44,867 bases of DNA from Bacteroidales bacterium. Its GTDB lineage: Bacteria > Bacteroidota > Bacteroidia > Bacteroidales > VadinHA17. The notes beneath the pieces were generated by a model. It made no database searches. It saw only the letters and a program-made list of their open reading frames with translations, and was not told where the DNA came from. The DNA is taken from assembly GCA_027067975.1 (NCBI GenBank), contig JAMOUS010000124.1:1-44867 (forward strand), given 5' to 3'. The stretch's first letter is position 1, and every line of letters begins with the position of its first letter. Shown here in pieces: positions 1 through 44,867 of this stretch. A program made the position numbers and the translations under genes.

Positions 1-345
1 ATGCAGCGTCTCCTTACCTCCATGCCCTATGCCCCCAAACAGTTCCGTCTCGCAAAACAAACCCTCCTCGAAAGGATACGCACCGAACGCATCACAGGAG
101 AAAAGATCTACACCTCGTGGCTCGAGAACCGCGATCGCGGCATCGACCATGACGTGCGGGAAGATATCTACCACGAGGTGGAGAAGATGAGCGCCGAAGA
201 CCTCCGCCATTTCTTCGATGAACACATCAAGAACAAAAAATACACCCTCCTGGTGTTGGGTGCGAAAGGATCGCTCGACCGCGACCTGTTACGCCGCTGG
301 GGAGAGGTGGAGGAAGTCTCCCTGCGCGATCTCTTCGGATACTGA
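1..345 (+). CDS. M16 (insulinase-like) family peptidase, C-terminal fragment, truncated by the window edge
   Basis: Open from base 1 to the stop at 343-345; C-terminal M16-like sequence (TERITGEKIYTSWLENRDRGIDHDVREDIY). The gene most likely starts upstream of the window. Confidence 0.6.
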   Translation: MQRLLTSMPYAPKQFRLAKQTLLERIRTERITGEKIYTSWLENRDRGIDHDVREDIYHEVEKMSAEDLRHFFDEHIKNKKYTLLVLGAKGSLDRDLLRRWGEVEEVSLRDLFGY

Positions 346-373
346 TCACAGAAATGAAAACCGCTTACCAACC

Positions 374-1051
374 ATGAAAAGGCTTATTCCGTTCGTGATC
401 CTCCTGTTGCTCGCCGTTGCCGGCACGGCGCAACAGGTGTTCGTGCAATATGGCAAGGCATCGTTCTATGCCGACAAGTTCAACGGCCGCAAGACCGCCA
501 GCGGCGAGATCTTCCGCAACGACCAGCTCACGGCGGCACATCTGACGCTGCCCTTCGGGTCGATGGTGAAGGTGACCAACCTGGAGAACCACCGCTCGAT
601 CGTCGTACGCATCAACGACCGCGGGCCGTATGTGGAGGGGCGGATCATCGACCTCACGAAGACCGCTGCCCGCATGCTGGGGTTTGTCGACCAAGGCACG
701 GCCCGCGTAAAGATCGAACTGGTGAACGGCGCCGCCGCCCCTGCGGCGGCAGCCCCCGCCGCCACCGCCCCGGAAAGCTCCCGCACCTATTACACTTTCA
801 TCGCCCGCCGCACCCACCCGAAAGGCTTCGGCATCCAGGTGGGCAGCTTCCGCGAACTCTCCAACCTCATGAACATCACCGACAAGCTGCCGGAGCGGGA
901 GAAGAAAAGGCTGGTGATCCAGGCGGCCGAGGTGAATCGCATCCGCGTCTACCGCGTCATCCTGGGCCAGTATGCCGATCGCCGGGAGGCGGAGAAAGAG
1001 CTGAAGAAGGTGCGCAGGACCTACCCCGACGCCTTCATCATCACCTATTGA
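374..1051 (+). CDS. RlpA-like (double-psi beta-barrel) protein with C-terminal SPOR domain
   Basis: Signal peptide MKRLIPFVILLLLAVAGTAQQ; GKASFYADKFNGRKTASGE...LPFGSMVKVTNLEN...VVRINDRGPY is the RlpA core; GFGIQVGSFRE...YRVILGQYADRREAEKEL is SPOR-like. Confidence 0.9.
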   Translation: MKRLIPFVILLLLAVAGTAQQVFVQYGKASFYADKFNGRKTASGEIFRNDQLTAAHLTLPFGSMVKVTNLENHRSIVVRINDRGPYVEGRIIDLTKTAARMLGFVDQGTARVKIELVNGAAAPAAAAPAATAPESSRTYYTFIARRTHPKGFGIQVGSFRELSNLMNITDKLPEREKKRLVIQAAEVNRIRVYRVILGQYADRREAEKELKKVRRTYPDAFIITY

Positions 1052-1070
1052 ACCGGAAAAATACGATACC

Positions 1071-2513
1071 ATGGTGCATAGAAGGGATTTTATCAAGAAG
1101 AGTGCGGTGGCGGCGGGGGCCGTCACCCTGGGCACGCCGGCCGTGCCGGCCTTCCTGCGCGGGGGCTCCTACCCCTCACGCCGTCCGCCGCTGCGGGAGC
1201 GCCGTTTCGTCAGTGAGGCGGTGGAAGAGACACTCCGCCGTGTGAGCCGTGACATCGCCGACCCCGAGCTGCGGTGGATGTTCAACAACTGCTTCCCCAA
1301 CACCCTCGACACAACGGTCTTTTACAAAGAGGAGGGAGGCCTCCCCGACACGTTCGTCATCACCGGCGACATCCACGCCATGTGGCTGCGCGACTCGTCG
1401 GCCCAGGTATGGCCGTATGTCGCGCTGGCGGGCGGTGACCCGTCACTGCGCAAGCTGCTCGAGGGCGTGATCCGCCGCCAGACCCGCTGCATCCTCATCG
1501 ACCCATATGCCAACGCCTTCAACGACGGTCCCACCGGCAGCGAATGGGAGAAGGACCTCACCGCGATGAAGCCCGAGCTGCATGAACGCAAGTGGGAGGT
1601 CGACTCCCTCTGTTACCCCATCCGTCTGGCCCACGGCTACTGGAAGAGCACCGGCCATGACGCTTTCATGGACGACGCCTGGCGGCGGGCCATGCGGAGC
1701 GTGATCCGCACCTTCCGCGAGCAGCAGCGTAAGGACGGCCCCGGCCCTTACACCTTCATGCGGGTCACCGCCCGCCAGACCGACACCGTCGCCGGCATGG
1801 GCTACGGCAACCCCTGGCGCCCCAACGGCATGATCTGCTCGGTGTTCCGCCCCTCCGACGATGCCACGATCTTCCTCGGCCTCGTTCCTTCCAACTTCTT
1901 CGCCGTGAAGGCTCTGCGGCAGATGGCCGAGATGGCCGGCCATGCCGGCGACAGCGGCCTCGCCGGCGACGCCCTTGCCCTCGCCGCAGAGGTAGAGAAG
2001 GCCCTGCGGCAGTACGCCGTTGTCGACCATCTCCACTACGGCAAGGTCTATCCCTTCGAGGTGGACGGCTACGGCAACGCCCTCTTCATGGACGACGGCA
2101 ACATCCCCAGCCTGCTGGCGATGCCCTACTTGGGGACCGTCGCCTCCGACGACCCGGTGTACCGCAATACGCGGCGTTTTCTGCTTTCGGGCGACAATCC
2201 CTGGTTCTTCCGCGGCAAGGCCGCCGAAGGCATCGGCAGCCCCCACACCGGCCGCGACATGATCTGGCCGCTGGCCCTCCTCGCCCGCACCCTCACCAGC
2301 GACAACGAAGAGGAGATCCTCCAAAACCTGCGGTGGCTCGTCCGCTCCAACGCCGGCACCGGCTTCATGCATGAGTCGTTCCACAAGGACGATCCCTCCC
2401 GCTTCACCCGCAAGTGGTTCGCCTGGGCCAACACCCTCTTCGGCGAACTCATCCTGAAACTTCATGCCGAACATCCCGCCCTCCTCCAGAAAAGCATGTC
2501 GGAAATCCAATAA
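1071..2513 (+). CDS. Glycoside hydrolase family 125 (exo-alpha-1,6-mannosidase-like) with Tat-like signal
   Basis: GH125-type motifs DTFVITGDIHAMWLRDSSAQVWPY and DPYANAFNDGPTGSEW; twin-arginine N-terminus MVHRRDFIKKSAVAAGAVTLG. Confidence 0.9.
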   Translation: MVHRRDFIKKSAVAAGAVTLGTPAVPAFLRGGSYPSRRPPLRERRFVSEAVEETLRRVSRDIADPELRWMFNNCFPNTLDTTVFYKEEGGLPDTFVITGDIHAMWLRDSSAQVWPYVALAGGDPSLRKLLEGVIRRQTRCILIDPYANAFNDGPTGSEWEKDLTAMKPELHERKWEVDSLCYPIRLAHGYWKSTGHDAFMDDAWRRAMRSVIRTFREQQRKDGPGPYTFMRVTARQTDTVAGMGYGNPWRPNGMICSVFRPSDDATIFLGLVPSNFFAVKALRQMAEMAGHAGDSGLAGDALALAAEVEKALRQYAVVDHLHYGKVYPFEVDGYGNALFMDDGNIPSLLAMPYLGTVASDDPVYRNTRRFLLSGDNPWFFRGKAAEGIGSPHTGRDMIWPLALLARTLTSDNEEEILQNLRWLVRSNAGTGFMHESFHKDDPSRFTRKWFAWANTLFGELILKLHAEHPALLQKSMSEIQ

Positions 2514-2563
2514 AATTCCTATTTTTGCCCTCAAACCGCCTAAAACGATTTAACCACACATCC

Positions 2564-3757
2564 ATGGAAAAACGTTCAAAACTTCAGGTGGCAGCGGTGT
2601 TCCTGGCCTTTCTGGCCATGGGCTTCGGCGACGCCGTAGGGCCTTTTGTGGGGCTGGTGCGTGAACATTACCAGACCACCAACTTTCTGGCCACGCTCAT
2701 TCCCTCGATCAGCCTGCTGATGTTCCTGGTGCTCTCGATCCCGGTGAGCATCTACCAGGACAAAAGAGGGAAGAAGCATGTGATGGTGCTGGGGCTGACC
2801 GTGGCACTCATCGGCCTGGTGATCCCCATCATCGGCGGGCTGAAGGCCGACGACCCCGACTCGTTTCCCTATTCGCTTTTCCTGTTGACGGTGTTGCTGC
2901 TGGGCGCCGGCGCCACCATCCTGCAGGTGGCGGGCAACCCCATCATGCGCGACGTCTCTCCCGAAGGGAAATACTCCCGCAACCTTTCCCTGGCCCAGTT
3001 CATCAAGGCCATCGGCTCGCTGTCGGGGCCGCTGATCCCCGTCGCCGCCGCCCGTTACTTTGACGCCGGCTGGGAGATCATCTTCCCCATTTACTCCATC
3101 TCCCTGCTCATCACCCTGGCCATCCTCATCCCTACCCCCATCCATGAGAAAAAAGATCCCAACTCCCATCCCGCCACCTTCCGCTCGAGCTTCCGCCTAC
3201 TCACGAATCCTTTCGTGCTGCTGATGACCCTCGGCATTTTCGTGTACGTGGGAGCGGAGGTGTCCGTCAGCTCGGGCATCCCCCTTTACCTCGAAGACAA
3301 ATACGGCATCGACATCCAGAAGCTCGGCCTGGCCGGAACGGGACTCTTCTTCCTTTTCCTGATGACAGGCCGTTTCCTGGGGGCCATCATCCTCTCGTGG
3401 ATGAAAGCCCAGCGTTTTCTGGTGATCACCTCCCTCTTCGCCGTGGCCGGCCTGTTGCTCCTGCTCTTCGGCGGCAAGCCCCTGGCCATCTTCAGCATCT
3501 CGCTCATCGGCATCAGCTTTGCCAATATCTTTCCTCTGATCTTTTCCATCACCATCGACCGGATGCCGGAACACACCAACGAGCTCTCCGGCCTGATGAT
3601 CTCCGCCATCTTCGGCGGGGCGGTGCTGCCGCCGATCATGGGGAAAGTGGCCGACCTCACCAACACCGGCATCGGCCTGTTGGTACCCCTGGCGGCCATC
3701 CTCTACATCCTCTACCTCTCATTCTATGTCTCCGGCAAAACAACAGTGAAAGCATAA
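2564..3757 (+). CDS. MFS transporter (sugar permease-like)
   Basis: About 12 hydrophobic segments; first in-frame ATG at 2564 (MEKRSKLQVAAVFLAFLAMGFGDAVGPFVG). Confidence 0.85.
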   Translation: MEKRSKLQVAAVFLAFLAMGFGDAVGPFVGLVREHYQTTNFLATLIPSISLLMFLVLSIPVSIYQDKRGKKHVMVLGLTVALIGLVIPIIGGLKADDPDSFPYSLFLLTVLLLGAGATILQVAGNPIMRDVSPEGKYSRNLSLAQFIKAIGSLSGPLIPVAAARYFDAGWEIIFPIYSISLLITLAILIPTPIHEKKDPNSHPATFRSSFRLLTNPFVLLMTLGIFVYVGAEVSVSSGIPLYLEDKYGIDIQKLGLAGTGLFFLFLMTGRFLGAIILSWMKAQRFLVITSLFAVAGLLLLLFGGKPLAIFSISLIGISFANIFPLIFSITIDRMPEHTNELSGLMISAIFGGAVLPPIMGKVADLTNTGIGLLVPLAAILYILYLSFYVSGKTTVKA

Positions 3758-3791
3758 GATAACCGAACAACATTCCAATCAAACAGAAGCC

Positions 3792-4757
3792 ATGAAAAAA
3801 GCGGTAACCATCGGCATTGACATAGGAGGGACCAACACCGTGATGGGCGTGGTCGACCGTGACGGGAACATCCTGGCCGAAAACCGGATCTCCACCACCG
3901 ACTATCCCGATATCGCCGACTATGTGGCGGCGCTGCACCAAGCCTTCACCGCCGCCCTGGCGGAGGCGGGCAGCGAGGTCGAGCTGAAGGCCATCGGCAT
4001 CGGCGCCCCCAACGGCAACTACTACCACGGCACCATCGAATACCCGCCCAACCTCATCTGGGAGGGAGTGATCCCCCTGTGCGAGATGATCTCGAAGAAC
4101 GTCGACGTGCCGGTGGTGCTCACCAACGATGCCAACGCCGCCGCACTGGGCGAGATGATCTACGGCGGCGCCCGCAACATGAAGAACTTCATTGTCTATA
4201 CGCTGGGCACAGGGCTGGGCAGCGGCATCGTCATCAACGGCGAGGTGTTGTACGGTTCCACCGGCTTTGCCGGCGAGATCGGCCACATCATCATGGTGCC
4301 GGGGGGACGCGACTGCGGCTGTGGCCGCCAGGGATGCCTGGAGACCTATGTCTCGGCCACGGGCATCGTCCGCACCGTCGAGGAGCTGCTCGCACAACGG
4401 CGTGACCCCAGTCCCTTGCGCAAAGTACCTCCCGAAACACTCACCTCCAAGATGATCACCGAGGCGGCCCAGCAGGGCGATCGCATTGCCCTCGAAGCAT
4501 TCGACCGCACCGCCGACATGCTGGCCCTCTCGATCGTCAATTCGGTGGCCTTCTCCAGCCCCGAGGCGATCTTCCTCTTCGGCGGCCTCTCCAACGCCGG
4601 GAAATATCTTTTCGACCCCGTCGAAAAATATGTCAACGAAAAGATCCAGACCATCTTCAAGGGCACGGTACGCATCCTCCCCTCGGAGATCCCCGAGAAC
4701 AACGCCGCCATCCTCGGCGCCAGCGCCCTCGCCTGGAAAGAGATCGAAAAACAGTGA
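3792..4757 (+). CDS. ROK family sugar kinase (ROK1)
   Basis: GIDIGGTNTVMGVVD phosphate motif; LGTGLGSGIVINGEVLYGSTGFAGEIGH; zinc motif CGCGRQGCLE. Confidence 0.92.
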   Translation: MKKAVTIGIDIGGTNTVMGVVDRDGNILAENRISTTDYPDIADYVAALHQAFTAALAEAGSEVELKAIGIGAPNGNYYHGTIEYPPNLIWEGVIPLCEMISKNVDVPVVLTNDANAAALGEMIYGGARNMKNFIVYTLGTGLGSGIVINGEVLYGSTGFAGEIGHIIMVPGGRDCGCGRQGCLETYVSATGIVRTVEELLAQRRDPSPLRKVPPETLTSKMITEAAQQGDRIALEAFDRTADMLALSIVNSVAFSSPEAIFLFGGLSNAGKYLFDPVEKYVNEKIQTIFKGTVRILPSEIPENNAAILGASALAWKEIEKQ

Positions 4758-4759
4758 CC

Positions 4760-5413
4760 ATGGAACCTTTCAAGATCCCCCGACTGCCGTTCGATGATCC
4801 CGCCCAGGATCCTGCGGGTCTCTCGGCCCACATGGACACCCTCCCGAAGGAAGAGATCGGCGTGATCAACTGGCCCGAGTTCTCTTACAAACCCGAAGTG
4901 CACTTCGCCGTGGCCTGGGCGCCGGGCATGATCGTGGTGAAGTATTACGTGCGCGAAGAGGTCATCCGCGCCCGTTTCACGGAGGACAACGCGCCGGTGT
5001 GGAAGGACAGCTGTGTGGAGTTCTTTGTCGCCCCCGGCGACGACGGCGTCTATTACAACTTCGAGATCAACTGCATCGGCACCTGCCTGGCCGAAAAAGG
5101 GCTCTCCCGCTCCCCGCGCGAGAAGCTGCAGCCCGAGGTGATCGAACATATCAAACGTTTCCCCTCCCTCGGCGTAGCCCCCTTCGAAGAAAAGAAGGGC
5201 GACTTCTCCTGGGAGCTGCTGGCCATCATACCGGTCGCTTCGTTCGTCGACCATGCGGTGGAGCCCGATTTGCAGGGAAAGACCTTCCGCGCCAACTTCT
5301 ACAAATGCGGTGACGAGCTCTCCAAACCCCATTACCTCACCTGGAACCCGGTCCGTACGCCGCAACCCGACTACCACCGGCCGGAGTTCTTCCGCGAGAT
5401 CCTCTTCGTCTGA
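4760..5413 (+). CDS. CBM9-like (carbohydrate-binding family 9-like) protein
   Basis: WKDSCVEFFVAPGDDGVYYNFEINCIGT and final PDYHRPEFFREILF are typical of CBM9-like proteins; ATG at 4760 (GTG at 4754 overlaps the ROK1 stop). Confidence 0.75.
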   Translation: MEPFKIPRLPFDDPAQDPAGLSAHMDTLPKEEIGVINWPEFSYKPEVHFAVAWAPGMIVVKYYVREEVIRARFTEDNAPVWKDSCVEFFVAPGDDGVYYNFEINCIGTCLAEKGLSRSPREKLQPEVIEHIKRFPSLGVAPFEEKKGDFSWELLAIIPVASFVDHAVEPDLQGKTFRANFYKCGDELSKPHYLTWNPVRTPQPDYHRPEFFREILFV

Positions 5414-5466
5414 TCTCTCTTCCTCGCCGGTTTTTTCCCCTCTTTCACATAGGGCAACACCCCTGT

Positions 5467-5497
5467 TTTGAGAATTCCTCCTTTTTTTGTATCTTTG
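5467..5497 (+). promoter_or_regulatory. Bacteroidetes-type promoter (TTTG-N19-TATCTTTG) ahead of PFK
   Basis: TTTG 5467-5470, 19-nt spacer, TATCTTTG 5490-5497; matches the -33/-7 consensus TTTG / TAnnTTTG. Confidence 0.75.
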
Positions 5498-5541
5498 GTT
5501 CGATTTGTTTGGAACTAAAAATAATCAAAAAAACCACTGAC

Positions 5542-6741
5542 ATGAAACAGGGAAATGCGATCATAGGACAGTCGGGAGGCCCCACGGCCGTGATCAACGC
5601 CTCGCTGGCAGGCGTGGTGGAAGAGGCCCTCAGAACCCCCGGCATCCGGAACATCTACGGCATGAACTACGGCATCGAAGGGTTCATGAACGAAGAGATC
5701 ATCGACCTGGGACGTCAGCCCAAAGAGATCATCGAAGGATTGAAACACACCCCCTCGTCGGCCCTCGGCTCCACACGCCACAAGGTGCAGGACGAGGATT
5801 TCCCCCGCATCCTCGAGGTGCTGAAGAAATATGACATCCGTTATTTCTTCCTCATCGGCGGCAACGACACCATGGACACCGTCAACCGGGTCGAGCAGTT
5901 CTGCCGCGAAGCCGGCTATGAGATGATCGGCGTCGGCATCCCCAAGACCGTCGACAACGACCTCTTTGGCACCGATCATACGCCGGGTTTCGCCTCGGCC
6001 GCCCGTTCCAACATCCTCAACGTCTTGCAGGCCGGATTCCTCGCCCGCGACATGAAACGGGTCGATCAGTTCGTCATTTACCAGACCATCGGCCGGGATG
6101 CCGGCTGGCTCGCCGCCGCCACCGCCATGGCCAAAAAGGACGAAGACGATGCCCCCCATCTCATCTACGCTCCCGAGTTCGTCTTCGACAAGGAAAAGTT
6201 CCTGGCCGACTTCGAGAAAGTTTACAAGAAGTACGGCTGGGTCTCGATCGTCTGCGGCGAAGGGATCAAGTATGCCGACGGCACGCCGGTGAGCGCCTCC
6301 AAGGTGAAGGACAAGTTCTCCAACGTCGAGTTCGGCGCCATGGGGGGCACCAGCGTCGCCATCAACCTCCACCGCATGATCACCGAAAAGTTCGGCTTCC
6401 GCGGTGAGTTCCAGATCACCGAGTCGCTTATCATGTCGGCCGAGGACCGTGTCCTCGAACGGGATGTCGAGGAGGCTTACCAGTGTGGCGTCAAGGCCGT
6501 CGAGCTCGCCCGCGACGGCGTCAGCGGCATGATGGTCGCCATGAAACGCACCTCCAACGACCCCTATACCATCGAATATACCCAGGTACCCCTCAACGAC
6601 GTAGCCGTCAAGGCCAAGCCGATGCCGCTCGAGTATTTCAACGAAGAGGGCAACTTCGTCAGCGAGAAGTTCATCGAATACATGAAACCCCTCACCGGAC
6701 CCCTGCCGGAGTTCGTGAGGCTGCAACCGATCAAACCCTGA
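5542..6741 (+). CDS. 6-phosphofructokinase (ATP/PPi-type PFK family)
   Basis: IGQSGGPTAVINASLAGVVEEA, FLIGGNDTMDTVNR, GIPKTVDNDLFGTDHTPGFASAA are PFK signatures. Confidence 0.92.
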   Translation: MKQGNAIIGQSGGPTAVINASLAGVVEEALRTPGIRNIYGMNYGIEGFMNEEIIDLGRQPKEIIEGLKHTPSSALGSTRHKVQDEDFPRILEVLKKYDIRYFFLIGGNDTMDTVNRVEQFCREAGYEMIGVGIPKTVDNDLFGTDHTPGFASAARSNILNVLQAGFLARDMKRVDQFVIYQTIGRDAGWLAAATAMAKKDEDDAPHLIYAPEFVFDKEKFLADFEKVYKKYGWVSIVCGEGIKYADGTPVSASKVKDKFSNVEFGAMGGTSVAINLHRMITEKFGFRGEFQITESLIMSAEDRVLERDVEEAYQCGVKAVELARDGVSGMMVAMKRTSNDPYTIEYTQVPLNDVAVKAKPMPLEYFNEEGNFVSEKFIEYMKPLTGPLPEFVRLQPIKP

Positions 6742-6770
6742 AACCACAGAACATCTAAAAACGCAAAACC

Positions 6771-7538
6771 ATGGAACACACTTTCAACAAGGTCGTCCTC
6801 TCGCTCCACGCTCATCCCGATGATACCGAGGCGTTCTGCGCCGGCACGCTGAAGCTGCTCAAGGACAAAGGCTACAAGATCGTCATCGCCACAATGACCG
6901 CCGGCGGGATGGGCGGCATCAACTCGACCGAGGAGAAGACCATCGCCCTCCGCAAGGAGGAGGCCCGCAAAGCCGCCGCCGTCCTCGACGCCGAATATTA
7001 CTGTCTCGACGGTCGCGACGGCTTCCTCTTCGACACCACCGAGATGCGGCTGAAGACCATCTCCCTCATCCGCAAGGTGCGGGCAGGCATCGTCATCACC
7101 CACCTGCCCATCGACTACCACAGCGACCATCGCACCACCTGTAATATCGTCGAGTCGGCCGCGATGATCTCGTCACTGCCCAACGTGCCGGTGGAAGAGG
7201 AGCCCCTGGAGATCACCCCGCTGCTCTATCACTCCGCACCGCTGACCCTCTCCGACCCCATCGGCAACCGGATCGCTCCCCCCACCTTCTTCGTCGATAT
7301 CACCAGCGCCATCGAGACCAAGATGGACATGCTTGCCCATCACCAGTCGCAGATGGACCTTATGCGCCACATGCACAAGATGGACGACTTCTTCGGCGAG
7401 ATGAAGAAGAACAATGTCGATTACGGCAAGATGGTAGGCGTCGACTACGCCGAACCTTTCTGGCAGCACCTGGGCGGCGGGTTCCAGAAAGATCCCCTCA
7501 TCCAGGAAGAACTGAAAGAATTCATCAAAACCCTTTAA
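6771..7538 (+). CDS. PIG-L/LmbE family deacetylase
   Basis: HAHPDDTEAFCAGTL (AHPDD metal motif) and ITHLPIDYHSDHRTTCNIV (HxDH motif). Confidence 0.92.
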   Translation: MEHTFNKVVLSLHAHPDDTEAFCAGTLKLLKDKGYKIVIATMTAGGMGGINSTEEKTIALRKEEARKAAAVLDAEYYCLDGRDGFLFDTTEMRLKTISLIRKVRAGIVITHLPIDYHSDHRTTCNIVESAAMISSLPNVPVEEEPLEITPLLYHSAPLTLSDPIGNRIAPPTFFVDITSAIETKMDMLAHHQSQMDLMRHMHKMDDFFGEMKKNNVDYGKMVGVDYAEPFWQHLGGGFQKDPLIQEELKEFIKTL

Positions 7539-7549
7539 CCTGAAAAGCC

Positions 7550-8566
7550 ATGAACCTGAACGAGAAGAAGTATTCGCAATACGCACTGGTACGTGAGATG
7601 CTGGAGACTTCGGATGTGATCCGCAAGTTCGATCCGGCTGCTTCGGAGCGTTTTGTCCAGCCGATCCGCAGTAAGAAAGGCCTGTTCCTCACCGGCGAGG
7701 GGAGCAGCCGCATCTTCCCTGCCAAGCGCACCCTCACCGCCTCGCTGCAGGAGGGGGTGCCGGTACCCATCTTCACCGAAGGAGCCACGCAGGCTCTGGA
7801 ATACAAGTTCGACGACCTGGCCGTCTTCGGCGCCTCCAACTCGGGCAAGACCAAAGAGGTGGTACGCCTCTTCAAACACCTGAAGGAGAGCGGCCACACC
7901 GCCTTCTTCGGTCTCACCGCCAACAGCGGCACGCCCCTCCAGGACCTCGCCCTCGACACCCACGTGCTGGGCTGTGGCAAAGAGGACGCCGTCGCCGCCA
8001 CCAAATCGGTCATCGAACAGGGCCTATTCTATGACAGCCTCTACCGCCACCTCACCGGCAAGAAGATGCCCGGCCTCGACGAATTGGCCGACAAGGTCGA
8101 AGAGGCCATGACCCTCCGCGTCGACAGCAGCCTCGTCGAAAAGATGAAAAATGCCGGGATGATCTACTTCGCCGGCCGCAATACCGGCGTCGCCGAAGAG
8201 CTCACGCTCAAGACCAACGAGATCACCCGCAAGAAATCCGACTACCTCGAAGGCACCTATGCCGCCCACGGCATTGAAGAGGTGATGAACCCCGACGAGG
8301 TCGTCATCGTCGTCGACCCCTTCGAGAGCGAAGAGGAGAAGTTCCAGGAGGTGCTCGTCAAAGGTGTCGGCATGACCGTCGTGGCCATCTCACACCGCCA
8401 GACCAGCTTCCCCACCATCCTCATCCCCGACGGCGGAGCATACAAAGACTATGTAGAACTGGCCGCCGGATGGAACGTCCTCGTCGAGATCGGCATCGCC
8501 CTCGGCATCAACCTCGACAAACCCGAAAGGGCCCGCAAGGTGGGGAACGAATACACCGGAGATTAA
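7550..8566 (+). CDS. SIS-domain phosphosugar isomerase/deaminase-like protein (GlmS isomerase-domain type)
   Basis: Two SIS-like halves: FGASNSGKTKEVVRLFKHLK...GLTANSGTPL; GCGKEDAVAATKSVIEQ resembles the GlmS region; C-term LDKPERARKVGNEYTGD. Confidence 0.85.
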   Translation: MNLNEKKYSQYALVREMLETSDVIRKFDPAASERFVQPIRSKKGLFLTGEGSSRIFPAKRTLTASLQEGVPVPIFTEGATQALEYKFDDLAVFGASNSGKTKEVVRLFKHLKESGHTAFFGLTANSGTPLQDLALDTHVLGCGKEDAVAATKSVIEQGLFYDSLYRHLTGKKMPGLDELADKVEEAMTLRVDSSLVEKMKNAGMIYFAGRNTGVAEELTLKTNEITRKKSDYLEGTYAAHGIEEVMNPDEVVIVVDPFESEEEKFQEVLVKGVGMTVVAISHRQTSFPTILIPDGGAYKDYVELAAGWNVLVEIGIALGINLDKPERARKVGNEYTGD

Positions 8567-8596
8567 GCCAGGCTCCCTTTTTGATCCCTCATTGGG

Positions 8597-8632
8597 AAGA
8601 AGACCCGGGTCATGCCCGGGTCTTCTTTTTTT
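8597..8632 (+). terminator. Intrinsic terminator after the SIS gene
   Basis: Perfect 13-bp stem AAGAAGACCCGGG (8597-8609)/CCCGGGTCTTCTT (8615-8627), 5-nt loop TCATG, T-tract 8626-8632. Confidence 0.93.
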
Positions 8633-8657
8633 GGTTCTTTTTTATACGAACTTTTTT

Positions 8658-8665
8658 TACATTTG
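8658..8665 (+). promoter_or_regulatory. Candidate -7 element (TACATTTG) for ROK2
   Basis: Exact TAnnTTTG 22 bp before the ROK2 ATG; the -33 partner is poorly spaced (about 24 nt). Confidence 0.4.
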
Positions 8666-8686
8666 CCCGGAACAAAACCTTTCTTT

Positions 8687-9661
8687 ATGAAAAAACATGT
8701 TGCCATCGGCATCGATATCGGCGGCACCAACACGGTGTTCGGCATTGTTGATAAAAAAGGCAATTTCCTGGCCGAAGGGAAGATGAAGACCCGCGACTAC
8801 GGCGAGATCGAGGTCTTCCTCGCCGCCCTCAACGAGAAGGTGCGGCTGGCCTTGCGCCGGCTCAACGAGAAGGTGTTCGTCGAAGGCATCGGCATCGGCG
8901 CGCCGATGGGCAACATCAACAAGGGCACGATCGAATATGCGGCCGACCTGCCCTGGAAGGGGGTGATTCCCCTGGCCGATCTTTTCAAACAATACACCTC
9001 GCTGCCGGTGATCGTCACCAATGATGCCAATGCGGCCGCCATCGGCGAGATGATCTACGGCGGTGCCAAGGGGATGAAGAACTTTGTGGTGATCACGCTG
9101 GGCACGGGGCTGGGCAGCGGCTTCGTCGTCAACGGCGAGCTGCTCTACGGTGCCGACGGCTTCGCCGGCGAGATCGGCCACACCTCCATCCGCCCCGGTG
9201 AGAGCAACCGCCAGTGCGCCTGCGGCCGCAAAGGATGCCTAGAGACCTATGTCTCGGCCACCGGCATCAAACGCACCGTCTTCAAGCTCCTCGGCGACAT
9301 GATCGAAGACAGCGTCCTGCGCAACTACAGCTTCAACGAACTCACCGCCGCCGACATCAGCGAAGCCGCCAAGAACGGCGACCCCGTCGCCCTGGCCGCT
9401 TTCGAACATACCGGCAAAATGCTCGGCTACAAACTCGCCGACGTTGTCGCCCACACCAATCCCGAGGCGATCTTCCTCTTCGGCGGCCTCACCCTCTCCG
9501 GCGAGCTGATCTTCGAACCCACCCGCCGCCACATGGAACAGAACCTCCTCTCCATCTACAAAGGCAAGGTGAAACTCCTCCCCTCCAAACTCAATACCCA
9601 GAACGCCGCCGTCCTCGGCGCCAGCGCCCTGGTGTGGAACATGGAAAACCATAAGAAGTAA
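8687..9661 (+). CDS. ROK family sugar kinase (ROK2), paralogue of ROK1
   Basis: MKKHVAIGIDIGGTNTVFGIVD; LGTGLGSGFVVNGELLYGADGFAGEIGH; CACGRKGCLE zinc motif. Confidence 0.92.
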   Translation: MKKHVAIGIDIGGTNTVFGIVDKKGNFLAEGKMKTRDYGEIEVFLAALNEKVRLALRRLNEKVFVEGIGIGAPMGNINKGTIEYAADLPWKGVIPLADLFKQYTSLPVIVTNDANAAAIGEMIYGGAKGMKNFVVITLGTGLGSGFVVNGELLYGADGFAGEIGHTSIRPGESNRQCACGRKGCLETYVSATGIKRTVFKLLGDMIEDSVLRNYSFNELTAADISEAAKNGDPVALAAFEHTGKMLGYKLADVVAHTNPEAIFLFGGLTLSGELIFEPTRRHMEQNLLSIYKGKVKLLPSKLNTQNAAVLGASALVWNMENHKK

Positions 9662-9693
9662 CCCCGTCATTTTTTCGTATCTTGGCAGAAAAA

Positions 9694-10092
9694 ATGGCCG
9701 GAGGTGCACATATCTTCCTGCGTATTCTGATGATCACCGTCGAATCGATCATCTTCGCTCTGGCAGGGGCCTTGTTGCGCCCTTACTTGCCCCCCACACG
9801 CCACAAGATCTCCTACCTCCTGCTCAAGGTCAGCTATCTTCTCTACCTCTTCACCCTCATGGCTCTGCTCTATTTCCTCGCCTTCTACCCGCAAGAGCTG
9901 GATGAATATTTCAGCAATCTTCTCTTCTTTTCGCTCCTCTTCTCAATGATCTTCCCCTCCGGTGCCATGCTCGCCCGCAAGAAGATCAAACACAAGAGAA
10001 CGCTATACAACTATTTTTTCACCCTCCTCAACCTGCTGATCGCGGCCGCCTACATCTACCTGTGGGCGGATATCCGAGCCCTTTACGGTTGA
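9694..10092 (+). CDS. Small multi-pass membrane protein, function unknown
   Basis: ATG at 9694 (the track start at 9682 is TTG); about 4 hydrophobic segments; no recognised domain. Confidence 0.65.
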   Translation: MAGGAHIFLRILMITVESIIFALAGALLRPYLPPTRHKISYLLLKVSYLLYLFTLMALLYFLAFYPQELDEYFSNLLFFSLLFSMIFPSGAMLARKKIKHKRTLYNYFFTLLNLLIAAAYIYLWADIRALYG

Positions 10093-10111
10093 AAGGACAA
10101 AACGCACGACC

Positions 10112-11761
10112 ATGCTGAAAGAGACACTTACCGGATTCATCCGCAACGGCATCGAAAAGGGCTGGGACATCAAGGCCCTCTCCAACTATCGGGGGGACGA
10201 CTTCACCTACCGTGAAGTCGCCACGCTGATGGCCCGTCTGCACCTTCTCTACCGCGAGGCCGGCATCCGCGAGGGCGACAAGATCGCTCTCGTCGGCAAG
10301 AACTCGGTCCACTGGGCCGTCATCTACCTGGCCACTGTCACCTACGGAGCGGTCATCGTGCCTCTGCTGCCCGACTTCCGGCCGGCGGACATCCAAAACC
10401 TCCTCGACCATTCCGACTCGCTCCTGCTCTTTGCCGAGAAGAGCCTGTTCGAGCCCCTCGACACCCAGGCCTTCCCGAAGATCCGTGCCGCCCTGGCCGT
10501 CGACGACTTCTCCCTCCTTTTCTCGCGTGACGAGTCCCTCGCTTCTATTGTCACCGAATGGGACGGTCTCTTCGCTTCCCGCTACCCCGAAGGGTACCGC
10601 CGCAACGATCTGGACCTTCCCGAGATCCCCAACGACCGGCTGGCGGTGATCAGCTACACCTCCGGCACCACGGGCAATTCGAAAGGGGTGATGCTCTCGC
10701 ACAACTCGCTGGCCGCCAATGTGCGCTTTGCCCACCGTCACATGCCGCTGCAGGCGGGCGACCGCATCGTCTCCTTCCTGCCGCTGGCCCATGCCTACGG
10801 CTGCGCCTTCGAGTTCCTCTTCCCCTTCACTCTCGGCTGCCATATCACCTTCCTCACCAAGACCCCCTCGCCGCAGATCATCACCAAGGCCTTCGCAGAG
10901 ATACGCCCGCGTCTCATCCTATCAGTGCCGCTGGTGATCGAAAAGATCTACAAGAAAAAGATCATGCCCGCCCTCGACAAGCCGCTCCTGAAGGTGCTGC
11001 TGCGCATCCCCGGCATACGCGGCCTAGTGCACCGCTCCATCCGCAAAAAGATTCTCGAAGTGTTCGGCGGCAACTTCCATGAGATCGTCATCGGCGGTGC
11101 CGCCTTCAACCCCGAGGCCGAAGTCTTCTTCCACCGCATCGGCGTGCCCTTCACCGTAGGCTACGGCATGACCGAGTGCGGACCGCTCATCAGCTATGCC
11201 CCCTGGAACGACCGTAAGCTCTTCTCCTGCGGACGTCCTGTCGACACCCTCGAGGTGAAGATCGACTCTTCCGACCCCGAGCATGAGGCCGGCGAGATCC
11301 TCGTCCGCGGAGAGAACGTCATGGAAGGATACTACAAGAACGAAGAGGCCACCCGCCAGGTGCTCGACGACGAAGGCTGGCTCCATACCGGCGACCTCGG
11401 CACTATGGACAAGGAACAGAACATCTTCATCCGCGGCCGCAGCAAGAACATGATCCTCGGCCCCTCGGGACAGAACATCTACCCCGAAGAGATCGAGGCC
11501 GTCCTCAACAACCAGCCCCTGGTGGCCGACTCGCTCGTCGTCAACCGCGAAAACCGCATCGTCGCCCTCGTCTATCCCGACCAGGACGAGGTGCGGGCAA
11601 GAAAGATCTCCGAAGAAGAACTTCCCAAAGTGATGGACGACCTGCGGCGCCAGGTGAACGGCGAGCTGTCCGCCTACATGCAGATCCACCGCATTGAGAT
11701 CATGAAAGAGGATTTCCAGCGTACGCCCAAGAAGAACATCAAACGCTTCAAGTATCAGTGA
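10112..11761 (+). CDS. AMP-dependent synthetase / long-chain fatty acid-CoA ligase-like
   Basis: AMP-binding motif ISYTSGTTGNSKGVMLSHNSL; GYGMTECGPLISY; GWLHTGDLGTMDKEQNIFIRGRSKNMI. Confidence 0.92.
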   Translation: MLKETLTGFIRNGIEKGWDIKALSNYRGDDFTYREVATLMARLHLLYREAGIREGDKIALVGKNSVHWAVIYLATVTYGAVIVPLLPDFRPADIQNLLDHSDSLLLFAEKSLFEPLDTQAFPKIRAALAVDDFSLLFSRDESLASIVTEWDGLFASRYPEGYRRNDLDLPEIPNDRLAVISYTSGTTGNSKGVMLSHNSLAANVRFAHRHMPLQAGDRIVSFLPLAHAYGCAFEFLFPFTLGCHITFLTKTPSPQIITKAFAEIRPRLILSVPLVIEKIYKKKIMPALDKPLLKVLLRIPGIRGLVHRSIRKKILEVFGGNFHEIVIGGAAFNPEAEVFFHRIGVPFTVGYGMTECGPLISYAPWNDRKLFSCGRPVDTLEVKIDSSDPEHEAGEILVRGENVMEGYYKNEEATRQVLDDEGWLHTGDLGTMDKEQNIFIRGRSKNMILGPSGQNIYPEEIEAVLNNQPLVADSLVVNRENRIVALVYPDQDEVRARKISEEELPKVMDDLRRQVNGELSAYMQIHRIEIMKEDFQRTPKKNIKRFKYQ

Positions 11762-12453
11762 GCGAAGGTCGCTTCGATACGGTGATCATCGTGGCGGGTG
11801 GCGAGGGCCGCCGCCTGGGGGCGCCCGTCCCCAAGCAGTTCCTTCCCCTTGGCGGCGTGCCGGTGTTGTGGCATACCCTCCTGGCCTTTCACCATTACGA
11901 CCCGTCGCTGCAGATCATCGTAGTGCTTCATCCCGCCTGGCAAGATCACTGGCAGGAGACGGCAGCACACCTCTCTCCTGCCATCCCCTATGCGGTTGCC
12001 GGCGGCGGTGAGACGCGCTTTCATTCGGTACGCAACGGGCTGGCGCTGGCCCGCGGCATCTTCACCGCCGTCCACGATGCCAGCCGGCCTCTCATAAGCC
12101 CGGCCCTCCTGCAGCGATGCTTCGACGCCGCCCGCCGCCACGGCAATGCCGTACCTGCCATCCCCGTCACCGACTCCCTGCGGGAGGTCACCGCCGCCGG
12201 CAACCGCCCCGTCAACCGGGAACGCTTCCGCAGCATCCAAACCCCCCAGATCTTCCCCACCCCCCTGCTCAAAAAAGCTTTCGAACAACCCTACCGCCCC
12301 AACTTCACCGACGAGGCCACGGTCGTGGAAAGCCTGGGCGAAAAGATCCACCTCGTCGAAGGAGAACGCAGCAACCTCAAGATCACCACCCCCTTCGACA
12401 TGGAAGTGGCCGAAATGCTCATCCGCCAGCAACGAAAAAAACAACACCCATGA
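11758..12453 (+). CDS. ispD: 2-C-methyl-D-erythritol 4-phosphate cytidylyltransferase
   Basis: IIVAGGEGRRLGAPVPKQFLPLGGVPVLWHTL; VHDASRPLISP; GTG start overlaps the upstream stop. Confidence 0.9.
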   Translation: MSEGRFDTVIIVAGGEGRRLGAPVPKQFLPLGGVPVLWHTLLAFHHYDPSLQIIVVLHPAWQDHWQETAAHLSPAIPYAVAGGGETRFHSVRNGLALARGIFTAVHDASRPLISPALLQRCFDAARRHGNAVPAIPVTDSLREVTAAGNRPVNRERFRSIQTPQIFPTPLLKKAFEQPYRPNFTDEATVVESLGEKIHLVEGERSNLKITTPFDMEVAEMLIRQQRKKQHP

Positions 12454-13580
12454 AAAAGTCCCGCACGCTCCTCCTGACCCTCTTCAGTATCCTGCTCCAG
12501 CTGTCCCTCTCCGGCCAATCATACCTCATGTATATCGGCACTTACACCACCTGGAAAGAAGGAGGAAAAGGCATTTATGCCTACCGTTTCCTCCCCGACA
12601 GCGGCAAGATCGTCTATGCAGGGCTCACCCATGGCATCCGCAATCCCTCTTTTTTGCTGGCGGATCCTTCCGGACAATACCTGTATGCCGTCAATGAGTT
12701 GGGCAACCGTCATGGTGGCGTCTCTTCGTTCAGTATCGAACGTCCCGGCGGCAAGCTCACGCCGCTCTCGACACAACCCACCGGCGGCGACGCGCCGTGT
12801 CACCTCACCCTTGACGAGGCGGGCACCACCCTCTTCACGGCCAACTATGCCGGCGGCAGTGTGTCGGTGTTTCCCGTCACGGAGGGCCGCATCTGGGAGC
12901 GCACGGCCCTCATCACCCATGAGGGTCACGGTCCCATCGCCGCCCGTCAGCGGGGACCCCATCCCCATGAGGTGGTCATCAACGCCGTCGACCATCTGCT
13001 CTACGTGCCTGACCTGGGCCTCGACAAGGTCTTCCTGTACCGCCCCCGCCAAGCACAGCAGCCTCTGCCGGCCGCCCAGCCTTATGTGACCACCGCCCCC
13101 GGCGGCGGCCCCCGCCACCTCGCCTTCTCCCCCGATGGATATGAGATGTATGTGGTCCTGGAGATGGCCTCGCGACTCGCTCATTTCCACCGCGACGACC
13201 CCGCCACCCCCTGGCAGGAGATCGGCAGCGTCTCCCTCCTCCCCGAAGACGCCGACGCCACCGGCAACACCGGCGCCGAAGTGGTCATCACCCCCGACGG
13301 GAAATACCTCTATGCCTCCAACCGCGGCCACAACAGCATCTCCCTCTTCTCGCTCGAACGTGACGGAAAACCTGTCATGACAGGCAACTATCCCTGCGGC
13401 GGCAAAACACCCCGCTTCTTCACCCTCGATCCCACCGGAAAGTACCTCCTCGTGCTCAACCAGGACTCGAACAATATGGTCCTCTTCCTGCGAAAGAACG
13501 ACGGCTCGCTTGTCCCCACCGGCACCGACATCTCCGTCCCCAAGCCCGTATGCGCGGTGTTCGTGCCGGCCAACCTATGA
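12450..13580 (+). CDS. Secreted lactonase-family (6-phosphogluconolactonase-like beta-propeller) protein
   Basis: Signal peptide MKKSRTLLLTLFSILLQLSLSGQS; YIGTYT...GIYAYRF, GGDAPCHL, GGGPRHLAFSPDG; ATG at 12450. Confidence 0.88.
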   Translation: MKKSRTLLLTLFSILLQLSLSGQSYLMYIGTYTTWKEGGKGIYAYRFLPDSGKIVYAGLTHGIRNPSFLLADPSGQYLYAVNELGNRHGGVSSFSIERPGGKLTPLSTQPTGGDAPCHLTLDEAGTTLFTANYAGGSVSVFPVTEGRIWERTALITHEGHGPIAARQRGPHPHEVVINAVDHLLYVPDLGLDKVFLYRPRQAQQPLPAAQPYVTTAPGGGPRHLAFSPDGYEMYVVLEMASRLAHFHRDDPATPWQEIGSVSLLPEDADATGNTGAEVVITPDGKYLYASNRGHNSISLFSLERDGKPVMTGNYPCGGKTPRFFTLDPTGKYLLVLNQDSNNMVLFLRKNDGSLVPTGTDISVPKPVCAVFVPANL

Positions 13581-13684
13581 CTTTTTACACTCTTTAACCT
13601 TCTTTTAACCGCACTCCACACGCTTGGCACAGTATTTGTCCTTTTATAGGCACAGGCAATCTTCCACATATACCTCTCCAGGGC

Positions 13685-13718
13685 AGCCAGGCGTCACGTG
13701 CACCTGGCTTTATTTTTT
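13685..13718 (+). terminator. Probable intrinsic terminator downstream of the lactonase
   Basis: AGCCAGG (13685-13691)/CCTGGCT (13703-13709) followed by TTATTTTTT. Confidence 0.65.
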
Positions 13719-13805
13719 ACCGGCAGTTCGGAGTTCATTGTATTGAGTCAATGACACCCGGCTTTCGCGAAGCTTTGGCTGAAGCGAAAGACGATGGTGG
13801 AATTG

Positions 13806-13839
13806 ACCCTGACCGGAGCCGCAGGCGGAGCGTCAGGGT
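13806..13839. repeat. Inverted repeat ACCCTGAC...GTCAGGGT
   Basis: Perfect 8-bp arms 13806-13813 and 13832-13839 around a GC-rich core CGGAGCCGCAGGCGGAGC. Confidence 0.7.
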
Positions 13840-13856
13840 TCTGCAAAAGTGACTGA

Positions 13857-13928
13857 AGTACTTCGAGTGCCTGGAGTGCCTTAAGTACTTCGAGTACTTT
13901 GAGTACTTGGTGTTCGGAGTATGGAGTT
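13857..13928. repeat. Degenerate 9-bp tandem array (AGTACTTCG-like)
   Basis: AGTACTTCG/AGTGCCTGG/AGTGCCTTA/AGTACTTCG/AGTACTTTG/AGTACTTGG at 13857-13910, then TGTTCGGAGTATGGAGTT. Confidence 0.85.
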
Positions 13929-13936
13929 GTTCTACT

Positions 13937-14010
13937 TTTGTCTTTTGCCTTAACCCTTTTGCCTTCTTTTGTCTTTGTCCTTTTATCTTTTGTCTCGTTT
14001 TGGCCTTCTT
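13937..14010. repeat. Degenerate CTTTTGT-type short-period tract
   Basis: cttttgtcttttgccttaacccttttgccttcttttgtctttgtccttttatcttttgtc: about 7-bp periodicity. Confidence 0.6.
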
Positions 14011-14233
14011 CGTCCACCGAAGCTTTAACGAAGGCGAATCGCATCATCTCATTATCGCTTCATCGCTTTATCGCTTTATCGAAACCCCACCGATCCCCTC
14101 AGCCCCTCCGGGGCTTTGCTGTGCCACTTATGCCTTTTGCCTTCTCTTTTGTCTTGTTTCTCGCCGCCCGCGGCTCACGGGGCGGAGGCGGCTGCCTCCT
14201 CTGTCGCGGTTTTTTTATTGCGGAAAATTGGAA

Positions 14234-14241
14234 TAATTTTG
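14234..14241 (+). promoter_or_regulatory. Candidate -7 element (TAATTTTG) for cysS
   Basis: TAnnTTTG match 26 bp upstream of the cysS ATG; no good -33 partner. Confidence 0.4.
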
Positions 14242-14266
14242 CACAATGTTCCAATAAGAAGCTGTC

Positions 14267-15724
14267 ATGCTGAAGATCTACAATTCACTGTCGCGCCGCA
14301 AGGAAGAGTTCCAACCCCTCGATCCCCCGCATGTGGGGATGTATGTCTGCGGTCCCACGGTGTATGGCGATGCCCATCTGGGTCATGCCCGCGCCGCCAT
14401 CACTTTTGACGTGCTGTTCCGCTACCTGCAGCATCTGGGGTACAAGGTGCGGTATGTACGCAATATCACCGATGTGGGGCATCTCGAGAACGATGCCGAC
14501 AGCGGCGAGGACAAGATCGGCAAGCGTGCCCGCCTCGAGCAGCTCGAGCCGATGGAGGTGGTACAGCGCTATACCAACAGCTACCATCACAATATGGAAC
14601 AGCTCAACACCCTCCCCCCCAGTATCGAGCCCCACGCCTCCGGCCACATCATCGAACAGCAGATCTTCACCGAAAAGATCCTGGAGAACGGCTACGCCTA
14701 TGAGGTCAACGGCTCGGTCTATTTCGACGTAGAGAAATACAACCGCGACCATCATTACGGCAAACTGTCGGGGCGCCGGCTGGAGGATCTCCTGGCCAAC
14801 ACCCGCGAGCTGGAAGGGCAAGAGGAAAAACACCATCCATACGACTTCGCCCTCTGGAAGAAGGCCTCCCCCTCCCACATCATGAAATGGCCCTCGAAAT
14901 GGGGCGAGGGATATCCCGGCTGGCACATCGAATGCTCCACCATGAGCACGAAATATCTCGGCGAACAGTTCGACATCCACGGCGGGGGGATGGACCTGCT
15001 CTTCCCTCATCATGAGTGCGAGATCGCACAGTCGACCGCAGCCCTGGGGAAAGAGTCGGTAAAATACTGGATGCACAACAACCTCATCACCATCAACGGC
15101 CAGAAGATGGGCAAGTCGCTCGGCAATGCCATCTCGCTCAACGAGATCTTCAGCGGCGACCATCCCCTGCTGGAGAAGGCCTACTCACCCATGGCCATCC
15201 GTTTCTTCATCCTGCAGGCCCACTACCGCAGCACGCTCGACTTCTCCAACCGTGCGGTCCAGGCGGCCGAGAAAGGCCTCGAACGCCTCCTCGACGGGAT
15301 GGCCACCCTCGAGCGCATCAGGTCCGGCGACACCTCCACCTATGACGTCGAAGCCCTCGAGAAACGCTGTTACGAAGCCATGGACGACGACCTCAACACC
15401 CCCGTCCTCATCGCCCATCTCTTCGAAGGGATCAAACACATCCACCTCGCCGCCGCCGGCAAGGAAAGTCTCACCGCCGGCGACCTGGACAAGCTGAAAA
15501 AACTCTACCACACCTTCGTACACGAGATCCTCGGCATCCGCCAGGAAGAGAAAACCGCGAAAAACGACCTCACCGACCGCCTCATCGAGCTGATCCTCAA
15601 CATCCGGCTCGAGGCAAAGAAGAAAAAGGATTTCGACACCGCCGACCGCATCCGTGATATGCTGGGCGAACTGGGCATCACGGTCAAGGATGTACCCGGC
15701 GGCTTTGAATGGGAATGGAAATAA
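14267..15724 (+). CDS. cysS: Cysteinyl-tRNA synthetase
   Basis: [77 protein letters not shown] (KMSKS-like). Confidence 0.97.
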
Positions 15725-15728
15725 AAAG

Positions 15729-15850
15729 GAGTTCTCAGTATTGAGTTCTTAGTATCGAGTTCTCAGTATCGAGTTGGGAACTGGCTCAGAACTCGATACT
15801 CGATACTCCAAAACTCCATACTCCATACTCGATACTCTGAACTCAATATT
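15729..15850. repeat. Tandem and inverted repeat tract between convergent cysS and the DUF2147 gene
   Basis: Three 14-bp units GAGTTCTCAGTATT/GAGTTCTTAGTATC/GAGTTCTCAGTATC (15729-15770), then reverse-complement-type units; exact 11-bp arms AGTATCGAGTT (15765-15775)/AACTCGATACT (15790-15800). Confidence 0.9.
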
Positions 15851-15853
15851 CTA

Positions 15854-16309
15854 TTATTCCGCCCTCGTCCAGGTGGTCTTGCGGCCGAGGAACTTCATCC
15901 CCAACACATACCCTTTGATCTTGAGGTCCTTGCCCTCCATCCACATGTAGCAGTCATAGGTGTTCCCGCTCTTGGGATCATAGATACGGCCATCCACCCA
16001 TTCTTTCTCCTCGGGATCGTAACGGAACCCCCAGAAGAGCTTGAGCCCCATCACCGGGCGGGTCTTCAGCTTCGGATCGGGGTTCTTGTCGTCCACTTTC
16101 GGCTTGCCGTTCTCATACGGCTCCTTCAGCCAGACGATCTTACCGGTGTATTTGCCGTTCTCCTTGTAGATCTGGATAATGGCATCTTTCTCCTCGTTGT
16201 ACCATTTGCCGAGGATCACATCCCCCTCCTGGGCGCGGAGGAGCATGGCCGAAAAAAGGAAGAGGGTCACAAAGAGTGCTCGCATGGTCATTCTTTTTGG
16301 TTTGAACAT
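15854..16309 (-). CDS. DUF2147 domain-containing secreted protein
   Basis: Signal-like MRALFVTLFLFSAMLLRAQ; ILGKWYNEEKDAIIQIYKENGKYTGKIVWL. Exact start is uncertain (in-frame Met codons also at about 16291/16285). Confidence 0.82.
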   Translation of the reverse strand: MFKPKRMTMRALFVTLFLFSAMLLRAQEGDVILGKWYNEEKDAIIQIYKENGKYTGKIVWLKEPYENGKPKVDDKNPDPKLKTRPVMGLKLFWGFRYDPEEKEWVDGRIYDPKSGNTYDCYMWMEGKDLKIKGYVLGMKFLGRKTTWTRAE

Positions 16310-16331
16310 CTAAAAATAGGATTTTTTTCCT

Positions 16332-16940
16332 TCATCCGGTATTTCTCTTCACCAGGCCGTAGAAGAGCAAATGGAGGAGGTTCTCCACATGATGCATCTC
16401 GCCCCGTTCTTTTTTTCTCCAGAAAAGGGGGATCTCCAGTCCTTTCATGGCCGTACAGATGACCGTGGCGGCGAGGGTGGGGTCTTGTACGGTGAAGACC
16501 CCCTGGCCGATACCTTCTATCAGCAGGCGGGCGATGGTGATGCGCTCGGAACGGTCGTATTTGCGGCGTATCCGCTCGATGAAGTCGTACTGTGTCATCG
16601 AAGGCTCGAAGATGGAAGGATAGCGCGCCGCGATACTGCCCAAGGCCGACATACGTGCCAGGATGTACTTACGCAAGCGCGTGCGGGGGTCGTCATACCT
16701 CTCCAGGATGGCACTGAGCTGACGCCGCACTTTGGCCGCCTCACAGTCGACCACCGCATGGAAGATCTCCTCCTTCCCCCGGAAATAATAATAGAGCGAA
16801 CTTTTACCCATGTGGAGGCGGGCGGCAATATCTTCCACCGTCGTCTTACGGTAGCCGTAACGACCGAACACCTCACTGGCCGCCTTCACGATCTCGTGAC
16901 GCAGCTGCCGCCGGTAGCCGGGATATCGTCGCAGCACCAT
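16332..16940 (-). CDS. TetR/AcrR family transcriptional regulator
   Basis: HTH: HEIVKAASEVFGRYGYRKTTVEDIAARLHMGKSSLYYYFRGKEEIFHAV. Start at MVLRRYPGY (16940), just after the rnr stop, preferred over the longer ORF. Confidence 0.88.
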   Translation of the reverse strand: MVLRRYPGYRRQLRHEIVKAASEVFGRYGYRKTTVEDIAARLHMGKSSLYYYFRGKEEIFHAVVDCEAAKVRRQLSAILERYDDPRTRLRKYILARMSALGSIAARYPSIFEPSMTQYDFIERIRRKYDRSERITIARLLIEGIGQGVFTVQDPTLAATVICTAMKGLEIPLFWRKKERGEMHHVENLLHLLFYGLVKRNTG

Positions 16941-16944
16941 CGAC

Positions 16945-19101
16945 TCACTCCTCCTCGGCCAGACGCAGGTCGAGCTGCCGCTTTTCAAGGTTCACCCGTG
17001 CAATCACCACACGGATGGGATCCCCCAATGTGAACTTGCGACCTTTTCTGCGACCGACGATCGTAAAGTTTTCCTCATCCAGTTCATAGAAATCATCCGC
17101 CAGCTCTCGGATGGGGATCATCCCCTCACACTTGTTCTCATTGATCTCCACGTAGATCCCCCAGTCGGTCACGCCGGCGATGATGCCGTCGTAAACATGC
17201 CCCACCTTGTCAGCCAGGTATTCCACCTGCTTGTACTTGATCGACGCCCGCTCGGCGTCGGTGGCCTTGCGCTCCATCTCCGAAGCATGGCGGCATCGCT
17301 CTTCGTATTCTTCCTCATCGACCGACTTGCCCCCTTTGAGGTATCGCTCCAGCAGTCGGTGGACCATCATGTCCGGATAACGACGAATGGGTGAGGTGAA
17401 GTGGGTGTAATAATCGAACGCCAGTCCGTAATGGCCGATGTTTTTGGTGGAATAGATCGCCTTGGCCATGGCCCGCAACGCCAATGTCTCAATAAGGTTC
17501 TGCTCCGGCTTGCCCACCACCTGTTTGATCAGCTTGTTCATCGACCGGGCCAGGGCCCTGCGGTTTTCGGTACGCACCTCGTAACCCAATTTCCGGGCGA
17601 TGCGCGTGAAGCTCTCCAACTTGTCTTCCTTGGGCTTGTCATGCACGCGGTAGACAAAGGTCTTCTCCCTGCCGCCGGCACTCATCTTCTTCCCCACCAA
17701 CTCGGCCACGTTACGGTTGGCCAACAGCATGAACTCCTCGATCAGTTGGTTTGCCTCCTTGCTCACCTTGAAAAAGACCCCCAGCGGGGTACCCTTTTCA
17801 TCAATGTCGAACTTCACCTCCACACGTTCGATGTCGAGCGAACCGTGCTGGAAACGCCGTTTGCGCATGATCTGTGCCAGCTCGTTCAGCTTGAGGATCT
17901 CCCGTGCCAGGTCGCCTTTGCCGGTCTCGATAATCTCCTGTGCCTCCTCATAGGTAAAACGCCGGTCGGAGCGGATCACCGTTTTGCCGAACCAGCTGTC
18001 CACCACCTTGGCGTCGGGGGTCATCTTGAAGACGGCCGAGAAGGTGAGTTTGTCCTCTTCGGGGTTGAGAGAGCAAACGCCGTTGGAGAGGTGTTCCGGC
18101 AGCATGGGCACCACACGGTCGACCAGATACACCGAGGTAGCCCGTTCGTACGCCTCGCGATCGAGGAGGGTGCCGGGGTGCACATAGTGGGTCACGTCGG
18201 CGATATGGACGCCTACCTCCACCATCCCTCCCCGCAGGAAACGGATGGACAGCGCATCGTCGAAATCTTTCGCGTCGGCCGGGTCGATGGTGAAAGTGGT
18301 CACCTTCCGGAAATCCCGCCGTCCCGCCAGGTCTTCCTTCGTGATCTTGTCGGAGATACGCCTGGCCGCCCGTTCCACCTCAGGTGTGAACTTCGCCGGC
18401 AGCTCGAACTCGGCCAGGATGGCATGGATCTCGGTCTCATGTTCTCCGGGATTCCCCAGCACCTCCACGATCTCTCCAAAAGGATTCTTCACCCTCTCCG
18501 GCCACTTGGTGATGCGGGCAACGGCTTTTTGGCCGTTCTTGGCACCATTGAGTTTCGACCGGGGAATGAAGATATCGTACGGCATCTGGCGGCTGTCGGG
18601 GATCAAAAAAGCATAATGGCCCGTGATCTCCACCACCCCCACGAAGGTCTTGCGCTTGCGCTCGATAATCTCCACCACCTCTCCTTCCAGACGACGGTTG
18701 CGGCGACGGGCGAAGAGGTATACCCGCACTTTGTCACCGTTCAGGGCATGGTGCAAGTTCGACTCGGTGACGTACACATCCTCATCCAACTCGTCGCTCA
18801 CCACATACGCACTGCCGTAGGGCGTCATGTACACCGTACCGATGATATAGCCCGTGCGGCTCTTGAACCGAAACTTCCCCGGATGCAGCTCCTCCAGCTT
18901 GTTTTCCTTCTTCAGCTCATGCAACAACTTCTCGATCAGCCGTCTCTGCTCCTTGCGGGTGAGGTTGAGCTGAGCCGCAATCTGCTTGTAGTTAAAGGCT
19001 TTGGACGGGTTGTTGGAAAAGATGCCCAGGATCTTGTTCTTCAGCGCCTGCCGATTGGTCAGTTCCTTATTTTTCTTTGTACTTTTCTTTTTCTTGCTCA
19101 T
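16945..19101 (-). CDS. rnr: Ribonuclease R
   Basis: RNB motifs TFTIDPADAKDFDDALSIRFL, HYGLAFDYYTHFTSPIRRYPDMMVHRLL; C-terminal S1-like domain GHVYDGIIAGVTDWGIYVEI. Confidence 0.95.
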   Translation of the reverse strand: MSKKKKSTKKNKELTNRQALKNKILGIFSNNPSKAFNYKQIAAQLNLTRKEQRRLIEKLLHELKKENKLEELHPGKFRFKSRTGYIIGTVYMTPYGSAYVVSDELDEDVYVTESNLHHALNGDKVRVYLFARRRNRRLEGEVVEIIERKRKTFVGVVEITGHYAFLIPDSRQMPYDIFIPRSKLNGAKNGQKAVARITKWPERVKNPFGEIVEVLGNPGEHETEIHAILAEFELPAKFTPEVERAARRISDKITKEDLAGRRDFRKVTTFTIDPADAKDFDDALSIRFLRGGMVEVGVHIADVTHYVHPGTLLDREAYERATSVYLVDRVVPMLPEHLSNGVCSLNPEEDKLTFSAVFKMTPDAKVVDSWFGKTVIRSDRRFTYEEAQEIIETGKGDLAREILKLNELAQIMRKRRFQHGSLDIERVEVKFDIDEKGTPLGVFFKVSKEANQLIEEFMLLANRNVAELVGKKMSAGGREKTFVYRVHDKPKEDKLESFTRIARKLGYEVRTENRRALARSMNKLIKQVVGKPEQNLIETLALRAMAKAIYSTKNIGHYGLAFDYYTHFTSPIRRYPDMMVHRLLERYLKGGKSVDEEEYEERCRHASEMERKATDAERASIKYKQVEYLADKVGHVYDGIIAGVTDWGIYVEINENKCEGMIPIRELADDFYELDEENFTIVGRRKGRKFTLGDPIRVVIARVNLEKRQLDLRLAEEE

Positions 19102-19176
19102 GGTTATTTCTGTAAAATAATTTTGTGAAATTAACGAATTCCGCCGATATTTGGGTTTATTGCATCCAAACCTTCT

Positions 19177-19932
19177 ATGGATCGTTCTTATGACACCGGT
19201 TTAGTCCTCAGTGGTGGCGGAGCCCGAGGCTTCGCCCACCTGGGGGTGTTGCAGGCGCTCGAGGAGGGCGGTATCCTTCCGGAGGTGATCTCGGGTGTCA
19301 GCGCCGGCGCCATCGTGGGGGTTTTTTACGCCGACGGCTATTCTCCCGCAGAGATCATGGACCTCTTTGTGAAGAAGAAGCTTTTCTCACTGGTGCGTTT
19401 CACCGTCCCCCGCAACGGCTTTTTGCGCCTTACCGGCCTGCGGGAGCTGTTACGTTCGGCCCTCCGCGCCCGCACCTTCGAAGCGCTGCATACCCCGCTG
19501 TGGATCACCGTCACCAACCTCAACAAGGGACGCGTCGAGTATATCCACGAAGGTCCCCTCGCCGATGTGGTCATCGCCTCGGCCAGCATCCCCATCCTCT
19601 TTGCTCCCCACCGTATCGGAAGATACCAGTACTGTGACGGCGGCGTTTTCGACGTTCTGCCCGTAAGCCCCATCCGCCATCTCTGCCGCCGGATCATCGG
19701 AGTCAACGTCAACCCCCACTGGGAGGAGGACAACATCTCCGGACTCATCAAGATGGCCGAGTGGTCGTTTTACCTGCGTATCCTCGCCTCCGTATGGAAA
19801 AACCTGGAGGAATGCGAAATCCGCATCGACCCCCAGGAGCTGAAAGGTTACGGCATCTTTGACATCTCGCGTGCCCGGGAGATGTTCGACATTGGCTATG
19901 CAGAAGCCCGCCGTGTGCTCGAAGGCGATTAA
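19177..19932 (+). CDS. Patatin-like phospholipase (RssA-like)
   Basis: SGGGARGFAHLGVLQALEEGG and GVSAGAIVG (GxSxG); DGGVFDVLPVSP (D-G-G). Confidence 0.92.
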   Translation: MDRSYDTGLVLSGGGARGFAHLGVLQALEEGGILPEVISGVSAGAIVGVFYADGYSPAEIMDLFVKKKLFSLVRFTVPRNGFLRLTGLRELLRSALRARTFEALHTPLWITVTNLNKGRVEYIHEGPLADVVIASASIPILFAPHRIGRYQYCDGGVFDVLPVSPIRHLCRRIIGVNVNPHWEEDNISGLIKMAEWSFYLRILASVWKNLEECEIRIDPQELKGYGIFDISRAREMFDIGYAEARRVLEGD

Positions 19933-20900
19933 AATGTCTCTGCCGCGATCCGCCGCACATTGTCGGCTTTCCCCATCGTGAAGAAATGCACCACCGGTAC
20001 GCCGTGGGCGATGAGCTCCCTCGTCTGGGCAATGCCCCACTCGATTCCCACCTCATACACCTGCCGGTCGTCTTTGCATTTCAGCACCTCTTTCACCAGC
20101 TCTTCCGGCAGGTTGATGTGGAATGTCGAGGGCAGCAGCGTCAGCTGACGCTTTGTGGAGAGCGGCTTCAGGCCCGGGATGATGGGCACCGTAATGCCCG
20201 CTTCGCGACACCGTCGCTCAAACTCGAAAAATTTCCGGTTGTCGAAAAACATCTGTGTCACGATGAACTCCGCACCGGCATCCACCTTCTCTTTCAGAAA
20301 ATGCAAGTCCGACTCGAAGTTCGGGGCTTCGGCATGCTTTTCGGGATACCCTGCCACCCCCACGCAAAAGTCGGTTGCGCTGGGCTCCTGCAGTTCGGGG
20401 TCGAGGTAAACGCCCCGGTTCATGTCGACGATCTGCCGCACCAGGTCGAGGGCATGGGCATGCCCTCCCTTTTCGGGCACGAAGGCGCCGACCCCCCGCG
20501 GCGGATCGCCCCGCACCGCCAGAACATTGCGGATCCCCAAAAAGTTCAAGTCGATCAGGGCGTTTTCCGTCTCCTCCTTCGTAAACCCTCCGCAGATGAG
20601 GTGCGGCACCACCATCACCTTGTAGCGGTGCTGGATGGCGGCTGAGATGGCCACCGTCCCCGGACGTTTCCAGACGGTTCGCCGCTCAAGCAAACCTTCC
20701 CCAACCTGGCGGTAGACCACCTCCTCCTGATGGTAGGTCACGTTGATGTAAAGCGGTTCGAACTCCATCAAAGGATCGATCCGTTCGTAAATGTAACGAA
20801 TATCCCTGCCCTTGGGCGGGGGCAACAGCTCGAACGAAAAACGTGTACCCTGCAGCTCCTGCAGGGCGTCGGAGAGTTTCTTTCCCGAGAGATCATCCAT
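19929..20900 (-). CDS. metF: 5,10-methylenetetrahydrofolate reductase
   Basis: [22 protein letters not shown]-type motif [35 protein letters not shown]. Confidence 0.95.
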
Positions 20901-23900
20901 TTTCCCTGACGATTAGATGTGAAAGATAACGTTCGGCCTCTTCGAGAGGGATCCCCTTCCGCATGGCATAGTCGGCCACCTGGTCGTCGAGGATTCTGCG
21001 GATATCGAAATATACCGACTCAGGATGCGAGAAGATGAGGCCGCTCACCGAGGCGGCCGGCATCATGGCAAAGCCTTCGGTAAGACGGATGCCCGTATGC
21101 TTTTCCGCTTCCAGCATCGCAAAGAGGGTGCGTTTCTCGGAATGATCGGGACAGGCCGGATAACCGTATGCGGGGCGTATGCCCTGGTATTTCATGCGGA
21201 ACAATTCTTCCTTGCTAAGCCGCTCGTCGGGGGCAAAGCCCCAAAGCTCTTTCCGCACCTTCTCATGGAGCCATTCGGTGGCCGCCTCGGCCAGCCGGTC
21301 GGCCAGTGCCTTGACCATCAACGCCCGGAAGTCGTCATGCTCCTTCTCGAATTTCTCAAGATAATGTTCCAAGCCGATGCCGCCGGTGACGGCAAAAAGG
21401 CCGAGGTGGTCGTGCAGCGGCACCGACACCGGCGCAATGAAGTCGCTGAGACAGAGGTTATGTCCCGTGGGAGTCTTGGCCTCTTGTTGTCGCAGGTGGT
21501 GGAGGATGCCCTTTTCTTTTTTTCTCTCCTCATCCTCATAGACGATGATGTCGTCGCCGCGGGCGGCGGCCGGCAGCAGGCTCACCACCGCCCGAACCTG
21601 CAGGATGCCCTCGCACCGCAGCCGCTCAAGGCATTGAAGCCCCTCCTCGTACACACGCCGCGCCTCGGCCCCCCGCTCGGGATGGTCGAGGATGCCGGGG
21701 AACTTGCCCTTGAGCTCCCACACGTGAAAGAAAAAGGTCCAGTCAATATAAGGGATCACCTCGTCCAAGGGGATATTCTCATAGACGGTGATGCCGGGAT
21801 GGCGCGGCGGCGGAGGGACATATTGGTCCCAGTCGATACGGCAGCGGCGGTGCCGGGCCTCCTCCAAGGGCAGGTACTGTCCCAGCCCGCGGCGGTTCAT
21901 GCGGCGCAGTTGCTCATAGTAACGGTCGGTCTCCTCCAGGAAACGCTGCCGCTCGCCGGAGAGCAGGCTCCCCACCACCGCCACACTGCGCGAGGCATCC
22001 TTCACATGCACCACGCCATGACTGTAATGGGGCCGTATCTTCACCGCCGTATGCATCACCGAGGTGGTAGCGCCGCCGATGAGGAGGGGTTGCGTGAAGC
22101 CTTTCCGCTCCATCTCCTGCGCCACATGCACCATCTCCTCAAGCGAGGGGGTGATCAGCCCGCTCAGGCCGATGATGTCGGCCTGCTCGCGGCGTGCCGT
22201 CTCGAGGATCTTCTCCGCCGGCACCATCACCCCCAGGTCGATGATCTCGTAGTTGTTGCACTGCAAGACGATGCCGACGATGTTCTTGCCGATGTCATGG
22301 ACGTCACCCTTGACGGTGGCCAGCACCACTTTCCCTGCGGCCTGCTGCCGGCCGCCGCCTGCGGCTTTTTCCTCCTCGAGCACCGGCTCGAGCACCGCCA
22401 CCGCCTTTTTCATCACACGGGCACTCTTGATCACCTGCGGCAGGAACATCTTCCCCGCCCCGAAGAGATCTCCCACCTTGTTCATCCCCTCCATCATCGG
22501 TCCTTCGATGATGTCGAGGGCGGAGGGATAGGTACGGATCGCCTCCTGCATATCCTCCTCGACATAGTCGGGGATGCCCTTCACCAGGGAGTGGATGATG
22601 CGCTCGTGGAGGGGCAGCTTGCGCCAGCTTTCCCCTCCTTTCTCCTCCACTTCGCCGCCCGTGCTGTCGGCCTGGGCAGCGTACTCCAGCAGCCGCTCCG
22701 TAGCGTCGGGCCGGCGGTCGAAGATCAGATCCTCCACCCGCTCCAGCAATTCCGGCGGGATCTCATCGTACAGCGGCAGCTTGCCGGCATTGACGATGGC
22801 CATGTCGAGGCCGGCCTTCACGGCATGATAGAGGAAAGCCGCATGCATCGCCTCACGGATGGGGTTATGCCCGCGGAACGAGAAAGAAAGGTTGCTGATG
22901 CCGCCGCTGGTATGCACATACGGCAGATGCTCTTTCACCCACCGCACCGCCTCGATGAACTCCACCGCATAACGGTTGTGTTCTTCGATGCCGGTGCCGA
23001 TGGCCAGGACATTGAGGTCGAAGATGATATCTTCGGGCGGGAAGTGGGCTTTTTCCGTGAGCAGGCGGTAGGCTCTTTCGGCGATGGCCGTGCGCCGCTC
23101 GAAGGTGGTGGCCTGTCCCTCCTCGTCGAAGGCCATCACCACCACAGCAGCCCCGTAACGCCGGATGCGGCGGGCTTTTTCCAAAAAGTCTTCCTCCCCC
23201 TCCTTCAGGCTGATCGAGTTGACGATGCCCTTGCCCTGCAGACATTTCAGGCCGGCCTCGATCACCTCCCACTTCGACGAGTCGATCATCACCGGCACGC
23301 GGGCGATCTCGGGGTCGGCCGCCAGCAGGTTGAGGAAGGTGACCATGGCCCGGCGGGCGTCGAGCATGGCGTCGTCCATGCTGACATCGATGACCTGCGC
23401 GCCGTTCTCCACCTGCTGGCGTGCCACGGCCAGCGCCTCCTCGTATTTCTCTTCGCGGATGAGCCGCGCAAAACGCCGCGACCCCGCCACGTTGGTGCGT
23501 TCGCCGATGTTGATGAGGTTGCTTCCCCGGAACACCTTCAGCGGCTCCAGGCCGGCCAGCTGCAGCACATGCTCGCTTCCGCCCAGCGGACGGGGCTGCT
23601 TGCCGGCAGCACGGGCGGCGAAGGCCCGGATGTGATCGGGCGTGGTGCCGCAACACCCTCCGATGATGTTGACATGCCCCCGCGCCATCAGCCGCTCCAG
23701 CACCTCCCCCATCTGGTCGGGGGTCGACTCATATTCGCCGAACTGGTTGGGAAAACCTGCATTGGGATGCACGCTCACCGGCAGGGGCGTAAGCTTCGAG
23801 AGCTCCTCGACAAAAGGCTCCAGCTCCTCGGCCCCCAGCGAACAGTTCAACCCCAGACTGAAGAGCGGCGCATGCGAGATGCTGACGACAAAGGCCTCCA

Positions 23901-24600
23901 GCGTCTGTCCCGAGAGGGTGCGGCCGCTGGCGTCGACCACCGTCACCGAGACCATCACCGGCAGCCGGCGCCCTACCTCTTCGAACACCTCCTCGAGGGC
24001 GAACAGCGCCGCCTTGGCATTGAGCGTGTCGAAGACCGTCTCGAGCATCAACAGGTCGACCCCTCCGTCGATGAGCCCCCGCGCCTGTTCGGCATATACC
24101 TCCCGCAGATCATCAAAAGTGACCGCACGGTAACCGGGATCTTCCACCTTCGGGGAGATGGAAGCCGTCTTGTTGGTCGGGCCTATCGTGCCGATGACAA
24201 AACGGGGTTTCTCCGGCGTGATCGCCGTATACCGGTCGGCCGCCGCACGCGCCAGCCGCGCCGCCGCTACGTTTATCTCATATACCAAATCCTCCATACC
24301 ATAATCGGCCAACGAAATGCGGTTGGCATTGAAGGTGTCGGTCTCGATCATATCGGCTCCCGCCTCCAGGTATAGCTCATGGATCCCCCGGATGATCCCG
24401 GGACGTGTCAGCACCAACAGGTCGTTGTTGCCCTTCTGCGGCATGGGATGATCCCGGAAACGCTCCCCCCGGTAATCTTCTTCCGAAAGACCATGGCTCT
24501 GGATCATCGTGCCCATGGCCCCGTCCATCACCAAGATCCGTTCCGATAATATCTTTTTCAGGCGTTCCTCCACTTCTTTTCTTTCTCCTTTCCTATCCAT
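20893..24600 (-). CDS. metH: Cobalamin-dependent methionine synthase
   Basis: [11 protein letters not shown]...[14 protein letters not shown]; pterin-binding [15 protein letters not shown]12 motif [31 protein letters not shown]-activation domain. Start at MDRKGERKE (24600). Confidence 0.97.
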
Positions 24601-24719
24601 ATTCCGTATGCTCTCCGCTTTTGCAAAATTATCTATTTCTCCCAACCCGGCCATCCCAGGGGGGAGAGGGGATGCGAAGGGCTTTATGGCTTGGCTTTAT
24701 GGTCTCTCTTCGTACCTGC

Positions 24720-25739
24720 TCACTCCTCTTCGAGGAAAGGGCGGATGATCCCGGTGAGTTTCTCCGTCTCGATGAGAAAACCGTCGTGCCCGTACAGGGA
24801 GTCGATCTCCCGGTAAGTACCATGGGCAACGTGTTCGGCAAGATATTTCTGTTCGTAGGTGGGAAAGAGCAGGTCGCTGGAGATGCCGATGGCGAGGACA
24901 CGGGCTTTCACACGTCGCAGGGCTGCTTCCTTGCCTCCACGACCCCGGCCGACATTGTGGGTGTCGGAGAGGTTCAGCAGATGATAGTAGGTATAGGCAT
25001 CGAAGCGTCTCACCAGTTTGTCGCCTTGGTAGTTTTGGTATGAGATGGCGCGGAAGCCGGTGAGTTTGTCATCGTCCTCGTCCTGTTGGGTTTTGTTGTA
25101 GATGGTATCGTTGCGGTAGCTGAGGAGGGCCAGGGAGCGGGCGGCGCGCAGACCCTTGTCACCACCGCCGGGACGGTCCTCAAAAAAGGTGGCATCGGCC
25201 TCGATGGCCAAGCGCATGCTCTGGTTGAAGGCGATCCCCCACGGTGCGTACTGCACGCTCGAGGCCAGAAAAGCCAGCCGCTCGATCAGGTCGGGATACA
25301 TGATGCAGTACTCCAGTGCCTGCTGGCCGCCGATGGAACCGCCGATGACCATGCGGATCTTCCGGATCCCCAGATGCCGCCGCACCAGCTCATGCCCTTC
25401 CACCACATCACGGAAGGTCATCAGCGGAAACGACCGGTACCACGGCCGTCCCGTCTCCGGGTTCACCGACATGGGTCCTGTGGAACCATAACACGAACCC
25501 AGGATGTTGGCACAGACGATAAAATATTTCTCAGTATCGAGCAGTTTTCCAGGCCCCACCATACCGGGCCACCACTCCTCCACGTCGGAGTTGGCCGTGA
25601 GGGCATGGCACACCCAGATCACATTGTCCCTTTCCGCATTGAGGGTGCCATAAGTGTGATAAGCGATCTCCACCCCCGGCAGGGTACCCCCGGCCTCAAG
25701 GGGAAAAGGCTTTTCATGTTTCAGTCGCTGCAGTCCCAT
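24720..25739 (-). CDS. metX: Homoserine O-acetyltransferase
   Basis: VWVCHALTANSDVEEWWPGMVG-type region, GGSIGGQQALEYCI nucleophile elbow, YGHDGFLIE C-terminus. Confidence 0.95.
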   Translation of the reverse strand: MGLQRLKHEKPFPLEAGGTLPGVEIAYHTYGTLNAERDNVIWVCHALTANSDVEEWWPGMVGPGKLLDTEKYFIVCANILGSCYGSTGPMSVNPETGRPWYRSFPLMTFRDVVEGHELVRRHLGIRKIRMVIGGSIGGQQALEYCIMYPDLIERLAFLASSVQYAPWGIAFNQSMRLAIEADATFFEDRPGGGDKGLRAARSLALLSYRNDTIYNKTQQDEDDDKLTGFRAISYQNYQGDKLVRRFDAYTYYHLLNLSDTHNVGRGRGGKEAALRRVKARVLAIGISSDLLFPTYEQKYLAEHVAHGTYREIDSLYGHDGFLIETEKLTGIIRPFLEEE

Positions 25740-25742
25740 CCG

Positions 25743-27092
<1,350 letters not shown>

Positions 27093-27218
27093 TCAGGCAA
27101 GGTCACAACACATGTCCCCTTTCACATCAAAGGATCATGGATCACCGGCAGGAAACGGTATCCCCGGTCACAGGGCAAACAGAAAATGGAAACGCTGCCT
27201 TTCATGGACGATCGGTTT

Positions 27219-27330
27219 AATTTATCATCTCCCGGCATGCCGGGATTAGGTTTTAGCACCTTTCCCCGGCCGACCGGGGGGGTTGCTAGAGGTTCACAGA
27301 GCCTAATCTCTCCCCTCTTCTCAATAAATC
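27219..27330 (-). promoter_or_regulatory. SAM-I (S-box) riboswitch aptamer upstream of metY
   Basis: Minus strand GATTTATTGAGAAGAGGGGAGAGATTAGGCTCTGTGAACCTCTAGCAACC...AAAGGTGCTAAAACCTAATCCCGGCATGCCGGGAGATGATAAATT: S-box core GCAACC...AAGGTGCTAA, P1 GATTTAT/ATAAATT, P2 AGAGG/CCTCT, pseudoknot ATTAGG/CCTAAT. Confidence 0.94.
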
Positions 27331-27371
27331 AAACACCCTTTTTTTCAAAAGAATATTTGAACGTGTGGGAG

Positions 27372-27403
27372 CAAAACTACGCCCGGGAAATGAGATTTCC
27401 AAA
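27372..27403 (-). promoter_or_regulatory. Bacteroidetes-type promoter for the metY leader
   Basis: Minus strand TTTG (27403-27400), 20-nt spacer, TAGTTTTG (27379-27372); about 40 nt before the aptamer. Confidence 0.72.
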
Positions 27404-27472
27404 ATTTTTTTGTTTAATTGACCATTGGAAGGCTTCACCGCACGGGGGTCCTCCACCCAATGAACCGAAAGC

Positions 27473-28573
27473 ATGCACATCATCATCACCGGCACGCGGG
27501 GTATTCCTGCCCGTTACGGAGGCTTCGAGACCTTTGCGCAGGAGCTGTCGCGCCGTCTGGTGGCGGCGGGGCACGAGGTGGGTGTTTGTGTACCCTCCTC
27601 CCATCCTGACAAATCGAACGTGTGGGAGGGAATCCGGCGGCTGCGTCATCCCTGGCCTCCCGGTGCGGCGGGGGTGTTGTGGTACGACCTGCGCTGTCTG
27701 GTCGACGCCTACCGCCGACGGCCGGATGTGATCCTCAACTGCGGTTACGGCAATGCCCTCTTTCTCCGTCCACATCACCGTGTGCCGGTGGTGACGCTCA
27801 CCGACGGACTGGAATGGCGGCGGGCCGGCTGGTCCTGGCCCGCCCGCCGCTGGCTCCAGGCGATGGAGCGGCTGGCCGTACGCCGCAGCCGGCAGCTCGT
27901 CTCCGACCATCCCGCCATCGCGCAGCATTTCCGGGACACCTACGGCATCGACACACCCGTGATCCCCTACGGGGCAGAGATCCCCGGCCCGCTGCCGCCG
28001 CCGGAGAACCTCGCCGGGATGCCGGAGATCCTCAAAGGCAGGACGACGCCGGGAAAGTATTTCCTCACCGTGGCACGCTTCGTGCCGGAGAACCATCTTA
28101 CCCTGATCCTGGAGGCTTTCCGGCGGGCGGGGCTGACCGAACCGTTGGTGGTGGTGGGGAGTCCGCGCGACCGCTACGGCCGGAGGCTGGTGCTGAGGTA
28201 CGGCACTGCCGGCAATATCCTCTTTGCCGGTGCGATCTACGACAAACCGCTCCTCGACAGCCTGCGGCAGCATGCCCGCGGCTACCTGCACGGCCACTCC
28301 GCAGGCGGTACCAACCCCGCCCTTCTCGAGGCCATGGCCGCCGGCAACCTCATCGCCGCCCACGACAACCCCTTCAACCGCTACATATTGCCGGAAGGAA
28401 ACGCATTCTTCGACTCCGCCGGCTCCCTCAAACGTCTGCTCGAAACATGGCAAAACTATGAAGACCATCGCGAACTACTGAAAAAGGAAGCCCTCCGCCG
28501 TCTCCGGGAAGAATACGACTGGCAAAAGATCACCTCCCGCTACTTGGAACTGTTCGGATCCTTACGCTCCTGA
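27473..28573 (+). CDS. DUF1972-type glycosyltransferase (GT4-like)
   Basis: MHIIITGTRGIPARYGGFETFAQELSRRLVAAGHEV; ILNCGYGNALFL; GYLHGHSAGGTNPALLEAMAAGN. Confidence 0.9.
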   Translation: MHIIITGTRGIPARYGGFETFAQELSRRLVAAGHEVGVCVPSSHPDKSNVWEGIRRLRHPWPPGAAGVLWYDLRCLVDAYRRRPDVILNCGYGNALFLRPHHRVPVVTLTDGLEWRRAGWSWPARRWLQAMERLAVRRSRQLVSDHPAIAQHFRDTYGIDTPVIPYGAEIPGPLPPPENLAGMPEILKGRTTPGKYFLTVARFVPENHLTLILEAFRRAGLTEPLVVVGSPRDRYGRRLVLRYGTAGNILFAGAIYDKPLLDSLRQHARGYLHGHSAGGTNPALLEAMAAGNLIAAHDNPFNRYILPEGNAFFDSAGSLKRLLETWQNYEDHRELLKKEALRRLREEYDWQKITSRYLELFGSLRS

Positions 28574-28683
28574 TCCCACACAGGACCCTCGAATGAAAAC
28601 CCAACACTTTTGATAAAGTATTTTCATTATTTCTGATAAATATCTTTTTATATCTATGTAAACCAGGAGAGTAGCATAACATA

Positions 28684-28717
28684 ACTACGTAGAGAGCTAC
28701 GTAGCTCTCTACGTAGT
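28684..28717. repeat. Perfect 34-bp palindrome
   Basis: ACTACGTAGAGAGCTACGTAGCTCTCTACGTAGT equals its own reverse complement; three TACGTA cores spaced 12 bp apart. Confidence 0.98.
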
Positions 28718-28777
28718 ACGTGTGCAACTGTCTGTATATCTGTCTTTTCTCTGTTTTCGGAAAGGGGATGTTCCGTT

Positions 28778-29674
28778 TCAGTTTCTCCAATTGAGTTGAA
28801 TCTCTTCGCCGTTGCGGGCGTGGCTGCCGGCGACGGTATGGAGTGTCAGACGGGCGCCACGGGCGCTGAGCCCGGCCTCGACCCAACCCACCGGGTCTTT
28901 TTCCCGGAAGTTATACCCCATTGCGGGTAAGTTGACCAGGTGCAATCCCTCTTGCTGTTGAATGCTGTAAACGTGAGAGTGACCGTAAAAAACGGCTTTC
29001 ACATGGCGGGAAGGGGTCACGATGCGCAGGAAACGGTCGGCATCGGCCAGGGAGCCGTCGCTGTCGTCAAGGGTATGGTGCAGGAAAAGGAACACCGGCT
29101 TGTCCGTATGGTCACGGAGAAATCCTTCGAGCCACTCCCGTTGAGCCTTCCCAAGCAACCCCAATGCCGGGGCAAGATTGGTGAAGACGAGCGAGTCGAG
29201 CAGCACCAACCGCATCATGGGATGCTCGATCACCAGCACATATTTCCCCCGTACCGGCATCCTGTCACCCGGTCCATCCGGAAAGGCTTTCAGAAAATTC
29301 TCCCGCACGTCATGATTTCCCAGGGCCATGGCTACCGGCACCTTCGACGCCAGGGGGACCAGCAGATCCCTCATCGTCCGGTAATCGCCGGGGTGACCCT
29401 CCAACCGGGCCAGATCGCCCGTGACCACCAACAGGTCGGGAGCGGCCTCCCTCACCTGCCGGACCCCCTCCCGCAGGTTCCGGTAAGGAAAAAAGCCCCG
29501 GTACGCATTCTCCGGATCCTCCGGCACATGCGTGTCGGACATCAGGGCCAGCCGGAAAACCTCCTTCCGGCCCCCGCCGAAAGGAGAAACAAACCCCGTC
29601 ACCATGACGGCAGCCACCCCCCCTGCCATCACCTTCAGAAAACGCCTCCTGTTCAATGGATATAGATATGGCAT
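28778..29674 (-). CDS. Calcineurin-like metallophosphoesterase
   Basis: LALMSDTHVPEDP, LVVTGDLAR, ALGNHDVRE, FLFLHHTL, VFYGHSHVYS. Confidence 0.9.
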   Translation of the reverse strand: MPYLYPLNRRRFLKVMAGGVAAVMVTGFVSPFGGGRKEVFRLALMSDTHVPEDPENAYRGFFPYRNLREGVRQVREAAPDLLVVTGDLARLEGHPGDYRTMRDLLVPLASKVPVAMALGNHDVRENFLKAFPDGPGDRMPVRGKYVLVIEHPMMRLVLLDSLVFTNLAPALGLLGKAQREWLEGFLRDHTDKPVFLFLHHTLDDSDGSLADADRFLRIVTPSRHVKAVFYGHSHVYSIQQQEGLHLVNLPAMGYNFREKDPVGWVEAGLSARGARLTLHTVAGSHARNGEEIQLNWRN

Positions 29675-29813
29675 GACCCAAACATCTTATGTAACCCTTT
29701 CAATGTACAAAATTTTTTCCCCTTATCCCCCTCACACTGATTCTTCCTTCATCTCTCCGTTTCCGGTAATCCCCGGACCCTCCCCCCGAGATATTTTTTT
29801 TTAGTATTAGGTA

Positions 29814-29845
29814 TTGCATAGTATTATTTTTTTCATTTATCTTTG
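29814..29845 (+). promoter_or_regulatory. Bacteroidetes-type promoter of the PspC-PadR-PspC operon
   Basis: TTG 29814-29816, 21-nt spacer, TATCTTTG 29838-29845. Confidence 0.7.
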
Positions 29846-29881
29846 CAATGTATGCTACATGGTCATATAAAATAAAGAAAA

Positions 29882-30463
29882 ATGAAAAGAACGATCACGG
29901 TCGACCTCGGGAGGATGCTTTTCCACATCGACGAAGAGGCTTACCAACGACTGGAAGGCTATCTCCGTTCGTGGGAGGAACATTTCGCCGGTGATCCGGC
30001 AGCCGAAGAGATCCTCGAAGACATTGAAGGTCGCATGGCCGAATTGTTCAGGGAGAGGTTGAAAGACCGTGAGCAGGTCCTCACTCTCCCGCTGGTGGAG
30101 AGGGTGATCGGGATCATGGGCGATCCCGGAGAGATGGAGGAAGAAGATCCCGCACGACCGGTCCATACGGAAAAAAAACGTTCTTACCGCCGCATTTACC
30201 GGGATCCCGACAACCGCATCGTAGGTGGAGTATGCGGGGGATTGGGGGCCTATTTCCGTATCGATCCCATCCTCTTCCGCATCCTCTTCATCCTGCTCAC
30301 CGTTGCCGGCGGCTCCGGCATCCTGCTTTACCTGATCCTATGGATCATCATCCCCGAAGCCAGGACCACCGCCCAAAAACTGGAGATGCGCGGAGAGCCG
30401 GTGAATGCCTCCAGCATCGGACGAAAGGTGAAAGAGGAGAGCGGAAAAAGCCCAAATGCGTAA
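29882..30463 (+). CDS. PspC-domain membrane protein (short form)
   Basis: YRDPDNRIVGGVCGGLGAYFRIDPILFRILFILLTVAGGSGILLYLILWIIIPEA = PspC; N-terminal domain shared with the 30811-32394 protein. Confidence 0.9.
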   Translation: MKRTITVDLGRMLFHIDEEAYQRLEGYLRSWEEHFAGDPAAEEILEDIEGRMAELFRERLKDREQVLTLPLVERVIGIMGDPGEMEEEDPARPVHTEKKRSYRRIYRDPDNRIVGGVCGGLGAYFRIDPILFRILFILLTVAGGSGILLYLILWIIIPEARTTAQKLEMRGEPVNASSIGRKVKEESGKSPNA

Positions 30464-30473
30464 ATCCATGGTC

Positions 30474-30800
30474 ATGAAGATAGAGAATGCACAAGCACAG
30501 ATGCGAAAGGGCGTGCTGGAATATTGCATCCTTTCGATCATCTCCCGTCAGAGCTGCTATGCCTCGGACATCCTGAAAGAGCTGAAAGAGGCGAAGATCA
30601 TCGTGGTGGAAGGGACTCTCTATCCCATACTCACCCGCCAGAAAAACGCCGGTCTGCTCAGCTACCGCTGGGAGGAGTCGCCTCAGGGACCCCCCAGAAA
30701 ATACTACGAACTCACCGATGAAGGACGGAAATACCTGGCCGAGCTGGACAAAGCCTGGAAAGAGCTGATCGACGCCGTGGAAAAGATCCGCAACAAATAA
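30474..30800 (+). CDS. PadR family transcriptional regulator
   Basis: MRKGVLEYCILSIISRQSCYASDILKELKEAKIIVVEGTLYPILTRQKNAGLLSYRWEESPQGPPRKYYELTDEG is PadR wHTH; start may be 30456, 30468 or 30474. Confidence 0.92.
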   Translation: MKIENAQAQMRKGVLEYCILSIISRQSCYASDILKELKEAKIIVVEGTLYPILTRQKNAGLLSYRWEESPQGPPRKYYELTDEGRKYLAELDKAWKELIDAVEKIRNK

Positions 30801-30810
30801 CCACCCCGCC

Positions 30811-32394
30811 ATGAAAAAGACCATCAAGATCAATCTACAGGGCGCCGTCTTCCACCTCGACGAGGACGCCTATGCCCTTTTGCAGGAATATCTCACCCGC
30901 ATCGGCGAACGATTCGCCTCAAAGGAAGAGCGGCAGGAGATTATCCAGGATATCGAGATCCGCATTGCGGAGATCTTCACCGACCGGCTGGCCGGAAAAC
31001 GGGAAGTGGTAAGCCGTGACGATGTGGAAAAGATGATCGGCCTCCTGGGCCGACCCGAAGATATCGGTGAGAGCGGGGAGGAATTCTCCTCGCCGGCCGG
31101 GGCAGAAGGATCTTCTTCCCCCAAAGGCCACAAACGCCTTTACCGCGATCCCGAAAACGCCGTGCTGGGAGGAGTATGCGGCGGTCTGGGGGCTTACTTC
31201 AACCTCGACCCCGTCTGGTTTCGCGTGGGTTTCATCCTCCTCACACTGGTCTATGGAGCCTCGGTGCTTCTTTACCTGCTTCTCTGGCTCATTCTCCCCG
31301 AAGCCCGCACCACCATCCAGCGGCTGGAGATGATGGGAGAACCAGTCAACCTCCAGAACATCAGCAAAAACGTCGAAAAAGGAGTGGGAAAGTTCCGGGA
31401 CGACCTGAAAAGGTTTCCCGAGAGTGAGACCTACCGCCGTTCCGCCTCTTTTGTCCGGTCGCTGTGGAATTCGCTGGCCGAGATCCTCGAGGTGTTGGTA
31501 CGGATCACCGTCATCCTTGCCGGAATCCTTTTCCTCTTTACCGGCATGGTGCTGCTGGTCGCCTTTCTTTTCTCGTTCGTTTTCAACGTCACCTCTTTCC
31601 TGCCCTGGTTCATTGCCGACCGGCCCGTGGATATGACAGAACTGCTGGGTGTCTTCATCCGCCCGGAGAACATTCCCTATTTCATCGGCACTTTGCTGCT
31701 CACGTTGGGCATTCCCATGGCCGCCTTGATCTATCTGGGCATCAAGATGATCTTCCGTCTTCGCGGCGGGCATCCTCTGGTAGGGGTCACATTTTTTGTC
31801 ATCTGGCTCTTCAGTGCCGTGACCTTCGGATTTTTTGTCGCCAATGTCCTGGCCAGCCAGGAAACCCATACCCTCACCACGGAGGTGGTGCCTCTTTCCC
31901 TTCCTCCCGGCGATACGCTGTATGTATCCTCTTTCCCGCCTCCGATGCAGATACATGAGATCGCCGTGATCGAAGACGAATGGGTGGGTCGCAACGACAG
32001 CACCGGCATGTTGGCTTTCCGTCCTTTGCTGCAGATCGTCCCCAGCGGGGGCGACCGTCCCGAGCTGGAGATCCTCCGTCGGGCCGGCGGTCCTTCCCGT
32101 AGAGCTGCACGGCTGCGGGCCGAGGCGATCCGTGTCACCTGGCTCTACCGCGACCGTCATCTGCAACTGGGGGAATGGTTCGAGGACGGAGAGGTGTGGC
32201 GCGGCGAACAGGTCACCTTCCGTCTCCGTCTGCCCCAAGGGACGGTTTTATGTCTCGACCCCGGTGTGCGGGAGATCATCTCCTCTTATATTCCCAATGC
32301 CGAAGACCTTTGGGGGGATGCCCTCGCCGGCCGCTGCTGGCGGATGGGAAAAGAGAAGCTTTACCTGTTCACCAGCACAAAAGCCCCCCAGTAG
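30811..32394 (+). CDS. PspC-domain membrane protein (long form with extra TM region and C-terminal extension)
   Basis: YRDPENAVLGGVCGGLGAYFNLDPVWFRVGFILLTLVYGASVLLYLLLWLILPEA = PspC; several further TM segments and a long C-terminal region. Confidence 0.88.
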   Translation: MKKTIKINLQGAVFHLDEDAYALLQEYLTRIGERFASKEERQEIIQDIEIRIAEIFTDRLAGKREVVSRDDVEKMIGLLGRPEDIGESGEEFSSPAGAEGSSSPKGHKRLYRDPENAVLGGVCGGLGAYFNLDPVWFRVGFILLTLVYGASVLLYLLLWLILPEARTTIQRLEMMGEPVNLQNISKNVEKGVGKFRDDLKRFPESETYRRSASFVRSLWNSLAEILEVLVRITVILAGILFLFTGMVLLVAFLFSFVFNVTSFLPWFIADRPVDMTELLGVFIRPENIPYFIGTLLLTLGIPMAALIYLGIKMIFRLRGGHPLVGVTFFVIWLFSAVTFGFFVANVLASQETHTLTTEVVPLSLPPGDTLYVSSFPPPMQIHEIAVIEDEWVGRNDSTGMLAFRPLLQIVPSGGDRPELEILRRAGGPSRRAARLRAEAIRVTWLYRDRHLQLGEWFEDGEVWRGEQVTFRLRLPQGTVLCLDPGVREIISSYIPNAEDLWGDALAGRCWRMGKEKLYLFTSTKAPQ

Positions 32395-35261
32395 AAAGGG
32401 GCGGGATACTGCTCCCGAACCTTGCGCTGGGCCCTGACGAAAGCCTCTTGCCGGTCGCCCCCCTCAAGCCAGTAACTATAGAAAAGGGTCATCAGCTGTT
32501 GGGTCACCTGGTCGCTCACCTGCCAGAGGGAGATCATCACCGAGGTGGCGCCGGCCAGCTGGAACGACCGCTGCAGGCCGTAGACCCCCTCGCCGTTGCG
32601 CACCTCCCCCAGACCGGTCTCACAGGCGCTCAGCACCACCATCTCCGTGCCGGTAAGGTCCATCATCGAAGCCTCATAGGCATTCAGGATGCCGTCGTCC
32701 TGCTCCTGTGAGGTGAGCGAGTCGAGGTTCTGGATGGTCTTGTCGGCTCCTGTGAAGAGGAGACCCGACCGCAACAGGGGGTTGGTGACGGCCCGCTGCG
32801 GCGCGATGCCGAAGATACGCTCTTCCCTTGGCGGGATGTCGGGCAGGAAATAACCATGCGTGGCCAGATGCAACACGCCGGGACGATGCACCCCCCGCAC
32901 ATGCGCTTCGGTAGCTTCCTTTTGTAGGTAGAGGGTGGTATGCCAGCCATGCCCCTCCAGGATCGTCTGCACTTTCTTCACCTCTTTCTCGGTCCCCGGC
33001 AACGGCGGCAACGGCATCTCTTTCATCTTGTCCCAGTCGAACCCCAGATCATACTGCGGATTGCCCACCAACACCGCATCTTTCCTGAGACGTGTCGTCT
33101 TCTCCCTCTTCAGGGTCACCAGATCCCCGATGTTGGTGAGGTAAAACACATCATGGCGGTCGATGACGAACGATCCGTCGTCATACTGCAGCGTGGCCAG
33201 GTTGACGAAGTTGTAGATGCCGTCGGGCGAGACATACCAGCGTTTTATCTTCTGAACCTTTCTCTCCACACTTCCCCAGAAAGGGGCGGCAAAAGGCACC
33301 TTCTCCTTGGCCTGCTGCATCGCCCGGCGGTATCCGGTGATGACCCTCTCTTCGAGTTCGTTCCCGTGGGGGATCTCCACCAGGAGGGGGCGTTCCGTTC
33401 CTGCGGTGACCACCAGTGCCACATACCGCACCACGGTATCCTTCCGGTAGTGCCGGTAATTGTCGAGCCGGACGATCTCGATGGCCGCCTCCCCGGGGGC
33501 TACCTGCCGCCGGATGGTCGCAAAGAGAGGTTTTTCCTTCTTACTGCCGCCGAAAAGTCCGGAACGGGCAGCCAGCTCTTTCTCCAGGTGTCCGACGACC
33601 GTCTCCAGTGAGTCGACATTGATCCCGTTGCTGCGGATCTCCTCCTTGGTCATCGAATACACTTTTGCCAGATACTGTTTGTTGTCGAGCCACTGCCGAT
33701 AGAGTTTCTTCAGCTCTTCGTCATCGCCGGTGAGGATACGGTTGCGGATGCGGCTGGAGGTGTTCAGCAGGAGGGCCTTGGTGGCCATGCGGTAGTCGAA
33801 AAAGGCCGAAACCACCCCCGGCACTTTTTCCCCTGCCTCCATCGCAAAGTTGAAAAAGCGTTCAAAACGGGGGGCGATGGTATGCCAGAAGCTGGCCTGC
33901 CCGTATTCGCTGAGGGCGGGGAAGTAGCGGTCGATCTGAGCGATGTATTCGTCCAGGACCGTGCGATAGCGGGTAAAGGCTCCTTCATAGTTGTTCTCTT
34001 CCCAATCCAGAACAGCGAGGGCCTCTTCGAGGTCGGCGAGGCGGGGATGGTGGTCGGGGAGGGTCCCCCGCAGCACGGCCAGCGCCTGTTCGAGTTCGGG
34101 CCGCGCCGCCGCAGGCCGCTCCATGAAAAGATGAAAACGCCCCAGGTCGGCCATACAACCTGCCCAGGCCGGATGCGAGGTGCCGAACTTCTTCCCGTAA
34201 ATCCCCAGCGCCTGCTTCAGCAGCGGCTCCACCCGGTCGTAACGCCCGTTGGAAAGGTAAAGCCCCGCCAGGTTCTGGAGCATCACCGCATAGTCGGGAT
34301 GGTGCGTGCCCAGACGCCGCTTTTTGATGGCAATGGCCTCGAGGAAGATCTTCTCCGCCTTATCCTTCTTTCCCTCGGCCTCATAGAGCATGGCCAGGTT
34401 CACCTTCATCCGCACATAGTTGGGAGAGCGGTCGCGCAGGTTGTTGCCGGCCACGTCGAGGGCTTCCAGGAAGAGCTTTTCCGCCCTGTCATACTTTCCC
34501 AGTTGCTGGTTGAGGACGGCCAGGTTGTTGAGGATCACCGCATATGCCGCCGAGCTTTCCCCCAACGAGGCGGCGGTGAGCTGCAGGGCCCGCGAGAGGA
34601 GGTCATCCGCCTCACCGTAGCGGGCTGTCTCCTTGTAGAGAACGCCCAGGTTGTTGCACGATGCCCCCAGCGGCGCAGGATCACCCAGCTTCTCCCGCAA
34701 TTCATAAGCCTCCCGGCTGTACTCCTCCGCCTCGGCATAACGTCCGGTGGTCTGCATCAACAACCCCAGGTTGCTCAGCACCAATGCATATTTTTCCGTC
34801 CCCTCCATCCCTTTTTGCCGCAGGAGCATGAGTGCCGTGAGGAAGGCGTTCTGTGCCCCCTGGTAATGACCCGTGGCATAGAGCAGCTGGCCCGTGCGGT
34901 TGTAATCGTCGGGATCCAGCTCCGAGAGACGTGCTTCGAGCTTTTCATCCCACGTCCCCGGCTTCGCGGCAAAACCGATGATCGAACGCTTGTAGGTCTC
35001 GAACTTGTCCTCCGCCTCGAACATGCCGGAATTGTCACTGAACGAGACGGCATAGTTGAGCTCGGCAGGGTCATACGCCTCGCTCCAGCGGACGAGGCGT
35101 GCCCGCAAACTGTCCTCAAGCGCCCGGGCACTCTTCTTCGCGATGTGGATCGCCTCCTTCTTCGCCTGTTTCAAAAGCTGCTCCTTGATCGACTTCCATT
35201 GTCCGTATTGTGGAATAGAGAAGAGAAACCAGAACGAGATGACAAACAAGAACTTTTTCAT
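32361..35261 (-). CDS. Secreted TPR-CHAT (caspase-like) protein
   Basis: Signal peptide MKKFLFVISFWFLFSIPQYGQ; repeated ~42-aa TPR units; C-terminal CHAT with LHLATHGYF (His) and MVVLSACETGLG (Cys), GLQRSFQLAGATSVMISLWQV. Confidence 0.9.
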   Translation of the reverse strand: MKKFLFVISFWFLFSIPQYGQWKSIKEQLLKQAKKEAIHIAKKSARALEDSLRARLVRWSEAYDPAELNYAVSFSDNSGMFEAEDKFETYKRSIIGFAAKPGTWDEKLEARLSELDPDDYNRTGQLLYATGHYQGAQNAFLTALMLLRQKGMEGTEKYALVLSNLGLLMQTTGRYAEAEEYSREAYELREKLGDPAPLGASCNNLGVLYKETARYGEADDLLSRALQLTAASLGESSAAYAVILNNLAVLNQQLGKYDRAEKLFLEALDVAGNNLRDRSPNYVRMKVNLAMLYEAEGKKDKAEKIFLEAIAIKKRRLGTHHPDYAVMLQNLAGLYLSNGRYDRVEPLLKQALGIYGKKFGTSHPAWAGCMADLGRFHLFMERPAAARPELEQALAVLRGTLPDHHPRLADLEEALAVLDWEENNYEGAFTRYRTVLDEYIAQIDRYFPALSEYGQASFWHTIAPRFERFFNFAMEAGEKVPGVVSAFFDYRMATKALLLNTSSRIRNRILTGDDEELKKLYRQWLDNKQYLAKVYSMTKEEIRSNGINVDSLETVVGHLEKELAARSGLFGGSKKEKPLFATIRRQVAPGEAAIEIVRLDNYRHYRKDTVVRYVALVVTAGTERPLLVEIPHGNELEERVITGYRRAMQQAKEKVPFAAPFWGSVERKVQKIKRWYVSPDGIYNFVNLATLQYDDGSFVIDRHDVFYLTNIGDLVTLKREKTTRLRKDAVLVGNPQYDLGFDWDKMKEMPLPPLPGTEKEVKKVQTILEGHGWHTTLYLQKEATEAHVRGVHRPGVLHLATHGYFLPDIPPREERIFGIAPQRAVTNPLLRSGLLFTGADKTIQNLDSLTSQEQDDGILNAYEASMMDLTGTEMVVLSACETGLGEVRNGEGVYGLQRSFQLAGATSVMISLWQVSDQVTQQLMTLFYSYWLEGGDRQEAFVRAQRKVREQYPAPFYWGAFVLVNR

Positions 35262-36715
35262 GACGGGTTGGGTTGGTTGGGTAAGACGGGAACCTCCTCT
35301 TTCCGGGTGAGGAGGCTCACGACGATGACGGCCATCAGGGCGGTCACGAACGAGGTGAAACGCACAGAGACAGCCTGATCGAGGAAGGTGATCTCCGACC
35401 AAACGACGGTGACGAGTGTGCCGGTGATCATGCCTGCGAGAACGCCCTGCCAGGTGGTCTTCTTCCATTTGAGCAGAAGGAGGAGGGCCGGCCCGAACGA
35501 AGCCCCCAGCCCCGACCAGGCATACGAGACCAGTCCAAAGACCAGCTTGGTGGAGGTGACGGCGATGACAAAGGCCATCACCCCCACGACCACGGTGATC
35601 AGACGGCTGAGGAAGAGGAGCCGCCTACCCGTCAGCTCACGGCGCAACGTGCGGTGGTAAAGGTCTTCGATCACCGACGAGGTGATCACCAGCAGCTGGC
35701 TGTCGGCGGTGGACATCATGGCGGCGATGGCGCCGGAGATGAAGATGCCGGCGAGCCAGGCCGGCAGGAAGTCGTTCGCCAGCGCCGGCATCACCTGCTC
35801 GACATCGCTGAAATGGCCTTCGCCATACATGGCCAGCCCCACCAGGCCGATGACGAAGGCGCCGGTGAAGGCGGGAACGGCCCAGGCGATGGCGATGCGG
35901 CGGCTGACCTTGATCTTCTCACTGTCGCGGATGGCCATGAAACGGGTAAGCAGGTGCGGCTGGCCCATGTACCCGAAAAACCAGCTGAGGCCGCCGATGA
36001 CGACACTCACCGCCGCCAGGCCTGTCGCCCCGCCGGTGAGGCTGGCATAATGCGGGCCGGCCTGATGCACCGCCTCCCGCAACGAATGCCCCGTCGCCGA
36101 GACCTCGAAGAGCCCGACCACCGGCAACACCACCAACGTGCCGATCATGATGATCCCCTGGATGAAATCGGTCCACGCCACCGCAAAAAAGCCCCCCATC
36201 ATGGTATAAAAGATGATCACCACCGCCCCGAGGACGATGCCCCAAAACTGCGGAATGCCAAAGGTGACAAAAAGCACCTTGCCCGCACCGTTGAACTGCG
36301 CCGCCAGATAGAAAGTGAAAAAGAAGACGATGATCAGCGACGAGACCAGCCGGATGAGATCGCCCCCCTGCCCGAGACGCTCGGAGAAAAAGTTGGGCAG
36401 GGTAATGGCATCGTACTTCTCCGACTGCACCCGCAGGTCTTTGGCGATGACAAACCAATAGAAGATGATGCCCAACACACACCCGAGGGCCGTCCACACA
36501 TGCAGGAAACCGGCGGCCAACGCCGCCCCGGGAAGCCCTACCAGCAGCCAAGCCGACTCGCCCGAGGCACGCTCGGAAAAAGCCACCACCCACGGGTTCA
36601 GTTTACGCCCCGCCAGAAAAAAATCTTTGTGCGATTTGTTCGAATGATAGGTGAGAAACCCCACCAGCAACACCAACAACAGGTAAATGATGAACCCCAG
36701 TAACGTGAAATTCAT
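35258..36715 (-). CDS. Sodium:solute symporter, PutP-like
   Basis: FTLLGFIIYLLLVLLVGFLTY, DFFLAGRKLNPWVVAFSERASGESAWLLVGLPGAAL; SSS-family topology; ATGA overlap with the CHAT start. Confidence 0.9.
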   Translation of the reverse strand: MNFTLLGFIIYLLLVLLVGFLTYHSNKSHKDFFLAGRKLNPWVVAFSERASGESAWLLVGLPGAALAAGFLHVWTALGCVLGIIFYWFVIAKDLRVQSEKYDAITLPNFFSERLGQGGDLIRLVSSLIIVFFFTFYLAAQFNGAGKVLFVTFGIPQFWGIVLGAVVIIFYTMMGGFFAVAWTDFIQGIIMIGTLVVLPVVGLFEVSATGHSLREAVHQAGPHYASLTGGATGLAAVSVVIGGLSWFFGYMGQPHLLTRFMAIRDSEKIKVSRRIAIAWAVPAFTGAFVIGLVGLAMYGEGHFSDVEQVMPALANDFLPAWLAGIFISGAIAAMMSTADSQLLVITSSVIEDLYHRTLRRELTGRRLLFLSRLITVVVGVMAFVIAVTSTKLVFGLVSYAWSGLGASFGPALLLLLKWKKTTWQGVLAGMITGTLVTVVWSEITFLDQAVSVRFTSFVTALMAVIVVSLLTRKEEVPVLPNQPNPS

Positions 36716-36753
36716 GACTGTCGCACTTTTCGTTCGTTACCCCAGCTGAAAAA

Positions 36754-36761
36754 CAAACTTA
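36754..36761 (-). promoter_or_regulatory. Candidate -7 element (TAAGTTTG) for the symporter-CHAT operon
   Basis: Plus-strand CAAACTTA 36754-36761; -33 unclear. Confidence 0.4.
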
Positions 36762-36777
36762 AAAATAAAAAAAAAGC

Positions 36778-36802
36778 AGAGGGGACCCTCATGGCCCCCT
36801 CT
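36778..36802. terminator. Bidirectional intrinsic-terminator-like hairpin between divergent genes
   Basis: AGAGGGGACC (36778-36787)/GGCCCCCTCT (36793-36802), one mismatch, loop CTCAT; T5 on the + side, A9 (36767-36775, T9 on the minus strand) on the other. Confidence 0.72.
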
Positions 36803-36962
36803 TTTTGTTAACCTACTCATAAACCCCGCGAAAAAACCTACTGCTTTCACTTTTATAGACGAAAAATAACCCGATTTGTTTCATCCCTCTCGGAAAATAT
36901 TTTTTGTTCCTCGCATCTTTCATATTTCTTAACTTTGGGATCGATAAAATAAGGAGCAGGGG

Positions 36963-37889
36963 ATGTCGATCACGGTACGCAATGTCACGAAGTGGTATGG
37001 TCAGCAGAAGGCGCTGGACAATGTCTCCTTCACGGTGGAGGAGGGGCATGTCACCGGCTTTCTGGGACCGAACGGAGCGGGGAAGTCGACGATGATGAAG
37101 ATCATCACCGGCTTTCTGCCGCCCAGTGCGGGTGAGGTGCGGGTGAACGGTCTGGAGGTACGCGCCCACCTGCTGGAGGTGCGTAAGATGATCGGCTACT
37201 TGCCCGAGCACAATCCCCTCTATCCGGAGATGTACGTGCGGGAATACCTGCACTATGTGGCGGGCATCTACCGTCTGGGACGGCGCAGCCGCAAGCGGGT
37301 GGAAGAGATCATCGAACTGACGGGCCTGGGACCGGAACAGCACAAACAGATCGGCTCGCTCTCGAAAGGCTACCGTCAGCGTGTGGGGCTGGCCCAGGCG
37401 CTCATCCACGACCCGCAGGTGCTCATCCTCGACGAACCCACCTCCGGCCTCGACCCCAACCAGATCGTCGAGATCCGTGAGCTGATCAAAAAACTGGGCA
37501 GGGAAAAGACCATCCTCCTCTCCACCCATATCATGCAGGAGGTGGAAGCCATCTGCGACCGGGTGATCATCATTCACCGCGGCCGCATCATCGCCGACGA
37601 GTCGGAACGCTCGCTGGTGACACTGCAAAAGGAACAAACTCACTTCACCCTGCAGGTGGAGTTCAGCGGGAGTGTCCCCGCCCGCCTCCTGGAACAGCTC
37701 CCAAAGGTACTGGCCGTGGAGGAGGAGGGCCCCGGGACCTTCACCCTCCACTGCGAAGAGGATCTCCGCGAAGAGATCTTCCGCCTGGCCGTGCGCGAAG
37801 GCCTCACCCTGCGGGGCCTGGCCCTCGCCGGCCGGAACCTCGAAGATGTCTTCCGCGAACTCACCTCCCGCACCCCCTACGAGGCGTAA
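36963..37889 (+). CDS. ABC transporter ATP-binding protein, GldA-like
   Basis: Walker A GPNGAGKST; LSKGYRQRVGLAQALIHDPQVLILDEPTSGLDP signature/Walker B; overall like gliding-motility ATPase GldA. Confidence 0.88.
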   Translation: MSITVRNVTKWYGQQKALDNVSFTVEEGHVTGFLGPNGAGKSTMMKIITGFLPPSAGEVRVNGLEVRAHLLEVRKMIGYLPEHNPLYPEMYVREYLHYVAGIYRLGRRSRKRVEEIIELTGLGPEQHKQIGSLSKGYRQRVGLAQALIHDPQVLILDEPTSGLDPNQIVEIRELIKKLGREKTILLSTHIMQEVEAICDRVIIIHRGRIIADESERSLVTLQKEQTHFTLQVEFSGSVPARLLEQLPKVLAVEEEGPGTFTLHCEEDLREEIFRLAVREGLTLRGLALAGRNLEDVFRELTSRTPYEA

Positions 37890-37903
37890 AAAAGCTGCGG
37901 CGT

Positions 37904-37934
37904 TTTGTTATCTGGCACATTTTCATTTCCTTTG
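37904..37934 (+). promoter_or_regulatory. Candidate promoter of the metK leader
   Basis: TTTG 37904-37907, 19-nt spacer, TTCCTTTG 37927-37934 (one deviation from TAnnTTTG); places the TSS near the aptamer 5' end. Confidence 0.5.
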
Positions 37935-37938
37935 CCTC

Positions 37939-37990
37939 CTGTGGAAAGATTTGGCTGATTGCAACCACGGAAAAAAATGCTAAAACAGTG
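37939..37990 (+). promoter_or_regulatory. Probable SAM-II riboswitch upstream of metK
   Basis: CTGTGGAAAGATTTGGCTGATTGCAACCACGGAAAAAAATGCTAAAACAGTG: P1 CTGTGG/CCACGG, GATTT...TTGCAA loop, A-rich linker and GCTAAA, pseudoknot GCTG/CAGT; aligns with the SAM-II pattern GAUUUAA..UUGCAA-(P1')-..AAA..GCUAAA. Confidence 0.78.
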
Positions 37991-38052
37991 TTCCCCACCT
38001 GCAACCCGGCCTTCCTTTCCCGGTGTTGTCAAACCTTAAAAAAATAACGATC

Positions 38053-39396
38053 ATGCCTTATCTCTTTACATCCGAATCCGTCTCGGAAGGTCATCCCGAC
38101 AAGGTGGCCGACCAGATCTCCGATGCTTTGTTGGATGAGTTCCTGCGCCAGGATCCCGAATCGAAGGTCGCCTGTGAGACCATGGTGACCACCGGCCTGG
38201 TGTTCGTGGGCGGCGAGGTGAAGACCGAAGCCTGGGTGAACATCCAGAACGTCGTGCGCGAGGTGATTCGCGACATCGGCTACACTAAGGCGGAATACCG
38301 TTTCGATGCCGACTCGTGCGGCATCATTTCGGCCATCCACGAACAGAGCCCCGACATCAACCAGGGGGTTGAAAAAGAGAACGAAGAGGAACAGGGCGCC
38401 GGCGACCAGGGGATGATGTTCGGCTATGCCAACCGCGACATGGACAACTACATGCCCATGGCCGTCGAGGTGGCCCACCTGCTGCTGCGTGAGCTGGCCG
38501 CCATCCGCAAGGAGGGCAAGGTGATGACCTACCTGCGCCCCGACTCCAAGTCGCAGGTGACCATCGAATACGATGACGACGGCACCCCCATTCGTATCGA
38601 CACCCTTCTGATCTCTACACAGCATGATGAGTTCGTCATCCCCAAGGACGGCTCGCCCGAGGCGGCGGAGATCGCCCAGAAGGCGATGCAGGACAAGATC
38701 CGCGAAGATATCGAGGAATATCTCATCCCGCGTGTGCGGAAGAAGTGCCCCGAACGCATCCGCCATCTTTTTGAGAACGGCTACAAGCTGATCGTCAACC
38801 CTACGGGCAAGTTCGTCATCGGCGGTCCGCACGGCGACACGGGCCTGACGGGCCGCAAGATCATCGTCGACACTTACGGCGGCAAGGGCGCTCACGGCGG
38901 CGGAGCCTTCTCGGGCAAAGACTCCTCGAAGGTCGACCGTTCGGCGGCCTACGCCGCCCGCCATATCGCCAAGAACATGGTGGCTGCCGGCATTGCCGAT
39001 GAGGTGCTCGTCCAACTGGCCTACGCCATCGGCATTGCCGAACCGGTAGGTGTCTTCGTCAATACGTACGGGACAGCCAAAGTGAAGGACACCGACGGCA
39101 ACATCCTCAGCGACGGTGCCATCGCACAGAAGATCAAAGAGATCTTCGACCTGCGCCCCTACGCCATCGTGAAACGCTTCGGACTGAAAAACCCGGTGTT
39201 CCGCGTCACCTCCACCTACGGCCATTTCGGCCGCGAACCTTACACCGACGAGGTGGAGGTGGCCTACAATACCCACCAGGACATCATCACCCGCGTGGTC
39301 GACGGCAAGGAACGCCACTTTAAAAAAGTGGAATTCTTCGCCTGGGAAAAACTCGATTATGTAGACACCCTGAAAGAGGCTTTCGGTCTGCGGTGA
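38053..39396 (+). CDS. metK: S-adenosylmethionine synthetase
   Basis: [62 protein letters not shown]. Confidence 0.97.
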
Positions 39397-39402
39397 TCCG
39401 AT

Positions 39403-40614
39403 ATGCCGGGAAGATTTCAAATCCGGGAGGTGAAGGACACGGCGGAGGAGAAGGCATTCCTCCGGGTGCCCCTGCATATCTACCGTGACGATCCCCACTG
39501 GATCCGACCGCTTGACCAGGACATCCGGGATGTTTTCGACCCCCGCCGCAACAAGATGTTCCGCCAGGGCGAGGCGGTGCGCTGGTTGTTGCATGACGGC
39601 CACGGCCAGGCCGTAGGGCGCGTGGCTGCATTCATCAACCGCCCTGCAGCACGGAAATATGCTTATCCCGTGGGAGGGATGGGCTTCTTCGAATGCATCC
39701 GCGACCGGGAGGCGGCCTTCACCCTCTTCGATGCCTGCCGTCACTGGCTCGAAGAACGGAGGATGAAGGCCATGGACGGCCCTATCAACTTCGGCGAACG
39801 CGACCGTTTCTGGGGCCTCCTCGTGGAAGGATTCACCGAGCCCGGCTACGGAGTCAACTACAACCCGCCCTATTACAAAGAGCTCTTCGAGGCTTACGGG
39901 TTCCGCGAATATTTCGGCCAGCTCATCTACCACCGCACCGTCGAGAAGGGGGCCCTGCAGCCGGCCATGCTTGAGCGCGCACAGCGACTGCTGAAAAACC
40001 CGGACTATTCGTTCAGCTATCTTCCCCGCCAAAAGATGGACCAGCTGCCCGCCATGGTGCGTGCCATCTTCAACAAAGCCTGGGCCCACTTTCCCGGCGT
40101 TCCTCGGATGAGCGAAGGCCAGGCACGCCACCTCTTTAAGACCCTCCGCCCCATCCTCGACGAAAAACTGCTGTGGTTCGGTTATTACAAGGACGAGCCT
40201 ATCTCCTTCTTTCTGATGATCCCCGAGATCAACCAGATCCTCAAACATATGAACGGCCGTATCCATCTGCTCAACAAGCTCCGTTTCCTCTGGTATAAGG
40301 ATGTGCAAAAGGTGATCACCAAAGCGGTGGGCCTCCTTTTCGGGGTGGTGCCCGAACATCGCGGCAAAGGGGTGGAAGCCGCCATGATCTACGAATTCTC
40401 GAAGATCGCCTATTCCGAGAACTTCCAATACAAGGAGTTGGAGATGAACTGGATCGCCGACTACAACCCGCCGATGAACAAGGTGCTGCGCCAGATCGGC
40501 GCTACCGTCACCAAACGGCTTGCCACCTACCGCTACCTCTTCGACCCGGCGATCCCCTTCGAAAGGGCAGCCCTGGTCAACACCGGCAAAAGAAAAAAAG
40601 AAGATGGAAAATAA
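39403..40614 (+). CDS. Uncharacterised ~400-aa GNAT-like acyltransferase-fold protein
   Basis: FQIREVKDTAEEKAFLRVPLHIYRDDPHWIRPLDQD...; GVVPEHRGKGVEAAMIYEFSK resembles a GNAT acyl-CoA loop. Confidence 0.7.
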   Translation: MPGRFQIREVKDTAEEKAFLRVPLHIYRDDPHWIRPLDQDIRDVFDPRRNKMFRQGEAVRWLLHDGHGQAVGRVAAFINRPAARKYAYPVGGMGFFECIRDREAAFTLFDACRHWLEERRMKAMDGPINFGERDRFWGLLVEGFTEPGYGVNYNPPYYKELFEAYGFREYFGQLIYHRTVEKGALQPAMLERAQRLLKNPDYSFSYLPRQKMDQLPAMVRAIFNKAWAHFPGVPRMSEGQARHLFKTLRPILDEKLLWFGYYKDEPISFFLMIPEINQILKHMNGRIHLLNKLRFLWYKDVQKVITKAVGLLFGVVPEHRGKGVEAAMIYEFSKIAYSENFQYKELEMNWIADYNPPMNKVLRQIGATVTKRLATYRYLFDPAIPFERAALVNTGKRKKEDGK

Positions 40615-41263
40615 ACCTCCCCTGCGGGCGGTCGTCTGGGACTGGAACGGCACGCTGCTCGACGATGTACATGTCAGCCTGCTGAGCGTCAACCAGGAAC
40701 TGGAGGCCCGCGGCCTGCCTCCCATCAGCCGGGAATATTACCGGCAACATTTCGACTTTCCGGTCAAGGACTTCTACAAAAAACTGGGAATCAACTTCAG
40801 CCGCGACAACTTCGACGCCATGTCGGAACGTTTCCTGCAGACCTATTTCCGCAACCTCGGCAACGCTTCCCTCCATGAGGGAGCCGTGGAAACCCTCAAG
40901 ATGCTGCAACAGCACGGCATCCCCCAATATGTGCTGTCGGCCATGGAACAGAAACGGCTGGAAAAGATGCTGGAGGATTATGGCATCTCGGGTTTTTTCA
41001 AAAGCATTGCCGGATCAAAGGATATCTATGCCGACGGAAAACTGGCAGCCGGGAAAGAGCTGATCCAGAAAGAGGCCATCGATCCGGCCTCTGCCTGGAT
41101 GGTGGGCGACACCACCCACGATCTGGAGGTGGCCCGGGAATTGGGGCTGCAATGCGCCCTTCTCGCCTGCGGCCACCAAACCCGCAAACGCCTCATAAAA
41201 GTCCATCCCCTCGTCTTCGACCATTTTTCCGAACTGAAAAACTTCTTCCTTTCCCTGCTCTGA
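40604..41263 (+). CDS. HAD-superfamily hydrolase (phosphoglycolate phosphatase-like)
   Basis: VVWDWNGTLLDD; VLSAMEQKRLEKML; AGKELIQKEAIDPASAWMVGDTTHDLEVARELG. Confidence 0.9.
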   Translation: MENKPPLRAVVWDWNGTLLDDVHVSLLSVNQELEARGLPPISREYYRQHFDFPVKDFYKKLGINFSRDNFDAMSERFLQTYFRNLGNASLHEGAVETLKMLQQHGIPQYVLSAMEQKRLEKMLEDYGISGFFKSIAGSKDIYADGKLAAGKELIQKEAIDPASAWMVGDTTHDLEVARELGLQCALLACGHQTRKRLIKVHPLVFDHFSELKNFFLSLL

Positions 41264-41313
41264 ACCGGCCCCCGACCCTTCCTTTTCCCATCAACCGAAC
41301 CATGTCGATTTTG

Positions 41314-41363
41314 AAGTAAACGTAGGAAACTATTTATATTTTTTTTGTTTCCTAAGTTTATTG
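41314..41363. promoter_or_regulatory. Candidate regulator operator: imperfect inverted repeat upstream of the efflux operon
   Basis: Arms AAGTAAACGTAGGAAAC (41314-41330) and GTTTCCTAAGTTTATTG (41347-41363): 14/17 complementary with perfect inner TAGGAAAC/GTTTCCTA; covers the -33 element. Confidence 0.65.
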
Positions 41364-41375
41364 TTGGTAACTTTG
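41344..41375 (+). promoter_or_regulatory. Bacteroidetes-type promoter (TTTG-N20-TAACTTTG) of the TetR-efflux operon
   Basis: TTTG 41344-41347, 20-nt spacer, TAACTTTG 41368-41375. Confidence 0.8.
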
Positions 41376-41394
41376 CACCTGAAATTCTACCAAC

Positions 41395-42036
41395 ATGGAG
41401 CAGAACCTGAAAAAAAGGATCGTGGAGAAAGCCGCCGAGCTCTACAACAAAGTGGGCATACGGAACATCACCATGGACGATGTATGCCACGAGCTGGGGA
41501 TCTCCAAGAAAACACTCTATCAGTACATCACCGACAAGAAAGAACTGGTCAGGGAAGTATGTGAAATGGAGATGCAGCGCCGGCGGGAAGCTTTCGAAGC
41601 GATCCGCCGCAGCGGCCTCAATGCCATCGAAGAGATCTTTGAGGTGAACAAACTGGTGCTCAGACTTATCAAAAGCTACAATCCCACCAAGTTCTTCGAC
41701 CTGAAAAAGCACTATCCCGACATCTACCAGAAGATCCGGAAAGGGCAACGGGAAAACATGTTCCGTTCGATGGTTGCCAACATCCGGAAAGGGAAGGAGG
41801 AAGGACTTTTCCGGAAAGATGTGGACGAGGAGGTGATCGCCAAGCTCTACATGAGCCATACGGAATATCCGCTTGAGAGCGACCTGCTCACTCCGGAGGA
41901 GTTCACCTCTCCCCGTTTCATCATCCAGGCGTTCCTTTACCATGTTCACGGCATCGCGAACGAGAAAGGGAAGGAACTGATCGACAAATATTCCCGACAA
42001 ATGCGGCAAAATGACGACCATTATGAGCTGGCATAA
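41395..42036 (+). CDS. TetR/AcrR family transcriptional regulator
   Basis: RIVEKAAELYNKVGIRNITMDDVCHELGISKKTLYQYITDKKELVREV. Confidence 0.92.
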   Translation: MEQNLKKRIVEKAAELYNKVGIRNITMDDVCHELGISKKTLYQYITDKKELVREVCEMEMQRRREAFEAIRRSGLNAIEEIFEVNKLVLRLIKSYNPTKFFDLKKHYPDIYQKIRKGQRENMFRSMVANIRKGKEEGLFRKDVDEEVIAKLYMSHTEYPLESDLLTPEEFTSPRFIIQAFLYHVHGIANEKGKELIDKYSRQMRQNDDHYELA

Positions 42037-43378
42037 AAGAAAGATCCTGTGGGGATCGTGGCTTCTGTTGTCGTTCACCTGCCTGCCGGTGCAGGCCCAA
42101 CAGGATACGGTGTACAGTTTCTCCCTGAAGGAAGCCCAGGACCATGCCGTGCAATACAACCTGACGGTGAAGACCAGCCGAAAGGACCTGGAGCATGCCA
42201 ACCAACAGATCAAGCAGTTCCTGGCCACGGGGCTCCCCCAGGTGAATTCCAACCTCAACTACCAGGACAATCTGGTGCTCCGTACCACCCTGATGCCCGA
42301 CTTCATCCACGGCAATCCCGACAACAAGATCCCGGTCCAGTTCGGCAGTCAGCATACGGCCGATTTTGGCGTCGGCGTGAGCCAAATGGTCTTCAACGGC
42401 CCCTTCATCGTCGGCCTCGAAGCCACCAAGATCCTGCGCAAGCTCAACGAACAAAACGTGGTCAAGACCGAGACCGATATCCGTGAGACGGTGGCCCGGA
42501 CCTACTACCTCGTGCTCCTCGGCCGCAAAACAGCCGGCGTGATCGAGGAGAACCTCCGCAACATGAAGAAGACCCTGGAAGATACCCGCAAAATGTACGA
42601 AGCAGGCTTCACTGATGACATCGCTGTCGATCAGTTGCAGGTGTCGGTCACCTCGCTCGAGAACGCCGTAAAATCCGCCTGGCGGCAGGTGGCTGCCTCA
42701 GAGCGCCTGCTGAAGTTCCAGATGGGTCTCGACCTCGACACCCCCATCCGCCTTACCGATTCGCTCGACAACCTGATCGCAGCGATCGATGTGCCCTCGA
42801 TCATGGTAAAACCCTTCCGTCTCGACAGCCAGATCGAATACCAGGTGGCTTCCACGCGCGAGGAGCTGGCCGCCATCAACCTCAAGAAGGAGAAGTTCAT
42901 GTACATGCCTACCATCAACGCCAACTACATGAACCAGTGGTCGGCCATGCGCAACACCTTCTCTTTCTTCGATCCCAATGAAAAATGGTACCACTCCTCG
43001 TTCCTGGGCATCAGCGTGGCCATCCCGATCTTCAGCAGCGGCATGCGCAAGGCCAATGTAGGTATGCGGCGCATTGAGCTCGAGAAGGCCTCGATCAACA
43101 AGGAGTTGCTCTCTGAAAACCTGCAGCTGCAATACCAGCAGGCACGCGATGCGCTCATCACCGCCTGGGAGAACTTCCAAGCCCAGCAGAAGAACGTCGA
43201 ACTGGCCCGCAAGGTGGTGGACAAGACACGGGTGAAGGTGTCGCTGGGCACCGCCTCCAGCCTCGATCTCACCCAGGTGAACAACCAGTATCTCGATACC
43301 CAGACCCGCTATTTCACCGCCATGATCGAACTGCTTAAAGCCAAGATCCACCTCGACCGTATGCTCAACCAACTGTAA
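42011..43378 (+). CDS. TolC family outer-membrane efflux protein
   Basis: Signal peptide ...LLLSFTCLPVQAQQ; SLKEAQDHAVQYNLTVKTSRKDLEHANQQIKQFLATGLPQVN; coiled-coil TolC pattern. Overlaps the TetR 3' end; start 42011 or 42023. Confidence 0.92.
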   Translation: MTTIMSWHKRKILWGSWLLLSFTCLPVQAQQDTVYSFSLKEAQDHAVQYNLTVKTSRKDLEHANQQIKQFLATGLPQVNSNLNYQDNLVLRTTLMPDFIHGNPDNKIPVQFGSQHTADFGVGVSQMVFNGPFIVGLEATKILRKLNEQNVVKTETDIRETVARTYYLVLLGRKTAGVIEENLRNMKKTLEDTRKMYEAGFTDDIAVDQLQVSVTSLENAVKSAWRQVAASERLLKFQMGLDLDTPIRLTDSLDNLIAAIDVPSIMVKPFRLDSQIEYQVASTREELAAINLKKEKFMYMPTINANYMNQWSAMRNTFSFFDPNEKWYHSSFLGISVAIPIFSSGMRKANVGMRRIELEKASINKELLSENLQLQYQQARDALITAWENFQAQQKNVELARKVVDKTRVKVSLGTASSLDLTQVNNQYLDTQTRYFTAMIELLKAKIHLDRMLNQL

Positions 43379-43384
43379 ACCCTC

Positions 43385-44533
43385 ATGCACATGAAAAGGA
43401 TATTGCGCAAAACTTCCGTATTCTTTCTCGCACTCGTCCTGTTGGGAGCCTGCCAGCGGGGCAACGACATCGAAAAGAAGAAAAAGCAACTGGCCCGCTA
43501 CAAGACCCAGCTCGTAGAGCTTACCCTCAAGATCAAACAACTGGAAAAAGAGTTGGCCGCCGACACCCTTCATGCCGGTCCCTCGCTCATCCCGGTCAGG
43601 ACCCTCACCCTCCAACCCATCCCCTTTTCCCACGATGTGGAAGTGTCCGGCACGGTGATCCCCGAAAAAGAAGCTTTCGTCAGCTCCGAGATCAACGGCC
43701 AGATCAAAAAGATCTATGTCATCGAAGGCCAGCATGTCAAAGAGGGACAACTCCTGCTGAAGCTCAACACCGAAGTGACCGAAAGCTCGATCGCCGAGGC
43801 CAAAGCCCAGCTGGCCCTGGCCGAAAAGCTCTATGAAAAACAGAAAGAGCTGTGGGACCAGCACATCGGCAGCGAGGTGCAATATCTGCAGGCCAAGACC
43901 AACCTGGAGGCTGCCCGCGAACGGCTCCGTTCGCTCGAGGCCCGTCTCGACATGGCTTATATCAAAGCCCCCTTCGACGGGATCATCGACGAGATCCACG
44001 CCAAGGAGGGAGAACTGGCCGCCCCCGGCCGCCAGTTGGTGCAACTGCTCAACCTCGACCGCATGAAGATCTATGCCGACGTCTCCGAAACCTACCTCCA
44101 AAAGGTCCATAAGGGCGATAAGGTGGAGGTGCTCTTCCCCGACCTGGACAGCGAACCCTACCGTCTCTCCGTCTTTCGCAAGGAAAACGCCATTAACCCC
44201 AAAAGCCGCACCTTCAAGATCGAGATCAAACTGAACAACCCAGGCTGGTATATCAAACCCAACCTCTTCACGCTGGTACGCTTCCGCGATTACCACAACC
44301 CCCGGGCCCTGGTGGTGCCCTCGGAGATCATCAAGAAGGATATCCACGGTTATTTCCTTTACGTGGTCCGTCAGCAAGGCAAGGAGACCGTGGCACGCAA
44401 AGTGTACATCACCCCCGGTGTCTTTTTCAAGGACCATACCCAGGTGCGCGAAGGCCTCGCCGCCGGCGACCGGGTGATCGTCGAAGGCTACGACCAGGTG
44501 ACCAACGGCGAAAAGATCCAGGTGACCGAATAA
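43385..44533 (+). CDS. RND efflux periplasmic adaptor (membrane-fusion) lipoprotein
   Basis: Lipobox VLLGACQRG; VEVSGTVIPEKEAFVSSEINGQIKKIYVIEGQHVKEGQLLLKLN...YIKAPFDGIIDEIHAKEGELAAPG. Confidence 0.93.
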   Translation: MHMKRILRKTSVFFLALVLLGACQRGNDIEKKKKQLARYKTQLVELTLKIKQLEKELAADTLHAGPSLIPVRTLTLQPIPFSHDVEVSGTVIPEKEAFVSSEINGQIKKIYVIEGQHVKEGQLLLKLNTEVTESSIAEAKAQLALAEKLYEKQKELWDQHIGSEVQYLQAKTNLEAARERLRSLEARLDMAYIKAPFDGIIDEIHAKEGELAAPGRQLVQLLNLDRMKIYADVSETYLQKVHKGDKVEVLFPDLDSEPYRLSVFRKENAINPKSRTFKIEIKLNNPGWYIKPNLFTLVRFRDYHNPRALVVPSEIIKKDIHGYFLYVVRQQGKETVARKVYITPGVFFKDHTQVREGLAAGDRVIVEGYDQVTNGEKIQVTE

Positions 44534-44555
44534 GCTACGACCAAACCGCATGACC

Positions 44556-44867
44556 ATGGAAAACGAACCGATGAAGGACAAAGTGATCCGGAACTTCGGG
44601 TTGACCACCCTCTCGCTGAAGAACAGGAACACGGTCTTCCTGATGACGATCGTACTGGTCATCTTCGGCCTGGTCTCTTATATCCGCCTCCCCAAAGAGC
44701 TGTTCCCCGACGTGGTGGTGCCGACAGTCCTGGTGCAGACAGTCTATCCGGGCAACTCCCCCGCCGACATAGAGAACCTGATCACCCGGCCGCTCGAAAA
44801 AGAGATCGACGGGATCCGCGGCATCAAAAAGCTTACTTCCCAGTCGTTCCAGGACCTATCGTTCATC
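44556..44867 (+). CDS. RND efflux permease (AcrB family), N-terminus only, truncated by the window edge
   Basis: Own translation: MENEPMKDKVIRNFGLTTLSLKNRNTVFLMTIVLVIFGLVSYIRLPKELFPDVVVPTVLVQTVYPGNSPADIENLITRPLEKEIDGIRGIKKLTSQSFQDLSFI. Not listed in the ORF track. Start could be the in-frame ATG at 44550. Confidence 0.9.
   Translation, partial: MENEPMKDKVIRNFGLTTLSLKNRNTVFLMTIVLVIFGLVSYIRLPKELFPDVVVPTVLVQTVYPGNSPADIENLITRPLEKEIDGIRGIKKLTSQSFQDLSFI

Follow-up and report, generated by a model that had tools for sequence, protein, structure and literature searches.

A widely conserved bacterial gene cassette that looks like the amino-sugar deacetylating and deaminating enzymes of heat-loving archaea

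We describe a cluster of three genes, encoding a 6-phosphofructokinase (PFK), a PIG-L deacetylase and a SIS-fold protein, in a Bacteroidales genome. The cassette is real and widely conserved, and by sequence profiles and structural models it looks like the enzymes with which heat-loving archaea deacetylate and deaminate amino sugars. Our main reading, to which we give a probability of roughly 0.6, is a cytoplasmic operon for the catabolism of N-acetylhexosamine, most likely N-acetylglucosamine (GlcNAc) from glycoprotein-type glycans. The N-acetylhexosamine would enter through an MFS carrier. PIG-L would strip off the acetyl group by means of a zinc-bound water, and a ROK kinase, acting either before or after this step, would add a 6-phosphate. 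The SIS protein would open the ring and convert glucosamine-6-phosphate to fructose-6-phosphate and ammonia, and a PPi-type PFK would carry fructose-6-phosphate to fructose-1,6-bisphosphate.

Glycoproteins and chitin store much carbon and nitrogen in the form of amino sugars. When the use of these sugars was surveyed in gut bacteria, NagB and AgaS served as the signature genes (PMC5583593), so a conserved cassette built on other enzymes would escape such a survey. If the reading is right, it would provide functions for one SIS and one PIG-L family, neither of them named by curated NCBIfam models, and would mean that the archaeal amino-sugar logic is also present in bacteria. Mainly in the openly accessible literature, we found no paper on PIG-L with SIS, NagB, ROK or bacillithiol in Bacteroidetes.

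Gene layout, transcription signals and the phosphofructokinase

The window, meaning the whole stretch of 44,867 nucleotides that was analysed, is contig C124 of a 2.79-Mb draft genome (93% complete, 311 contigs), which was interrogated family by family. The features of interest are as follows.

1071..2513, + strand: GH125 alpha-mannosidase with a Tat-like signal, upstream neighbour (PF06824, 552 bits; TAT_signal_seq)
2564..3757, + strand: MFS sugar transporter of the GluP/FucP/NagP group (PF07690)
3792..4757, + strand: ROK sugar kinase 1, ROK1 (PF00480, 237 bits)
4754..5413, + strand: CBM9-like protein (PF16011, 239 bits)
5467..5497, + strand: Bacteroidota-type promoter, TTTG-N19-TATCTTTG (pattern match)
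5542..6741, + strand: PPi-type 6-phosphofructokinase (NF010675, 424 bits, cut-off 273)
6771..7538, + strand: PIG-L/LmbE N-deacetylase (PF02585; zinc ligands H15, D18 and H120, base D17)
7550..8566, + strand: SIS-fold protein, GlmS/GlmD/NagB-II-like (PF01380; best match 2cb0 by profile and fold)
8598..8635, + strand: intrinsic terminator, 13-bp perfect stem followed by a T-run (hairpin scan and sequence)
8687..9661, + strand: ROK sugar kinase 2, ROK2, beyond the terminator (PF00480, 208 bits)

The first-pass annotation had described a unit running from a consensus promoter through three closely spaced genes to a perfect 13-bp terminator, with ROK genes on both sides, and each of these elements was recovered. 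The promoter fits the Bacteroidota pattern exactly and lies 44 nt from the PFK ATG; with a spacing of 17-23, the 44.9-kb window has only 4 matches to this pattern, both strands counted. A sigma-70 scan alone found 6 sites against 3.1 +/- 1.7 expected, not clearly more than chance. PFK, PIG-L and SIS lie on one strand, separated by gaps of 29 nt (PFK/PIG-L) and 11 nt (PIG-L/SIS). The terminator reads AAGAAGACCCGGG-TCATG-CCCGGGTCTTCTT and then a T-run, and its strong hairpin (17 pairs counted at 8594-8630) ranks first among 14 terminator-like matches in positions 1-14000. Both flanking ROK genes match PF00480 and their products are 55% identical; either could supply the kinase. ROK1 scores 238 bits to “ROK_glcA_fam”, under the cut-off of 260. 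The MFS carrier likewise stays below all curated cut-offs (gluP 92.6 bits, NagP 53.3 bits).

The start of the CBM9-like gene overlaps the end of ROK1. This protein has no evident signal peptide, which would place it in the cytoplasm, and the gene is an operon member conserved in 39 related loci.

The PFK starts at ATG 5542, whereas the mechanical open reading frame starts at TTG 5509. Aspartate and lysine at two positions usually separate PPi-dependent from ATP-dependent PFKs. In the alignment, the protein carries both residues, with GGND and PKTVDND replacing GGDG and PGTIDND, and its score is above the cut-off for the PPi-type model (PRK14072). Judged by its sequence, the window PFK is thus pyrophosphate-type.

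The genome holds six PFK genes, the operon's own and five other matches, so the operon PFK is probably dedicated. With so many PFKs, fructose-6-phosphate would need no enzyme of its own, a point in favour of a different hexosamine. Here PIG-L and SIS would turn N-acetylgalactosamine (GalNAc) or galactosamine into tagatose-6-phosphate, and the dedicated PFK would be a tagatose-6-phosphate kinase. We take GlcNAc as the first choice of substrate and GalNAc as its main rival, which we still find rather unlikely; no tagatose-bisphosphate aldolase is present among the annotated neighbours.

The PIG-L deacetylase and the SIS protein

The PIG-L protein scores above the PF02585 cut-off. Its HxDD and distal histidine, the zinc site of the PIG-L superfamily, are intact, and H15, D17, D18 and H120 are invariant in 21 homologues; the residue roles follow published work on the superfamily (PMC4101496). 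By family profile, the best PDB relatives are archaeal diacetylchitobiose deacetylases (Dac; 8bgn, 1.6e-24). The predicted model (pLDDT 91) gave Thermus TT1542, a Bacillus BshB-type enzyme and Pyrococcus Dac as the top Foldseek matches. Dac thus comes first by profile, and TT1542 and the BshB-type enzyme come first by fold with near-equal scores. As far as the model goes, PIG-L is equally close to BshB-type enzymes and to Dac, and the fold favours neither.

PIG-L and SIS both stay below the cut-offs of all curated NCBIfam models. For PIG-L, the best of these matches is TIGR04001 (BshB1), at 116.9 bits, and this match, with the BshB-type enzyme among the top folds, would suit a PIG-L working in the synthesis of a low-molecular-weight thiol of the bacillithiol type, in a neighbourhood that is incidental. 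Such a role is scarcely credible: the score lies under the cut-off of 182.5, and BshC is absent in 12 of 13 genomes, the sole exception being a Fibrobacterota record that also carries a true BshB1. A thiol-glycoside substrate, which had been named beforehand as a finding that would overturn the amino-sugar proposal, is disfavoured by the same absence of BshC.

The SIS protein has 338 residues and consists of the SIS region only, with no glutaminase domain. Its best match is 2cb0, titled as the glucosamine 6-phosphate deaminase of P. furiosus, both by profile (3.1e-12) and by Foldseek comparison of the model (pLDDT 94; 9.4e-18, TM 0.73). The suggested comparison with archaeal GlmD therefore came out as proposed, GlmD being the closest fold. 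Residues E481, K485, E488, H504 and K603 of E. coli GlmS align with E217, K221, E224, H240 and K330 of the SIS protein, and this catalytic set, together with the phosphate-binding serines and threonine, is invariant in 34 homologues. These features are those of a SIS-type glucosamine-6-phosphate deaminase, and deamination is the direction that we would expect because there is no glutaminase domain.

The same active-site set as in GlmS could also serve synthesis. In an anabolic or recycling scheme, SIS would combine fructose-6-phosphate with ammonia to give glucosamine-6-phosphate, and the PFK would run toward fructose-6-phosphate; PPi-type PFKs are reversible. We consider this very improbable, as synthesis offers no obvious place for a neighbouring deacetylase and sugar kinases, and the transporter, glycosidases and ROK regulators nearby point to catabolism.

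Other SIS families were compared on active-site residues, and on these grounds identity with AgaS and with FrlB was rejected. Neither of the E. coli proteins has the full GlmS set, and both are without the K603 equivalent. AgaS also misses the SxS-T phosphate motif and scores only 11.6 bits against the SIS family profile, while FrlB departs from SIS at most of 12 compared positions, including the K485 and K603 equivalents. The lack of AgaS hallmarks in a protein that retains K603 and SxS-T argues against the GalNAc route. For NagB-II (NF046059), the SIS protein reaches 35.6 bits against a cut-off of 430.

In one locus (L061:8001-9998), SIS and ROK2 share one open frame of 665 codons, in which the SIS part is without the otherwise invariant C-terminal lysine. 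We set this fusion aside as “Rosetta-stone” evidence; with a single metagenome-assembled contig and a lost lysine, it may be an artefact of assembly or decay.

Conservation, genomic context and source of the substrate

All related loci were retrieved through the SIS gene, and evidence of conservation can therefore come only from the genes around it. Of the 54 loci from the genome collection, 38 have PFK, PIG-L and SIS in this order and 39 have ROK2 directly 3' of SIS, which bears out the expected co-occurrence of PIG-L, SIS, ROK and PFK. The trio is found in Bacteroidales and in records titled Spirochaetaceae, Fibrobacteres and Chlorobiota, although the records outside Bacteroidales are metagenome-assembled and their titles may be wrong. 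The Chlorobiota-titled locus (L034, genome G299) has contigs and coordinates identical to those of G212, which belongs to the same family as the window. Within Bacteroidales, common descent is enough to explain part of the synteny, in which a small membrane protein, an AMP-ligase and IspD lie downstream. The loci of Spirochaetota and Fibrobacterota are stronger evidence, because other neighbours surround the trio there. Pairwise distances of PFK, PIG-L and SIS correlate at r = 0.83-0.84, above all 2000 permutations; this shows joint inheritance and not function, and relatedness alone contributes to it.

In two Spirochaetota loci, ROK-type proteins with an N-terminal helix-turn-helix-like segment were found directly upstream of PFK and overlapping it (L066:4935-6050 and L078:340-1332). 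These are probable repressors of the operon.

Five Bacteroidales loci (L052, L059, L060, L062 and L080) keep ROK-CBM9-SIS-ROK and are missing PIG-L and PFK. Three of them form one clade nested among carriers, which suggests loss of the two genes. Genomes with SIS and ROK and without the operon PIG-L have no close PIG-L elsewhere in the genome, so SIS can be of use in the absence of deacetylation. In another locus (L058, G307:C1 4428-4698) PIG-L is in fragments, and PFK, SIS and both ROK genes remain. Separately, in L075 and L085-L091 (Bacteroidales), a SIS orthologue 53-59% identical to that of the window lies directly 3' of a DUF4954 (PF16314) gene, with neither PIG-L nor PFK near it.

The loci that lose PIG-L and keep ROK and SIS would fit a pathway for mannose or another neutral hexose, where ROK makes mannose-6-phosphate, SIS acts as an isomerase to fructose-6-phosphate, PFK follows and PIG-L is unrelated. 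Mannosidases adjoin the operon as well, GH125 in 9 related loci and GH92 in 3 of the 54. Even so, this is distinctly unlikely: a type I phosphomannose isomerase is already present in 8 of 8 genomes, PIG-L is part of the core trio across phyla, and SIS retains the full GlmS amino-sugar machinery.

Across loci, the adjoining glycosidases belong to GH125, GH92 and GH29, with GH109 in one distant locus; they are mainly mannosidases and fucosidases, and no chitinase or hexosaminidase is seen among the annotated neighbours. This set suggests a glycan source for the N-acetylhexosamine of our preferred reading, namely glycoprotein or host-type glycans, since these carry N-acetylhexosamine, mannose and fucose. 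The distant locus (L049, the same place as L083) holds the trio with a GH109 gene of the alpha-N-acetylgalactosaminidase type, which adjoins the operon and favours GalNAc, together with a sulfatase, an APH-family kinase and a NagB-like protein. The APH family includes a proven glucosamine kinase, encoded beside a SIS protein in actinobacteria (PMC6520443); by analogy, a glucosamine kinase near the trio is a lead only. The NagB-like protein is one of several of roughly 780 residues in different genomes. Its gene at L083:14171-16492, in the same cluster as the PIG-L/SIS trio, gives no Pfam match at 0.001, and the L049 copy reaches only 194 bits to a glucosamine-6-phosphate deaminase-like model.

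The first-pass annotation saw no canonical nagA or nagB in the window, and we agree. Elsewhere in the genome, which is a 93% complete draft, contigs C287 and C90 carry the nagB matches, and the search for NagA gave no more than a weak match on C178. The nagB proved to be a NagB-PIG-L fusion of 630 residues, whose neighbours are a ROK gene and what is probably a fragment of a solute transporter; two contig ends that apparently overlap (L002 on C287, L003 on C90) each hold part of the fusion gene. The nearest relative, G295, has NagA. At more than 150 bits, NagA occurs in 25 of 295 Bacteroidales genomes, that is in 4 of 7 operon carriers and 21 of 288 others; because the genomes are related, these counts are given without a p-value, and G294, among the seven carriers, has a broken PIG-L. 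Three carriers (G022, G136 and G320) are without NagA and NagB at good scores.

Replacement of NagA/NagB as a general rule is rejected on these data. The operon goes with amino-sugar use in general, beside NagA/NagB in many genomes, and does not replace them. The amino-sugar proposal thus stands in its co-occurrence, its likeness to Dac and GlmD and its intact, invariant catalytic residues, and fails as a stand-in for missing enzymes. With NagA enriched in carriers and the NagB fusion at hand, the pathway would in part duplicate existing capacity for GlcNAc. A second hexosamine such as GalNAc would explain why the operon is often accompanied by NagA and NagB.

Comparison with known systems

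The closest likeness is to the chitin catabolic pathway of Thermococcales, with Dac (TkDAC), GlmA and GlmD (PMC4101496, PMC3512248). Both systems have a PIG-L deacetylase and a SIS-fold deaminase, or a candidate for one, and, as had been proposed, the archaeal pathway supplies the nearest solved structures, for PIG-L by profile and for SIS by profile and fold. Thermococcus sugar kinases are ADP-dependent, whereas the window's operon has ROK kinases and a PPi-PFK, and no exo-glucosaminidase (GlmA) or chitinase is seen beside it. We tentatively entertain, as a possibility and not as our expectation, a bacterial route parallel to Dac-GlmD, with deacetylation first, then phosphorylation, SIS deamination and a PPi-dependent commitment step, in one cassette of several phyla.

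The Shewanella Nag pathway comprises NagB-II (SIS), the novel kinase NagK and NagP (PMC2996990). It is alike in its SIS-family deaminase, separate sugar kinase and MFS permease, and differs in that the window has PIG-L and a SIS protein far below the NagB-II cut-off. Deacetylation in Shewanella is NagA-type.

In the Aga pathway of E. coli (AgaA, AgaS), a deacetylase and a SIS-family deaminase/isomerase also lead into a PFK-type step. AgaA is an amidohydrolase, and AgaS is without the lysine and phosphate-motif residues of the window SIS.

Finally, the Bacteroidota NagB-PIG-L fusion (PRK02122 / NF002557) has a classical NagB fold instead of SIS, and a distant PIG-L. It is nevertheless alike in coupling a glucosamine-6-phosphate deaminase to a PIG-L domain, and it does so in the same genome.
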